A stretch of 64,000 nucleotides of DNA from Streptomyces cellostaticus (GTDB taxonomy: Bacteria > Actinomycetota > Actinomycetes > Streptomycetales > Streptomycetaceae), in assembly GCF_023630175.1 (NCBI RefSeq), contig NZ_JALLIN010000002.1, positions 1 through 64,000 of the forward strand. The letters are read 5' to 3'. Below the pieces are notes generated by a model that worked only from the letters and a program-made list of their open reading frames with translations, did not search any database and was not told where the DNA came from. Position 1 is the first letter of the stretch. Every line of letters starts with the position of its first letter. Positions 1-64,000 of this stretch are shown one piece after another. The translations under genes and the position numbers were made by a program.

Positions 1-110
1 CCGGGCGTCGTGCCGACCGGCCGGGCCCACGTGCCCGCGATGAACGAGCCGGTGCCCGCCGCCGTGCGGACGGCTGCGAGCACGCCGCCCGCCGTGCTCT
101 CTCCGCCCAT
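1..110 (-). CDS. possible 5' fragment of a leftward gene running off the window
   Basis: An open leftward frame begins with ATG at 108-110 and stays open to the window edge (36 codons). Almost every third codon position is G or C, as in the real genes here, and that bias fades just upstream of the ATG. No convincing ribosome-binding site precedes it, and too little is visible to name a family. The opposite strand shares the same third positions, so strand choice is uncertain. The stretch between 111 and 367 shows nothing I can support. Confidence 0.3.
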   Translation of the reverse strand, partial: MGGESTAGGVLAAVRTAAGTGSFIAGTWARPVGTTP

Positions 111-367
111 CGGGGTCGATGCCCACGCGGATCGGTGTCCACGAACGTCGAACGTGGGGGCGCCCGGCGGCCGCCGCGCCTGCGGCTGCGCGCCCACGGC
201 GGCTGCGTCAGCGCGGGTGGAGCGGGCGCACTCGGCGGCCCCGGCTCCGCCGAGGCGACCGGGTGCGGTCGGGATGCCCGCGGCCGGTGCGGAAGCAGCG
301 GAGCGGGCCGGCGCGGGCGGACGGCGTCGGCGCGGCGCAGGGGGCCCAGGGGGCGCGGCGCGGCGGG

Positions 368-928
368 CTACGCCGGTGCGCCCAGCTCCGCCCACACGGT
401 CTTGCCGTCGCGTCCGGGCACGCGCAGGACGCCCCAGTCCAGGCAGAGCCGCTGCACGATGAACATGCCGTGGCCGCCGGGACGGCCGGCGCGGTGCGGA
501 GTGCGGGGGGCCGGCTGGCCGGTGCCCCGGTCGGAGACCTCCAGCCGGATCACCTTGTTGTCGCAGGCGAGCAGCAGCTCGTCCGGGCCCTCGGCGTGCA
601 GGCAGGCGTTGGTGACCAGCTCGGACACCACGAGCAGCACGTCCTCGGCGGCGGCACGCTGATCGGCGCCGGCCGCGGGCAGCCAGCCCCACGCGTACAG
701 CGCCTGGCGGGTGAAGTCACGGGCGAGCGGGACGACGCCGCTCTCGCCGTCCAGGCGCAGCGTACGTACCTGCCGCCCCCGCCCCGGGGGCGAGCCCTCG
801 GACGGCACGGACGGCGCGGCTGCCCCCGTGGGCGCGCCGAGCTCCGGCGCACCCCCTTCGGACGCCCCGGAAGCGCCGCTGGGCTCCGGGCCGCGGTCGC
901 CCGGCGAGTAAGGCCGGGTGGTGCTCAT
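368..928 (-). CDS. anti-sigma factor, RsbW-like serine-protein kinase (HATPase)
   Basis: The 186-residue protein has a low-complexity N-terminus of about 50 residues followed by a GHKL/HATPase domain. The N-box is SELVTNA (102-108), the G1 box is DRGTG (133-137) and the G2 box begins GGHG (151-154). Such proteins hold a SigB-type sigma factor inactive and phosphorylate a STAS antagonist. It lies downstream of the STAS gene in the same direction (gap about 280 bases) and both face away from the sigma gene, so the three probably form a partner-switching module. From memory the S. coelicolor equivalent is the SigI regulator (PrsI). A GAGGTGA site precedes the ATG. Confidence 0.85.
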   Translation of the reverse strand: MSTTRPYSPGDRGPEPSGASGASEGGAPELGAPTGAAAPSVPSEGSPPGRGRQVRTLRLDGESGVVPLARDFTRQALYAWGWLPAAGADQRAAAEDVLLVVSELVTNACLHAEGPDELLLACDNKVIRLEVSDRGTGQPAPRTPHRAGRPGGHGMFIVQRLCLDWGVLRVPGRDGKTVWAELGAPA

Positions 929-1211
929 CAGCGCTTCACCTCACCGATCCACCAGTTCACAGTTCAACATTCCGGCACCGGTCAGTGCCGGGCGGTCCGT
1001 ACACAGTCCGCCCACGACTCCTCCGTCGTCCGCCCTTCGCACGTACGTCACGCCCGGGCCGTTCATCGGTTCCCCGCCGGCTCGGCGCGCTCGCGATCGA
1101 CGGCTTTCAGGATGACTCCTGCCCGACGGATCCGGCGGAACACCCCCCGTTTGACCGCGACCGGTGCCCCGTACGGACACCGGTCGTCCGGGCGCGGCGG
1201 GAAGCACGGGT

Positions 1212-1589
1212 TCAGTCGGAGTCGCCGGCCAGCGCGGCCGCGACGGAGTCGTGGACGGTGAAGACCGCCTCGGCTCCGGTGATCTCGAACACGCGCGCCA
1301 CCACCGGGAGCATGCCCGCCAGGTGCACGCCGCCGCCGGCGGCCTCCGCCTTCAGCCGCGCCCCCAACAGCACGTTCAGCCCCGTGGAGTCGCAGAACTC
1401 AAGCCGCGAGCAGTCCACCACGAGCCGTGAGAACCCCTTGCCCAGAAGGTCGTCGAGCGGCTCGCGCAGAAGATCGGCGGTGTGGTGGTCCAGTTCACCC
1501 GCAGGTGTCACTACGGCGCTGGGACCCTCTTCCCGCACCTCCACCAGAAGCCGGCCCGACTGTGCGCTGCCGACCGTCCCGTGGTCCAT
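1212..1589 (-). CDS. STAS-domain anti-sigma factor antagonist (RsbV-like)
   Basis: This 125-residue protein is a single STAS domain. The phosphorylatable serine sits in the conserved context FCDSTGLNVL (Ser68). In this family the unphosphorylated form sequesters the HATPase anti-sigma factor and frees sigma; phosphorylation reverses this. I chose the ATG at 1587-1589 because a GGGAGAGAG site lies just upstream and the STAS fold starts shortly after; a longer open frame upstream lacks family similarity. It is divergent from the sigma gene and followed by the anti-sigma gene. From memory the S. coelicolor counterpart is ArsI of the SigI system. Confidence 0.85.
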   Translation of the reverse strand: MDHGTVGSAQSGRLLVEVREEGPSAVVTPAGELDHHTADLLREPLDDLLGKGFSRLVVDCSRLEFCDSTGLNVLLGARLKAEAAGGGVHLAGMLPVVARVFEITGAEAVFTVHDSVAAALAGDSD

Positions 1590-1838
1590 GCCGTCTCTCT
1601 CCCGAGGTCGTGGCTGCTGATGCCCTCGAACATTACGCCTTTCAATCGCACTTCGACACCCGAACAACCTCCCACAATCGGACATATCACAACAGAGCGC
1701 ACTTGCGACGTCATCGGTGATGCAGGTAGGGCTAGTAAGGACACACATCCCTACACGCCGGCTTCGGAGGCGCCGCACACCGCAAGTGCACGCTTTTTGG
1801 CTTCGGCAGCCATATGCCGAGAACGATGGAGGACACCC

Positions 1839-2732
1839 ATGTCACCCCGGCTCGACGAATCGCATACCCCGATCGCGACGTCGACACCCCTACCGGAACT
1901 GGATCATCCCATCAATCCCCTCGACGCGATCGAGGGACTCCCGGAGATCCCGCCCTTCGACGAGGTCGAACCGGTCGACGCCCGCGCGTTGTCCCGGACG
2001 CTGTTCGAGCGCCTCGAGTCGCTCGAGGAGGGGACGTCCGACTACGCGTACGTACGCAACACCCTCGTCGAGCTGAACCTCGCGCTGGTCAAGTTCGCCG
2101 CCTCCCGCTTCCGCTCCCGCAGCGAGCCGATGGAGGACATCATCCAGGTCGGCACCATCGGCCTGATCAAGGCGATCGACCGCTTCGAGCTGTCCCGCGG
2201 TGTGGAGTTCCCCACGTTCGCGATGCCGACCATCATCGGCGAGATCAAGCGCTTCTTCCGTGACACCTCGTGGTCCGTGCGGGTGCCGCGCCGGCTCCAG
2301 GAACTGCGGCTGGACCTCGCCAAGGCCGGGGACGAGCTGGCGCAGAAGCTGGACCGCGCCCCCACCGTGGCGGAGCTCGCCGAGCGGCTCGGCATCTCCA
2401 ACGACGAGGTCGTCGAGGGCATGGCCGCCTCCAACGCCTACACCGCCTCCTCCCTGGACGCCCAGCCGGAGGAGGACGACTCCGAGGGCGCGCTCGCGGA
2501 CCGCATCGGGTACGAGGACCACGGGCTCGAAGGCATCGAGTACGTCGAGTCGCTGAAGCCGCTGATCGCCGAACTCCCCTCCAGAGACCGGAAGATCCTT
2601 TCACTGCGCTTCGTCGCGGGTATGACCCAGTCGGAGATCGGCGAGGAACTGGGCATCTCCCAGATGCACGTCTCCCGGCTGCTGTCGCGGACGCTCGTGC
2701 GGCTGCGCAAGGGGCTGACCGTCGAGGAGTGA
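1839..2732 (+). CDS. sigI: RNA polymerase sigma factor, SigB/SigF family (SigI-like)
   Basis: The 297-residue protein has an acidic, proline-rich N-terminus of about 50 residues, then sigma region 2 (with EDIIQVGTIGLIKAIDRF), region 3 and region 4 with its C-terminal helix-turn-helix (SEIGEELGISQMHVSRLLSRT). The ATG has GGAGGA 6 bases upstream. It is the regulated partner of the two divergent genes. Streptomyces have about nine SigB-like sigma factors serving stress and development. The symbol rests on the locus arrangement (anti-sigma, antagonist, divergent sigma) matching my memory of S. coelicolor sigI, so it is tentative; the SigB-family assignment is firm. Confidence 0.9.
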   Translation: MSPRLDESHTPIATSTPLPELDHPINPLDAIEGLPEIPPFDEVEPVDARALSRTLFERLESLEEGTSDYAYVRNTLVELNLALVKFAASRFRSRSEPMEDIIQVGTIGLIKAIDRFELSRGVEFPTFAMPTIIGEIKRFFRDTSWSVRVPRRLQELRLDLAKAGDELAQKLDRAPTVAELAERLGISNDEVVEGMAASNAYTASSLDAQPEEDDSEGALADRIGYEDHGLEGIEYVESLKPLIAELPSRDRKILSLRFVAGMTQSEIGEELGISQMHVSRLLSRTLVRLRKGLTVEE

Positions 2733-2754
2733 TCCCTGTGGTGCCGCGCGCAAG

Positions 2755-2782
2755 GCGGCCCGGCCCGCGACGGCCGGGCCGC
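2755..2782 (+). terminator. probable terminator after the sigma factor gene
   Basis: An 11-base inverted repeat, GCGGCCCGGCC and GGCCGGGCCGC, has a 6-base loop and lies 23 bases after the sigma stop codon. There is no T-run. Confidence 0.55.
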
Positions 2783-3004
2783 TTCGCCGTTCCCGGGACG
2801 GACCACTCCGCCTGCCGGGTACCCGGCGCTCCACTCCCAAACCCGGCTCACCTGCCCGGAGCCTCGGGTCCGCGCACCGCTGCACGGTCTGAACCGTTAC
2901 CGGCGTTACCCGGGGAAACCTCTTTCCCGAACCGCGCCGCTCCACCACCATGAGCCCCCAAACCGGCTGGTACGCCGGAGAGTTCGGGGGACGGAGGGCA
3001 CGCG

Positions 3005-4558
3005 ATGGCTCAGGGCGGCGACGGGGCCGAGGCGGACACGGAACTCGCCGGGGCGCCGGACGCGCGGCTGACGGCGTTGCTGCGGGCGCCGTCCCCGACG
3101 GCCTTCCCGGCCCTCCGGGAACTGCGCCGCCGGCACCACCAGGCGGTCCTCGCCTACGCCCGGCTGTGCACCGCGGACGAGTCGGCGGCCGGCCGGCTGA
3201 CCGCGGAGACCTTCACCGCGGCGGCCCGCGAGACGGCCCGCGGCCACGAGCCGAACGTGCCCCTGCGCCACCAGCTCCTGCTGCTCACCGCCCGGTCCGC
3301 GGCCGCCTGGGCGGCCGACGAACGATCCGCGGGCGTCGACGCGGGCCTGCTGCCGGTGCTGGCCGCCGGCGGTCCCGACGGCCCGGCACCGCCGCTCCTC
3401 CCGGCGTTCCAGACGCTCCCGTCCCGCGCCCAGGGCCTGCTCTGGTACGGCGTTCTGGAAGCAGAACCCGTGGAGCGCACCGCCGCCTATCTCGGTCTGA
3501 GCCGCGTGGACGTGATCCATGACACGCCACGGGCGGTGCAGGCGCTGGCCCAGACCTGCCTGCGGCACCGCCTGGCCCGCTCGGACGACCCGCGCTGCGC
3601 CGACTTCCGGCGGCTGATCGAGGAGTCGGTACGGCCCGACGGCCCCCGCCGCAGCGCCGACCTGGAGGCACACCGGGCCCACTGCCCGCACTGCACGGCC
3701 GCCGTCGAGGAGCTGGCCGCGCTGCGGGACGCCCCGCGGCGGACCCTGGCGGAGGGCCTGCTGCCCTGGCACGGCTCGTCGTACCTCCGCGCGTCCGGCC
3801 CGGCGCCCGCGCCCGGCCCGCGTGTCGCGCTCCGGGACCGGCCGCCGGGCCGCCGCTACCTGCTGGCTTCCACGGCGCTGGGCGTGGCCCTGGCCCCGCT
3901 GCTGGTCTTCCTGCTCGCCCCGTCCGAGGCCGCCGACCGGCACGCGACGGCGGCGACGCCCGCTCCCCCGCCGGTGACGGTGACGGCGGCCGTCGCGCCG
4001 TCACCGTCCTCCACCCCGGCGCCCTCGCGCACCACCGGGTCGCCGTCACCGCCGCCGTCACCGTCGCCGTCGCCGAGCGGGACCGCGCACCGCCCGGCCA
4101 CCTCACCGCCACCGAGCCCCGGCGCCCCGCCCGCGTCCCCGGCGCCCGCGCCACCGGGCGGCGCCTTCGCCCAGGTGGTGAACCTGGCCACGGGCCGCTG
4201 CCTGGACATCCGGGACGGCGAGCTGTGGAAGGGCAACGATGTCGTCATGGCGCCCTGCGACTCCTCCGCCACCCAGCGCTGGCGGGTCGAAGCGGAGCCG
4301 GGCGTGCTGCGCTCCGCCGCCGACTCCGACTACTGCCTGGACAGCCGCGGCTCGACCGACCGGGGCGTGGGCATATGGGAGTGCGGCTCGGTCCGCGGAC
4401 GCAACGGCCGCAACCTCCGTTTCGAGGTGGACCCCGACGGCACGATCCGCCCGGCGATCGACACGGGCACGGCGGTGACCCCGTACGGCGGCGACGGGGT
4501 CGTGCTGCGGCCGCTGACCGGGGAGCCGGCGCAGCGGTGGCGGGCCGGGGCCGTCTGA
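3005..4558 (+). CDS. membrane protein: ECF-sigma-like N-terminus, zinc anti-sigma-like motif, TM helix, ricin-B lectin domain
   Basis: This 517-residue protein has four parts. Residues 20-190 resemble ECF sigma regions 2 and 4: a helical stretch with RRRHHQAVLAYARLC, then LPSRAQGLLWYGVLE followed by an HTH-like AAYLGLSRVDVI. Residues 223-230 hold His223-x3-Cys227-x2-Cys230, the zinc anti-sigma signature. One membrane helix spans about 284-304. A Pro/Ser/Thr linker (about 310-385) leads to a ricin-B lectin domain (about 386-515) with LATGRCLDI and QRW motifs. The expected topology puts the sigma-like part inside and the lectin outside. It follows the SigB-type gene in the same direction. ATG with ACGGAGGGC upstream. 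Whether the N-terminus binds RNA polymerase is unknown. Confidence 0.85.
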   Translation: MAQGGDGAEADTELAGAPDARLTALLRAPSPTAFPALRELRRRHHQAVLAYARLCTADESAAGRLTAETFTAAARETARGHEPNVPLRHQLLLLTARSAAAWAADERSAGVDAGLLPVLAAGGPDGPAPPLLPAFQTLPSRAQGLLWYGVLEAEPVERTAAYLGLSRVDVIHDTPRAVQALAQTCLRHRLARSDDPRCADFRRLIEESVRPDGPRRSADLEAHRAHCPHCTAAVEELAALRDAPRRTLAEGLLPWHGSSYLRASGPAPAPGPRVALRDRPPGRRYLLASTALGVALAPLLVFLLAPSEAADRHATAATPAPPPVTVTAAVAPSPSSTPAPSRTTGSPSPPPSPSPSPSGTAHRPATSPPPSPGAPPASPAPAPPGGAFAQVVNLATGRCLDIRDGELWKGNDVVMAPCDSSATQRWRVEAEPGVLRSAADSDYCLDSRGSTDRGVGIWECGSVRGRNGRNLRFEVDPDGTIRPAIDTGTAVTPYGGDGVVLRPLTGEPAQRWRAGAV

Positions 4559-4580
4559 CCGGCCGGCGCGGCCGCCCTGG

Positions 4581-5756
4581 TCAGATCTCGCGCACGCCGC
4601 GCCGCCAGACACCGGCGACCAGCGGTACGCCCGGCCGGTAGGCCAGGTGCACATGGCTCGGGGCGTCGAGCAGCAGCAGGTCGGCGCGGGCGCCCGGGGC
4701 GAGGCGGCCGATGTCCGTGCGGCGCAGGGCCGCCGCGCCGCCGGCCGTGGCCGACCAGACCGCCTCGTCCGGCGTCATCCCCATGTCCCGCACCGCGAGC
4801 GCGACGCAGAAGGGGACCGAGGAGGTGAACGACGAGCCCGGGTTGCAGTCCGTGGACAGGGCCACGGTGACGCCCGCGTCCAGCAGTCGCCGGGCGTCGG
4901 GCCATTCGGCGCGGGTGGAGAACTCGGCGCCGGGCAGCAGGGTGGCGACCGTGTCGCTGTGGGCGAGGGCGTCGACGTCCGCGTCGGTGAGGTGGGTGCA
5001 GTGGTCGGCGCTGGCCGCGTCCAGCTCGACGGCGAGCTGGACGCCGGGTCCGTAGGAGAGCTGGTTGGCGTGGATCCGGGGGTGCAGGCCCCTGTCCCGG
5101 CCGGCGGTGAGGATCGCGCGGGCCTGGTCGCCGTCGAAGGCGCCCTTCTCGCAGAAGACGTCGATCCACCGGGCGTGCGGGGCGCAGGCGTCCATCATCT
5201 CGCCGGTGACCAGGGCCACGTAGGCGGCCGGGTCGTCGGCGTGCTCGGGCGGGACGATGTGGGCGCCGAGGAACGTCACCTCGTCGGTGTGCCGGGCCGC
5301 GGCCCGCAGGGCGCGGGCCTCGTCCTCGACGGTGAGGCCGTAGCCCGACTTCGTCTCGAAGGTGGTGGTGCCCTGGCGGAGGGCCTCGGTGAGGTAGCGG
5401 GTGAGGTTCGCCTCCAGCTCCGCGTCGGTGGCGGCGCGGGTGGCCGCGACCGTGGTGCGGATGCCGCCCGCGGTGTAGGAGCGGCCGGACATCCGGGCGT
5501 TGAACTCCTGGGTGCGGTCACCGGCGAAGACCAGGTGGGAGTGGGAGTCCACGAAGCCCGGCAGCGCCGCCCGGCCGCCCGCGTCGACCCGGTTGTCAGT
5601 GGCGGGTGCTTTCCTGGATTCACCGGTCCACACGACGCGGTCGCCGTCGATGACGACGGCCGCGTCCTGGATCAGGCCGAGGGGGGATCCGTCACCGAGG
5701 GAGGGGTCATTGGTGACCAGCGCGGCGATGTTGGTGATGACGGTGCTGCTGCTCAT
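4581..5756 (-). CDS. hutI: imidazolonepropionase
   Basis: The enzyme opens the imidazolone ring of 4-imidazolone-5-propionate to N-formimino-L-glutamate, the third step of histidine catabolism. The 391-residue protein shows the amidohydrolase metal motif [10 protein letters not shown] near residue 70, a later metal-ligand segment (IHANQLSYG), the ADHCTHL segment and [11 protein letters not shown]. Length fits the family. The ATG (5754-5756) has a GGAGGACACC-type site upstream. It is the last gene of the leftward hut run, 38 bases after hutF, so it should be co-transcribed. Confidence 0.93.
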
Positions 5757-5794
5757 GGTGTCCTCCGGGGTGGCCGGGTGGGGGTCGGCGGGGG

Positions 5795-7132
5795 TCAGCC
5801 CCGCAGGGTCGCGACGGCGTCCGCCAGTGCCGACGGCACGTCCGGCACGAGGGAGTGGACTCCGTCGCGCACGACATGGCGGCCGCCCACCACGGTGTGG
5901 CGTACGTCCGCGGCGGACGCGGCGAATACGGCCGTCTCGGCACCGAGCCGCGGTGGCGGCCCCGCTGTCCTGACGGAGTCCAGGGCGATCGTCGTGAGAT
6001 CGGCGAGCGCGCCCGTCTCCAGGCGGCCGGCTTCCTGCCAGCCCAGTGCCGCATGGCCGTCCGTCGAGGCCGCGCTCAGCAGTGCGGCGGCCGTCCAGTG
6101 GCCACGGGTGCGGGTGCGCAGCCGCTCGTTCAGCTCCATCGCGCGGGCCTCTTCGAACAGGTCGACGACCGCGTGGCTGTCGGAGCCGAGGGAGAGCGGC
6201 GAGCCCGCCCGCTGCAGGGCGACGGCCGGGCCGATGCCGTCCGCCAGGTCGCGTTCGGTGGTGGGGCACATGCAGGTGCCGGTGCGCGAGCCGCCGAGCA
6301 GCGCGATGTCCTCGTCGGTGAGGTGGGTGCTGTGCACACCGGTGGTGCGCGGCCCGAGGACACCGTGGTCGGCGAGCAGCCGGGTGGGGGTGCGGCCGTG
6401 CGCGGCCCGGCATGCCTCGTTCTCGGCGGTCTGCTCCGAAAGGTGCACGTGCAGCGGGGCCCGCCGTTCCTCAGCCCAGCGTGCCACGGTGGCCATCTGG
6501 TCCGCGGGCACGGCCCGTACGGAGTGGATCGCCGCACCGATCCGCGCGTGATCCCGTTCCTTGAGAACCGAACAGCGTTCGGCCCAGGCCTCCGCGCTGC
6601 CGTCGGAGAAGCGCAGTTGGTGGGCGCCCGGCGGCTCCCCGAAGCCGGCGGAGAGGTAGCAGGTGTCCAGCAGGGTGATGCGGATCCCGGCCTCGGCGGC
6701 GGCCGCGATCAGCGCCTCGCCCATCGCGTTGGGGTCGGCGTAGCGAGTGCCGCCGGGGGCGTGGTGCGCGTAGTGGAACTCGCCGACGCAGGTGATGCCG
6801 GCCAGCGCCATCTCGGCGTACACCGCGCGGGCGAGCGCGTGGTAGCTGTCCGGGGTCAGGCGGTCGGCGACGGCGTACATCACCTCGCGCCAGGTCCAGA
6901 AGGTGCCGCTGCCCACCTGGACCGTGCCGCGCAGGGCCCGGTGGAAGGCGTGCGAGTGGGCGTTCGCCAGACCGGGCAGGGTCAGGCCGCGCAGCGCCTC
7001 GGCCCCGGGTGGCGGGGTGGGCACGCCGGTGCGGACGGCGGTGATCCGGCCGTCCGCGGCCGCCACCACCACGCCCGGCTCGACCCGGGTGCCGAGCCAG
7101 GCGTGCTCCAGCCAGTAGGTCGCGTCGGTCAC
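5795..7132 (-). CDS. hutF: formimidoylglutamate deiminase
   Basis: HutF converts N-formimidoyl-L-glutamate to N-formyl-L-glutamate and ammonia, the alternative branch of histidine breakdown. The 445-residue amidohydrolase-superfamily protein carries [15 protein letters not shown] (metal-binding HxH) near residue 55, a central HLSEQTAEN segment and [13 protein letters not shown]. The GTG start at 7130-7132 overlaps the upstream stop as GTGA, indicating translational coupling. HutF makes formylglutamate, so a deformylase is needed to finish the pathway; the M20 gene directly upstream is the best local candidate. Confidence 0.92.
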
Positions 7133-8492
7133 GTGCAGGCCAGCCCTTCGAGTACGTCGGCGAGCGCGCGTACGCCGGCCAGGCAGTCGTCCTCGGCCGC
7201 GAACTCGGCCGGGGAGTGCGAGACACCGGTGGGGTTGCGCACGAACAGCATGGCGGTCGGGATGCGCCCCGAGAGGATTCCGGCGTCGTGTCCGGCGCCG
7301 GTCCCCAGGACGGGCACCACGAGGCCGGTGTCCTTGCCGAGGAGGCGGCCGAGTTCGTCGCGCAGCGCGTGGTCGAACTCGACCACCGGGGTGAAGGACT
7401 CCCGGACGACGTCGAGGTCGATGCCGTGGGCGTCGGCGTACTCGCCCGCGGCCCTCCGGATGCCGTCGACGACGGTGTCCAGGGTCGCCTGGTCGGCGGC
7501 GCGGGAGTCGAGCCAGCCGCGCACCAGGGAGGGGATGGCGTTGACGCCGTTCGGCTCCACGGAGATCTTGCCGAAGGTGGCGACGGCACCGGCGAGTTCC
7601 GCCTCGCGGCGGGCGGCGAGCACCGTCTGCGCGTACGACAGCATCGGGTCGCGCCGGTCCACCAGGCGGGTGGTGCCCGCGTGGTTGGCCTCGCCGCGGA
7701 AGTCGAAGCGCCAGCGGCCGTGCGGCCAGATGGCGCTGGCGACGCCGACCCGGTCGCCGGACAGGTCCAGGGCGCGGCCCTGTTCGACGTGGAGTTCCAC
7801 GAAGGCGCCGATCCGGGCGAGCCGTTCCGGGTCGGCCCCGATGGCCTCGGGGTCGTGGCCGGCGGCCTCCATGGCCCGGGGGAGGGTGACACCGTCCGCG
7901 TCGGTGAGGCGCCGGGCCTGCTCGGCGGTCAGGTGCCCGGCGGTGAGCCGGGAGCCGACGCAGGCGAGACCGAACCGGGCGCCCTCCTCGTCACCGAAGT
8001 TGACGATGGCGAGCGGCTTGGTGAACCGCGTTTTCCTGGCGCGCAGTTCGTCGAGCGCCGCGAAGGAGGACACGACGCCGAGCGGGCCGTCGAAGGCGCC
8101 CCCGTCCGGCACCGAGTCCAGGTGCGACCCGGTGACGACGGCGTCCCCGGCGGCCGGGTCGCCCAGCCAGGCCCACTGGTTGCCGTTCCGGTCCACCTCG
8201 TAGGCCAGTCCGCGCGCCCCGGCCTGCTCCTCGAACCAGGCCCGGCACTCCCTGTCGGCCCCGCTCCAGGCGTACCTCCGGTACCCACCGGAGCCGGGAT
8301 GCCGCCCGATGGGCAGCAGCTCCGCCCACATCTCCTGGAAGGAGGCGCCCGCAGGAGACCGCGGGCCGTCGTTCCGCGGGACGGCGGGGGTCCGCCCGGC
8401 CGGCCGGGGGCGGGCGGCCGCGGCCCGCCCCGCGGCCGGCGACGGCACCCCGGCCTCCGCCGGAGCGCCGCCGCCTTCGCCGCGCACCGGAC

Positions 8493-8496
<4 letters not shown>
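7129..8496 (-). CDS. M20-family amidohydrolase (allantoate amidohydrolase-like), possible N-formylglutamate deformylase
   Basis: The 455-residue protein belongs to the M20/allantoate amidohydrolase/N-carbamoyl-amino-acid hydrolase family. Metal-site motifs include [31 protein letters not shown] and RGEANHAG. The first 50 residues or so (Gly/Pro/Ala-rich) are not part of the fold, so the true start may be internal, although the GTG at 8494-8496 overlaps the hutU stop as GTGA. It is enclosed by hutU and hutF with coupled overlaps at both ends, so it very probably works in histidine catabolism. Databases would label it allantoate amidohydrolase; hydrolysis of N-formylglutamate is my inference from position. 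Confidence 0.85.
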
Positions 8497-10157
<1,661 letters not shown>

Positions 10158-10182
10158 CGTCTGCCTCCTGCTGTTACTACGC

Positions 10183-10209
10183 CTATTCACATCCTGACGT
10201 CGTGAATAG
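10183..10209. promoter_or_regulatory. candidate operator between hutU and the divergent decarboxylase gene
   Basis: A perfect 8-base inverted repeat, CTATTCAC and GTGAATAG, has an 11-base centre in the hutU/decarboxylase divergent region. A CTATTCA half-site recurs upstream of the RpiR regulator at 15705, which suggests that regulator as the ligand. This is a pattern call. Confidence 0.5.
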
Positions 10210-10296
10210 AACTAGTCAACACCTCCTCGCGTCCGCACCCGCGCGCCCCGGATGTTTGGCTGGAAGTACACGAAGGCCGACAGGAGGGGAGAGACC

Positions 10297-11670
10297 GTGG
10301 ACCACGAGACCGACGGCGAGGCCCGGGGGCGGGCCGCACGGCGCGACGAGGCGGTACGCGGCGCGGTGGAGCAGGGGCTGCTGGGACCGGACGCGGCCGT
10401 GGTGGGACTGCTGGACGTCACCGGCATCCGGGAGTCGGCGGCCGCGCTGCGGGCGGCCTTCGACGCGGTGGCGGCGCCGGGGACACCGGTGCTGCACGCC
10501 TTCGCGGTGAAGGCGTGCCCGCTGGTGCCGGTGCTGCGGCTGCTGCACGCGGAGGGCATCGGCGCCGAGGTGGCGAGCCCGGGCGAACTGGCGCTGGCGC
10601 GGGCGGCGGGACTGCCGCACCGGGACACGGTGCTCGACTCCCCCGCCAAGACGCCGGCCGAGCTGCGCGAGGCGCTGGCGCTGGGCGTCGCGGTGAACGC
10701 GGACAACCCCCAGGAGCTGGAGCGGCTCGACTCGCTGGTGGGGGCGGACGCCGTCCGGTCGCCGCTCGGCATCCGGGTCAACCCGCAGATCGGCGGCGGC
10801 TCCATCGGGGCGACCTCGACCGCGACCGAGACCTCGAAGTTCGGGGTGGCGCTGCGCGACGAGGGAGCCCGCGAGTGGGTCGTCCGGGCGTACGCCGACC
10901 GGCCGTGGCTGACCCGGCTGCACGCGCACACCGGCTCCCAGGGCATCCCGCTGCCGCTGCTGGCGCGAGGGGTGGCGGAGACGTACGCGCTGGCCGAGGA
11001 GATCAACGCGCGGATCGGGCGGCGGCAGATCGACACCCTCGACATCGGCGGCGGGCTGCCGGTCAACTTCGACGCGGAGGCGACCGCACCCACGTACGCC
11101 GAGTACGCGCGCACGCTCCGGCAGGAGGTGCCGGGGCTGTTCGACGGGCGCTACGGCATCGTCACCGAGTTCGGGCGGTCACTGCTGGCCAAGCACGGCA
11201 CGGTGGTGGCACGGGTGGAGTACGCGAAGAGCTCCGGCGGACGGCGGATCGCGGTGACCCACGCGGGCGTACAGGTGGCCACGCGGACGGTGTACGCGCC
11301 GGGCGCGTGGCCGCTGCGGATCGCCGCCTACGACGCCAAGGGCCGGCCGAAGCCCGGCCCCGAGGTGACGCAGGACGTGGCGGGCCCGGCCTGCTTCTCG
11401 GGCGACCTGCTCGCCGAGGGGCGCGCCCTGCCCCTGCTGGAGCAGGGCGACTACGCGGCGGCGCTGGACACGGGCGCGTACTACTTCGCGCACCACTACG
11501 CCTACAACTCCCTTGCCCGGCCCGGGATCTACGGGTTCGTGCCGGACGGTTCCGGGGGCGTCGCCCTCGCGACCGTGCGGGAGCCGCAGACCGTGGCGGA
11601 GGTCGTGGCCGAGTCCGGCGGGGCGCACGCGTCCGCGCTCACCACCCTGCCCGCACCCGGGAGCCGCTGA
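10297..11670 (+). CDS. PLP-dependent decarboxylase, diaminopimelate/ornithine decarboxylase fold (LysA-like)
   Basis: The 457-residue protein is a fold-type III PLP enzyme. The PLP lysine lies in HAFAVKACPLVPVLRLL (near residue 75). IGAEVASPGELALA, LHAHTGSQG and the phosphate-binding LDIGGGLPVNF follow, then a C-terminal barrel with GPACFSGDLLAEG and GAYYFAHHYAYN. GTG start with AGGAGGGGA 6 bases upstream. It is divergent from hutU. The family includes DapDC, carboxynorspermidine, ornithine/arginine and siderophore-type decarboxylases; a housekeeping LysA usually sits beside thrB or hom, so the substrate here is unknown. Confidence 0.85.
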   Translation: MDHETDGEARGRAARRDEAVRGAVEQGLLGPDAAVVGLLDVTGIRESAAALRAAFDAVAAPGTPVLHAFAVKACPLVPVLRLLHAEGIGAEVASPGELALARAAGLPHRDTVLDSPAKTPAELREALALGVAVNADNPQELERLDSLVGADAVRSPLGIRVNPQIGGGSIGATSTATETSKFGVALRDEGAREWVVRAYADRPWLTRLHAHTGSQGIPLPLLARGVAETYALAEEINARIGRRQIDTLDIGGGLPVNFDAEATAPTYAEYARTLRQEVPGLFDGRYGIVTEFGRSLLAKHGTVVARVEYAKSSGGRRIAVTHAGVQVATRTVYAPGAWPLRIAAYDAKGRPKPGPEVTQDVAGPACFSGDLLAEGRALPLLEQGDYAAALDTGAYYFAHHYAYNSLARPGIYGFVPDGSGGVALATVREPQTVAEVVAESGGAHASALTTLPAPGSR

Positions 11671-11682
11671 CGCACTCCCCCA

Positions 11683-11714
11683 CCCCGTCGAAACCCCGTC
11701 GAAACCCCGTCGAA
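11683..11714 (+). repeat. three-copy 11-base direct repeat
   Basis: The unit CCCCGTCGAAA occurs three times head to tail, 12 bases after the decarboxylase stop codon and upstream of the roadblock operon. No coding reading; role unknown. Confidence 0.8.
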
Positions 11715-11871
11715 CGGATGGACCAACAGGCGCAGAGTAGTCGTCAGTTGACCCACCCTAGTACGCCGCGAGCACGTTCCAACGGAAAATGCCAAAGCCC
11801 TCACTCGGCGCGTACACGTTGCGTAGTGTCACTGTCACTCAACCGGAGTACAGGCGGGGAGGGGAACCGGC

Positions 11872-12261
11872 GTGCCCGGAATCGACGAGTGCCTACTGGA
11901 TGCTATGCGGCTGCCCGGTGCCCGGGGAGCCGCGCTGGTGGACTGGACGAGCGGACTGGCGCTCGGATCCGTCGGGGAAGCCCCGGGCGGTGACCACGAG
12001 ACCACCGCGGCCGAGGCCGCGGAACTGGCCAGGCTGGCCGCCGAGCACGGTGCCTTCACGGCCGGGCACGCCGAGGACGGACGTCCGCCCGTCGAGGACG
12101 TGATCATCAGCAACCGCGACAGCTATCACCTGCTGCGGTTCGTGGTCACGTCCTTCGACAGCAGCGTCTTCCTCCACCTGTGGCTGGGCCGCGAGGAGGG
12201 CAACCTCGCCCTGGCCCGCATCCGGCTCGGCGAGATGGCCGACCGGCTGGTGCTGGGATGA
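11872..12261 (+). CDS. roadblock/LC7-like protein (first of three)
   Basis: This 129-residue protein aligns by eye with the third roadblock protein of the same operon (13622-13996): ALVDWTSGLALG matches ALVDYTSGMALG, and SYHLLRF matches QYHLIRL. These small alpha/beta proteins usually bind Ras-like GTPases (MglB-type) and regulate nucleotide cycling or scaffold them. Its stop overlaps the next start as ATGA (12258-12261), so expression is coupled. ATG preceded by a GGGGAGGGG-like site. No GTPase, kinase or DUF742 gene accompanies it, unlike the standard Streptomyces conservons. Confidence 0.75.
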   Translation: MPGIDECLLDAMRLPGARGAALVDWTSGLALGSVGEAPGGDHETTAAEAAELARLAAEHGAFTAGHAEDGRPPVEDVIISNRDSYHLLRFVVTSFDSSVFLHLWLGREEGNLALARIRLGEMADRLVLG

Positions 12262-13076
12262 CCATGGTCGGCACACCTCCCCCGCTGCCGGTGCGGGACA
12301 GAGCGGCCACGGACGACCGGACCGCGGGCGCGCTCTCACCGATGCTCAGACGGCTCGCCGAGGAGCAGGCCACCGGCGTACTCGTCCGTGAACACGGCAC
12401 CCTGCACCTCGCCCGCGGCCGGGTCGTGCACGCCGAGAGTCCCCTCGCGCCCGGCCTGAACGTGCTGCTCACCGCCCACGGCACCCTCGCGGCGGCCGCG
12501 TGGCAGCGGGCGGCCGAGCGGGCCGGCGGCACGGCGGACGCCGCCCTGCTGCTGCTCGACGCCGGGCTGCTGCCCTCGGGCGCGCTGGAACTGTGCCACC
12601 TGGACGCGCTGTACGACGCCGGGTACTTCGCCCTGGCACCGAGCAGCACCCCCGGCCGGTTCCGGTACGACGGCACGCCCCGCATCGGTCCACTGCCCTC
12701 GGTCCCGGTCATCGCGCTGGAACGCGAGACGCTGCGCCGCCGGCTGCTGCTGCACCGGCTCTGGCCGGACCCGGCGGCCGACAGCGCCCCGCTGATCCGC
12801 GCCGACCCGGCCGCGGGAGCGCAGGTCACCGCGCGCCGGCGGGCCGTCCTGGACCGGGTGGACGGCGTCCGCACGGCCCCGGAGATCGCTCGTGACCTGG
12901 GCAGACAGGCCTTCCACACGCTGGTGGACGTGCGCCGGCTGGCAGCGGCCGGACTCGTTCGGCCGGTGCGCGGGACACCCGTCCCGCCACCGCTCCCGCC
13001 GGCTCCCCCGCTCACGGTCACCGACCCCGACATCGCGCTGCTGAAGAGGCTCAGGGATGCGCTGGAGGCGCTTTGA
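12258..13076 (+). CDS. PatA/DUF4388-like N-terminus with C-terminal winged-helix-like region
   Basis: The 272-residue protein starts with a region resembling PatA/DUF4388 domains (MLRRLAEEQATGVLV, LHLARGRVVHAESP, residues 30-75), found with roadblock proteins in bacterial signalling. Residues 185-245 (RRRAVLDRVDGVRTAPEIA, then FHTLVDVRRLAAAGLV) resemble a small winged-helix module. The last 40 residues are proline-rich. The start overlaps the upstream stop; the next gene begins 34 bases downstream after GAGAGGAGAGAG. It is flanked by roadblock genes and probably works with them. Function not established. Confidence 0.65.
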   Translation: MTMVGTPPPLPVRDRAATDDRTAGALSPMLRRLAEEQATGVLVREHGTLHLARGRVVHAESPLAPGLNVLLTAHGTLAAAAWQRAAERAGGTADAALLLLDAGLLPSGALELCHLDALYDAGYFALAPSSTPGRFRYDGTPRIGPLPSVPVIALERETLRRRLLLHRLWPDPAADSAPLIRADPAAGAQVTARRRAVLDRVDGVRTAPEIARDLGRQAFHTLVDVRRLAAAGLVRPVRGTPVPPPLPPAPPLTVTDPDIALLKRLRDALEAL

Positions 13077-13110
13077 ACGGCACCACCCCGCCGCCGAGAG
13101 GAGAGAGCTG

Positions 13111-13611
13111 ATGGTGCCCGAACAGGACCTGGAGGCGGTGCTGGACGAACTGCGCCGGCTGCGCACCCGCGTCCCGCAGCTCACCGGCGCCCTCACGGCC
13201 GGCGTCGACGGACTCGTCGTCGCCCACGACACACCCGGTGTGGACCCGGAGGGCCTGGCGGCGCTGACCGCGGCCGCCCTCGGCGTGGCGGTACGGGTCG
13301 CCGACGCCACCGGCAACGGCGGCTTCCGGGAACTGCTGGTGCGCGGCGAACACGGATACGTCGCCACCTACGCGGCCGGCCGCACCGCCGTGCTGACCCT
13401 GCTCACCCGGGACCGGGTGAACGTCGGCCGGCTGCACCTGGAGGGCCGCCGGTCCGGCGCCCGCATCGGGGAGCTGCTCGACGCCGCCGAGGCCGCCGCC
13501 CTGGCCGCCGCACCCGCCGCACGGCCCACCAGGACCCCGCCCGCACGCACTCGCACCACACGCGCGCCGCGCCCCACGGCCACCGAAGCGCGCACCACCA
13601 CCGACAACTGA
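13111..13611 (+). CDS. roadblock/LC7-domain protein (second of three)
   Basis: The 166-residue protein has a roadblock fold over residues 5-125 (GALTAGVDGLVVAHDT, TAAALGVAVRVA, RGEHGYVATYAAG, AVLTLLTRDRVNVGRL) and an Ala/Thr/Pro/Arg-rich tail of about 40 residues. I use the ATG at 13111 because a GAGAGGAGAGAG site precedes it and the fold starts there. The third roadblock gene follows 10 bases after the stop with its own AGAGGA site. Likely a protein-interaction subunit; no partner GTPase is encoded nearby. Confidence 0.75.
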   Translation: MVPEQDLEAVLDELRRLRTRVPQLTGALTAGVDGLVVAHDTPGVDPEGLAALTAAALGVAVRVADATGNGGFRELLVRGEHGYVATYAAGRTAVLTLLTRDRVNVGRLHLEGRRSGARIGELLDAAEAAALAAAPAARPTRTPPARTRTTRAPRPTATEARTTTDN

Positions 13612-13621
13612 GAGGACCACC

Positions 13622-13996
13622 ATGGCCAACACCGAGACCGCCCTGAAGGAAGCCCTGACCTCCATCGAGGGCGCCACCGGCGTCGCACTCGTCGACTACA
13701 CCAGCGGCATGGCTCTGGGCACGATGGGCGGCGGCAAGACCTTCGACCTCAACGTGGCCGCCGCGGGCAACACGGACGTGATCCGCGCCAAGATGCGCAC
13801 GATGGAGATGCTGGGCCTCAAGGCCGAGATCGACGACATCCTGATCACGCTGACGGACCAGTACCACCTGATCCGCCTGCTCAAGGGCCGCGGCGGGAAC
13901 GGCCTGTTCCTCTACCTCGTCCTGGAGCAGAACCGGGCCAACCTGGCGATGGCCCGGCACCAGCTCAAGCGGATCGAGGAGGAGCTGGAGGTCTGA
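13622..13996 (+). CDS. roadblock/LC7-like protein (third of three)
   Basis: The 124-residue protein is a compact roadblock-type domain paralogous to the first gene of the operon. Shared landmarks are GVALVDYTSGMALG (about 20-33), IDDILITLTDQYHLIRLL and the C-terminal helix LAMARHQLKRIEEELE. The first and third proteins probably share ancestry and might form homo- or heterodimers, as MglB-type roadblock proteins do; that is inference. ATG with GAGAGGACC upstream. A GC-rich hairpin about 30 bases after the stop likely ends the operon. Confidence 0.75.
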   Translation: MANTETALKEALTSIEGATGVALVDYTSGMALGTMGGGKTFDLNVAAAGNTDVIRAKMRTMEMLGLKAEIDDILITLTDQYHLIRLLKGRGGNGLFLYLVLEQNRANLAMARHQLKRIEEELEV

Positions 13997-14025
13997 GGGC
14001 CTGTCGCGAACGTCCCGTCGTCCGC

Positions 14026-14045
14026 CCGCGGGGCAGGCCCCGCGG
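14026..14045 (+). terminator. possible terminator of the roadblock operon
   Basis: CCGCGGGG and CCCCGCGG arms of 8 bases flank a 4-base loop just after the last roadblock gene. No T-run. Confidence 0.4.
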
Positions 14046-14119
14046 CGTCCGACGGGGACTCCCGGCGTGCGGCCGGAAGTCCCCGCACCACAGGCCCCGG
14101 GGCCCCGGGGCGCTCGCGG

Positions 14120-14722
14120 TCACACCAGTGCCGCGGTGCGGCGGCGGGCCCCGCCGGGGCTCGCGTCACCGGCCGCGACGCCCGTGGCGCGCAGCCCCTT
14201 GACGGCCCTGCCCGCGGGGCCGCCGCACCGCCGGTCGAGCCAGTCGACCCGCACCCACAGCAGTTCCTCGCCGGCCCGCTCCCGGCGCCCCAGCCAGGCG
14301 GCCTTCAGCCTGAGCCCGGTGCCGGCCCCGGCCAGCAGCATGCCTCCGGCCGCGGGCACCGCGAACGAGGCGCCGAGCGCCACCGCGAACGCCGACAGCA
14401 GCCACCACCGGTGGCCCCGGCGCCAGTTGCGCACGGTCACCGCCCGGTCCTGCAGCACGTCGTACCTGCCCGCGCGGGCGGCGCCGCGGGCGAGGGCGTC
14501 GTACCGCTTCCTGCGCGCCAGCGCCACGACCACCGCCGCGACCAGGTACAGCGCGGCCCCCGCCAGCACCCCGATCCGGCGCCCGGTCACCCCGGGCGGC
14601 AGTACCCCGATCCCGGCGGCCACCACCCCGGACCACCACAGCGGTGCGGCACCCGCCCGTACGACGACGGCCACCCGGGCCAGTCCCTGTCCTCCGCGCG
14701 CCACGTCAGCCTCCCGTGTCAC
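14120..14722 (-). CDS. small integral membrane protein of unknown function
   Basis: This 200-residue protein has about four hydrophobic segments: two around residues 30-70 (the second is LYLVAAVVVALA) and two around residues 108-135. Between them is a basic loop (LARRKRYDALARG, then RNWRRGHRWW). The C-terminal 65 residues are polar and Arg/Gly-rich, with LLWVRVDWLDRRCGG. I recognise no named family. It converges on the roadblock operon. Coding is supported by the strong G/C third-position pattern and an open frame ending cleanly. Confidence 0.65.
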   Translation of the reverse strand: MTREADVARGGQGLARVAVVVRAGAAPLWWSGVVAAGIGVLPPGVTGRRIGVLAGAALYLVAAVVVALARRKRYDALARGAARAGRYDVLQDRAVTVRNWRRGHRWWLLSAFAVALGASFAVPAAGGMLLAGAGTGLRLKAAWLGRRERAGEELLWVRVDWLDRRCGGPAGRAVKGLRATGVAAGDASPGGARRRTAALV

Positions 14723-14801
14723 GTCTGCGTGTCCACCCAGTCCCTGGGTCCGGGCACGACGCTAACGGCAGAACGTGAGACGAGTCTGAGAGCGCGTCGG
14801 G

Positions 14802-15671
14802 TCACTCCACGAACAGCCCCCGGGCGGCGGCGTTCGCGTCGAACTGCTCCAACCGGGCCTGGGCGTCCGGCAGGTCGTCGCACAGCGCCTCCAGCAGCAC
14901 CCGCCCGAGCAGCATCGGCGCGCACGCGGTGTCGAAGGCGAGCCCGGTGCCGACGGCGGCGGGCAGCAGCAGGTCGGAGTGGCGGGCGACGGGTGCGAAC
15001 GCGGAGTCGGCCACCGTGACGACGGTCAGCCCCGCCTCCCGGGCGTAGGCGAGGGTGTCGACCACCTCGCGCGGATGCCGGGGCAGCGCGAAGCACAGCA
15101 GGGCCGTGGCCCCCGCTCGGACGGCCGCGTCGATGCGGTCCTGGATCATCGTGCCGCCCTCGTCGAGCAGCCGGACGTCCGGGTGCACCTTGGCGGCGAA
15201 GTACGCGAAGCCGTACGCCTGGGAAGCGGCGGCGCGCAGCCCGAGCACCGGCAGCGGACGCGAGGCCGCCAGTATCCGGCCGGCCTTCTGCACCGGCCGG
15301 GGGTCGGCGAGCAGCTCCGCGAGGTGCCGCAGGTTCTCGATCTCGGCCTCGACGGCCTGCTGGTACTCGTTGTACGAGCCCGGACCCGAGCCCGCGGCGG
15401 CCGGCTCGGCGGGCACGACCTCGCGCAGGTGCCTGCGCAGCGCGGGGTAGCCGTCGAAGCCGAGGGCGACCGCGAACCGGGTCACCGAGGGCTGGCTGAC
15501 CCCGGCGAGTTCGGCCAGCTCCACGCTCGACAGGAAGGGGACGTCCGCGGCCCGACGCACCATGCTGTGCGCGATACGGCGCTGGGTCGGGGTGAGCCGG
15601 TGCCCCTCGAAGAGCGCCTGCAGACGGGTCGCCGGGGCGTCCGTCACGCCCGTGCTCCGGTCGACGCTCAT
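14802..15671 (-). CDS. RpiR/MurR-family transcriptional regulator (HTH + SIS)
   Basis: The 289-residue protein has an N-terminal RpiR helix-turn-helix (LAELAGVSQPSVTRFAVALGFDGYPALRR, about residues 50-85) and a C-terminal SIS domain (about 120-270) of the kind that binds phosphosugars or related effectors. I start at the ATG (15669-15671) because GGAGGGGGAG lies 7 bases upstream, inside a longer open frame that begins at 15701. CTATTCA and CTATACA motifs upstream resemble the half-site of the hutU palindrome, so it may autoregulate and control hut. The effector is unknown. Confidence 0.87.
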   Translation of the reverse strand: MSVDRSTGVTDAPATRLQALFEGHRLTPTQRRIAHSMVRRAADVPFLSSVELAELAGVSQPSVTRFAVALGFDGYPALRRHLREVVPAEPAAAGSGPGSYNEYQQAVEAEIENLRHLAELLADPRPVQKAGRILAASRPLPVLGLRAAASQAYGFAYFAAKVHPDVRLLDEGGTMIQDRIDAAVRAGATALLCFALPRHPREVVDTLAYAREAGLTVVTVADSAFAPVARHSDLLLPAAVGTGLAFDTACAPMLLGRVLLEALCDDLPDAQARLEQFDANAAARGLFVE

Positions 15672-15704
15672 GCTGTGCTCCCCCTCCGGATGTGAACCCA
15701 TGGC

Positions 15705-15741
15705 CTATTCAGACATCTAGAACTCTGCATGAGCCTATACA
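15705..15741. promoter_or_regulatory. two CTATWCA half-sites upstream of the RpiR regulator gene
   Basis: CTATTCA (15705-15711) and CTATACA (15735-15741) are spaced 30 bases apart, about three helical turns. The first equals the arm of the hutU palindrome at 10183-10209. Proposed autoregulatory site. Confidence 0.4.
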
Positions 15742-15848
15742 GCCGGGCAAGGCCCGTCTCGTGATCCGGCCGGCCCGGGCCCACCGGGCACCGAAGAGGG
15801 GGGTTTACCCCAGTGCGCGGGGCACCGGCACTCCCTACCGTGAAGCGC

Positions 15849-16280
15849 ATGAGCGCACTGGACCCGCGGGACACCGACCTCAAGAAGGACCTGGACGCCA
15901 CCGTACGGGCGCGCGGGGAACTGGGCGAGGAGTACGACTCCGCACTCGTGGACTCCTTCCTGGAGAAGGTGGAGCAGCGGATCGACGACACGGTGGACCG
16001 CCGGGTACGGCGGCACCTGGCCGAGCAGCGGATGGCCGACGCGCGCGGCCCCCGGCGCCCCGGGGCGACCCACTCCTGGGCGCACCGGTTCGGCCTCGCG
16101 GTCGTGTCGCTGGTGCTGGCCGTCCCGCTGTCCGCGATCTCCGGCGCCCTCGCCGGGGTCACCGGCATCGTGGCCACGTGGCTCGGCATCGTCGGGGTGA
16201 ACGCGGCCCAGGCGGTGCGCCGCACCCCGGAGCCGGTCACCGGACGTCGTGAGGGCGAGCGGTCCGCCCAGGGCGGCTGA
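15849..16280 (+). CDS. small membrane protein, possibly from a leaderless transcript
   Basis: This 143-residue protein has a charged, probably helical N-terminal half (DLKKDLDATVRARGELGEEY, then FLEKVEQRIDD) and two adjacent membrane helices around residues 85-125. No family recognised. No ribosome-binding site precedes the ATG; instead TACCGT (15836-15841) sits 7 bases before it, the spacing expected if transcription begins at the start codon. A GTG at 15840 is an alternative start, also without a site. It is divergent from the RpiR gene. Confidence 0.7.
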   Translation: MSALDPRDTDLKKDLDATVRARGELGEEYDSALVDSFLEKVEQRIDDTVDRRVRRHLAEQRMADARGPRRPGATHSWAHRFGLAVVSLVLAVPLSAISGALAGVTGIVATWLGIVGVNAAQAVRRTPEPVTGRREGERSAQGG

Positions 16281-16335
16281 GGCCCGCGGGAGGACCGGGT
16301 TCCCGGGAGAGGCGGGGCCCGGGGAGGAGTTGTGC

Positions 16336-16388
16336 GCGGGGACCGCCGCACCCCCGTTTCCGGGGGGCGGGACGACGGCGGTCCCCGC
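16336..16388. terminator. nested bidirectional terminator between the membrane protein and cbs genes
   Basis: Outer 13-base arms GCGGGGACCGCCG and CGGCGGTCCCCGC enclose an inner CCCCCG-tttc-CGGGGG hairpin. It lies between two converging genes. I see nothing else definite in the 373-base gap 16281-16653. Confidence 0.7.
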
Positions 16389-16653
16389 GAGGGACGCGGG
16401 CCGGGTCAGGACCGGGCTGCGCGTCCTTGGGCGTCCATGGAAGGTCCGGGAGCCGCTCCGGATGTCCGTGGCGCCGCACGGCGCCGGCCCGGGCGGGGAG
16501 CCGCTCCCGCCCTGCCGACACCACCAATGTGCCGGACCCGTGTTAAGCGGGTGCTGCGCGCACGTGACACCCTCGTACCAGTTGCAGAACGGCTCGGCCG
16601 GTACAAGTCACCCCCGGTTCGCCGCCGTTGCCGGCGCTTCACCGCGGGTTCGG

Positions 16654-18045
16654 CTACTTGCCGCCGCCCTTTGCCAGGAAGGCCAGCAGGTCCTGCCGGC
16701 TGACGACTCCGGTCGGCTTGCCCTCGACCAGGACGATCGCGGCGTCCGCGGAGCCCAGCACCGACATCAGGTCGCCGACCGGCTCGCCGGAGCCGACCTG
16801 AGGCAGCGGGGCGCTCATGTGCTTCTCCAGCGGGTCCTCCAGCGAGGCCCGCTGGGAGAACAGGGCGTCCAGCAGTTCGCGTTCCACCACCGAGCCGACG
16901 ACCTCCGCGGCCATCACGTCCGGGTGACCGGCGCCCGGCTTGACGACCGGCATCTGCGAGACGCCGTACTCGCGCAGCACGTCGATGGCCTCGCCGACGG
17001 TCTCCTCGGGGTGCATGTGCACCAGGGACGGGATGGTGCCGGCCACCTTGTCCTGCAGGACGTCGCCGACGCGGGCGCTGGGGCCCTCGTCCTCGAGGAA
17101 GCCGTAGTCGGCCATCCACTCGTCGTTGAAGATCTTCGAGAGATAGCCGCGGCCGCTGTCCGGGAGCAGCACGACCACGACGTCGTCCGGGCCCAGCCGT
17201 TCGGCGACGCGCAGCGCGGCGACGACGGCCATGCCGCAGGAGCCGCCGACCAGCAGACCCTCCTCCTTGGCCAGGCGGCGGGTCATCTGGAAGGCGTCCT
17301 TGTCGGAGACGGCCACGATCTCGTCGGCCACGGTCCGGTCGTACGCGGTCGGCCAGAAGTCCTCGCCGACACCCTCGATCAGGTACGGCCGGCCGGATCC
17401 GCCCGAGTACACCGAGCCCTCGGGGTCGGCGCCGACGACCTTGACCGCGCCGTCGGAGGCGTCCTTCAGATAGCGGCCGGTGCCGGAGATCGTGCCACCG
17501 GTGCCGACGCCCGCCACGAAGTGGGTGATCTTCCCCTCGGTCTGCTCCCACAGCTCGGGTCCGGTCGAGTGATAGTGCGAGAGCGGGTTGTTGGGGTTGG
17601 AGTACTGGTCCGGCTTCCAGGCACCCGGGGTCTCGCGGACGAGGCGGTCGGAGACGTTGTAGTACGAGTCCGGGTGCTCGGGGTCCACGGCGGTCGGGCA
17701 GACCACGACCTCGGCACCGTAGGCCCGCAGCACGTTGATCTTGTCGGTGGAGACCTTGTCAGGGCAGACGAAGATGCACTTGTAGCCCTTCTGCTGGGCC
17801 ACGATGGCCAGGCCCACGCCCGTGTTGCCGCTGGTCGGCTCGACGATCGTGCCGCCCGGCTTGAGCTCCCCGCTCTGCTCGGCCGCCTCGATCATCCGCA
17901 GGGCGATGCGGTCCTTCACGGAACCGCCCGGGTTGAAGTACTCCACCTTGGCCAGGACGGTCGCCTGGATGCCCTTGGTCACGTTGTTGAGCCTCAGCAG
18001 CGGGGTGTTGCCGACGAGGCTGATCATCGAGTCGTGGAATCGCAC
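16654..18045 (-). CDS. cbs: cystathionine beta-synthase
   Basis: CBS condenses serine and homocysteine to cystathionine (reverse transsulfuration). The 463-residue protein has a PLP catalytic domain with GGSVKDRIALRM (PLP lysine, about residue 43), SGNTGVGLA and GVGTGGTISGTGRY. A tandem CBS-domain module covers about residues 335-460 (ARVGDVLQDKVAGTIPSLVH, ending VVSRQDLLAFLA); such modules bind adenosyl ligands and modulate activity. GTG start with GGAG upstream. It is divergent from the SGNH hydrolase gene. Confidence 0.93.
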   Translation of the reverse strand: MRFHDSMISLVGNTPLLRLNNVTKGIQATVLAKVEYFNPGGSVKDRIALRMIEAAEQSGELKPGGTIVEPTSGNTGVGLAIVAQQKGYKCIFVCPDKVSTDKINVLRAYGAEVVVCPTAVDPEHPDSYYNVSDRLVRETPGAWKPDQYSNPNNPLSHYHSTGPELWEQTEGKITHFVAGVGTGGTISGTGRYLKDASDGAVKVVGADPEGSVYSGGSGRPYLIEGVGEDFWPTAYDRTVADEIVAVSDKDAFQMTRRLAKEEGLLVGGSCGMAVVAALRVAERLGPDDVVVVLLPDSGRGYLSKIFNDEWMADYGFLEDEGPSARVGDVLQDKVAGTIPSLVHMHPEETVGEAIDVLREYGVSQMPVVKPGAGHPDVMAAEVVGSVVERELLDALFSQRASLEDPLEKHMSAPLPQVGSGEPVGDLMSVLGSADAAIVLVEGKPTGVVSRQDLLAFLAKGGGK

Positions 18046-18206
18046 CGTTGTCTCCGGTTGCTTGCAAAAAACATCTGTCTTGGTGGTGCCGCCAGCCTAC
18101 GGCCCCGGACCGGCCCCGGACGGGCGTTCACTCCCCGTTGAGATTGGCGCACGGGTTGTACGGGGCAAGGAGTGGGTGTACGGCTACGAGGAGGTGGCGG
18201 CGACGC

Positions 18207-19226
18207 ATGACGAGCATGTCGAGGGCACGGGTGGCCCGGCGCATCGCGGCCGGAGCGGCGTACGGCGGCGGCGGGGTGGGGCTCGTCGGAGCGGCCGCGG
18301 TCGGCCTGCTGCTGGCGGAGATGCAACTGGCCCGGCGCCATGTGGGCAACGGCGGCGTGGGCCGGGTACCGGTGGCCGACGGGGTGTACGGGCACGCCTA
18401 CGACATCCCCGGTGAACCGCCGCTGCGGCTGGCCCTGCTCGGCGACTCCACGGCCGCGGGACAGGGCGTGCACCGGGCGGGCCAGACGCCGGGCGCGCTG
18501 CTGGCGTCGGGGCTGGCGGCGGTGGCGGAACGGCCGGTGGAGCTGCGGAACGTGGCGTTGCCGGGCGCCCAGTCGGACGACCTGGACCGGCAGGTGGCGC
18601 TGATCCTCTCGGCCGCCGATCCGGTGCCGGACATCTGCGTGATCATGATCGGCGCGAACGACGTGACCCACCGCATGCCGCCGACGCGTTCGGTACGGCA
18701 CCTGTCGGCGGCGGTGCGCCGGCTGCGGACGGCGGGTGCGGAGGTGGTCGTCGGCACCTGCCCCGACCTCGGCACCATCGAGCCGGTGCAGCAGCCGCTG
18801 CGCTGGCTGGCCCGCCGGACCTCACGGCAACTGGCGGCGGCGCAGACGATCGGGGCGGTGGAGCAGGGCGGGCGGACGGTGTCGCTGGGCGACCTGCTGG
18901 GCCCGGAGTTCGAGGCGAATCCCCGGGAGCTGTTCGGTCCCGACAACTACCACCCGTCGGCGGAGGGCTACGCGACGGCGGCGATGGCGGTCCTGCCCAC
19001 GGTCTGCGCGGCTCTCGGCCTGTGGCCGGCCGAGGAGGAACGGCCGGACGCGTCCCGGCGCGAGGGCTTCCTGCCGGTGGCCAGGGCGGCGGCGGAGGCC
19101 GCCTCCGAGGCGGGCACCGAGGTCACGGCGGCCATGCCCACGGGCCCCCGCGGCCCCTGGGCCCTCCTCAAGCGCCGCCGCCGGCGCCGGGTGAGCGAGC
19201 CCGAACCGGCCCGGCCCGCGGTGTGA
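18207..19226 (+). CDS. SGNH/GDSL-family hydrolase, membrane-anchored or exported
   Basis: The 339-residue protein has a basic N-terminus and one hydrophobic helix (GVGLVGAAAVGLLLAEMQ, about 20-38), followed by an SGNH esterase domain: block I LLGDSTAAGQG (near residue 78), block III IGANDVTH and block V NYHPSAEGY. Substrate is unknown; relatives are esterases or acetylhydrolases at the cell surface. The ATG at 18207 has GGAGGTGG 9 bases upstream. The last 60 residues are Ala/Arg-rich and lie outside the fold. Downstream is the thiolase gene. Confidence 0.85.
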   Translation: MTSMSRARVARRIAAGAAYGGGGVGLVGAAAVGLLLAEMQLARRHVGNGGVGRVPVADGVYGHAYDIPGEPPLRLALLGDSTAAGQGVHRAGQTPGALLASGLAAVAERPVELRNVALPGAQSDDLDRQVALILSAADPVPDICVIMIGANDVTHRMPPTRSVRHLSAAVRRLRTAGAEVVVGTCPDLGTIEPVQQPLRWLARRTSRQLAAAQTIGAVEQGGRTVSLGDLLGPEFEANPRELFGPDNYHPSAEGYATAAMAVLPTVCAALGLWPAEEERPDASRREGFLPVARAAAEAASEAGTEVTAAMPTGPRGPWALLKRRRRRRVSEPEPARPAV

Positions 19227-19265
19227 GCACCGTGGGGCGGGTGGTCACGCGAAACCCCTGGGACC

Positions 19266-19283
19266 CAAGCAAGCGCTTAGTAA
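19266..19283. promoter_or_regulatory. candidate TetR-type operator upstream of the thiolase gene
   Basis: The sequence has a perfect 8-base palindrome AAGCGCTT (19271-19278) in the context CAAGCAAGCGCTTAGTAA, about 100 bases before the thiolase start. AAGC/GCTT palindromes of this kind are typical of TetR-family control of fatty-acid genes. Pattern call only. Confidence 0.4.
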
Positions 19284-19380
19284 ATTGCGGTCAGTGTCAC
19301 ACCGCGACACGGGTGACCTGAACCATACGGCCGGGTAACTTCCCAACCGGCCCTGCCCAACTCCGTCCTCTGGAGCCGTG

Positions 19381-20601
19381 ATGCCCGAAGCCGTCATCGT
19401 CTCGACCGCCCGCTCCCCCATCGGCCGCGCCTTCAAGGGCTCCCTCAAGGACCTGCGCCCGGACGACCTGACCGCCACGATCATCCAGGCGGCGCTGGCC
19501 AAGGTTCCCGAGCTCGACCCCAGGGACATCGACGACCTGATGCTCGGCTGCGGTCTGCCGGGCGGCGAGCAGGGCAACAACCTCGGCCGCATCGTGGCCG
19601 TGCAGATGGGCATGGACCACCTGCCGGGCTGCACGGTCACCCGCTACTGCTCCTCGTCGCTGCAGACCAGCCGCATGGCCCTGCACGCCATCAAGGCCGG
19701 CGAGGGCGACGTCTTCATCTCGGCCGGCGTCGAGATGGTGTCCCGCTTCACCAAGGGCAACTCGGACAGCCTTCCGGACACGCACAACCCGCTCTTCGCC
19801 GAGGCCGAGGCCCGTACCGCCGCCGTGGCCGCACAGGAGGGCACCACCTGGCACGACCCGCGCGAGGACGGCCTGGTCCCGGACGCCTACATCGCGATGG
19901 GCCAGACCGCGGAGAACCTCGCCCGCTGGAAGGGCGTGACCCGCCAGGACATGGACGAGTTCGGCGTCCGCTCGCAGAACCTGGCCGAGGAGGCCCTCAA
20001 GAACGGGTTCTGGGAGCGCGAGATCACCCCGGTGACCCTGCCGGACGGCACGGTCGTCGCCAAGGACGACGGCCCGCGCGCCGGGGTCACGCTGGAGGGC
20101 GTGCAGGGCCTCAAGCCGGTCTTCCGTCCGGACGGGCTCGTCACGGCCGGCAACTGCTGCCCGCTCAACGACGGCGCCGCAGCGGTCGTCATCATGTCCG
20201 ACACCAAGGCCCGCGAGCTCGGCCTCACCCCGCTCGCCCGGATCGTCTCCACCGGCGTCTCCGGCCTCTCCCCGGAGATCATGGGCCTCGGCCCGGTCGA
20301 GGCCTCCCGGCAGGCCCTGCGCCGCGCGGGTCTGGGCGCCGGCGACATCGACCTGGTCGAGATCAACGAGGCCTTCGCCGCCCAGGTGATCCCCTCCTAC
20401 CGCGACCTCGGCATCGACCTGGACAAGGTGAACGTCAACGGCGGCGCGATCGCCGTCGGCCACCCCTTCGGCATGACCGGCGCGCGCATCACGGGCACGC
20501 TGATCAACTCGCTCCAGTTCCACGACAAGCAGTTCGGCCTGGAGACGATGTGCGTGGGCGGCGGCCAGGGCATGGCGATGGTCATCGAGCGCCTGAGCTG
20601 A
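19381..20601 (+). CDS. acetyl-CoA acetyltransferase (thiolase)
   Basis: The 406-residue protein is a full-length thiolase: nucleophilic cysteine in [15 protein letters not shown] (about residue 90), [10 protein letters not shown], the [17 protein letters not shown] histidine loop and the C-terminal [10 protein letters not shown] cysteine motif. It either cleaves 3-ketoacyl-CoA (beta-oxidation) or condenses two acetyl-CoA. No FadB/FadJ partner adjoins, so direction and chain length are open. ATG at 19381 with GGAG 5 bases upstream; an in-frame GTG lies one codon earlier. A strong terminator follows. Confidence 0.92.
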
Positions 20602-20644
20602 CGCACCCTCGGTAGCGGGCGCGGCACCCTACGTCAGGCAGTGA

Positions 20645-20682
20645 CCCAGAACCCGGGAAAGCCCCGGGTTCTGGGCCGTTTT
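20645..20682 (+). terminator. intrinsic terminator after the thiolase gene
   Basis: Perfect 13-base arms, CCCAGAACCCGGG and CCCGGGTTCTGGG, have a 5-base loop and are followed by CCGTTTT. One of the clearest rho-independent terminators in the window. Confidence 0.85.
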
Positions 20683-20874
20683 GTGATCCAATCTCCCTCA
20701 GGATGTGACCTATGTCCCTCGCGAGGGTGTCCGTGCAGGTCAGAGCAGCGAGTCAGGAGTCCGCGCCACCGATGCCCTGTCCGTTTCGTGACGTTACGCA
20801 CTGACAGCGGGTTAGTCCGCCCTTCAAGCTGATGTAGGAAGTCGGGGGTCGACTTTGAACCTGGGAGTACGTCA

Positions 20875-21669
20875 GTGAGCGCCATGCCCTTCGCCCTGCT
20901 GCTCACCACGGCCGCCACGGGCGCCGTGGGCGTCGCGGTCCTGCGGACCGTGCTGAAGCTGCGCCGCCAGCTCACGCGGCTGCAGGAGCAGCTCGCCGAG
21001 AACCAGGCCTCCGCCAGGCGTGCGCCGCTGCCCGCGGCCCGCACCGCCGACGCGGAGGAGATACGCGCGGCCGTGGCCGAGGCGCTCGCCGAGGAGCGGG
21101 AGCGGGAACTGGCCGAGGCCCGCGCGTTCTGGGCCGCGCAGGAGGCCCGTGACGCCTCCGACGCGCCGTCCCTGCTGAACCTCACCGAGAACGACCTGTT
21201 CCTGCCCCGGCAGGCCGACTTCGCGGGCCTGGACTCGCTGGAGCCGGTCGCCGAGCCGGCCGCGGACACCGACGAGGTCGCCGGGGGCGAGTCCCCCGAA
21301 CTGGCCGCGGCCCGCCGCCGCCACCCCTCGCACCCGGACTTCGTGCCGGTGCAGTCGGCGGCGGTGAACGACCACGAGCGCACGGTGACCACCCTGGAGC
21401 AGCTCGCCGCCGACCGGGTGGAGCTGTCCGACGTCCGGCCCGGCCCCCTGGGCACCCTGGACGTGTACGTCTTCGCCGACGGCACCACCCTGTGCATGAC
21501 TCCCGGCCACCGGGAGACGGCGGACCGGCTGGCCGCGGCCGTGCGGGAGGGCGACACGCCGTACCTGCTCGGCGGCTCGGGCATCTCCGGCGCCTACACG
21601 CTGACGTTCGCGTGCGGTGGCGGCGACATGGTCTACATCCTGGCGGACCGGGTCATCGCGTCCCTGTGA
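20875..21669 (+). CDS. conserved protein with N-terminal membrane anchor and predicted coiled coil
   Basis: This 264-residue protein starts with a hydrophobic helix (MPFALLLTTAATGAVGVAVL, residues 4-23). Basic/acidic heptad-like segments follow (KLRRQLTRLQEQLAEN; EEIRAAVAEALAEERERELAEARAF, here split by punctuation only for length), then a globular C-terminal half (about 160-264) ending GGDMVYILADRVIASL. I do not recognise the family. GTG start with GGGAG 7 bases upstream. The next gene converges from the right. Confidence 0.7.
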   Translation: MSAMPFALLLTTAATGAVGVAVLRTVLKLRRQLTRLQEQLAENQASARRAPLPAARTADAEEIRAAVAEALAEERERELAEARAFWAAQEARDASDAPSLLNLTENDLFLPRQADFAGLDSLEPVAEPAADTDEVAGGESPELAAARRRHPSHPDFVPVQSAAVNDHERTVTTLEQLAADRVELSDVRPGPLGTLDVYVFADGTTLCMTPGHRETADRLAAAVREGDTPYLLGGSGISGAYTLTFACGGGDMVYILADRVIASL

Positions 21670-21694
21670 CGGCGGCGGAGGCCGTGGCGGCGGC

Positions 21695-22006
21695 TCAGAC
21701 GCCGGCCCGCTTCCGCGCCTCCTCCACCAGCCCGACCGCCTCGCCGACCTCGTCGTCGGTGCGCAGCACCAGCGACAAGTCGTGCGCGGCCACCAGGATT
21801 TGGTCCGCCGCGGCGAACATTCCGGCGTCCGGCATCTCCCGGGGCTCGGCGGCCGGCTCCTCCACGCGCTGCGCCCACCGGGCCAACTCGTTGGCCAGGG
21901 CCAGCGCCTCCGCCGCGGCTCCCCGCTGGAGCCGACTCTGCGGAGCCGCCCGCAGCCGGTCGGCGAAGTGATCCACTGCTCGGGTCAAGGGTGTCGTGTC
22001 AACCAC
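21695..22006 (-). CDS. small conserved protein of unknown function
   Basis: The 103-residue protein is largely helical and acidic (RAVDHFADRLR, AEALALANELARWAQRVEE, ADQILVAAHDLSLVL, GEAVGLVEEARKR). I chose the GTG at 22004-22006; the open frame continues upstream but composition becomes non-coding and overlaps the divergent start. The ribosome-binding site is weak. No family recognised. It converges on the preceding gene with a 25-base gap. Confidence 0.6.
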   Translation of the reverse strand: MVDTTPLTRAVDHFADRLRAAPQSRLQRGAAAEALALANELARWAQRVEEPAAEPREMPDAGMFAAADQILVAAHDLSLVLRTDDEVGEAVGLVEEARKRAGV

Positions 22007-22105
22007 GGGCTGAGCGTAACGCGCCGCACTGTTGCCAATACGCGAACGCTCAGGCACGGTGACGTGAAGGACCGGCTTACATCCCCTTTGCATCCGGAGG
22101 CGCCG

Positions 22106-22336
22106 ATGTCCCGACTCTTCTCCGAGGAGACCCACCGCAACCTGCTCGCCCGCATCCCCCATTGCACCGGCCGTGAAGTCTCCGACTGGTTGCGCACCGT
22201 CGAAGAAGGCCCCGCCCTGTTCCGCTTCGAGGAGAAGGTCAGCTGGCTCCGGCACGAGCACGACCTCGCCTACGGTCACGCGAAGGCGATCGTCCACGAG
22301 TACGACCTGAGGAGGGCGGCCCGCAAGCTGCTCTAG
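22106..22336 (+). CDS. DUF4287-like small protein
   Basis: The 76-residue protein (LARIPHCTGREVSDWLRTV in the middle, then LRHEHDLAYGHAKAIVHEYD) resembles DUF4287 proteins, in which a short helical domain is built around a Leu-Arg-x-Glu-His and Gly-His-Ala pattern. The ATG has CCGGAGG 5 bases upstream. Molecular role unknown; it may be a stand-alone version of a domain also found fused to DUF5655. It is monocistronic and ends before a bidirectional terminator. Confidence 0.7.
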   Translation: MSRLFSEETHRNLLARIPHCTGREVSDWLRTVEEGPALFRFEEKVSWLRHEHDLAYGHAKAIVHEYDLRRAARKLL

Positions 22337-22475
22337 TGCCGCGGCGGCCAGGGTCCGCCCCGTCGCCGGGCAGGCCCTGGCCGGCGAGGCACCGGGTCCC
22401 TCGTCCGGATCGGCCCGCGAGCCCGGCACGATCCGGACCGGAGGCCCTGGCGAGCGCGGCGCCCCGGCCATGGCG

Positions 22476-22516
22476 AAGGGCCCCTGCGATCCGCCTTCGA
22501 CGGATCCGGGGCCCTT
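22476..22516. terminator. bidirectional terminator with nested hairpin
   Basis: Outer arms AAGGGCCCC and GGGGCCCTT enclose an inner GATCCG...CGGATC hairpin. It lies between the DUF4287-like gene and the converging Bax-inhibitor-like gene and has short A/T runs at the edges. Confidence 0.75.
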
Positions 22517-22540
22517 TCCCACGACCTCTCGCGGGCGGCG

Positions 22541-23383
22541 CTAGTCGTTGCTGCTGAAGATCGCCACCAGCCGCAGCATCTCCACGTAGATCCACACCAG
22601 GGTGAGGGTGAGGCCGAACGCGGCGAGCCAGGACTCGCTGCGCGGGGCGCCGTAGGCGATGCCGTCCTCGATCTGCTTGAAGTCGAGGGTGAGGAAGAAG
22701 GCGCCGAGCACGATGGCGATGATGCCGACGATCGCGCCGAGCGGGCCGAAGCTGCGCAGGCCGCCGTCCTCGGCGACACCGAACGCGACCAGCAGCAGGT
22801 TGACCGCCATCACCAGGATGAAGGCCATGGCGATGGCCATGCCGATGCGGGCGTAGCGGGCCGTGACGCGGACCCAGCCGGCCTTGTAGACGAGCAGGGT
22901 CGCGGCCGAGACGGCCATGGTGCCGAGCACCGCCTGGAAGGGCGCACCGCTCCAGCGGCTGTTGAACATCTCGCTGATGACGCCCAGGAAGACACCCTCG
23001 AAGGCGGCGTAGCCGAGGATCAGCGCGGGCGACGGCGTGCGCTTGAAGCTCTGCACCAGCGCCAGGACCATCGCGACGATGGCGGCGCCGAAGGCCAGGC
23101 CGTAGCTGGTCGTGGAGACCGGCAGGAGGACCCAGGCGAGGGCGGCGCCGACGGCGACCGTGCCGAGCGTGAAGGCCGAGCGCATGACGACGTCGTCCAT
23201 CGTCATCCGGTCGGTGGCGGCCGGGGCCTGGGGCGGCGCGCCCTGCTGGACCTGCTGGGCGTAGGGGTTCTGCGCGTACGGGTTGCCCTGCGCGTACCCG
23301 GCCTGCGCTGCGGTGTTGAAGCCGGCGTAGCCGTTGTCGCGGCTGAACCCCCGTCGCGAGAAGACCGGGTTACTGCTCCTCAT
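22541..23383 (-). CDS. Bax inhibitor-1/YccA-family membrane protein
   Basis: The 280-residue protein has a disordered N-terminus with repeated YAQ motifs (residues 18-46) and about seven membrane helices from residue 65 to the end. The C-terminal GAFFLTLDFKQIEDG and the acidic residues after it are typical of the Bax-inhibitor-1/YccA family, whose members act as pH-sensitive calcium leak channels where studied. The ATG (23381-23383) has GGAGGAG upstream. Substrate not inferable here. Monocistronic. Confidence 0.85.
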   Translation of the reverse strand: MRSSNPVFSRRGFSRDNGYAGFNTAAQAGYAQGNPYAQNPYAQQVQQGAPPQAPAATDRMTMDDVVMRSAFTLGTVAVGAALAWVLLPVSTTSYGLAFGAAIVAMVLALVQSFKRTPSPALILGYAAFEGVFLGVISEMFNSRWSGAPFQAVLGTMAVSAATLLVYKAGWVRVTARYARIGMAIAMAFILVMAVNLLLVAFGVAEDGGLRSFGPLGAIVGIIAIVLGAFFLTLDFKQIEDGIAYGAPRSESWLAAFGLTLTLVWIYVEMLRLVAIFSSND

Positions 23384-23673
23384 TTCACTCCTCCATGGCC
23401 ACCGTGCGCGGCCTTGGCCCAAGAGTAATGGATTGGCAAAAGGGCGGCCGTACTACTTGAGGGGGATCTTTCCCCCGCGCTGTCACCCAACACGCCACCC
23501 GAACCCCTGATTCCCCCTGTGGGACCGCTCACTCCGGCCGGAAGCCCCACTCGGGCACCGGCCGGGCCGGTCCCGGCCGCGGCGGTCGCGCCGGACCGGC
23601 CGCGCACATGCCGCTGTCAACGGCCAGGGGCGGCGCGCCGGGGGGCCGGGAAGCGGGCCGGAAAAGGAGAGGG

Positions 23674-23760
23674 TGGTGCCCGGAGCCGGACTTGAACCGG
23701 CACGCCCGCGAAGGGGCAGCGAGGTTTAAGCTCGCCGTGTCTGCATTCCACCATCCGGGC
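23674..23760 (-). tRNA. bldA: tRNA-Leu (anticodon UAA), bldA
   Basis: On the minus strand the 87-base gene begins GCCCGGATGG and ends TCCGGGC-A-CCA, so CCA is encoded. The acceptor stem GCCCGGA/TCCGGGC is perfect. The anticodon stem GCGAG/CTCGC holds loop CTTAAAC with anticodon TAA (23726-23728). A long class-II variable arm and the T-arm GCCGG-TTCAAGT-CCGGC follow. In Streptomyces this is the only tRNA that reads the rare UUA codon, and it controls development and antibiotic production. By eye I noticed no in-frame TTA in the genes called here. Confidence 0.97.
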
Positions 23761-23788
23761 AGGCCATGGGCACCGCTGCGAGGCTCCG

Positions 23789-23816
23789 AGCCTATCGGGG
23801 CACATCCCCCGAACAG
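23789..23816 (-). promoter_or_regulatory. candidate bldA promoter
   Basis: On the minus strand CTGTTC (23811-23816) and TAGGCT (23789-23794) are separated by 16 bases, with the -10 about 28 bases before the mature tRNA. TAGGCT fits strong Streptomyces -10 boxes. An A/T-rich patch (about 23835-23855) lies upstream. Nothing else definite is seen up to the ABC gene at 24152. Confidence 0.45.
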
Positions 23817-24151
23817 ACGGGGCGATGGACCGATGTTGTCTTATTTTATTGATGTCTGAGGGTGCATCAGCACTCGGAACTCGCCATCCGCACTTGCCAC
23901 CAGCGTGACGGGGCGTGGGTGCACACGTACGCGGAATGACGGAATTTCACCTACCGAACGAGGGCGCTCGTCCTGTTCTGGCCACCGCGCGTGTCAGGGC
24001 CTCCCGTCCTCCCCAGGTATGACACGGGCCCGCCCCGTCCGACCGGAGTCGCCCCCCGGAACCGGAACAGCGGCTGACTACACGCCCGCCGGCGGCCGGG
24101 ACGATGAATCGAGTCCCGAGCACGACGCCGTCCCGACAGGAGCACCCTCCC

Positions 24152-24969
<818 letters not shown>

Positions 24970-24970
<1 letters not shown>

Positions 24971-27498
24971 TGTTCCGCACCGCTCTGCGCAACGTCTCCG
25001 CGCACAAGGCCCGGCTCCTGATGACCGTACTGGCCGTCATGCTGGGCGTGGCCTTCGTGTCCGGGACCCTCGTCTTCACCAACACCATCTCCGACGCCTA
25101 CCAGAAGAGCTCCGCCAAGGGCTTCGACCAGGTCGACGTCGCCGTACGGCCCGAGTACCAGGACTCCCGCGGGGACCGGGTCGGCAGGACCCCCGAGCTG
25201 ACCCGGGCCCTGCTCGACCGGGCCGCCGCCGCACCCGGCGCCGCCTCCGCGACCGGTGTCGTCACCGGCTTCACCGCGATCGCCGGCAAGGACGGCAAGC
25301 TGCTCGGCGACGGCTGGCAGTCCGCGGGAGGCAACTACTGGGGCACCGAGGACGCCCGCTACCCGCTGGTCGCCGGGCACGCGCCCAGCGGCCGGGGCGA
25401 GGTGCTCATCGACGCCAGGACCGCCGAGCGGGCCGGCTACCAGGTCGGCGACACCGTCCGGCTCTCCGTGGACGGCCCCGTGCTCACCCCGCGCATCAGC
25501 GGCGTCTTCCGCACCGACGACGGCAACGTGGCCGCCGGCGGCAGCCTTGCCCTGTTCGACACACCCACCGCTCAGGCCCTGTTCGGCAAGAAGGGCACGT
25601 ACGACGAGATCGACGTGAAGGCGACGGCGGGAACCAGCCAGCGCGCGCTCAAGACCGCGCTGGACGAGGCACTTCCGGCACAGCTCGTGGAGACCACCAC
25701 CGGCAAGCGGCTCGCCGACGACCAGGCCGAGATGATCTCCACCTCGATGAGCGGCCTGAAGCGGAGCCTGCTGGTGTTCGCCGGCATCGCCCTGTTCGTC
25801 GGCACGTTCATCATCGCCAACACCTTCACCATGCTGGTCGCCCAGCGCACCAGGGAACTGGCCCTGCTGCGGGCGGTCGGCGCCTCCCGCCGCCAGGTCA
25901 CCCGCTCGGTGCTGATCGAGGCGCTGGTGGTCGGCACGGTAGCCGGGGTGACGGGTCTGGCCGCGGGCGTCGGCATCGGCGCCGGACTGCGCTCGCTGCT
26001 GGGCGCGTTCGGCGCGAGCGTGCCCGACGGGCCGCTGGTCGTCACGCCGGGCACCGTGCTGACCGCGCTCGCCGTCGGCATCGTCATCACCGTGCTGGCC
26101 GCCTGGCTGCCGGGCCGCCGCGCGGCGAAGATCCCGCCGGTGGCGGCGATGAGCAGCGTGCACGCCAAGGCGACCACCAAGTCGCTGGTGCTGCGCAACA
26201 CGCTCGGCGCGCTCTTCTCGGCGGCCGGCGTCGCCGTGGTCCTCGCGGCCACGACGATGGACACCGACTCCGCCCAGGGCCCGATGGGAGTCGGCGCGGT
26301 GCTGCTCGTCATCGGCGTGTTCATCCTGACCCCGCTGCTGTCCCGCCCGCTGATCGCGGCCGCCGCGCCCGTGCTGCGCGTGTTCGGCGTCGCGGGCAGG
26401 CTGGCGCGCCAGAACTCGGTGCGCAACCCGCGCCGTACGGCGGCCACGGCGTCCGCGCTGATGATCGGCCTGACGCTGATCACCGGCATGACGGTGATGG
26501 CGGGCAGCCTGCAGACGTCGATCGACCGGATGGCCAGTTCGGCGATCCGCGCGGACTACGTCGTCTCGATGGCCAACCGGGGCCCGCTGTCCCCGGACGT
26601 GGCGCGCCGGCTCGCGGGCGTCGACGGGGTCACCGCCAGCAGTCCGCTGCGCAACGGCGCGTCCCGGATCGGCGGCGAGACGGAGTACCTGACCGGCGTC
26701 GACGGCTCGGCGATCGGCAGGCTGACGGACCTGAAGGTGGACGACGGCTCCTTCACCGTCGGCGGCTCACGGATCGTGGTGGACAAGGACCGGGCCCGGG
26801 AGCACGGCTGGCGGGTCGGCTCCCGGATCACCGCGCACTTCGAGGACGGCGCGGCGCGCGGCCTCACGGTCGCCGGGATCTACGAGGGCAACGACATGTT
26901 CAACGGGATCATGCTCGACAACGAGGTCCTCACCCCGCACCTGGCCGACCCGGCCGACATGCGGGTGATGGTCAGGACCCGGGGCGGCGCGTCCGACGGC
27001 GCGAAGGACCGGCTGGAGAAGGCCCTCGGCTCCAACCCGGCGATCCTGGTTCAGGACAAGAAGGACATCTCCCACGACATCGCCAGGATGTTCACGCTGA
27101 TGCTGAACATGGTCTACGGCCTGCTCGGCATGGCGGTGATCGTCGCGGTCCTCGGCGTCATCAACACCCTGGCCATGTCGGTCTTCGAGCGCTCCCAGGA
27201 GATCGGCATGCTGCGCGCGATCGGTCTGGACCGCCGGTCGGTCAAGCGGATGGTCCGCCTGGAGTCGCTGGTGATCTCCCTGTTCGGCGGCGTGCTCGGC
27301 ATCGGCCTCGGAGTGTTCTTCGGATGGGCGGCCGGCGAACTGCTGGGCACCAAGATGCCGACGTACGAACTGGTCCTGCCCTGGGGCCGGATGGCGCTCT
27401 TCCTGCTGCTGGCGGGCGTGGTCGGCGTACTGGCCGCCCTGTGGCCGGCCCGACGCGCGGCGCGGCTGAACATGCTGGCGGCGATCAAGGCCGAGTAG
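24970..27498 (+). CDS. ABC transporter permease, FtsX/MacB superfamily
   Basis: This 842-residue permease has the duplicated actinobacterial layout: a membrane helix at about 15-35, a large extracellular MacB-PCD-like domain, three helices around 255-400, further helices at 420-510, a second extracellular domain and three C-terminal helices. Segments such as LVAQRTRELALLRAVGASRRQV and SQEIGMLRAIGLDRRSVKRM are the coupling helices of the two FtsX cores. It is coupled to the ATPase upstream. The substrate is unknown; no histidine kinase or response regulator adjoins. Confidence 0.9.
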
Positions 27499-27513
27499 CC
27501 GCACGGACGACCG

Positions 27514-27544
27514 GGGCCCCGTTCCGCGCGCCGGAACGGGGCCC
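27514..27544. terminator. bidirectional terminator between the ABC permease and methyltransferase genes
   Basis: Perfect 13-base arms GGGCCCCGTTCCG and CGGAACGGGGCCC flank a 5-base loop, positioned between two converging stop codons. Confidence 0.75.
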
Positions 27545-27562
27545 TCGTCGTGTCCCGGCGTG

Positions 27563-28852
27563 TCAGGTGTTCCAGGTGCGGGTGCGCAGGGGGAGCCCGC
27601 AGGCGCCCGAGCCGGGGGTGCGTACGGCCAGGACCTGGTTGACGCCGATGCGGTTGCGTTCGAAGGCGAGCGCGGAGGCGGCCATGTACAGCAGCCAGAC
27701 GCGGGTCCGGCCGGGGCTGGTGAGGCGCATCGCGCGGTCCCGGCCCGCCTCCAGCCGGATGACCCACTGGCGCAGGGTGCGGGCGTAGTGCTCGCGGATC
27801 GACTCCACGTCGCGGACCTCGAAACCGGCCCGCTCGAGCTGGGTGACGGTGGTGCCGATCGGCGCGAGCTCCCCGTCGGGGAAGACGTAGGCGTCGATGA
27901 ACGGGTCCACCTCGTAGGAGGACTCGTCGCGCTGCGGGCGGCGGGCGATCTGGTGGTTGAGCAGCCGCCCGCCGGGCTTGAGCAGGGCGTACAGGTCGCG
28001 CGCGTAGTCCAGGTAGCCCTCGGCTCCGACGTGTTCGGCCATGCCGATGGAGGAGATCGCGTCGTAGGGGCCGTCGGTGACGTCCCGGTAGTCCTGGACG
28101 CGGATCTCCACGCGGTCGGTCAGCCCCTCGTCCGCGACGCGCTTGCGGGCGTACGCCGCCTGCTCCTGGGAGAGGGTGACGCCGACGACGCGCACGCCGT
28201 GCTCACGGGCCGCGTGGATGGCCATCGAGCCCCAGCCGCAGCCGACGTCCAGCAGCCGCTGCCCCTCGGTCAGGCCGAGCTTGGCGCAGACGAGTTCGAG
28301 CTTGTCCCGCTGGGCCGACTCCAGTGTGCCGCCGTCCTGCCAGTAGGCGCACGAGTAGACCATCGACGGGCCGAGGACGAGTTCGTAGAAGTCGTTGCCG
28401 ACGTCGTAGTGGTGGCTGATGGCCCGCCGGTCGCTGTGCCGTGTGTGCAGGTGACGGCGTCTGCGGACCTCCTCGCGGGGCGGGGCGGGCGGGATCGGCG
28501 GCCCGGCGAGTCTGAGCAGTTCGCGCACGGCGGCCCGCACCTCGGGGTCGCGCAGCGCCTCGGCGAGGCCGCGGGCGTCCTCGCCGCGTTCCCACACCGG
28601 CCCCGCCATGACCTCGAGGACCGCGTAGAGGTCGCCCTCGATGTCGAGGTCCCCGGAGACCCAGGCCCGGGCCAGGCCCAACTCTCCGGGCTTGAACAGC
28701 AGTCGGCGCAGGGCCCGGCGGTTGCGGACGACGAGGGCCGGGGCGCCCGGCGGGCCGTCCTGCGAACCGTCCCAGGCGCGGATCCGCACCCGTAGCGGTG
28801 CTCCCAGCAACTGCTCGGCAAGCTTCCTCAGCCGCGACGCGGCGTCGGCCAT
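27563..28852 (-). CDS. cyclopropane-fatty-acyl-phospholipid synthase-like methyltransferase
   Basis: The 429-residue protein has an N-terminal CFA-synthase region and a SAM-binding Rossmann domain with LLDVGCGWGSMA (about 200-211) and VVGVTLSQEQAAYA. HYDVGNDFYELVLGPSMVYSCAYW matches the substrate-pocket region of the CFA/mycolic cyclopropane synthase family. It likely methylates unsaturated acyl chains in phospholipids. The ATG (28850-28852) has GGAGG 8 bases upstream. It lies downstream of ndh in the same direction but a terminator separates them. Confidence 0.88.
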   Translation of the reverse strand: MADAASRLRKLAEQLLGAPLRVRIRAWDGSQDGPPGAPALVVRNRRALRRLLFKPGELGLARAWVSGDLDIEGDLYAVLEVMAGPVWERGEDARGLAEALRDPEVRAAVRELLRLAGPPIPPAPPREEVRRRRHLHTRHSDRRAISHHYDVGNDFYELVLGPSMVYSCAYWQDGGTLESAQRDKLELVCAKLGLTEGQRLLDVGCGWGSMAIHAAREHGVRVVGVTLSQEQAAYARKRVADEGLTDRVEIRVQDYRDVTDGPYDAISSIGMAEHVGAEGYLDYARDLYALLKPGGRLLNHQIARRPQRDESSYEVDPFIDAYVFPDGELAPIGTTVTQLERAGFEVRDVESIREHYARTLRQWVIRLEAGRDRAMRLTSPGRTRVWLLYMAASALAFERNRIGVNQVLAVRTPGSGACGLPLRTRTWNT

Positions 28853-28977
28853 GGCGCACACCTCCAAGACGACGATCCCGGATGTCCGACACCACGTAAA
28901 CACCGCGAGGCCCCCGGCGCAGTCCCGCAAAGGAGTTACAGGGGCGTGAACTCCTCCTGCCACCGGCCCCCGGAACG

Positions 28978-29019
28978 CCGGAAGACCTCCCGCACCACGG
29001 ATGGCGGGAGGTCTTCCGG
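28978..29019 (-). terminator. terminator downstream of ndh
   Basis: Perfect 16-base arms CCGGAAGACCTCCCGC and GCGGGAGGTCTTCCGG flank a 10-base loop, about 45 bases beyond the ndh stop codon. Confidence 0.8.
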
Positions 29020-29062
29020 GTGGTCACGGCACCGGTGCGGGGACCGGTGGCGGGACCGTGGG

Positions 29063-30445
29063 TCAGGAGGCCTTGGCCTTCTCGCCGCTCTTGCTCGCGG
29101 CGGCGACCGGGGCCGGCTTGGCGGCCTCGTAGAACTCCTCGCGCGGGTTCTCCATGGCGCCCAGGGAGACGACCTCGCGCTTGAGGAACATGCCGAGGGT
29201 CCAGTCGGCGAAGACGCGGATCTTGCGGTTCCAGGTCGGCATCGCCATGCCGTGGTAGCCACGGTGCATGTACCAGGCGAGGCGGCCCTTGAGCTTGATC
29301 TTCATCTTGCCCATGACGATCATCGCCACGCCCTTGTGCAGGCCGAGACCGGCCACCGCACCCTTGTTGGCGTGCTCGTACTCCTTCTGCGGGAAGCCGC
29401 GCATACCGGAGATCACGTTGTCGCCGAGGGCACGGGCCTGACGCAGGGCGTGCTGGGCGTTCGGCGGGCACCAGGCGTTCTCGTTGCCGGCCTTGCGGCC
29501 GACGAGGTCCGGGACCTGGGCGTTGTCGCCGGCGGCCCAGATGTAGTCGGTGCCCTTGACCTGGAGCGTGGGCTCGCAGTCGACGTGGCCGCGCGGGCCG
29601 AGGGGCAGACCGAAGCGGGCGAGGGCCGGGTTCGGCTTGACGCCGGCGGTCCAGACGATCGTGTTGGAGTCGACCTCGAGCCCGTTCTTCAGCACGACGT
29701 GGCCGTCGACGCAGGAGTCCATGGAGGTGGAGAGGTAGATCTCCACGCCGCGGCTCTCCAGGTGCTCCTTGCCGTACTGGCCGAGCTTGGGGCCGACCTC
29801 GGGGAGGATCTTGTCGGCGGCGTCGACGAGGACGAACCGCATGTCCTCGCGGGAGACGTTCTTGTAGTACTTGGCCGCGTCCCGAGCCATGTCCTCGACC
29901 TCGCCGATGGTCTCCGCGCCCGCGAAGCCACCGCCGATGAAGACGAAGGTGAGCGCCCGGCGGCGGATCTCCTCGTCGGTCGTGGAGTCGGCCTTGTCGA
30001 GCTGCTCCAGGACGTGGTTGCGCAGGCCGATGGACTCCTCGATGCCCTTCATGCCGATGCCCTGCTCGGCCAGGCCGGGGATCGGGAAGGTGCGGGAGAC
30101 CGCGCCCATCGCGATGACCAGGTAGTCGAAGGGCAGCTCGTACGCCTCGCCCACGAGGGGGGCGATCGTGGCGACCTTGCGGTCCTGGTCGATGGTGGTG
30201 ACCCGGCCGGTGAGGACCTCCGCCTTCGGCAGCACGCGTCGCAGCGGGACGACGACATGCCGAGGGGAGATGCTGCCGGCGGCGGCTTCGGGGAGGAAGG
30301 GCTGGTAGGTCATGTACGACCGGGGGTCGACGACCGTGACGGTCGCCTCGCCGTAGCGCATCTTCTTGAGGATGCGCCGAGCTGCGTACAGGCCTACGTA
30401 CCCACCGCCTACTACGAGGATCCTGGGACGCTCCGTGGTGCTCAT
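29063..30445 (-). CDS. ndh: type II NADH dehydrogenase (NDH-2)
   Basis: NDH-2 passes electrons from NADH to menaquinone without proton pumping. The 460-residue flavoprotein has the FAD-binding VVGGGYVGLYAARRI near the N-terminus, the NADH-binding FIGGGFAGAET (about 170-180) and YIWAAGDNAQVPD (C-terminal FAD motif), with an amphipathic C-terminus and a Lys-rich tail. I start at ATG 30443-30445, the first start that fits the FAD motif; its ribosome-binding site is weak. The 462-base upstream region carries three Rex-like palindromes, so NADH/NAD+-dependent control is likely. Confidence 0.93.
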   Translation of the reverse strand: MSTTERPRILVVGGGYVGLYAARRILKKMRYGEATVTVVDPRSYMTYQPFLPEAAAGSISPRHVVVPLRRVLPKAEVLTGRVTTIDQDRKVATIAPLVGEAYELPFDYLVIAMGAVSRTFPIPGLAEQGIGMKGIEESIGLRNHVLEQLDKADSTTDEEIRRRALTFVFIGGGFAGAETIGEVEDMARDAAKYYKNVSREDMRFVLVDAADKILPEVGPKLGQYGKEHLESRGVEIYLSTSMDSCVDGHVVLKNGLEVDSNTIVWTAGVKPNPALARFGLPLGPRGHVDCEPTLQVKGTDYIWAAGDNAQVPDLVGRKAGNENAWCPPNAQHALRQARALGDNVISGMRGFPQKEYEHANKGAVAGLGLHKGVAMIVMGKMKIKLKGRLAWYMHRGYHGMAMPTWNRKIRVFADWTLGMFLKREVVSLGAMENPREEFYEAAKPAPVAAASKSGEKAKAS

Positions 30446-30480
30446 GGCATCGAGTATCCACCCGGCCCAGGGGGGCTGCT

Positions 30481-30496
30481 CGTGCGCCCCTTCACA
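30481..30496. promoter_or_regulatory. Rex-like half operator proximal to ndh
   Basis: CGTGCG-CCCC-TTCACA matches the Rex consensus TGTGAA-N4-TTCACA well in one arm only. It lies 35 bases upstream of the ndh start codon. Confidence 0.35.
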
Positions 30497-30684
30497 AGCT
30501 CCCGCACACCCTGTGCTAAACTCCGCGGCTCGCGTGACGCAGGTCATGCCCCGCCCCTGGAACCACGGGGCGGTCTGACCCGTTGTCAAGGCCGCGTGAG
30601 CTGCCTCTCTGTCGATTCAGGACATCCGCCAGGAGCCGTGGACACCCTCGGGACGCCTCCCCTCGACCTCTCGTGCGCCCACCA

Positions 30685-30700
30685 TCTGAACATGTTCAAA
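30685..30700. promoter_or_regulatory. Rex-like operator, middle site
   Basis: TCTGAA-CATG-TTCAAA matches each arm of the Rex consensus (TGTGAA-N4-TTCACA) in 5 of 6 positions with the right 4-base centre. It holds a perfect TGAACATGTTCA palindrome. Confidence 0.45.
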
Positions 30701-30764
30701 CGGCAGATGAACCCCCGGAAGGGCCAACCGGCCCCGTTTCCCGGCCGAACGGGACGGAATTCCT

Positions 30765-30780
30765 TGTGAAGAACTTCACG
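30765..30780. promoter_or_regulatory. Rex-like operator, distal site
   Basis: TGTGAA-GAAC-TTCACG matches 11 of 12 arm positions of the Rex (redox-sensing repressor) consensus as known from S. coelicolor. It lies 320 bases before the ndh start. The rest of the 462-base gap holds no gene I can support. Confidence 0.6.
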
Positions 30781-30907
30781 AACTTTCCCGACGGGGTGTC
30801 GCCGGAGGTGCCGAACGGCTCGCTCACACGTTGTCCGAGCTGCTCAACAGAGGCTACTTGCCAGTAGCATCCACTGGGAAGGGCCCCCGGGGAAAGGGCG
30901 TCGACCG

Positions 30908-31246
30908 TCAGGGGACCGACGGGACGATGCCGGCGGTCCCGGAGGTCACGGCACCACGACCCGCGCCGCGCCGAAGGCGCTGCCGCTGTGCCGCCGTGGT
31001 GAACCGGAACGCGTACCCCAGCCAGTGGGCGTCCTCGGCCGGTCGAAGCGCCACGCAGCCCGCGAACATGCCGGCCACTTCGATCACCCAGGTGTGTGCC
31101 GGGTCGAATCCGTCCCGCAGCCGCTGCCGCACCCGCTGCTCGTCGTACCGCCCGAGCCGTTCCAGATCCGCCCGCAGTACCGCGGCGCGCAACTCGGCCA
31201 CCGCTTCGACGTCCGACGTCGACGCCTGCCGAATATCCCTCGCCAT
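30908..31246 (-). pseudogene. truncated GNAT-like acetyltransferase fragment
   Basis: The 112-residue product starts like a GNAT protein (IRQASTSDVEAVAELRAAVL, then WVIEVAGMFAGCVALRPAE, residues 53-71) but ends before motif A, the acetyl-CoA pyrophosphate-binding loop. After HWL (residues 73-75) the sequence becomes Arg/Gly-rich and unlike GNATs, and I found no continuation in the other two frames. So it is either a decayed 3' end or a short derivative with a new tail. It follows ppx with a 5-base gap and no good ribosome-binding site. Confidence 0.55.
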
Positions 31247-31251
31247 GATCG

Positions 31252-32223
31252 TCAGTCGCCCTGCTTATCCTCCTCGGCCTCTTCCGCCGCTTTGAACGCG
31301 ATCCCGTCGAGGATGTCGTGCTCGCTCACCACGACCTCCTCGGCCCCGGCCCGCTCCATGATCGCGAGCAGCACGAGGGCGCCCGCGCCGATCACGTCGA
31401 CCCGGCCCGGGTGCATGGAGGGGATCGCCGCGCGCTCGGCGTGCGTGGAGTGCAGCAGCTCGTGCGTGATCTCGCGGACGCGCTCCCGTGTGACGAGGGA
31501 GTGGTGGATGCGCGCGGAGTCGTACTCGGGCAGCCCCTGCGCGATCGCCGACACGGTGGTGACCGAGCCCGCCAGGCCCACCAGGGTGCGGGCCTCGCGC
31601 AGCGGAACCGTGCGCTCGGCGAGGTCGAGGGCGGCCTCCACGTCCGCCCTCATGGCCGCGATCCGCTCCTCGGTGGGCGGATCGACGACCTCGCCCTCGT
31701 GCACGAGGTGCCGTTCGGTCATCCGCACGCAGCCGACGTCCACGGACCGCGCCGCCCGTACGTGGTCGCCGCCGACGACGAACTCGGTGGAGCCGCCGCC
31801 GATGTCCACGACGAGGTAGGGGCGGGGCAGGTGGTCGCGGCCCCTGAGTTCGTTGGTCGCGCCGGTGAAGGAGAACTCGGCCTCCTGCTCGCCGGTGACG
31901 ACCTCGGGCTCGACGCCGAGGATGTCGACGACACCGCGCACGAAGTCGTCCCGGTTCTCGGCGTCCCGGGAGGCGGAGGTGGCCACGAAGCGGATCCTCC
32001 GCACGCCGTGCTCCCTGATGACCTCGGCGTACTCGCGGCAGGCCGCGAAGGTCCGCTCCAGCGCCTCGGGGGCGAGCCGGCCGGTGCGGTCGACGCCCTG
32101 GCCGAGCCGCACGATCGTCATCCGCCGGTCCAGCTCGACGAGTTCACCGGTCGCCGGATCGGCGTCGGCGACCAGCAGGCGGATGGAGTTCGTACCGCAG
32201 TCGACGGCGGCCACGCGGGTCAC
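31252..32223 (-). CDS. exopolyphosphatase / guanosine pentaphosphatase family (Ppx/GppA)
   Basis: The 323-residue protein is a short, single-core Ppx/GppA phosphatase: phosphate-1 motif AAVDCGTNSIRLLVAD at the N-terminus and the second ATP-site motif LVVDIGGGSTEFVVGG (about 135-150), with a late GAGALVLLAIM adenosine-loop segment. It hydrolyses polyphosphate and/or pppGpp; which is not decidable from sequence. The GTG start overlaps the DUF501 stop as GTGA, so the two are coupled. This enolase, DivIC, DUF501, Ppx order is common in actinobacteria. Confidence 0.9.
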   Translation of the reverse strand: MTRVAAVDCGTNSIRLLVADADPATGELVELDRRMTIVRLGQGVDRTGRLAPEALERTFAACREYAEVIREHGVRRIRFVATSASRDAENRDDFVRGVVDILGVEPEVVTGEQEAEFSFTGATNELRGRDHLPRPYLVVDIGGGSTEFVVGGDHVRAARSVDVGCVRMTERHLVHEGEVVDPPTEERIAAMRADVEAALDLAERTVPLREARTLVGLAGSVTTVSAIAQGLPEYDSARIHHSLVTRERVREITHELLHSTHAERAAIPSMHPGRVDVIGAGALVLLAIMERAGAEEVVVSEHDILDGIAFKAAEEAEEDKQGD

Positions 32224-32759
32224 TTCTCGTCCTCCCCGGCCGGCCCGCACGGCGTCACGCACGGTCCCTTGCCCCACCACTCGGGGAGCATCGCGATCGC
32301 CTCGTCGCCGAGCGGGTTGACGCCCGGCCCGGCGGCCAGCGAGTGGGCCACCAGCACGTGCAGGCACTTCACCCGGTCCGGCATGCCGCCGGCGCTCGGG
32401 AAGCCCGCCAGCACCTCGATCTCGTCCCGGCGCCGGATGTAGTCCTCGTGGGCGGCCCGGTAGGCGGCGGCCAGCTCCGGGTCGGTCCCCAGCCGCTCGG
32501 TCATCTCCTTCATGACGCCGTCCGCCTCCAGCGTGCCGATCGCCGAGTTGGCGCGCGGGCACGTCAGGTAGTACGTCGTCGGGAAGGGCGTGCCGTCGGG
32601 CAGCCGGGGCGCCGTCTCCACGACGTCCGGCTGACCGCAGGGGCAGCGGTGCGCGATGGCCCGCAGGCCGCGCGGCGGGCGGCCCAGCTGCTGCTTGAAG
32701 GCCTCGACGTCCGCGTCGGTGGGCTCGGTGCGCGGAGTGGGCGGCGGAGGCGTGTCCAT
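32220..32759 (-). CDS. DUF501-family protein
   Basis: This 179-residue protein belongs to DUF501, conserved in actinobacteria next to enolase, DivIC and Ppx. Visible landmarks are a proline-rich N-terminus, HRCPCGQPDVVETAPRLPDG with a CxC pair, FPTTYYLTCPRANSAIG and GMPDRVKCLHVLVAHSLAAG. The conserved cysteines and histidines might bind a metal, but no function is established for the family to my knowledge. It is translationally coupled to ppx downstream. Confidence 0.85.
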   Translation of the reverse strand: MDTPPPPTPRTEPTDADVEAFKQQLGRPPRGLRAIAHRCPCGQPDVVETAPRLPDGTPFPTTYYLTCPRANSAIGTLEADGVMKEMTERLGTDPELAAAYRAAHEDYIRRRDEIEVLAGFPSAGGMPDRVKCLHVLVAHSLAAGPGVNPLGDEAIAMLPEWWGKGPCVTPCGPAGEDEK

Positions 32760-32788
32760 GACTGCTTTCAGGGTGGCTTTCTGTCGGT

Positions 32789-32850
32789 GGCCGGCCCGCG
32801 GGCCGGTTACTGGTGGCGGCCGGTGACCGGCCGGGAGCGGGTCACCGGCC
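32789..32850. repeat. tandem GC-rich hairpins between the DivIC-like and DUF501 genes
   Basis: CCGGCCCGCGGGCCGG (from about 32790) is followed by GGCCGGTGACC/GGTCACCGGCC (11-base arms, 32818-32850) and a further CCGGTCAC. They could attenuate or stabilise the operon transcript between the two genes. Confidence 0.5.
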
Positions 32851-32859
32851 GGGATCCGG

Positions 32860-33336
32860 TCACTGGTCGGAGGCGTCGGCCTTGTCGACCCCGTCCCAGA
32901 CGTTCGCGTACCAGGGCCGGTGGGCGGCCCCGAGGTCGGCGCGGGACTGCTTGGCCCCGCCCGGGTCGATGACGACGTAGCCGGTCTCCCCGGGCATCAC
33001 GTAGTGCAGCCGGCGCCGGATCTGCTGCTCGGCGTAGGCGTCGTCCTGCCAGCGTGCCTTGAGGTCACGCAGTTGTTCGACGCGCTGCCGGGCCTGCCCC
33101 CGCTCCCGCCGGAGGTCGGAGATCTCGGCCCGCTGGGAGACGTACTGCCGCATCGGGTAGGCGAGGGCCACGATCAGTGAGCACAGCACCAGAGCCAGCA
33201 GGGCCGCGCGGCCGGTGAGCCGCGAGCGGCGGGCCTGCCGCTTGGTCTGGGAGCGGTAGACCCGGGCCGCGGTCTGCTCGCCGAGCGCCCGAAGCCGGGT
33301 CGTGGTGGAGAAACGGTCCCGGTCCTTGACGGCCAT
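32860..33336 (-). CDS. divIC: septum formation initiator (DivIC/FtsB-like)
   Basis: The 158-residue bitopic membrane protein has a basic cytoplasmic N-terminus (about 1-43), one membrane helix (ALLALVLCSLIVALAYPM, about 44-62) and an extracellular coiled coil (EISDLRRERGQARQRVEQLR). The conserved LHYVMPGETGYVVIDP (about 110-125) is typical of DivIC/FtsB. DivIC partners FtsL and FtsQ in the divisome; in Streptomyces it supports sporulation septation. It lies between enolase and DUF501, the usual actinobacterial position. Confidence 0.88.
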   Translation of the reverse strand: MAVKDRDRFSTTTRLRALGEQTAARVYRSQTKRQARRSRLTGRAALLALVLCSLIVALAYPMRQYVSQRAEISDLRRERGQARQRVEQLRDLKARWQDDAYAEQQIRRRLHYVMPGETGYVVIDPGGAKQSRADLGAAHRPWYANVWDGVDKADASDQ

Positions 33337-33458
33337 CTGGCTCTCCGCCTCCCCTTCCACGTGCGTACGTCCCCGCACACGGTACGGGACCGGGTACGGG
33401 GACGTACGTACGACTGGCTGATACCCGGGCCGTCCCGTACGGACCGGCCCGGTGGAGG

Positions 33459-35793
<2,335 letters not shown>

Positions 35794-35796
35794 TCA

Positions 35797-35998
35797 CCGA
35801 CGCCTGCGAGGTGAGCTGTCGGGTTCGGGCCGGTTGAGTTGCCCGGCCGCGGGCCCGCTCTCACGGGCCGCGGCTCCACCCCTAGCCGGTTCCGGCGCGA
35901 ACGCAGGTTCCGGCACTTACCTTGGGTCCCCCGCTCCTGCCTACGGCGCATGACGCGACGACTGTTCCCGGGCGGCCGCTGGCAGGATTCGGCGTTGC
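35797..35998 (-). promoter_or_regulatory. ydaO-type (c-di-AMP) riboswitch upstream of rpfA
   Basis: The minus-strand leader carries ydaO-class signatures: GCCGAATCCTGCC at its 5' side (35981-35993), AGGGGTGGAGCC (35872-35883) and GAACCCGACAGCTCACC near the 3' end (35810-35827), with G/C-rich pairing segments between. It ends about 15 bases before the rpfA ATG. In Streptomyces such switches precede rpf-type cell-wall hydrolase genes and turn them off when c-di-AMP is high. Confidence 0.85.
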
Positions 35999-36033
35999 GA
36001 CGGCCGGGGCTCGTGGTGACGAGCGGTCATGAC

Positions 36034-36061
36034 CGTAGACAGGCGATCGAGGGAATTTCAA
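36034..36061 (-). promoter_or_regulatory. candidate rpfA promoter
   Basis: On the minus strand TTGAAA (36056-36061) and TCTACG (36034-36039) are 16 bases apart, just upstream of the riboswitch 5' end. A pattern call. Confidence 0.4.
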
Positions 36062-36134
36062 AGACGATCAGGGCTTCTGAGACTCATCCCACACTTTCAC
36101 CGAATCGGACATCCGTCGGCAATTCGGGCGCCAA

Positions 36135-37190
36135 CTACCGCTGCTTTTGGCCCGTTTCGCTACCGACTTCCAGGGTCTGACCGGCGGAGATGTGGTTCGG
36201 GTCGGTTCCGACGACCTTCTCGTTCCGGGCATAGAGCCCGTGCCATCCGCCGTCCACGTCAAGGGAGTCGGCGATGGAGGCGAGGGTGTCGCCCTCGCGC
36301 ACGGTGTAGGTGTCCGCCCCCGGGGAGGCGTGCCTGCCCGACGAGAGGGCGTTCTGACCGCTTGTCACGCTTTCGTCCGCACTGTCACCGCGGTGACGTC
36401 CGCCACTGCTCAGCGCTCCGGTGTCGACGAGGTTCCAAGAACCGGCACTCTGCCATGAATTGTCCGACTCCTCCACGACCGGATCGGGAGTCGCGGAGCC
36501 GCCTCCCCGCGGCCCCTCGGTGCGCGGGGAGGCCGATTTGTCGGACTTGGGAGTTTCGACCCCCTTGTCCGCCCCCTTGCCCGCACCCTCGGAACCGGCA
36601 CTCTCGCCCGTGTCCGGGGACGGTTCGCCGGCCGGGTCCGGGGCGGGCTCGGACGGAGAGGTGGAGTCCGGCAGATCGGACGAGTCGGACTCATCGGTGG
36701 AACCGGACGATTGCGTGGAGCCGCCCGCCCCGCCGGACCGGCCCTTGCCCGAGTCGGACTTCCCGGAGCCCCCGACGCCCGTGTCGACGCCCGTGTCGAC
36801 GTCCAGGGAGCCGGAGTCGGAGGTCAGGCCGGAGAGCAGGGCGCAGGTGGCCCAGGGCGTGGTGCCCTTGTCCGCGAGGATCTTCTCGGCGACCGAGATC
36901 TGCTGCGAGCGGCTGGCCTGGTCGGCGGTCGCCGCGTACTTCGTGCCGCCGTAGGCGTGCCAGTCGTCCTGGGAGATCTGCAGTCCGCCGTAGTACCCGT
37001 TGCCCGTGTCGGCGCTCCAGGACCCGCCGCTCTCGCAATCCGCGACCTTGTCCCAGGTGGTGCCGTCGGCCGCGTTGGCGCTCGCGGCGCCGAGAAGGGG
37101 GATGGCGATGGCGGAGCCGGTCACTCCTGCCGCGACGAGAAGAGCCGGAGCCTGACGGGGGCGACGGTGACGACCGTTCCCGGAGAGCAT
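36135..37190 (-). CDS. rpfC: resuscitation-promoting factor-like secreted protein (Rpf domain + LysM)
   Basis: The 351-residue exported protein has a signal peptide (cleavage near residue 41, ASANAAD), an Rpf domain (about 42-118; catalytic Glu in DKVADCESGGSWS, ending TPWATCALL) and a 170-residue Ser/Asp/Gly-rich linker with a DTGVDTGVGG repeat. A C-terminal LysM (DTYTVREGDTLASIADSL) follows. It is a tandem paralogue of rpfA, and the pair matches S. coelicolor rpfA-rpfC. No ydaO switch precedes it. I use the ATG at 37188-37190; an in-frame upstream ATG gives no signal peptide. Confidence 0.9.
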   Translation of the reverse strand: MLSGNGRHRRPRQAPALLVAAGVTGSAIAIPLLGAASANAADGTTWDKVADCESGGSWSADTGNGYYGGLQISQDDWHAYGGTKYAATADQASRSQQISVAEKILADKGTTPWATCALLSGLTSDSGSLDVDTGVDTGVGGSGKSDSGKGRSGGAGGSTQSSGSTDESDSSDLPDSTSPSEPAPDPAGEPSPDTGESAGSEGAGKGADKGVETPKSDKSASPRTEGPRGGGSATPDPVVEESDNSWQSAGSWNLVDTGALSSGGRHRGDSADESVTSGQNALSSGRHASPGADTYTVREGDTLASIADSLDVDGGWHGLYARNEKVVGTDPNHISAGQTLEVGSETGQKQR

Positions 37191-37332
37191 GCGGAAGCCT
37201 TTCGTGCGACAGCGGGACCGGCGCGGCGAGTGACACTCGGGCCGCGCTGATGGGTGAACGTATAGGCATACGATCACTTGTCACAAGTTCATGCCGCACA
37301 GATCACGTGAAGATCACAGAGTGGGCCGCGCG

Positions 37333-38628
37333 TCAGGTCCGGGACGGCACGGCCCGCTCCGCGGCCGGGGTGAACTCCACGGGCAGCGTGCGCAGCCCGC
37401 GCATGATGAGCCCGCCGCGCCAGCGCAGATCGGCCGGATCGGCCGCCAGCCGCAGGTCGGGCAGGCGGGTGAGGAGCGTGGCGAGCGCGGTCCGGCCCTC
37501 CAGCCGGGCGAGCGGGGCGCCGAGGCAGTAGTGGATGCCGTGGCCGTAGCCGAGGTGCTGGTTGTCCCCGCGGGCGAGGTCGAGGGCGTCGGGGTCGGCG
37601 AACCGCTCCGGGTCCCGGTCGGCGGCGGCGAGGACCACGAGCACCGGGTCCCCGGCCGCGATGTCCCGCCCGCCGAGGGTGAGCGGCCGGGTCGCGAACC
37701 GCCAGGTGGCCAGCTCGACCGGGCCGTCGTAGCGGAGCAGTTCCTCGACACCGGTCTCGAGCAGGCCCTGCTCGCCGCGGGCGAGGGAGTCCTGCAGCCG
37801 GTGGCGCTGCTCGGGGTGGGTGAGCAGGGCGTAGGTGCCGTTGCCGATGAGGTTGACGGTCGTCTCGAAGCCGGCGAACAGAAGGATGAAGGCCATCGCG
37901 GCGGCCTCGTTCTCGGTGAGGTGCTCGCCGTGGTCGGAGGCGCGGATGAGGCCGGAGATCAGGTCCTCACCCGGGGTGGGCTCGGCCGGCAGCGCCGCAC
38001 GCTTGCGGTGGATCAGCTCGGCGAGGTAGCCGCGCATCTTCTTCACCGACCGGGCGACCCCGCCCCGCGGGCCACCGCCGTGCCTGATCATCATCCCGGC
38101 CCAGTCGCGGAAGTCGTCCTGGTCCTCGCGCGGGACGCCCAGCAGGTCGCAGATGGCGTAGATGGGCAGCGGGAAGGCGAACTCGTGGATGAGGTCGGCG
38201 GAGCCCGTCCTCACGAAACGGTCGATGAGGTCGTCGGTCAGCTCCTGCACCCGGGGCGCGAACTCGGCGACCCGGCGGGGCGTGAACGCCTTGCTGACCA
38301 GTCTGCGCAGCCTGGTGTGGTCCGGCGGGTCGATGTTCAGCAGGTGCGTCATCAACTCGGCCTTGCGCTCGCCCGGGATACCGGTCTTCCCCTTGGCGTG
38401 CGCGGGCTCGTCGTGGTGCGCGGGGTTCTTGCTCAGCCGCTGGTCGGCGAGGGCCTGCCGGGCATCGGCGTACCGGGTGACCAGCCAGGCCTCGACCCCG
38501 CTGGGCAGCCGTGTCCGGCGCACCGGCTCGTGCTCGCGCAGCCAGGCGTAGGCGGGATAGGGGTCGGCGGCGAACTCCCAGGTGAACAGTTCCGGGGCGG
38601 TGCTGGGCGGGGCGGGCTGGTCGGTCAC
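37333..38628 (-). CDS. cytochrome P450 (CYP107-like)
   Basis: The 431-residue protein is a full bacterial P450: I-helix AFILLFAGFETTVNL (acid/alcohol pair replaced by E-T-T), K-helix EELLR and the heme loop GYGHGIHYCLGAPLARLE with the axial cysteine at residue 368. It should hydroxylate or epoxidise a small hydrophobic substrate using ferredoxin, but no ferredoxin gene adjoins. GTG start; AGGGA directly abuts it, so translation initiation may be weak. The preceding 214 bases (38629-38842) show no gene. Confidence 0.92.
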   Translation of the reverse strand: MTDQPAPPSTAPELFTWEFAADPYPAYAWLREHEPVRRTRLPSGVEAWLVTRYADARQALADQRLSKNPAHHDEPAHAKGKTGIPGERKAELMTHLLNIDPPDHTRLRRLVSKAFTPRRVAEFAPRVQELTDDLIDRFVRTGSADLIHEFAFPLPIYAICDLLGVPREDQDDFRDWAGMMIRHGGGPRGGVARSVKKMRGYLAELIHRKRAALPAEPTPGEDLISGLIRASDHGEHLTENEAAAMAFILLFAGFETTVNLIGNGTYALLTHPEQRHRLQDSLARGEQGLLETGVEELLRYDGPVELATWRFATRPLTLGGRDIAAGDPVLVVLAAADRDPERFADPDALDLARGDNQHLGYGHGIHYCLGAPLARLEGRTALATLLTRLPDLRLAADPADLRWRGGLIMRGLRTLPVEFTPAAERAVPSRT

Positions 38629-38842
38629 TCCCTGACGGTATCCGCAGCCGGGGCCCGCTCCACCCCGGCCGCCGCGTGAGCGACGGCGGCGGCCCGCGGG
38701 ATCCGGTGGCCGGCCCTCCCCGCGGCCCGGACGGAAGCGGGCGCGGCGTCGGCGTCACCGTGCCCGGCCGGCCCCGGGCGACGGGCAGGCGCCCCTCCCG
38801 CCGTGCGTCCCCGGGGAGCCCGGCGCCCGGCGTCGCGAGATG

Positions 38843-39814
38843 TCAGCTCTCGGCCGCCCGTATCGCGTCCCGGTACACCCGCGCCGCCGCCCGCAGGGCA
38901 GCCTCGGGGTCCACACCGTCGGCCTCCGCGCGGACCGCCAGGGCCAGCAGTTCGTAGCCGACGCCCTCGCCCTCGGGCAGTGCCACCTCCAGGCCCGCCG
39001 TGCGGGTACGGGAGGCGAGCTTGGCGGCGAGGGCCAGGCCGGGCTGGCCGAGGGGGACACCCTCGGTGACGGAGGTGCGCCGCTTCTCCTCGGCCTTGGT
39101 GCGCAGCCAGTGCTCCTTGACGTCCTCCGGGGTCTCGGCCGTCTCGTCGCCGAAGACGTGCGGGTGACGGTGGATCAGCTTGGCGACGATGCCGCCGGCC
39201 ACGTCGTCGACGGAGAACGGCGCCTGCGGGTCCTCCTCGGCGATGCGGGAGTGGAAGACGACCTGGAGCAGGACGTCCCCCAGTTCCTCGCGCAGTTCCT
39301 CCCGGTCGCCGGCCTCGATCGCCTCGACCAGTTCGTAGGCCTCCTCGATCCCGTACTTGGCCAGGCCCAGGTGGGTCTGCCGGGACGACCAGGGACATTC
39401 GGTACGGATGCGGTCCATGACCTGGACGAGGTCGAGGAGCCGGGCGCCGGGCAGGTCGTAGGAGGCGGGCAGCAGTTCCAGCTCGGGCATCCGGAACCGC
39501 CCGGAACCCGCGAGGCGGGCGAGGCCGTCGGTGAGGGCGGGCTCCCCCTCTCCCGTGGCCACGACCACCACGGTCCGCCCGCCCGCGCAGGAGTCGACCA
39601 GGTCCCGCGCGGTGGGCGACGCCTCCGCCACGGATATCCCGGCCTCCCGCAGATAGGGGAGCTGCGGATGGGCGCCGTCCGCGCACAGCACGGCGTCGGC
39701 GGCGCGCAGCGCCTGCCAGGCGGGCCAGGACAGCAGGCCGGGCGCGACACGGTGGCTGGTGGTGAGCAGGACGATGCGGCCGGGGGCGGCTTCGGGGCTG
39801 GTTGCGTTCACCAT
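38843..39814 (-). CDS. mazG: MazG-family nucleotide pyrophosphohydrolase with N-terminal methylase-like domain
   Basis: The 323-residue protein has a divergent tetrapyrrole-methylase-like region (residues 10-110, with VVVVATGEGEPALTDGLARL) and a MazG core (about 125-260): CPWSSRQTHLGLAKYGIEEAYELVEAIE with the EExxE metal motif, and EELREELGDVLLQVVFHSRI. MazG hydrolyses non-canonical NTPs. Start is ATG 39812-39814 or the adjoining GTG 39809-39811; neither has a strong site. A palindromic repeat separates it from the lipoprotein gene upstream. Confidence 0.9.
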   Translation of the reverse strand: MVNATSPEAAPGRIVLLTTSHRVAPGLLSWPAWQALRAADAVLCADGAHPQLPYLREAGISVAEASPTARDLVDSCAGGRTVVVVATGEGEPALTDGLARLAGSGRFRMPELELLPASYDLPGARLLDLVQVMDRIRTECPWSSRQTHLGLAKYGIEEAYELVEAIEAGDREELREELGDVLLQVVFHSRIAEEDPQAPFSVDDVAGGIVAKLIHRHPHVFGDETAETPEDVKEHWLRTKAEEKRRTSVTEGVPLGQPGLALAAKLASRTRTAGLEVALPEGEGVGYELLALAVRAEADGVDPEAALRAAARVYRDAIRAAES

Positions 39815-39978
39815 CCGAACGTAACCCACGGGGCGGAGGGACGTGATCGGTCGTCCACAGGGCCGGGAGTGAAGTCTGACCGTATGACCGGCCACTCTCC
39901 ACCGGCCCTCCACCGGCCCTCCGCCGCCCTCCGCCGTACCGTTCCCGCGACGCGGCGCGCGGCCACCGGCCGCCCGCC

Positions 39979-40142
39979 AGTGCTGTGACCGGAGAGGTTT
40001 GCCGGAAGGCTCGCGGCGTCCGGTGCGGTGCATCGCAAGGCGGAGCATCGTCCGCGTACCGGACGTACTCGAGTGATGCGACGACGCGGCGCGGTGCCGT
40101 GCCGGGGCCGCGAGCCGGTGAACCTTTCCGGTCGCAGCACTA
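39979..40142. repeat. palindromic repeat element, full-length copy, overlapping a stop codon
   Basis: Terminal inverted repeats AGTGCTGTGACCGGAGAGG (39979-39997) and CCTTTCCGGTCGCAGCACT (40123-40141) match at 17 of 19 positions and extend inward with TTYRCCGG...CTCGCGGC. The whole 163 bases can fold into one long imperfect hairpin. The right end supplies the TAG stop (40140-40142) of the lipoprotein gene. The rest of the gap to 39814 holds nothing definite. Confidence 0.8.
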
Positions 40143-40787
40143 GGCGGGCTGCTGCGCCCCCGCCGTCGTGACCTCCCGCACCCAGGGCGTCTTGGCGTCC
40201 ACACGGCCGCTCTTCTGCACGTCCCAGGCGCCGTAGCGCGGATTGAGGTCGACGTGGAGTTCCTCGGAGGCCTGGGAGAGGGCCTTCCAGAACGCCGGCT
40301 GCGTGGTGTCGGTGCCGAGCTTGGCGGCGAGCTTCTGCGCCTCCAGCTGGAGCCGGAGGTTGTCGTCCAGGCGGCCGGGCGCGATGCCGTACTTCTGCAG
40401 CCAGGCGGTCTCCAGGCCCTTGGCGCCGCCGGCCTGCTGCTCCAGGCCGGCCCGCATCCGGGAGACCTCCTTGCGGGTGACCGCGATCCCCTCGTCCCGC
40501 GCGGCGCGGTGCAGCACCTGGTCCAGGACCATGTTGTGCAGGGTGTCGCGGGTCAGGCTCCCGGTGGAGGCGAGGACCTGCTGGTACTGGGTGTCGTCGC
40601 GCACCGCGGCCCGCTGTGCCCGGCGTACCTCGTTGACCCGGCCCTCGAGCTGGGCGACGGTGATCCGCTCTCCTCCCACGACCGCGGCGGCGCCCGGGTG
40701 CGCTTCGCTTCCGCAGGCGGTGAGGGCGGGTGCCGCGGCGGCGATCGCGGCGGAGAGGAGGAGCGCGGTGCGACGGCGGCGGTGCAA
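40140..40787 (-). CDS. SurA-N-like lipoprotein
   Basis: The 215-residue lipoprotein has a basic N-terminus, a hydrophobic core and the lipobox LTAC (about residue 24), then VVGGERITVAQLEGRVNEVR typical of the SurA N-terminal chaperone domain in actinobacteria; no rotamase domain follows. It likely helps fold or hold exported proteins. The start must be TTG (40785-40787), because GGAGG lies 5 bases upstream and no ATG or GTG fits. Its TAG stop falls in the end of a palindromic repeat. Confidence 0.85.
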   Translation of the reverse strand: MHRRRRTALLLSAAIAAAAPALTACGSEAHPGAAAVVGGERITVAQLEGRVNEVRRAQRAAVRDDTQYQQVLASTGSLTRDTLHNMVLDQVLHRAARDEGIAVTRKEVSRMRAGLEQQAGGAKGLETAWLQKYGIAPGRLDDNLRLQLEAQKLAAKLGTDTTQPAFWKALSQASEELHVDLNPRYGAWDVQKSGRVDAKTPWVREVTTAGAQQPA

Positions 40788-40934
40788 GGAGACCTCCAAG
40801 GGGAGCTTGTGCGGCGGTGCACAAAGTCTTGCGGTGATCGATGTTAGGCAGTGGGCAGCCTGTGGCCAACCCATTCGACCAACGATTCGCACGCGCTTCG
40901 GGCACCGCCGTGCCTCCCCGGGCCGGGGTGCGGG

Positions 40935-41762
40935 TCAGCCGGTGATGGCCACCGGCGCGTCCCAGGCGTCACGGTCGACGGTGAGCGTGACGCCGCCGTG
41001 CGACTCCTTGCTGTTGACCATGTACTGATGGGCGCGGCTGTGGTTGGTGAACTGGGTCGAACCCCAGGGCCAGTCCGAGGTCGTGGTGTTGTGCTTGTCC
41101 CACAGCGCGTACCAGAGGTTGCCCGGCAGGTCGGTCTTGTCGGTCGCGGTGGCGATGGCCTTGGCGCTGGAGCTGGTGAAGCCGTAGTAGCCGGCGCGGT
41201 ACGTCTTGACGCGCAGTTCCTTGTCGAAGGCGCGGACGTAGGTGAGCACGGCGTCGTTGCACGACTTGTCGGTGATGTCGTACGGCTCCATGTCCAGGTA
41301 GATCGGGCTACCGGCCTTCATGCCGAGCGCGGCGGCCTTGGCCACGGCGTCGGCGGCGTCACTGGTGCCGAGGGAAGCGGCGGTGGACGCGGTGAGCTTC
41401 TCCGGGTTGGAGCTGGTCTGGCAGGGCGGCTGGGCGCCGACGTAGATGGGGACGAGCTTCCAGCCGAGGCCGCTCACGTACGTCACCCAGGAGGACGTCA
41501 GGTTGGGCTGGGCGCAGCCGCGGTTCTTGCCGCCCACGTAGACGGCGGCCGCGCCGTAGAAGCCGGTGTGCCAGGCCTTCATCGTCGCCTTGGAGGGCGC
41601 GGTGCAGGTGTCGAAGGCACGGCCGGTGAAGGTCTTCTGCGCGGGCCACGAGGTGGCGGCCATCGAGGTCTGCGCGGCGATGCCCCCACCCGCGACGACG
41701 GCCGTGCCCGCCACGGCCCACGTGATGTACCTGCGCCTCTTGGACTGCCGGTGACCTGCCAT
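40935..41762 (-). CDS. exported glycoside-hydrolase-like protein (DUF1906)
   Basis: The 275-residue protein starts with a basic region (RQSKRRRYITWAVAG) and a hydrophobic segment, so it is exported. The mature part is a DUF1906/Rv2525c-like TIM-barrel domain: FDTCTAPS, HTGFYGAAAVYVGG, LVPIYVGAQ, SPIYLDMEPYDI, YYGFTSSS and LWYALWDKH. The family is related to GH25-like hydrolases; the acidic DMEP motif could be catalytic, but activity is unproven. The ATG (41760-41762) has GGGGTGGGG upstream. Confidence 0.87.
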   Translation of the reverse strand: MAGHRQSKRRRYITWAVAGTAVVAGGGIAAQTSMAATSWPAQKTFTGRAFDTCTAPSKATMKAWHTGFYGAAAVYVGGKNRGCAQPNLTSSWVTYVSGLGWKLVPIYVGAQPPCQTSSNPEKLTASTAASLGTSDAADAVAKAAALGMKAGSPIYLDMEPYDITDKSCNDAVLTYVRAFDKELRVKTYRAGYYGFTSSSAKAIATATDKTDLPGNLWYALWDKHNTTTSDWPWGSTQFTNHSRAHQYMVNSKESHGGVTLTVDRDAWDAPVAITG

Positions 41763-41907
41763 GAAACCCCACCCCTGCTCGGAAAAGTGCTTGGCGAAAA
41801 CGAACCGCAACCTATCTGGCGCCGATCATGCGTTCGGGAAACACAATCCCTTGTAGAGCACAAGAATCTCCCAGGCAACGGCAAAGACTGGGCGGCCTCC
41901 CGCCCCC

Positions 41908-41958
41908 AGTGCTGCGACCGAAAAGGCTCACCGGCTCGCCTTTCCGGTCACAGCACTA
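41908..41958. repeat. palindromic repeat element, deleted copy acting as a hairpin at a gene end
   Basis: AGTGCTGCGACCGAAAAGG (41908-41926) and CCTTTCCGGTCACAGCACT (41939-41957) are the same terminal repeats as at 39979-40141 but enclose only CTCACCGGCTCG. The right end again supplies a TAG stop (41956-41958), here for the kinase gene. As RNA it is a strong stem of about 19 pairs and likely terminates transcription. Confidence 0.8.
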
Positions 41959-43491
41959 GCCGCGCACCTGGCCCAGCCATTGCAGGGTCCGGCGGATCTC
42001 CGCGGCCAGCGGGTCGCCGGGGCCGCGGAAGCGCTCGACGTCCAACAGCAGCCGCGCCAGCGTGTCGTGGGCGGCCGGCCGGTCGCCGAGGGCGAGCAGC
42101 AGGTGGCCGATGCGGCGGCGCACGTCGTGCGCGAGCTGCGGATCGCCGGAGACGTACTGGTTCTCGTAGTACGGCAGCAGCGCGCGGTACTCGGCGAGTG
42201 CCGCCGCCGGTTCGCCGAGCTGCTCCAGGCACTGGGCCGCCTCGTAGCGGAAGCGCAGGGACTGCGGGTCGGCCTGCCCGGCCTCGGCGGCGCGCTCGTC
42301 GGCGAGGCGGCGCAGTTCGGGCAGGGCACGCCGGTACTGACCGTCGTCCAGGAGGGTGGCCGCGTACTGCTTGCGCAGGGTGCGCACCACCGGGGAGCGC
42401 TCGCCGTGCTGTTCCGCGGCGGCGGGCAGGATCGCGCCGAGCATGTCCACGGCCTGGGTGATGCGGCCCTCCCCGAGCAGGCGCTTGACCTCGTCGACGG
42501 CGGCGGCGACGTCGGGCTTCCCGGCGACGGGCGGCGCGGTCGCGACGGGGGTGGGCTGCGGCGCGGGCGTGCGCGCGCGGTCCGGCCAGGGGGCGTGCGG
42601 GCGCAGGAAGGGGCGCGTCGGATCCAGCGGCGCCCCGGTGGGCATGCCACGCGCGGGCAGCAGCAGCGCGAGGTGTTCGTACACCTCCTGCGCGGAGTCC
42701 GGCCGGTGCTGCGGATCCTTGGCCAGCAGGCGCAGGACGAGCGACTCCAGGGCCTCGGGGACCTCGGGGCGGATGCGGCGCACCGGCAGCGGCGGCTCGT
42801 ACAGGTGCCGGTGCAGCACACCGAGCGCGGTGGAGCCGGCGAACGGCACGTCGCCGCTGAGCAGTTCGTGCATCAGCACACCGAGCGCGTACAGGTCGGT
42901 GTACGGGCCGACCGCGCCGCCCATGGCCTGCTCGGGCGCCATGTAGGCGGGCGAGCCGATCGGGGAGCCGGTGTGGGTGAGGCGGGTGGTGTCGGTGTCC
43001 ATGACGGAGGCCACGCCCAGGTCGAGGACGGTGACCGTGCCGTCCTGCTTCACCATGACGTTCCGCGGTTTGAGGTCGCGGTGCACGATCGGCACGGCGT
43101 GCACCGCGCTCAGCACCGCGCAGAGCTGCGCGGCCACCGCCACCGCCCACTGCCACGGGTACGGGTCGTGCTCGGCGAGGTGGTCGGAGAGGTCGGCGCC
43201 GTCGACGTACTGCATGACGAGGAACAGCTCCTCGCCCTCGCTGCCCGCGTCGTGCACCGTGACCAGGCCCGGGTGGTCGACCTGCGCGGTCACCCGGCAC
43301 TCGCGCACGAAGCGGCGGCGCAGCTCGTCCGCCTCCTGCCCGGCCACCTTGTCCGGCCGCAGCAGCTTCACCGCCACCCGGCGGTCCAGCCGCTGGTCGT
43401 ACGCCGTCCACACCTGGCCCATGCCGCCCTGGCCGATGAGCGTGGACAGTTCGTAACGGCCGGCGACGACACGTCCCGCCGCCACGCTCAC
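41956..43491 (-). CDS. Ser/Thr protein kinase with C-terminal TPR-like region
   Basis: The 511-residue protein has a Hanks-type kinase domain (about 12-280): GQGGMGQV P-loop, VAVKLL (Lys42), HRDLKPRN catalytic loop, DLG in place of DFG, and MAPEQAM. There is no membrane helix. A Pro/Ala linker (about 290-330) precedes a helical TPR-like region (about 335-510) with LLGEGRITQAVDML, YRRALPELRRLADE and PAAALAEYRALLPYYENQ. GTG start overlapping the upstream membrane-protein stop (GTGA). The TPR part likely docks partners. Its stop codon is in the repeat element. Confidence 0.9.
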   Translation of the reverse strand: MSVAAGRVVAGRYELSTLIGQGGMGQVWTAYDQRLDRRVAVKLLRPDKVAGQEADELRRRFVRECRVTAQVDHPGLVTVHDAGSEGEELFLVMQYVDGADLSDHLAEHDPYPWQWAVAVAAQLCAVLSAVHAVPIVHRDLKPRNVMVKQDGTVTVLDLGVASVMDTDTTRLTHTGSPIGSPAYMAPEQAMGGAVGPYTDLYALGVLMHELLSGDVPFAGSTALGVLHRHLYEPPLPVRRIRPEVPEALESLVLRLLAKDPQHRPDSAQEVYEHLALLLPARGMPTGAPLDPTRPFLRPHAPWPDRARTPAPQPTPVATAPPVAGKPDVAAAVDEVKRLLGEGRITQAVDMLGAILPAAAEQHGERSPVVRTLRKQYAATLLDDGQYRRALPELRRLADERAAEAGQADPQSLRFRYEAAQCLEQLGEPAAALAEYRALLPYYENQYVSGDPQLAHDVRRRIGHLLLALGDRPAAHDTLARLLLDVERFRGPGDPLAAEIRRTLQWLGQVRG

Positions 43492-44144
43492 CGTCCGCCC
43501 TCGTGGCCGGAGTCCCGCACGCCGTCGCCGTCGGGGTGGCCGTCGTGCCGGCGCAGGTAGTCGCTCAGCTCGTCCAGTTCGGCACGCACCTGGTCGATAC
43601 GGGCGGGCGCCGGGCGCTGCGGCGGCGGGCCGGCCGGCGGGGGCTGCGGCACGGGCGTGTGGTGCGCCGGGGGCACGGGCGTGTGGTGCGCCGGGGGCGT
43701 CGCGGGCACCGGCGTGTGGTGCGTCGCGGCGGCCGCCAGGAACGGTGCCGCCGGCCCCGGGTACCCGTAGCCGGGCTGCGCCCCGCTCCCGTACGCCTGG
43801 CGCAGCCGCTGGTAGTGACGGATCTCGGCGACCAGGTAGTACACGACGATGACCACCAGGCCGCCCAGCAGCAGCGTCATGCCGAGGTAGCCACCGGGGG
43901 TGTGGACCTCTTCGCCGGGCTCGCTGCCCACCAGGACGATGGCCAGGAGATCGGCCGCCAGCGCGGCCACGAACAGGCCCCAGTCCAGCGACCTGCGCGT
44001 GACGGCGGCCAGCCGGAGCAGCATCGCCCAGGCCAGGAAGCCGGCACTGAGGACACCGAAGGCCACCAGCAGCACGCGCAGGAGGACCAGCCACGCGTTG
44101 TGCGGCGGCTGCTTCACCGGCTGTGCGTAGCCGTGGCCTTGCAT
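43488..44144 (-). CDS. membrane protein with His/Pro repeat tail, coupled to the kinase
   Basis: The 218-residue protein has about four membrane helices in residues 18-110 (AWLVLLRVLLVAFGVLSAGF; SLDWGLFVAALAADLLAIVLVG, first part only, and GMTLLLGGLVVIVVYYLVAE). A Gly/Tyr/Pro-rich stretch and four copies of an HHTPVP motif follow (about 140-175), then a helical end. No family recognised. AGGAG lies 6 bases before the ATG. Its stop overlaps the kinase start, so it probably anchors or regulates that cytosolic kinase. Confidence 0.75.
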   Translation of the reverse strand: MQGHGYAQPVKQPPHNAWLVLLRVLLVAFGVLSAGFLAWAMLLRLAAVTRRSLDWGLFVAALAADLLAIVLVGSEPGEEVHTPGGYLGMTLLLGGLVVIVVYYLVAEIRHYQRLRQAYGSGAQPGYGYPGPAAPFLAAAATHHTPVPATPPAHHTPVPPAHHTPVPQPPPAGPPPQRPAPARIDQVRAELDELSDYLRRHDGHPDGDGVRDSGHEGGR

Positions 44145-44290
44145 GGCTGCTCCTGATGCCTGGAATGGGCGTGCCTGTCCGCTCGGCGTGCTCGCCGGGC
44201 CGACACCACGCGTGCGATGGTCGGTTCGAGCATATGGCCCGGCACGGACAAGCGGTCCGGGTTGTACCGAACCGTTGTCCGGGAGCACCG

Positions 44291-46387
44291 TCAATCCGGC
44301 GCGACGGTGCCGTCCGTGAGCCCGTCGTACATCCCGCGCACCAACTGCTCACCGAGCCGGTTCGCGTGCCGCACGGCCCGCTCGAACTCGTCGAGGGCGC
44401 GGAACCGGGCGCCGTAGCGGCGCTGTTCGTCGAACGGGAGCCGGGGAAGCTGGAGGCGGCGCACGTCCAGGCGGGTGGCCGTGGAGGCATAGCTGCTGGC
44501 CTGGCGGTGGTTGGCCGTGCCGCGCAGGAAGCCGGCGAGGAACCACGGGTCCAGCGCGGCCGGATCGGGCCGCAGCAGCACCAGGTTGCGGCCCAGGGCG
44601 GCGCCCCGGGTCGCCTCGCCGATCACGCGCGCCACCGAGCCGCCGCCGAGCACCGGCACCACCACGTCGCCCGGTTCCGTCAGCACGGCCTCCTCGTCGC
44701 TCTCCGGCAGTGTCCCGGAGGGACCCGTCCCGGCGAGCACGTCGTGGTCGGTGAGGACGGGCACGCGCGCGCGGCCGCCGGTTCCGCCGGTGCGCAGCAC
44801 CAGCGTGCCGCCGCGCGCGAGTTCGCCGACGGTGGTGAGCGGCCAGCGGGCGGGGGGCGCCGGGTCCACGGGGGGCGGGGTGAGGTCCGCGGTCAGCCGG
44901 AGTGTCTCGCCGAGGCGCTCGCGGACCACCGTGAGCTGCTCCGCGCCGTCGGCGGCCGCCGCGGGCGGCAGATGGCGGGCGGGGGCCAGGTCCACGTCGT
45001 CGTCGAGCAGTTCGATGACCGGCACGGACCGGGCCAGTCCCGGCCGCTCCGCCAGCCGTCCGGCGCGTTCGAAGGCGCGCCAGGCGTCCAGCACGGACTC
45101 CCGCACCGCCTGCCAGTCGGGGCCGCCGCGCGCCTCGCCGGCGAACCGCCCGGTGTCGGCGAGCAGCACCTCGGGGGCCGCGGGCGCCCGGTCGGGACGG
45201 CGCAGCACCCACACGTGGAGCGGGATGTTGTACGGCGGCGCCGCCCCGACCGGCAGCGCGACGACGGCGCGCAGCGCGCCCCGGCGCAGCAGGTCGGCCC
45301 GGATCCGGCGGCCGGAGCGGCGGGAGGCGGCGGCCGGCGGCATGAGCAGCACGGCGGTGCCGCCGTCGGCCAGCCGGGCCAGCGCGTGCTGCACCCAGGC
45401 CAGCTCGGACTCGGTGCGTGCCGGGAAGCCGTACTCCCAGCGGGCGTCGTAGGCGAGTTCGTCGTGGCCCCAGTTGCGCTCGTTGAACGGCGGGTGGCAC
45501 AGCACGGCCTCGGCGCGCAGCTCCGGGTGGGCGTCGGCGCGCAGGGTGTCGCCGACGGCGGCGTGCACGGTGGCACGGGACTGCAGCCTGAGGCGCAGCG
45601 CGGTGAGCGCGGCGAGGTCGGGGGCGGCGTCCTGGGCGTACAGCTCCTGCTCGGGGCGGGTGTCGACGGCGCGCAGCAGGGCGCCGGTGCCGCAGGCGGG
45701 GTCGAGGACGGTGCGGGCGGGGCCGGCGAGGTCGGCCATCAGCCCCGCGAGTTCGGCCGGGGTCAGCGTGTACTGGCGCGGGCTGGCGTCCAGATGACGG
45801 CCCAGCAGGAACTCGAAGGTCTGCCGCGCCCCCGTCTCGGCGGCCAGTTCGGCGGCGCCGCGCAGGAGGGGGGCGGAGGGGAGGAGCTGCGGGCCGGTCG
45901 GGGCGCGCAGCGCGGGGGTGTGCGCGCCGGTCGAGGCGGTCGGGATGTGAGCGGCCTTCGCAATGTGAGCGGATGGGCCGGTGTTCACAGGCAGTGGCGG
46001 CTTCACACTCAGCACCTGCTCCAGCGCACCGGGCAGCATGGCGGCCAGGCGCTCGTCGGAGCCGGCGCTCACGTCCAGCCAGACCGTGGGGCGCTCGTGG
46101 ATGAGCAGCAGCACGCAACCCGCGTGCACGAGCGCGGCGACCGGGCCCTCCGGATGCCCGGCGAGCTGCTGCCAGACGCGTTCGCGCAGGGGGACCTCGG
46201 CGAGCTTGCCCTGCTCGCGCAGCCATGCCTCCACCTCGGCGAGCGCGAAGGACGGGCTGGTCTCGGTGCCGCCGACCGGTTTGGGGAAGTCGGCGTGACG
46301 GCGGCGCCAGTTGCTGACGGCGGCTCGGCCCACTCCGGCGAGCCGCGCGATACCGGCGGCGGTCACCTCTGTCGCGTTGTCCTGCAC
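44291..46387 (-). CDS. HTH + N6-adenine methylase + specificity-domain fusion (type I RM-like), with altered catalytic motif
   Basis: The 698-residue protein combines an N-terminal MerR-like HTH (GIARLAGVGRAAVSNWRRRH, about 12-31), an N6-methylase core with motif I LDPACGTGALL (229-235 plus flanks), and a C-terminal part resembling a type I specificity target-recognition domain (WPLTTVGELARGG, PWFLAGFLRG, RRLQLPRLPFDEQRRYG). Motif IV reads CHPPF (297-301); families need N, D or S before PP, so activity may be lost or changed. No HsdR adjoins. GTG start with GAGGGGAG upstream. Confidence 0.82.
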   Translation of the reverse strand: MQDNATEVTAAGIARLAGVGRAAVSNWRRRHADFPKPVGGTETSPSFALAEVEAWLREQGKLAEVPLRERVWQQLAGHPEGPVAALVHAGCVLLLIHERPTVWLDVSAGSDERLAAMLPGALEQVLSVKPPLPVNTGPSAHIAKAAHIPTASTGAHTPALRAPTGPQLLPSAPLLRGAAELAAETGARQTFEFLLGRHLDASPRQYTLTPAELAGLMADLAGPARTVLDPACGTGALLRAVDTRPEQELYAQDAAPDLAALTALRLRLQSRATVHAAVGDTLRADAHPELRAEAVLCHPPFNERNWGHDELAYDARWEYGFPARTESELAWVQHALARLADGGTAVLLMPPAAASRRSGRRIRADLLRRGALRAVVALPVGAAPPYNIPLHVWVLRRPDRAPAAPEVLLADTGRFAGEARGGPDWQAVRESVLDAWRAFERAGRLAERPGLARSVPVIELLDDDVDLAPARHLPPAAAADGAEQLTVVRERLGETLRLTADLTPPPVDPAPPARWPLTTVGELARGGTLVLRTGGTGGRARVPVLTDHDVLAGTGPSGTLPESDEEAVLTEPGDVVVPVLGGGSVARVIGEATRGAALGRNLVLLRPDPAALDPWFLAGFLRGTANHRQASSYASTATRLDVRRLQLPRLPFDEQRRYGARFRALDEFERAVRHANRLGEQLVRGMYDGLTDGTVAPD

Positions 46388-46485
46388 CGGCCCCGCTCCC
46401 CTCGTCCCGTTGTGTGCCGAGCATACCGGCGTACACAAGATCTCCGCCTTCACGACCGTGTATCGCATCGCGAGTATGAAGCGTG

Positions 46486-46514
46486 TTGACTCGGTTCACA
46501 GTCTCTGTTCTTAT
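46486..46514 (+). promoter_or_regulatory. candidate promoter of the 46577 gene
   Basis: TTGACT (46486-46491) and TCTTAT (46509-46514) are 17 bases apart, upstream of the exported repeat protein and divergent from the methylase gene. Confidence 0.5.
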
Positions 46515-46576
46515 TGACCCAGCGAACGAGCGGCCAGCCGGAGGGGGCGGTCGCCGCATCGGGGAGGGGTTCCGTC

Positions 46577-47278
46577 ATGGGCATGAAGGGCAAGATCGCG
46601 CTGGGTGCCGTCGTGGGTGTCGTCGTCATCGCCGCCGTGTCCGCCAACGCCGACGACAGCAAGGACGGCGGTTCCGGCAGCGGCAAGGACACCTCGGCGT
46701 CCGGCGCGCACCGGCCCGGCTCCAAGCAGGGCAAGGGCACCGGGGAGGACTCGGGCGACAGGGCCGCCGAGAAGAAGAAGGCCGCCTTCGAGGGGGACGG
46801 CGAGTTCCAGGTCGGCTCCGACATCAAGCCCGGCACCTACCGCACCACCGGCAACACCGACGGCCTGTGCTACTGGGAGCGCGCCAAGGACGCCTCGGGC
46901 GAGATGGACTCCATCCTGGCCAACGACAACGTCTCGGGCACGAGTTACGTCACCGTCAAGGCCGGCGACAAGCTGTTCAAGTCGAACGACTGCGCGGACT
47001 GGGAGGCCGTCACCGCGAAGACGAAGGGCTCACCCGCCTCCTCGATGGACGGCGACGGCGGCATGTTCAAGGTCGGCACCGACATCGCGCCGGGCACCTA
47101 CAAGTCCGTCGGCAACAGCGACGACTCCTGCTACTGGGAGCGCGCCAAGGACGCCGAGCACGGGCTGGACTCGATCATCGCCAACAACAACGTGAAGGGC
47201 ACGGCCGTCGTCACCATCGGCGCCGGCGACGCCTACTTCAAGACGAACGGCTGCGGGAACTGGAAGAAGACGGCCTGA
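46577..47278 (+). CDS. exported or membrane-anchored protein with two homologous repeats
   Basis: The 233-residue protein has one hydrophobic N-terminal segment (IALGAVVGVVVIAAVSANA), a Ser/Gly/Lys linker and two repeats of about 70 residues (about 73-142 and 157-230). Each has a GxxxVGxDIxPGTY start, the block CYWERAKDA, a D/N-rich turn and a late Cys (CADWE, CGNWK), so each may hold one disulfide. This domain occurs in Streptomyces surface proteins of unknown function. The ATG has GGGGAGGGG upstream. Confidence 0.8.
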   Translation: MGMKGKIALGAVVGVVVIAAVSANADDSKDGGSGSGKDTSASGAHRPGSKQGKGTGEDSGDRAAEKKKAAFEGDGEFQVGSDIKPGTYRTTGNTDGLCYWERAKDASGEMDSILANDNVSGTSYVTVKAGDKLFKSNDCADWEAVTAKTKGSPASSMDGDGGMFKVGTDIAPGTYKSVGNSDDSCYWERAKDAEHGLDSIIANNNVKGTAVVTIGAGDAYFKTNGCGNWKKTA

Positions 47279-47300
47279 CCGACCCGTTCACCGCCGCACC

Positions 47301-47334
47301 ACGCACCACCTCGCACCACCTCGCACCACCTCGC
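47301..47334 (+). repeat. short tandem repeat in an intergenic region
   Basis: The 10-base unit TCGCACCACC occurs about three times (first copy ACGCACCACC), after the 46577 gene stop and before the lipoprotein gene. Confidence 0.7.
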
Positions 47335-47424
47335 CGCGCGCCGGCGCGCCCCGGCGCGCGGCGCGCCGCGCACCGCTCCGCTTCTCACCACATCTCACCC
47401 CACTTCTCTCAGCAAGGAACTGTC

Positions 47425-48177
47425 ATGCGCCGAACCGCACTTGCCGCCCTCTGTCTCGCCGCCGCGGCCACCGCGGGAATCACCGGCTGTCTGCCGGGGC
47501 AGGACAAGGCGGGCAGCGAGCCGAAGGGCCCGTTCGCCGGGCTGAGCGGCGGCGAGATCGCCGACCGCGCGCTGAAGGCCACCACCGGGGCCGCTTCGCT
47601 GCGGATGAAGGGCGATGTCGCCGACGACGAGAGCAAGGGCACCATCGGACTCGACATGGCCCTGGACAAGAAGGGCGAATGCGCCGGCACCATGAGCATG
47701 GGCGGCCAGGGCAAGGCCGACCTGATCAAGACCGGGAGCACCGTCTACATGAAGTACGACGAGGCGTTCCTGCGCGCCCAGAGCGAGGGCGAGTCCAAGG
47801 CCGACACCGACGCGGCCGTGGACATGCTGGCCGGGAAGTGGACCAAGATGGCGGTGAAGGGCCAGGACGCCAAGGACATCGCGGGTTTCTGCGACCTGGA
47901 CTCGGTGCTGGCCGGCGCGGATGACGTCAGCTCGGACGCCACCCGCGGGAAGACCACCACCGTCGACGGCACCCCGGCGATCGTGCTGCACGAGAAGGAC
48001 GGCAAGGACCGCTACACGCTGTACGTGGCGACCGAGGGCAAGCCGTACCTGCTCCGGGTCGACAGCGCGGCCGGCGCCAAGGAGCCGGTGCACCTGTCCT
48101 TCAGCGACTACGACAAGCCCGTCGCGGCGCGGAAGCCCGCCGGGAACGTCCTCGACCTGGACGCCCTGGGCGGCTGA
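47425..48177 (+). CDS. lipoprotein, LppX/LprG-like fold predicted
   Basis: The 250-residue lipoprotein has a signal peptide with lipobox ITGC (Cys at about residue 22). Residues 40-245 look like the LppX/LprAFG family or a related LolA-like beta fold (GTIGLDMALDKKGECAGTMS, LIKTGSTVYMKYDEAFL, and VDGTPAIVLHEKD). These proteins carry lipids or glycolipids through the envelope; that function is inferred from fold only. The ATG has AAGGAA upstream. It converges on the GNAT gene. Confidence 0.75.
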   Translation: MRRTALAALCLAAAATAGITGCLPGQDKAGSEPKGPFAGLSGGEIADRALKATTGAASLRMKGDVADDESKGTIGLDMALDKKGECAGTMSMGGQGKADLIKTGSTVYMKYDEAFLRAQSEGESKADTDAAVDMLAGKWTKMAVKGQDAKDIAGFCDLDSVLAGADDVSSDATRGKTTTVDGTPAIVLHEKDGKDRYTLYVATEGKPYLLRVDSAAGAKEPVHLSFSDYDKPVAARKPAGNVLDLDALGG

Positions 48178-48201
48178 GTCCGGACCGGGCCCGGCGCCGG
48201 G

Positions 48202-48945
48202 TCACAGCGGGTGCCGCATCCACACGTTGGGTTCGACGTAGACGGCGTACCCGCGCTCCGGTTCGCAGTGGACCGGGACCAGCGCGCCGGGCACCTCGAC
48301 GTCCCCCCGGGTGTCGAAGGGCAGCCCGGTCCAGCGGCGCCACTCCTCGAGGGAGGCGCCGACGGTCATGGAGGCCGTGGCGACGGAGTCGACGGTGGCA
48401 CCCGCTCGGGCGTGCACGCGCAGCCACGGGTCCTCCGGCAGACCGTCCGGGCGGACCCGGTGGGCGTACTCGGCGATCGGGGTCTGCGGTTCGCGGTGCT
48501 TGGCGCTGGGGCGGACGGGGGCGACCACCTCGCGGAAGCCGCGGGCGCGGGCGTTGTCCCGCATCGCCGAGAGCATGACGGCGGACAGGCCGCGCCCCTG
48601 GGCGTGCGGGGCGATGACGACGGAGACGGCGCCGACCGTGTCGGGGCGGGTGCCGCGGCGCAGGTCCGCGAAGACCCACAGCAGGATCTGGTCCCAGCCG
48701 CGGGCGGGCAGGGCGCCCCGGCCCTCGGCGGCGAGGCGGAAGGGGACGCCGAAGGCGTGGGCGACGACCTCACCGCGCTCGTCCTCGGCGAACAGCGCGT
48801 ACGCGGGCAGCTCGGCGGGGATGCGGCCGTAGTGGGCGCTGCCCACGGGGTCGTTGGTCACGAACTCGGGCCAGGAGTCGGCCATCTCGACCACCGCCGG
48901 GAGCCGGTCGGGCCGCTCGGCGACGCTGTACACCTTCACGTCCAT
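48202..48945 (-). CDS. GNAT-family acetyltransferase-like protein
   Basis: The 247-residue protein has a GNAT-type acetyl-CoA motif region IAPHAQGRGLSAVMLSAMRDNARARG (about 110-135, split here across the A motif), and a long C-terminal part with CEPERGYAVYVEPNVWM. The substrate is unknown. ATG at 48943-48945 or GTG 9 bases earlier; neither has a good site. It is divergent from no gene and follows the HNH gene in the same direction with a short gap. Confidence 0.75.
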   Translation of the reverse strand: MDVKVYSVAERPDRLPAVVEMADSWPEFVTNDPVGSAHYGRIPAELPAYALFAEDERGEVVAHAFGVPFRLAAEGRGALPARGWDQILLWVFADLRRGTRPDTVGAVSVVIAPHAQGRGLSAVMLSAMRDNARARGFREVVAPVRPSAKHREPQTPIAEYAHRVRPDGLPEDPWLRVHARAGATVDSVATASMTVGASLEEWRRWTGLPFDTRGDVEVPGALVPVHCEPERGYAVYVEPNVWMRHPL

Positions 48946-48994
48946 GCCGGTCACCGTAGGCGGTGCGGACCACCCCGGGAAACCGGGTCCGCGT

Positions 48995-49714
48995 TCACCG
49001 GGCCTTGAAGCGCTCCGGGGCGTTCGTCGGATTGCCGCCGGTGGGGAGCTTCTGGTCCGGGCAGGTGGCGAGCACCTTCTTCATCGCGGTCTTCTCCGCG
49101 GCGGTGACCCACAGGCCGTACTTCTTCTTCACGGCCACCTGCGCGGCGACGTAGTCGCAGCGGTAGTCCTTGTCGGGCGGCAGCCAGGTGGCCGTGTCAC
49201 CGTCGCCCTTGCCGCGGTTGGCGCCCGCGTCGACCGCGAGGAGGTTGAGCGGGTCGTTGGCCAGGGCTATGCGCTTGCTGGGCTCCCAGTACTTGGCGCC
49301 CTTCTGCCAGGCGTCCGAGAGGGCGACGAGGTGGTCGATGTCGACCTGGCTGCGGCCGCGCCGGTAGGTGATGGTCTTGCCGGAGTAGGGGTCGGGCTTC
49401 AGCACGCCGTAGGAGACCTTGCAGTCCCCGTCGGTGAACCGCACCTGCTCCAGGTCGCGCTTGAGGATGTCGTCGCGCGTGTCGCAGGAGTTGGAGTCCG
49501 TGTCGGCCCAGGCGGAGCCGAAGCGCGCACGGGAGTAGCCGGTCTTGGGGGCGCGTCCCTTGACGGTCAGCGAGTCGGCGGCGGCCAGGGCCGCTCCGCC
49601 GTGCGCCTTCTCCCCGGGACCCGCGGTCCCGCCGATCGGATCGCCCTTGCAGCCGGCCACGGAGACCGCCATGACGACCGCCGCGGCGACCGCCCCGCCC
49701 CTCAGACGCGTCAC
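48995..49714 (-). CDS. secreted HNH-type nuclease, GmrSD/DUF1524-like lipoprotein
   Basis: The 239-residue protein has a lipoprotein signal with lipobox VAGC (Cys at about residue 22). The nuclease core (about 120-185) shows VDIDHLVALSDAWQKGA and NDPLNLLAVDAGANRGKGD, the beta-beta-alpha metal finger of HNH/DUF1524 nucleases, then CDYVAAQVAVKKKYGL. Such exported nucleases scavenge extracellular DNA in Streptomyces. GTG start with GGGAGG 7 bases upstream. Confidence 0.85.
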   Translation of the reverse strand: MTRLRGGAVAAAVVMAVSVAGCKGDPIGGTAGPGEKAHGGAALAAADSLTVKGRAPKTGYSRARFGSAWADTDSNSCDTRDDILKRDLEQVRFTDGDCKVSYGVLKPDPYSGKTITYRRGRSQVDIDHLVALSDAWQKGAKYWEPSKRIALANDPLNLLAVDAGANRGKGDGDTATWLPPDKDYRCDYVAAQVAVKKKYGLWVTAAEKTAMKKVLATCPDQKLPTGGNPTNAPERFKAR

Positions 49715-49880
49715 GGTGCGCCTCCCTCACTAGCCCTGTCCGCCCCGATGTGCGGGCGGATCGTGTCCGCGTCCACCGTAACGGGCGTACGGCGCACAGC
49801 AGATGGGGCCCAATGGGGTGATCGGTGGCGCAATGGGTGCGATCGGCGCGAAATTCGACGCGCCGTAACCGGCCACGGCG

Positions 49881-49909
49881 GCGGGGCGGGAGGACCGCCC
49901 CCGCCCCGC
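49881..49909 (-). terminator. terminator downstream of mfd
   Basis: Perfect 10-base arms GCGGGGCGGG and CCCGCCCCGC flank a 9-base loop just beyond the mfd stop codon. Confidence 0.6.
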
Positions 49910-49920
49910 GGCCGTACCTG

Positions 49921-53454
<3,534 letters not shown>

Positions 53455-53693
53455 GGAGAGGCTTTCCGTCCGGGTATGGGCAACGCGAATCGCCCGACAC
53501 GCGGGGCGGGCCGGGGGTTCCCAGGGTACGTCGCCCGGGCTCCGGTCACCCGGCGGAGTGAACACGCCGGCCCGCCGGAGGGGCGCGGGGACGACGCGTG
53601 GCAGGGCCGGGGCACCTCCGCGGGGACTCCGGCCGCCTCTCCGGGGACCGCTGCTCGGTGGGGCGCCGCGACCGTGCCCGGGTGACGACGCCC

Positions 53694-53760
53694 GGCGCCG
53701 AGAAGTCCCCCGTGACTTCTCGGCGCCGTGTCCCCCGTGTCCCCCGTGTCCCCCGTCCGG
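53694..53760 (-). terminator. terminator plus tandem repeat downstream of the second ABC permease
   Basis: Perfect 14-base arms GGCGCCGAGAAGTC and GACTTCTCGGCGCC (53694-53727) flank a 6-base loop. Next to it, on the permease side, GTGTCCCCC-type 9-base units repeat three times (53728-53760). The rest of the 311-base gap 53455-53765 shows no gene. Confidence 0.75.
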
Positions 53761-53765
53761 GGTGG

Positions 53766-56342
53766 CTACTCGGTCGCGATGGCGTTCAGTACGTTCATCC
53801 GGCCCGCCCGGAACGCCGGGATCAGGGCCGCGAGCAGGCCCACGAAGGCCGAGGCGACGAAGACCGTGATGATCGTGGGCCAGGGGATCTCCAGGACCTT
53901 CATGCCTTCAAGGGCGAGGAGCTTCTGGGCGGTCGCGCCCCAGCCCATGCCCAGGCCGAGGCCGAGCAGGGCGCCGAACAGGGCGATGACCACCGACTCC
54001 AGCCTGATCATGCGGCGCATCTGGCGCCGGGAGAGGCCGAGCGCCCGCATGAGGCCGATCTCCCGGGTCCGCTCGACCACCGACAACGCCAGGGTGTTGA
54101 CCACACCCAGGACCGCGACCACGATCGCGAGGGCGAGGAGGCCGTACACCATGTTGAGCAGCTGCCCCACCTGGTCGCGCAGGTTCTTCTTGTAGTCGGA
54201 CCGGTCCATGACCGTCACCGACGGGTCCGCGGCCACCGCCTTCTTGAGCGCGGCGTAGACCTGGTGCTCGTCACCGCTGTGCCCGGCGAGCACCGCGAGG
54301 TCCAGCGGCATCCGGTCCGCGGGCATGTACCTGCCGACCGTGGTGATGGCCGTGTACATCCTCCCCTTGTCGACCGTGGTGTCGTCCGAGGTCACGGCGG
54401 CCACCCGGAGCCGGGCGGTGCGTGCCCCGTCGAAGGCGACCTTCAAGGTGTCGCCGACCTTGACGCCGTTCTTGTCAGCGAAGTCCGACCCGACGGACAT
54501 CGCGTCGCGCCCGTAGACGGCGGACAGCCGGCCCGAGAGGGTCGTGCGGCGCACGTCCTGCGGGTAGGCGGCTTCGGCGGCCAACAGTTTCTGCTTCTGG
54601 GCGCTGCCGTTCGGCAGGGTCACCTCGGCGGGCACCTCCTTGACGCGGGAGACGTTGATGAGGCCGGGGGTGTCCTGCACCGCCTTCACCGCCGCCGGTG
54701 TGAGGGGCTTGGCACCGCCGCTCGACTCGATGATGAAGTCGGCACCGACCGACTTGTCCAGCTCGTCGGTGGCCGAGGCCACCATCGAGGAGCCCACGAC
54801 CGACAGGCAGGCCACCAGGGCCAGGCCGATCATCAGCGCCGCGCCGGTGGCACCGGTGCGGCGCGGGTTGCGCAGCGCGTTGCGCTCGGCCATCCGGCCG
54901 ACCGGACCGAAGATCCGCAGCATGACCGCGCCCAGAACACGTACCAGGCCGCCGGCGAGCAGGGGGCCGATGGCGACGAAGCCGATCAGGGTCAGCACCA
55001 CGCCCAGGCCCAGCCACGCCGAGCCGACCTTGGCCTGGTCGGCGATGGCGGCGAGGTGCAGGCTCCAGCCGCCGGCACCGGTCAGGACCAGGCCGGTCAC
55101 GGCCCGCACGACACCCGCCCTGGCGTCGGCCGGGGCGCCCGCCTCGCGCAGCGCCGCCATCGGGGAGACCTTGCCGGCGCGCCGGGCGGGCAGGTACGCG
55201 GCGAGGACGGTGACGACCACGCCGAGGAGCAGGCCGAGGGCCGGAGTGGTCCAGGCGACGGTCAGATCGTCGGTGGACAGGTGCATGCCCATGGTGCCCA
55301 TGAGCTTCATCAGGCCGACCGCGATGCCGACCCCCGCGCCGACACCGAGGACGGACCCGATGACGCCGAGCAGCAGGGCCTCGACGAGCACGGAACGGTT
55401 GACCTGCTTGCGGGAGGAGCCGATGGCGCGCATCAGGCCGATCTCCCGGGTGCGCTGGGCGACCAGCATCGAGAAGGTGTTGACGATCAGGAAGATGCCG
55501 ACCAGGAAGGCGATCCCGGCGAAGCCGAGCATCGCGTACTTCAAGACGTCCAGGAAGCTCTTGACGTCCTTCTGGTTGGCGTCGGCGACCTCCTTGGCGG
55601 TCTGCACCTTGTAGGTGTGGCCGAGTTCGGCGGTCACGTTCTTCTTCAGCTGCGCGTCGGTCACACCCTTGGCGGCGGTGAGGTTGACGTTCGTGTACAC
55701 GCCGGTGCGGCCGACCAGGGTCTGCTGGGCGGTCTTCGTGTCCAGGTAGAAGATCGCCGCGCCGGGGTTGGTGACGGTGAAGGTGGCGATGCCGGACACG
55801 CGCGCGTGGTGCGTGCCCACGACGGAGATGATGCCGATCTCGTCGCCCAGCTTCAGGTGGTGCTTGTCCGCGGTGTCCGCGTCGACCATGACCTGGTCGG
55901 GACCCTCGGGCGCCGCACCCGAGGTGATCTTCATCGTGCGGGCGTCGTTGCCGTTCCAGCTGCCGACGATGGTGGGAGCGCCGCTCTTGGGCGAGAGCTT
56001 GTCCAGGTCGTGGTCGACGACGGTCACCGAGGTGGAGAACACCGTCCCCTCGGCCTTCGTGACGCCCTGGACCCCCCGCACGTCGCCGAGCACGGAGGCC
56101 GGCATGACCGGCGGCTTTCCGGTGCGGGAGGTGGTCTCGCCGGTGTCGGACGCGTCCTTGGCGGTGACCGTGACGTCCGAGGCCGTCGCCTGGAACAGCT
56201 TGTCGAAGGTGGTGTTCATCGTGTCCGTGAACACCAGCGTCCCGCAGACGAAGGCCACCGACAGCAGCACCGCGATCGCCGACAGCGCCATCCGGCCCTT
56301 GTGGGCGAAGAAGTTGCGCATCGAGGTCTTCAGCACGGTCAT
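53766..56342 (-). CDS. ABC transporter permease, FtsX/MacB superfamily (second copy)
   Basis: The 858-residue permease has the same plan as the one at 24970-27498: an N-terminal helix after NFFAHKGRMALSAIAVLL, a large outer domain, three helices near 260-390, more helices near 420-510, a second outer domain and three C-terminal helices. Coupling-helix segments are RTREIGLMRAIGSSRKQV and RTREIGLMRALGLSRRQM. The start overlaps the ATPase stop (ATGA). Substrate unknown; possibly peptide or lipid handling at the membrane. Confidence 0.9.
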   Translation of the reverse strand: MTVLKTSMRNFFAHKGRMALSAIAVLLSVAFVCGTLVFTDTMNTTFDKLFQATASDVTVTAKDASDTGETTSRTGKPPVMPASVLGDVRGVQGVTKAEGTVFSTSVTVVDHDLDKLSPKSGAPTIVGSWNGNDARTMKITSGAAPEGPDQVMVDADTADKHHLKLGDEIGIISVVGTHHARVSGIATFTVTNPGAAIFYLDTKTAQQTLVGRTGVYTNVNLTAAKGVTDAQLKKNVTAELGHTYKVQTAKEVADANQKDVKSFLDVLKYAMLGFAGIAFLVGIFLIVNTFSMLVAQRTREIGLMRAIGSSRKQVNRSVLVEALLLGVIGSVLGVGAGVGIAVGLMKLMGTMGMHLSTDDLTVAWTTPALGLLLGVVVTVLAAYLPARRAGKVSPMAALREAGAPADARAGVVRAVTGLVLTGAGGWSLHLAAIADQAKVGSAWLGLGVVLTLIGFVAIGPLLAGGLVRVLGAVMLRIFGPVGRMAERNALRNPRRTGATGAALMIGLALVACLSVVGSSMVASATDELDKSVGADFIIESSGGAKPLTPAAVKAVQDTPGLINVSRVKEVPAEVTLPNGSAQKQKLLAAEAAYPQDVRRTTLSGRLSAVYGRDAMSVGSDFADKNGVKVGDTLKVAFDGARTARLRVAAVTSDDTTVDKGRMYTAITTVGRYMPADRMPLDLAVLAGHSGDEHQVYAALKKAVAADPSVTVMDRSDYKKNLRDQVGQLLNMVYGLLALAIVVAVLGVVNTLALSVVERTREIGLMRALGLSRRQMRRMIRLESVVIALFGALLGLGLGMGWGATAQKLLALEGMKVLEIPWPTIITVFVASAFVGLLAALIPAFRAGRMNVLNAIATE

Positions 56343-57127
56343 GACGTGCGCCCCCGGGCGTCGAAGTCCTTCATGCGGTCCAGGACCTGCTCGGCCGTCG
56401 GCTGGTGCATCTCGTCGACGATCCGGCCGTCGGCGAGATAGAGCACGCGGTCCGCGTAGGAGGCGGCGACGGGGTCGTGGGTGACCATCACGATGGTCTG
56501 GCCGAGTTCGGTCACGGAGCGGCGCAGGAAGCCCAGCACCTCGGCGCCCGCGCGCGAGTCCAGGTTCCCGGTCGGCTCGTCACCGAAGATGATCTCCGGG
56601 CGGGCGGCGAGCGCGCGGGCCACCGCGACGCGCTGCTGCTGCCCGCCGGAGAGCTGGGTGGGCCGGTGCTTGAGCCGCCCGGCCAGCCCGACGGTCTCCA
56701 CCACCCGGTCCAGCCAGGCCCGGTCCGGCTTGCGGCCGGCGATGTCCATGGGGAGCGTGATGTTCTCGAGCGCGTTCAGCGTGGGCAGCAGGTTGAACGC
56801 CTGGAAGATGAATCCGATGCGGTCCCGGCGCAGCTTGGTGAGCTTCTTGTCCTTCAGGCCGGTGATCTCGGTCTCGTCCAGATGGATCTGACCGCTCGTC
56901 ACCGTGTCCAGGCCGGCGAGGCAGTGCATGAGGGTGGACTTGCCGGACCCCGAGGGGCCCATGATCGCGGTGAACTGGCCGCGGGCGATGTCCACGTCGA
57001 CGTGGTCCAGCGCGACGACGCGGGTCTCGCCGGACCCGTACGCCTTGACGACCTGCCGGGCCCGCGCGGCAACGGCCGTAGGTCCTCCAGTGCCCCCGTG
57101 CCTGGGAATGGTCACAGCCGATGTCAC
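56339..57127 (-). CDS. ABC transporter ATP-binding protein, MacB/LolD type (second copy)
   Basis: The 262-residue ATPase has Walker A GPSGSGKST, FIFQAFNLLPTLNALENI, LSGGQQQR and IIFGDEPTGNLD, and is very close to the ATPase at 24152-24970. GTG start with AGGAG about 8 bases upstream. It is translationally coupled to its permease. The two ABC pairs sit about 29 kb apart in opposite orientation, probably an old duplication. Confidence 0.92.
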   Translation of the reverse strand: MTSAVTIPRHGGTGGPTAVAARARQVVKAYGSGETRVVALDHVDVDIARGQFTAIMGPSGSGKSTLMHCLAGLDTVTSGQIHLDETEITGLKDKKLTKLRRDRIGFIFQAFNLLPTLNALENITLPMDIAGRKPDRAWLDRVVETVGLAGRLKHRPTQLSGGQQQRVAVARALAARPEIIFGDEPTGNLDSRAGAEVLGFLRRSVTELGQTIVMVTHDPVAASYADRVLYLADGRIVDEMHQPTAEQVLDRMKDFDARGRTS

Positions 57128-57730
57128 GGTACGTCTCCTATGTCGGTCGACAGGTCGTCGGGCGCGCCCGGTGTTCCGTCGCGCGTGTTCCGGGTACGAC
57201 GCCGAGTCTGGCGTGGGTCGGGCGTGCCGCGCGCTGGTGCGAAGCCCCCTGTTGTGCGGGGGAAAGCCCCACCCCCGCCGGTTCGGTCAGCCACCCCCTG
57301 CGGCGTAAAGCCAGGTTAAGGACGGCCGGGTGCCTTCCTCGTCCTCCGGCGGGACGAACCCTCCCCGACCCGCAGTACGGAGATACCCCTAGGGGTCGTC
57401 CACCGTCGGGTGGAGACCCGCTCGGGGTCCGCTCCACCCGCCGGCCCGGAAAGGCTCCACCCTCCCGTCGCGTCAGGTGCAAGTCGGGCCGGCGCGGGGC
57501 GGCTTCAGCCCGGGCGGGCGCCGGCGGGCCGCGGCGCGAACGCCCTGGTTGCCGCGGGTGACGACACGGGCAGGACACGGTTCTGTGCAGGAAATGCATA
57601 CCGACCGGCCAGTTCGGTGAAAAACCCGCGCGGCCGCGGAGCCCGCGAGTAGCGTGCGTGACTCCGTCTCCCAACCCCTACCTCCCTGCGGTCCGCCGCC
57701 ACGGACCCGAGCCGCGCAAGGAGCCCCGGG
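57128..57730. other. 603-base intergenic region with a 12-base palindrome
   Basis: No supported gene lies between the ABC ATPase and the divergent DUF485 gene. Visible items are a perfect palindrome ACCCCTAGGGGT (57385-57396) about 260 bases upstream of the ABC start, and a CCTTAACCTGGC-like stretch (near 57310) that could serve a leftward promoter. Nothing else is assigned. Confidence 0.6.
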
Positions 57731-58141
57731 ATGTCCCACGACCCGCCGCACTCTCCCCCGCCGTACCCCACCTATCCCTGGCAGCCGGCGCCCCCCGAAC
57801 CGCCGCGCCCGCAACGCGCCCCTGCCCGCGAACCCATCGGGCACCACGACGACCTGCGCGTGCTGCGCGGGGCCTACCGCTGGCAGCGGCGCACCGCGAC
57901 CCTCACCGCGCTCGGCTACTTCACGCTGTTCCTCGTGCTGTCCGCCTGCGCCCCGGACGTGATGACGCGTGACCTCGCCGACGGCGTCCCGGCCGGACTG
58001 CTGCTCGCCCTGCTCCAGCTCCCGGTCACCTGGCTGGCGATCGCCCTGTACGAACACACCGCGCGCCGCCATGTCGACCCGCTCGCCGAGCGCATCCGCA
58101 AGGAGGCCGAACTGGACGCGCGACGGGGAGCGATCCGATGA
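57731..58141 (+). CDS. DUF485 membrane protein (YjcH-like)
   Basis: The 136-residue protein has a Pro-rich N-terminus (about 35 residues), then two membrane helices (about 58-78 and 86-106) with a conserved DUF485 layout including YRWQRRTATLTALGYFTLFL and YEHTARRHVDPLAERIR. DUF485 proteins are encoded next to acetate-type sodium:solute symporters and may be accessory subunits. Its stop overlaps the symporter start as ATGA. Confidence 0.85.
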   Translation: MSHDPPHSPPPYPTYPWQPAPPEPPRPQRAPAREPIGHHDDLRVLRGAYRWQRRTATLTALGYFTLFLVLSACAPDVMTRDLADGVPAGLLLALLQLPVTWLAIALYEHTARRHVDPLAERIRKEAELDARRGAIR

Positions 58142-59775
58142 GCGCCCGCGCCCTCCCGCCGGACGTCACCGGCTTCAGCGGCTCCGCTCAGGCCATGTCC
58201 CTGGTCGCCTTCTCCGCCGTGGCCACCCTCACCCTGCTGCTGTGCGTGATGACCGGCCCGGACCGCGACGACCTCGACGAGTTCTACACCGGGTACGGCA
58301 CCCTGTCCCCGCTGCGCAACGGCCTCGCCATCGCCGGGGACTACATCTCCGCGGCGACCGTCCTGGGCACCGGGGGAGTGATCGCGCTGTGCGGCTACGA
58401 CGGTGTCGTGCTCGCACTCAGCACCACCCTGTCGCTGCTGCTGCTGATGTTCCTGCTGGCCGAACCGCTGCGCAACGCGGGCCGGTTCACCATGGGCGAC
58501 GCGCTGGCCCGCCGGATGCCGGGCCGCGCCGTGCGGATCACGGCGTGCGCGGTGACGATCGCCTCGCTGCTGCCGCTGATGCTGGTGCAGCTCGCCGGGA
58601 CCGGACAGCTCATCGCGTTCATCCTGGGCTTCTCCGGCGAGTCGCTGAAGACCGGCTGCGTCGTGGGGCTCGGCGCCCTGATGATCGCCTACGCGGCGAT
58701 CGGGGGCATGAAGGGCACCGCGCTGATCCAGATCCTGAAGATCGTGATGCTGGTCGGCTCCGGCGCCGTCGTCGCCGTACTGATCCTGCACCGCTTCGAC
58801 TGGGACCCGGGCGCCCTGTTCCGGGCGGCGGCGGCGCGGAGCGGCGCCGGTCCGGCCTTCCTGCACTCCGGGCTGCAGTTCGCCGGGCACTCCGACGCCC
58901 GCCTGGACATGATCACCTCCGAGCTGACCATCGTCCTCGGCGGCGGCTGCCTGCCCCACATCACCATGCGCATGTACACCGCCTCCAGCGCCCGCCAGGT
59001 ACGCCGCTCGCTGTCCTGGGCGGTGTCGCTGGTGGCGCTGTTCGTACTGGTCGTCACGGTGGTCGGGTTCGGCGCCACGGCCCTGGTCGGCCGGTCGGTG
59101 ATCGCGGCGGCCGACAAGCAGGGCAACACCGCCTATCTGCTGGGCTCGCGGGCGGCGTTCGGGCCCGACGTGTCCACGGCGGAGAGCTTCCTGTTCACCC
59201 TGGTCACCACGGCGCTCTTCCTGACCCTGCTCGCCTCGGTCGCCGGAATGATCCTCGCCTGCGCCAACTCCCTCGCCCACGACGTGTTCGCCGCCCGGGT
59301 GCGGGAGATGCCTGCCCGCCGGGAGATGGCCGTGGCCCGCCTGTCCGCGCTCGGCGTCGGCGCACCCACGATCCTGCTGGCCACCCTGGTGCAGCACCAC
59401 AGCCTGCAGCCGCTGGTGACGCTCTCCTTCTGTCTCGGCGCCTCCGCGCTCGCGCCCGCCCTCGTCTACAGCCTCTTCTGGCGCCGGTACACCCGCGCCG
59501 GACTGATGAGCACCCTGCTCGGCGGTTCGCTGACCGTGCTGCTGCTCATGCCGGGCACCAACCTCGTCTCCGGTTCGCCCGTCTCGGCCTTTCCCGACGC
59601 CGACTTCAACTGGTTCCCGTTCACCACGACCGGGATCGTCTCCATCCCGGCCGGCTTCTTCCTCGGCTGGCTGGGCACGGTCGTCTCCGGCCGCCGCAGG
59701 GCGGCGGAGCAGCGGCGTCGGTACGAGGCGGTGGAGGGCTGGATCCTGGCGGGCGCGGTCCGCAGGGGCGGCTGA
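58138..59775 (+). CDS. sodium:solute symporter, acetate/monocarboxylate type (ActP/MctC-like)
   Basis: The 545-residue protein is an SSS-family carrier with about 13 membrane helices. Landmarks are DEFYTGYGTLSPLRNGLAIAG (N-terminal helix 1-2 region), GGMKGTALIQILKIVMLVGS and the helical block TTALFLTLLASVAGMILACA. SSS proteins with a DUF485 partner carry acetate and other short carboxylates with Na+ or H+. The substrate here is inferred from that pairing. Coupled to the DUF485 gene. Confidence 0.9.
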   Translation: MSARALPPDVTGFSGSAQAMSLVAFSAVATLTLLLCVMTGPDRDDLDEFYTGYGTLSPLRNGLAIAGDYISAATVLGTGGVIALCGYDGVVLALSTTLSLLLLMFLLAEPLRNAGRFTMGDALARRMPGRAVRITACAVTIASLLPLMLVQLAGTGQLIAFILGFSGESLKTGCVVGLGALMIAYAAIGGMKGTALIQILKIVMLVGSGAVVAVLILHRFDWDPGALFRAAAARSGAGPAFLHSGLQFAGHSDARLDMITSELTIVLGGGCLPHITMRMYTASSARQVRRSLSWAVSLVALFVLVVTVVGFGATALVGRSVIAAADKQGNTAYLLGSRAAFGPDVSTAESFLFTLVTTALFLTLLASVAGMILACANSLAHDVFAARVREMPARREMAVARLSALGVGAPTILLATLVQHHSLQPLVTLSFCLGASALAPALVYSLFWRRYTRAGLMSTLLGGSLTVLLLMPGTNLVSGSPVSAFPDADFNWFPFTTTGIVSIPAGFFLGWLGTVVSGRRRAAEQRRRYEAVEGWILAGAVRRGG

Positions 59776-59806
59776 GCCGGCGCGGCGCGAAGCACCGCCG
59801 CCCGGG

Positions 59807-60748
59807 TCAGGGGGTGGTGTCCTCCGGCTCACGCAGCCCCGACCCGGAGGGCACCACCCCCTGCTCCTGCTCCACCTTGCCGGTCAGGGCGACGAGGGTG
59901 GTGCGCACGGAGTCCATGTGCGTCTGGACCTCGTCCCAGGTCTCGCTGTGCTCGCGCAGCACCCGCTCGGTCTCCTGGGCGATGCGGTTCTCCTCCGTGT
60001 GCGCCTCGTCGACGATCTCGACGGCACGGACCCGCGCCTGCTCCTCGCGGCGGCGGGCGGCCTCCTCGGCCTCGCCGAGGGCCCGTTCCGCCGCGGCGAC
60101 CCGGGCCTGCGCGGCGTCGACCCGCTCGGCCTGGCAGGCCTCCAGCGCGACCAGCCGCTCCGCCTCCTCGCGCTCCACCGCCGCCAGCCGCTCCGACTGC
60201 TCCCCGGCCTGCTCGGCCGCGAGTGCGCCGATGCGCTCGCGCACCTCACGCAGCGCGGCGAGCGCCTCCCCGCGCCGTTCCTTCACCCCGCGCCGCGCGC
60301 CGATCCGCAGTTCGTCGGCCTCCGCGCGCGCGGCGAGGACGAGCCGCCGGGCGTGCTCCACGGCCTCCGCCCGCACCGTGTCCGCCGTCTCCCGCGCCGC
60401 CTGGTGCACGTCCAGGGCGTACGCCTCGGCCTCGGCGATCTCCTCCTGCGCCGCCCGCCGGGCGTCCTCGCGGACCTCGGCCGCCTCCCGCAGCACCAGT
60501 TCGTACAGGTGCGCCGCCCGCTCACCCAGCGACTCGTACGTCTGCGGCACCAGTTCGCCGACCGTCTCGCGCAGCCGCGCCGCCTCCGCCTCCATGTCCT
60601 TGGCGAGCACGGTCAGCCGCGCGGCGCGCTCCCACGCCGCGTCCCGGTCCCGTGACAGCGCCTCCAGACAGGCGTCGACCTGATCGGGGCGGTAGCCGCG
60701 CCCCCGTACGGTCTCGAGGCCGTACGGCGTCGTCGATGCGCTGCTCAC
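59807..60748 (-). CDS. DivIVA-like coiled-coil protein
   Basis: The 313-residue protein begins with a DivIVA-like N-terminal motif (VRGRGYRPDQVDACLEALSRD, residues 12-32 in part) and then is a nearly continuous coiled coil rich in Glu/Arg/Ala to about residue 290. Similar Streptomyces proteins are often mislabelled cellulose-binding. DivIVA-type coils organise polar growth and cytoskeleton (FilP, Scy), so a cell-architecture role is likely. GTG start at 60746-60748; an in-frame upstream extension has no family match. Confidence 0.8.
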   Translation of the reverse strand: MSSASTTPYGLETVRGRGYRPDQVDACLEALSRDRDAAWERAARLTVLAKDMEAEAARLRETVGELVPQTYESLGERAAHLYELVLREAAEVREDARRAAQEEIAEAEAYALDVHQAARETADTVRAEAVEHARRLVLAARAEADELRIGARRGVKERRGEALAALREVRERIGALAAEQAGEQSERLAAVEREEAERLVALEACQAERVDAAQARVAAAERALGEAEEAARRREEQARVRAVEIVDEAHTEENRIAQETERVLREHSETWDEVQTHMDSVRTTLVALTGKVEQEQGVVPSGSGLREPEDTTP

Positions 60749-60888
60749 CCTGGGAGCCCCTCTCCGCCGGACATACACGACATAATGATTTCGCGCATAT
60801 CCTGCTAGACCGGACGTAAGTGTGCATAAAGCGACACTCCGCAGATGTGTCACGGTCGAAATCTCACGCGGCGGCGCGCGCGAAAACA

Positions 60889-60924
60889 CTCGTGCCCTCC
60901 ACGCACACGCGTGGAGGGCACGAG
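60889..60924 (-). terminator. intrinsic terminator of the deaminase/SUKH-4 gene
   Basis: Perfect 16-base arms CTCGTGCCCTCCACGC and GCGTGGAGGGCACGAG flank a 4-base loop; on the minus strand TGTTTTCG follows the stem. Confidence 0.88.
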
Positions 60925-60949
60925 GGGGACGGGCCTCAGCGGGCGCGGG

Positions 60950-63463
60950 CTACAGCAGCCCGTCCCACATCTGCTCCAGCAGCACCGACCACCAGCTCTC
61001 CGGCGACCCCAGCGCCGCCGGGTCCAGAGCGGCCAACTGCGCCTGGAAGTCGACCGTCCAGCGGCCCGCCTGCTCCTGGTTCAGCCCGTGCCGAAGCCGC
61101 CACATCCGCCCCAGCAGCGCCAGGCACCGCGTGAACTCCGGCAGGCCCGTGTTCACGAACTGCGGCGGCACCGGAGCGCCACCGGGCCCGGCCTCCACCG
61201 GAACGGCCACGATGTTCGCCGTCCCGTACTGCACACAGACCGCCCGGCCGAAGTCCGTACCCATCACCAGGTACGACCCCGCGTCCGGAGCCGGCTGCAC
61301 CCCGCGCTCCGCCGCCAGCTCCGCCAGCGTAGGCACCGGGCGGCCCGGCTGGGCCTGCGCCCAGAAGAAGGGACCCAGGTCCAGCGGCAGACCGGCCACC
61401 ACCAGCGTGTGGGCCACCACCGGCGGCACGCCCTGCCGCGACACCGCCTGCTGCTCGAACCGGAAGACCCCCGGACCGAACACCGCCGCCAGCTCCTGGG
61501 CGACGCCCTCGGGCGGGACCGGCGGCGCCGGCTGCACCGGCGGCAGCGGCGCCCGCACCGGCGCCGGCCGGGCCGGACCGTCGGCGACCTGGTGCAGCTC
61601 ACCCTGGTGGGCCAGCAACTGCTGCATGCCCTGCTGCCGGCTCGCGTGGTCCGTGCCGTACGGCGCGATGCTCGTGATCCGCGCCTGCGGCCACTGCTCC
61701 CGGATCATCCGCGCGCAGTACGCCCCCGGCAGCTCGCACGACTCCAGCTCCGTGTGCAGCTCCAGCACCTGGTCCGGCGGCACGTTCATCGCCCGCAGCT
61801 CATGGAAGATCTGCCACTCCGGATGCGGCGTGCCCGGCGCGGAACGCCGGATCAACTGCTGCTCGGAACCGTCCTGCGCGCGGTAGCGCAGCACCGCCTG
61901 ATAGCCCGGGCCCACCGTCGGCTGCCCCTGCTGCGGATAGCCGTACGCCGGAGGCTGCCCGGGCAGCGGGCCGCCCGGCGGCGGCACCGCGCCCGAAGGC
62001 ATGCCACCCGGCGGCATCGGCTGCGGTACGCCCGTCCGGCCCGGAACGCCCGGGACACCCGGCGGCGTGCCGGGCGGACCGGCCACGGGCGGCGGCGGAG
62101 GCGGCGGCGCTCCCGGGCCACCCGCGGGCGGGGCCGCCAGCACGGTCTCCGCGTGGTGCACCGCACCACGCCCTCCACCGGGCGCACCAGGCGCACCGGG
62201 CTGGGGGGCGCCGGGAGCGGGAGGAATCGGCATGCCCGGGGTGGCCGGCACCGTGGCCGCGTGGGGGGCGTCGCCCGGCGGCGTACCCCCGGGAACATCC
62301 GGCGCACCGGGCGGCTGCGGGGCACCCGGGGCGGCGGGACCCTCGGGGCCGAGCGCCGACACGAACTGCGTGGGCACATACCCGCCCGCGCCGGGGGCAC
62401 CGGGCGCGGGCGCAGCGCCCGGACGCGCGCCGGGCACGCCCGGAGCACCCGGCGGCGGAGGCGGGATGCCCGGTCCGGCCTGCGGCTTGCGCGGCGGCGC
62501 CGCCTTGCTGGTCGCCGCGTCCGCGATGTCCCCGGCGTGCGGCGGCAGCGGCCGTTGCGGACCGCCCGGCGCGCCGGGCGGGGTACCGGGCGCACCCGGC
62601 GGGGCGTCCGGCGCCCCCTGCCCGCCCGGCGAGCCCAGCGCCGGCGCCACCGCGGTGGGCGGCAGCGCGCTGCCCCCGGACATCAGCGCCGTCTTGGCGT
62701 CCGGGGTGGCGGCGGGCGGCCGCGGCCCCTCGTCGTCCGGTGCGCTCAGCGGCGGCGCGAACACGGTCGCCGGCAACGGCACCGAACGGTCCTCGCCGGA
62801 ATCCGCGTTGGTGTCCGTACCCGCCCACGGCGTGGCCCCGGCGGGCGTCCGCGGCGCACCGGGCATCCCCGCGCCCGGCGTGGCACCCGCACCGGCGGCC
62901 GGCCACGAGGCGCCGCTCCCGGAACCGGCCGGCGTGCCCGGCACCGCGTCCGAGGGTTCCGCGGCCGGCACCCCGGCCTGCGTCTCGGCGAGCGCCCCGC
63001 CGGCCGCGGCCGAACCGGCTTCGCCCGCGCCCGAATCCGCCGCCGCGGCCGCGGTCCGCGACGACTCCCCCGACCGGCGATCCGGGATACCCAGCTTGTC
63101 CGCCGCCTCCTGCAGCCACTCCGGCGGGCTCAGCAGGAACGACGTCTGATTCAGATCCACCCGGGCCGGAGCCTGCGCCGGCACCGCGTCGCGCACCTCG
63201 TCGACCCGCCCGTACTCCTCCTCGTACCGGCGGATCACCTCGCCCACCGGCAGCGCCGGCCACAACGTCGCCTCACCGCTGTCCCGGGCGATGACGAGGC
63301 GCTGCCCGCCCGCGTCCGAACGCGGCCCCTCGGCACGGTCCTCGCCCCACACCACGAAGCCCAGCTCGAACTCCCGCACCCGCACCTCACGATGCTGGTA
63401 CGCGGGCACGTCACCGTTGATCCACTCCTCGGCGCGCTCCTGCGCCTGCGCAAAGGTCACCAT
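60950..63463 (-). CDS. Imm35-like + deaminase-fold + SUKH-4 fusion protein
   Basis: The 837-residue protein has an Imm35/YrhB-like N-terminus (about 1-95, FVVWGEDRAEG, LVIARDSGEATLWPALPVGEVI), a Pro/Gly/Ala-rich linker (about 120-520), a deaminase-like region (about 524-630) with HPE at 547-549 and cysteines 576 and 583 (SCELPGAYC), and a SUKH-4-like C-terminus (about 653-837). HxE plus paired Cys is the zinc-deaminase pattern of polymorphic toxins, but no secretion signal is seen. ATG at 63461-63463, 10 bases after the SUKH-1 stop. Confidence 0.8.
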   Translation of the reverse strand: MVTFAQAQERAEEWINGDVPAYQHREVRVREFELGFVVWGEDRAEGPRSDAGGQRLVIARDSGEATLWPALPVGEVIRRYEEEYGRVDEVRDAVPAQAPARVDLNQTSFLLSPPEWLQEAADKLGIPDRRSGESSRTAAAAADSGAGEAGSAAAGGALAETQAGVPAAEPSDAVPGTPAGSGSGASWPAAGAGATPGAGMPGAPRTPAGATPWAGTDTNADSGEDRSVPLPATVFAPPLSAPDDEGPRPPAATPDAKTALMSGGSALPPTAVAPALGSPGGQGAPDAPPGAPGTPPGAPGGPQRPLPPHAGDIADAATSKAAPPRKPQAGPGIPPPPPGAPGVPGARPGAAPAPGAPGAGGYVPTQFVSALGPEGPAAPGAPQPPGAPDVPGGTPPGDAPHAATVPATPGMPIPPAPGAPQPGAPGAPGGGRGAVHHAETVLAAPPAGGPGAPPPPPPPVAGPPGTPPGVPGVPGRTGVPQPMPPGGMPSGAVPPPGGPLPGQPPAYGYPQQGQPTVGPGYQAVLRYRAQDGSEQQLIRRSAPGTPHPEWQIFHELRAMNVPPDQVLELHTELESCELPGAYCARMIREQWPQARITSIAPYGTDHASRQQGMQQLLAHQGELHQVADGPARPAPVRAPLPPVQPAPPVPPEGVAQELAAVFGPGVFRFEQQAVSRQGVPPVVAHTLVVAGLPLDLGPFFWAQAQPGRPVPTLAELAAERGVQPAPDAGSYLVMGTDFGRAVCVQYGTANIVAVPVEAGPGGAPVPPQFVNTGLPEFTRCLALLGRMWRLRHGLNQEQAGRWTVDFQAQLAALDPAALGSPESWWSVLLEQMWDGLL

Positions 63464-63473
63464 CGCTCGCAGC

Positions 63474-63995
63474 TCACTCCCCCACCGGCACGGAAGACAC
63501 CGGGACGGCACGCGCGAAACCGCCGTCCACCATCAGGCTCGCCACCGTCTCCAACTCCGGCGGGTTGCCCGCCAGCCGGGACAGGAACGCGTCGAAGTCG
63601 TCACCGCACGGCAGCAGCAGCCGCTCCACCCGCTCCGCGGGCGACCACGACGGGTCCACGTCCCGCGCGTCGTCGGACGCGCAGAACCACACCGAACCGA
63701 CCCGCTCGCCGCGCACCTTCACCGCGAGCAGGCCGCCCTGCACGAAACCGACGCCCAGGTAGTCCTTCGTCAGGTGGTCGCGCAGACACTTGTTGACGTA
63801 CACCAGGTCGTTGACCGCCGCCTCGTCCCGGACCGTGAAGAACGGCTGGTCCAGCAGCAGCCCCAGCTCGGCGTCCAGCGCCGCGCCCACCGGCGCGCTG
63901 CCGCCCGCCGCCTTGAGGAACGACCGGTACGCGCCCGGCAGGCGGTACCCCAGGTCCTCCTCGACGCCCTGCACCTGCGACTCCGTCACCGCCAC
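63474..63995 (-). CDS. SMI1/KNR4 (SUKH-1) family protein, start near window edge
   Basis: The 173-residue protein has the SUKH-1 opening (ESQVQGVEEDLGYRLPGAYRSFLKAAGG, in part residues 5-32) and later WFCASDDARDVDPSW and FDAFLSRLAG. SUKH proteins are immunity or scaffold modules of toxin systems. It precedes and nearly abuts the deaminase/SUKH-4 gene, so the two form an operon. GTG at 63993-63995 is the first visible start; the gene may begin slightly beyond the window. Confidence 0.85.
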   Translation of the reverse strand: MAVTESQVQGVEEDLGYRLPGAYRSFLKAAGGSAPVGAALDAELGLLLDQPFFTVRDEAAVNDLVYVNKCLRDHLTKDYLGVGFVQGGLLAVKVRGERVGSVWFCASDDARDVDPSWSPAERVERLLLPCGDDFDAFLSRLAGNPPELETVASLMVDGGFARAVPVSSVPVGE

Positions 63996-64000
63996 ACCCG

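Follow-up and report, generated by a model that had tools for sequence, protein, structure and literature searches.

The closest described systems belong to the ECF52 group of sigma factors. In SCO4117 of Streptomyces coelicolor, a sigma part, a zinc finger, a membrane region, a proline-rich extension and a carbohydrate-binding domain are described within one polypeptide, and knockout of the gene is reported to affect development and antibiotics (PMC5826349). The published ECF52 model invokes a sugar-binding module, followed by proteolysis or a conformational change by which the sigma part is freed (PMC5826349, PMC8999054). A review states that proteolytic activation is expected for ECF48, ECF52 and ECF53; it describes ECF48 and ECF53 as sigma factors fused to zinc anti-sigma and membrane parts, and names WP_030276194.1 as the ECF53 representative (PMC8999054). 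For some members of ECF52 and ECF53, glycosyl hydrolase or carbohydrate-binding domains have been predicted (PMC10766802). ECF52-type proteins are currently treated as self-restrained sigma factors.

Three further systems share individual features with the protein considered here. Class I zinc anti-sigma (ZAS) factors are defined by an Hx3Cx2C signature (PMC7406223). These domains, as in RsrA, ChrR and RslA, mostly form a separate protein, whereas the ZAS domain described below has the same signature and follows its own sigma-like domain within one polypeptide. IutY (ECF243) of Pseudomonas putida answers the siderophore aerobactin and is an active sigma factor for which no lectin is described, unlike the protein studied here. 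PhyR, as far as it is described, is a response regulator, which our protein is not; its sigma-like fold binds an anti-sigma factor and thus sets a precedent for sigma factor mimicry. To our knowledge, PhyR lacks a ZAS domain, a membrane helix and a lectin.

We analysed the first 64,000 nucleotides of contig NZ_JALLIN010000002.1 of Streptomyces cellostaticus (the window), in which a single open frame runs from the ATG at 3005 to the TGA ending at 4558 and encodes 517 amino acids. The preliminary description of this DNA had proposed that one polypeptide joins a sigma-like part, a zinc motif, a membrane helix and a lectin, and this frame bears the proposal out. The layout behind the sigma part (zinc finger, membrane region, proline-rich extension, carbohydrate domain) is that of ECF52; the similar layouts of ECF53 and ECF48 were compared by description only, and ECF53 may already include part of the clade to which this protein belongs. 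The features of the locus are as follows.

1482..2732, plus strand: open frame of a SigB-type sigma factor, the neighbour of the focal gene (PF08281 match at 2562-2705); its true start is probably further in
2993..2998, plus strand: GGAGGG, a ribosome-binding-like sequence 6 nt 5' of the focal ATG
3005..4558, plus strand: focal coding sequence with sigma-like part, ZAS domain, membrane helix, Pro-rich stalk and ricin-B lectin (30 orthologous open frames)
3053..3331, plus strand: predicted sigma region 2 fold, residues 17-109 (AlphaFold2, VIA-align)
3374..3580, plus strand: predicted sigma region 4 fold, residues 124-192 (AlphaFold2, VIA-align)
3506..3547, plus strand: equivalent of the -35 recognition helix, residues 168-181, with basic residues lost (alignment and net charge)
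3581..3760, plus strand: ZAS domain, about residues 193-252, with C198, H223, C227 and C230 (weak antisigmaE, RsrA and zf-HC2 matches in some orthologues)
3860..3916, plus strand: membrane helix, residues 286-304 (hydropathy)
3920..4159, plus strand: Pro/Ser/Thr-rich stalk, residues 306-385 (composition; poorly conserved)
4169..4540, plus strand: ricin-type beta-trefoil lectin, residues 389-512 (Pfam; CBM13 structures in Foldseek), with four invariant cysteines (399, 418, 444, 460)

The orthologue set consists of 30 open frames, of which contig ends truncate three; together with the focal protein they make 31 sequences, and domain-model scans with Pfam and NCBIfam covered 28 family members. 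A chance open frame is rejected by these orthologues and by dN/dS values that are mostly below 1. Pfam matches to Mago-bind, CDtoxinA, INV_N and similar models were also rejected, as each occurs in only one or two of the 28 members at E 0.033 or worse. In Streptomyces sp. SW4 (locus L031, 6001-7528) the N-terminal part has a broken frame, which may be a sequencing error.

The outer half of the protein is readily recognised. Ricin_B_lectin matches residues 389-512 with 61.9 bits against a cut-off of 29 (E 8.8e-17) and is found in all 28 members scanned, and CBM13 structures are among the first Foldseek rows, including row 1, for the full-length model. A single strong hydrophobic peak is present in 30 of the 31 sequences, the exception (L029) running off its contig, and the 20 residues before the helix carry a charge of +4. 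Because of this N-side charge and the sole strong peak, the positive-inside rule would place the sigma part in the cytoplasm and the lectin outside, which agrees with the one membrane helix and outer ricin-B domain of the preliminary description.

The ZAS assignment is carried by its zinc ligands. The motif H223-x3-C227-x2-C230 is exactly as had been claimed, and far from being lost in orthologues it is invariant in all 31 sequences, together with a fourth ligand, C198 (C198-x24-H223), which was absent from the earlier account. The Hx3Cx2C signature of class I ZAS factors is thus accompanied throughout by an upstream fourth ligand, at a spacing found in RsrA-type domains. Domain models respond weakly: zf-HC2 (Pfam) matches two of 28 orthologues (best E 0.33) and an NCBIfam anti-sigma family matches 14 of 28 (best E 0.002).

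The sigma-like part, in contrast to that of ECF52, has no sigma domain recognisable by region 2 or region 4 models. A Pfam scan of the focal protein gives no sigma domain match. Among the 28 orthologues the Pfam region 4 model matches none and Sigma70_r2 one (E 0.19), while the best NCBIfam sigma match, to the SigE family, reaches E 0.00093 (two of 28 match); for the focal protein itself this family gives E 0.023 and 14.6 bits against a cut-off of 141.55 bits. No member of the clade reaches the cut-off of any sigma model used (Pfam, NCBIfam and a region-4 model), and the 78 region-4 places detected in its genome (E <= 0.01; 150 of 250 candidates scored) do not include the focal gene. Since the clade stays under these standard cut-offs, surveys of sigma factors likely miss it.

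Homology to sigma factors becomes visible through ECF52-type proteins. A profile of residues 1-268 (30 rows) matches a fused protein of the same genome that has a clear sigma domain (L071/L037) with 61.1 bits (E 2.5e-16), and relatives beyond the genus with up to 76.9 bits (L076 at E 5.7e-21, others down to 3e-10). Sigma70_r2 is detected in two ECF52-type relatives at E 3.2e-12 (the fused protein of the same genome) and 6.1e-14, and when the focal protein is aligned with ECF52-type sequences the motifs stay in register, starting at the first sigma helix and continuing past the ZAS motif into a conserved segment. Among the sequences of solved structures, the residue 1-268 profile recovers no sigma factor, its two matches at E 1.7 being to gastric intrinsic factor, whereas one ECF52-type protein used as query does find SigE and BldN. 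The sigma assignment therefore rests on the ECF52-type bridge and on the fold.

The N-terminal part is predicted to have sigma-2 and sigma-4 folds. AlphaFold2 was run on residues 1-274 with a shallow alignment of 30 rows; the best model has a pLDDT of 84.8 and a pTM of 0.79, and the other four range in pLDDT from 75.8 to 55.1. In Foldseek, rows 1-17 for this model are sigma factors, with unrelated proteins lower down, and no match reaches E <= 0.001. VIA-align superimposes region 2 on that of E. coli sigmaE (4lup) over 86 residues at 1.6 A with Z 11.8, and region 4 on several structures with Z 6.3-7.4 (3hug, SigL4, Z 7.4; 5fgm, SigR4, Z 6.6; 2h27, sigmaE4 on -35 DNA, Z 6.3), although in helical folds a Z below about 13 can mean a shared arrangement only. 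Nearly all of the 50 VIA-align matches listed are sigma factors or PhyR, chains of which are thus among the fold matches of the N-terminal model. A first full-length model was poor (pLDDT 57.8), and its Foldseek list consists mostly of lectins, with BldN at rank 46 and SigW at rank 50. The sigma-2/4-like helices proposed earlier for residues 1-200 are recovered by structure prediction, with ECF sigma factors as the best solved matches.

The modelled arrangement of the two sigma domains hints at a closed, inhibited state, although the evidence is weak. Over both domains, Foldseek fits anti-sigma-bound sigma factors at 10.5-16.1 A, a free SigG1 crystal at about 16 A, and sigma factors solved within RNA polymerase at 24.3-29.5 A. 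Of the two-domain matches listed, a chain from the SigE-ChrR complex (2z2s; 123 residues, 5.2 A) lies closest.

The sigma-like part keeps its shape, yet seems to have lost the usual contacts with promoter and polymerase. We compared net charges in 14 hand-picked canonical ECF sigma factors, 11 ECF52-type proteins, seven other fused paralogues and 40 rows of the focal clade. Over the 14 residues of the recognition helix these range from +2 to +5, +1 to +2, -1 to +2 and -3 to 0, respectively. A control within the same genome used the final 16 residues of each region-4 match at the best 30 of the 78 region-4 places, a choice that favours canonical proteins, and gave +1 to +5 in 29 of the 30 fetched loci, the 30th match stopping short. 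In a 16-residue slice the focal rows span -3 to +1, so that their maximum touches the lowest of the 29 genome matches at +1. The charge loss is local to the recognition helix: averaged over the whole sigma domain, net charge is +2.5 in focal proteins and +2.1 in canonical ECFs. Ranked by charge among the windows of its own domain, the helix reaches percentile 91 in canonical ECFs, 72 in ECF52-type proteins and 22 in focal ones.

Individual residues follow the same pattern. E. coli RpoE contacts -35 DNA through R171, S172, R173, F175 and R176, and in alignment its region 4 numbering happens to coincide with that of the focal protein. These residues align to I171, H172, D173, P175 and R176. Site 173 is occupied by G, D or E and site 172 by Y or H throughout the 40 focal rows; Arg is present in six rows at site 171 and in six at site 176, the focal protein of the window being one that keeps it at 176. 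In region 2.2 the Asp of canonical and ECF52-type rows is replaced among the 31 sequences by Arg (21), Gln (9) or Leu (1), turning D-led motifs such as DLTQE and DLTAE into RLAAE- or QLAAQ-like ones, and the mean net charge of region 2.3-2.4 falls from +4.29 to +1.70 (range -1 to 3). The focal clade hence presents neither the basic -35 recognition helix nor the acidic region 2.2 expected of an active ECF sigma factor.

These proteins form a clade of their own beside ECF52. A maximum-likelihood tree built from 33 chosen rows unites 11 focal sequences with seven relatives (L034, L075, L036/L089, L035/L081 and L088) in one group (support 100/99, stem 0.77) beside fused sigma-positive proteins, and this group joins the SCO4117-like rows with support 89/73. 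The frame of L075 ends soon after the ZAS part. All but one of the 32 loci found are from Streptomyces, the remaining one matching the lectin only. Of 150 Streptomyces genomes, 39 carry an orthologue scoring at least 388 bits and six more a match of 195-232 bits; in a class-wide sample of 197 genomes, the six with an orthologue belong to this one genus, and other genera give at most 72.5 bits.

A whole-protein search of the S. cellostaticus genome returns five fused sigma/ZAS proteins, namely the focal protein and L034, L035, L036 and L037, the membrane helices of the latter four having been judged by eye. Their outer ends differ: ricin-B in the focal protein and in L034, which is 34% identical to it, CBM2 in L036, NPCBM in L037 and no domain recognised by Pfam in L035. 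The N-terminal profile recovers four of the five and misses L035. L037 has the SCO4117 layout and, of the five, is the only one that the region-4 model detects (78 places, with 150 of 250 candidates scored); from its architecture we take it as the putative SCO4117 orthologue. The focal protein thus differs from this SCO4117-like protein of its own genome in carrying ricin-B in place of NPCBM, and from ECF52 in its separate position in the tree and its lost sigma contacts.

The focal frames are intact and under purifying selection over most of the protein. In eight sequence pairs, which overlap by sharing sequences, dN/dS is 0.19-0.49 for sigma-2, 0.21-0.35 for the ZAS domain, 0.25-0.98 for sigma-4 (the highest value reached in one pair), 0.28-0.82 for the stalk and 0.36-1.27 for the lectin; the recognition helix gives a noisy 0.09-2.18 and, at 14 codons, is too short to judge. 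These values bear on the view that the protein is a membrane-anchored lectin whose sigma/ZAS part is merely a structural anchor or relic and does not signal. The loss of the usual sigma contacts and the presence of the lectin in 28 of 28 members would suit such a protein. However, the zinc ligands are kept in 31 of 31 sequences, and in pairs that share sequences dN/dS lies below that of the stalk in seven of eight for sigma-2 and likewise for ZAS, and below that of the lectin in six of eight for sigma-2 and in all eight for ZAS. We consider a relic improbable.

The neighbourhood raises a different possibility. Upstream of the focal gene lie the SigB-type gene and two divergent genes, read from the sequence as encoding STAS-type and HATPase-type proteins; downstream are a convergent open frame ending at 4581 and genes read by eye as histidine-use genes. 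The SigB-type gene adjoins the focal gene in 29 of 31 loci, the window with its partner-switching locus noted earlier among them. In L014 (S. viridochromogenes DSM 40736) neither side of the focal gene carries it, and the focal gene lies away from the SigB-type/hut neighbourhood; in L029 (S. indiaensis) it is missing from the 6 kb upstream, and the contig stops on the downstream side. The arrangement matches what is described for S. coelicolor, where prsI and arsI diverge from a monocistronic sigI whose product is a SigB-type sigma factor with its own anti-sigma and anti-anti-sigma factors (PMC8346170). The focal protein might accordingly regulate the neighbouring SigI-type partner switch, passing an outside glycan signal to this stress sigma factor, as the conserved neighbours in 29 of 31 loci would suggest. 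Against this, SigI is described with regulators of its own and sigI as monocistronic (PMC8346170), and next to the focal gene no such neighbour was detected in L014 or L029. Since sigI is monocistronic and the neighbour is absent at two of 31 loci, adjacency argues weakly for a common pathway, and we regard a role in the SigI switch as very improbable, more so than a relic.

The focal gene is probably its own transcription unit, separate from the SigI-type neighbour, since the locus resembles that of the monocistronic sigI, the neighbour is absent at some loci and a hairpin intervenes. This GC-rich hairpin (2755-2782) lies between the SigB-type and focal genes; inspection of 21 aligned upstream regions by eye shows it in 12, with a few mismatches. 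It has no T run, and a scan for promoters and terminators over 2600-4700, which includes the hairpin, made no call. A partly conserved block at 2960-2978, with a consensus near AACTGGCCGGTAnGTCAG, lies 27-45 nt 5' of the start codon in the aligned upstream regions. With up to three mismatches it has three matches in the window against 0.45 expected. An operator regulon for this block was rejected, as a shorter pattern occurs genome-wide at 18 places, against 28 in a reversed control.

Computation supports the domain order, the sigma fold, the zinc ligands, the membrane helix, common descent with ECF52-type fusions and purifying selection over most of the protein. We think it about an even chance that the protein is a glycan-gated membrane receptor, based on a sigma/anti-sigma fusion of ECF52 type, whose cytoplasmic sigma fold acts by protein contacts, as in sigma mimicry, rather than by reading promoters. 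A glycan-gated receptor is the natural reading because of the layout and the published ECF52 model, and action by protein contacts is preferred because the sigma-like part has lost its usual contacts with promoters and polymerase. In such a receptor, the stalked ricin-B lectin would bind a glycan outside while the ZAS domain would be held against its own sigma-like domain inside. Glycan binding or proteolysis might then open this clasp, and the exposed sigma-like or ZAS part might contact another sigma or anti-sigma factor.

Counted against this explanation are the Arg kept at 176 in the focal protein and the net charge of region 2.3-2.4, which is still positive, as well as the touching charge ranges, the noisy dN/dS of the helix, the sigma-4 value of 0.98 in one pair, the differing AlphaFold2 models with their shallow alignment, the weak Foldseek E values and the lack of a sigma factor match among solved sequences. 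Almost as likely is an active sigma factor of an unusual kind. It would be a working, diverged member of the ECF52 kind in which a glycan triggers membrane proteolysis, the ZAS part is removed and the freed sigma part directs polymerase to unusual promoters. Its case draws on the architecture shared with SCO4117 and the knockout phenotype described for that gene (PMC5826349), on the proteolytic activation expected for ECF48, ECF52 and ECF53 (PMC8999054), and on the predicted sigma fold with its conserved ZAS motif. Some divergence is compatible with a working sigma factor because the ECF52-type helix is itself weakly basic (+1 to +2). However, the loss of the basic -35 helix and of the region 2.2 Asp, and the failure to reach the cut-off of any sigma model, speak against activity. 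The self-restrained, membrane-tethered sigma factor of the preliminary description thus stands as regards the predicted fold, the fused ZAS motif and the membrane helix, while on the same grounds its part as a working sigma factor is doubtful. Residues 168-181 are the one stretch that separates the two readings.

The architecture is already known from ECF52, for which sugar-triggered release has also been proposed, and the kind is not new. What we have not seen in the literature searched is a Streptomyces clade beside ECF52 with a sigma fold lacking the usual contacts and with exchanged lectin modules. Our literature search returned no paper combining an ECF sigma factor, a ricin B lectin, a zinc finger and a membrane part; among the papers listed, judged by titles and the opening lines of abstracts, none beyond the ECF52/53 work concerns a ricin-B or degenerate member. 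SCO3069, a possible S. coelicolor orthologue of the focal gene, is not mentioned among the literature matches listed.

If the protein-contact reading is true, part of the fused ECF52-like repertoire would not be sigma factors at all and would form a membrane counterpart of PhyR-type mimicry. We tentatively suggest, at somewhat less than even confidence, that Streptomyces has glycan receptors with a pseudo-sigma domain, in which the fold and the zinc clasp are kept and promoters go unread. A glycan would free the sigma-like or zinc part to capture a partner sigma or anti-sigma factor, and the exchanged outer modules (ricin-B, CBM2 or none recognised) would yield different receptors within one genome.
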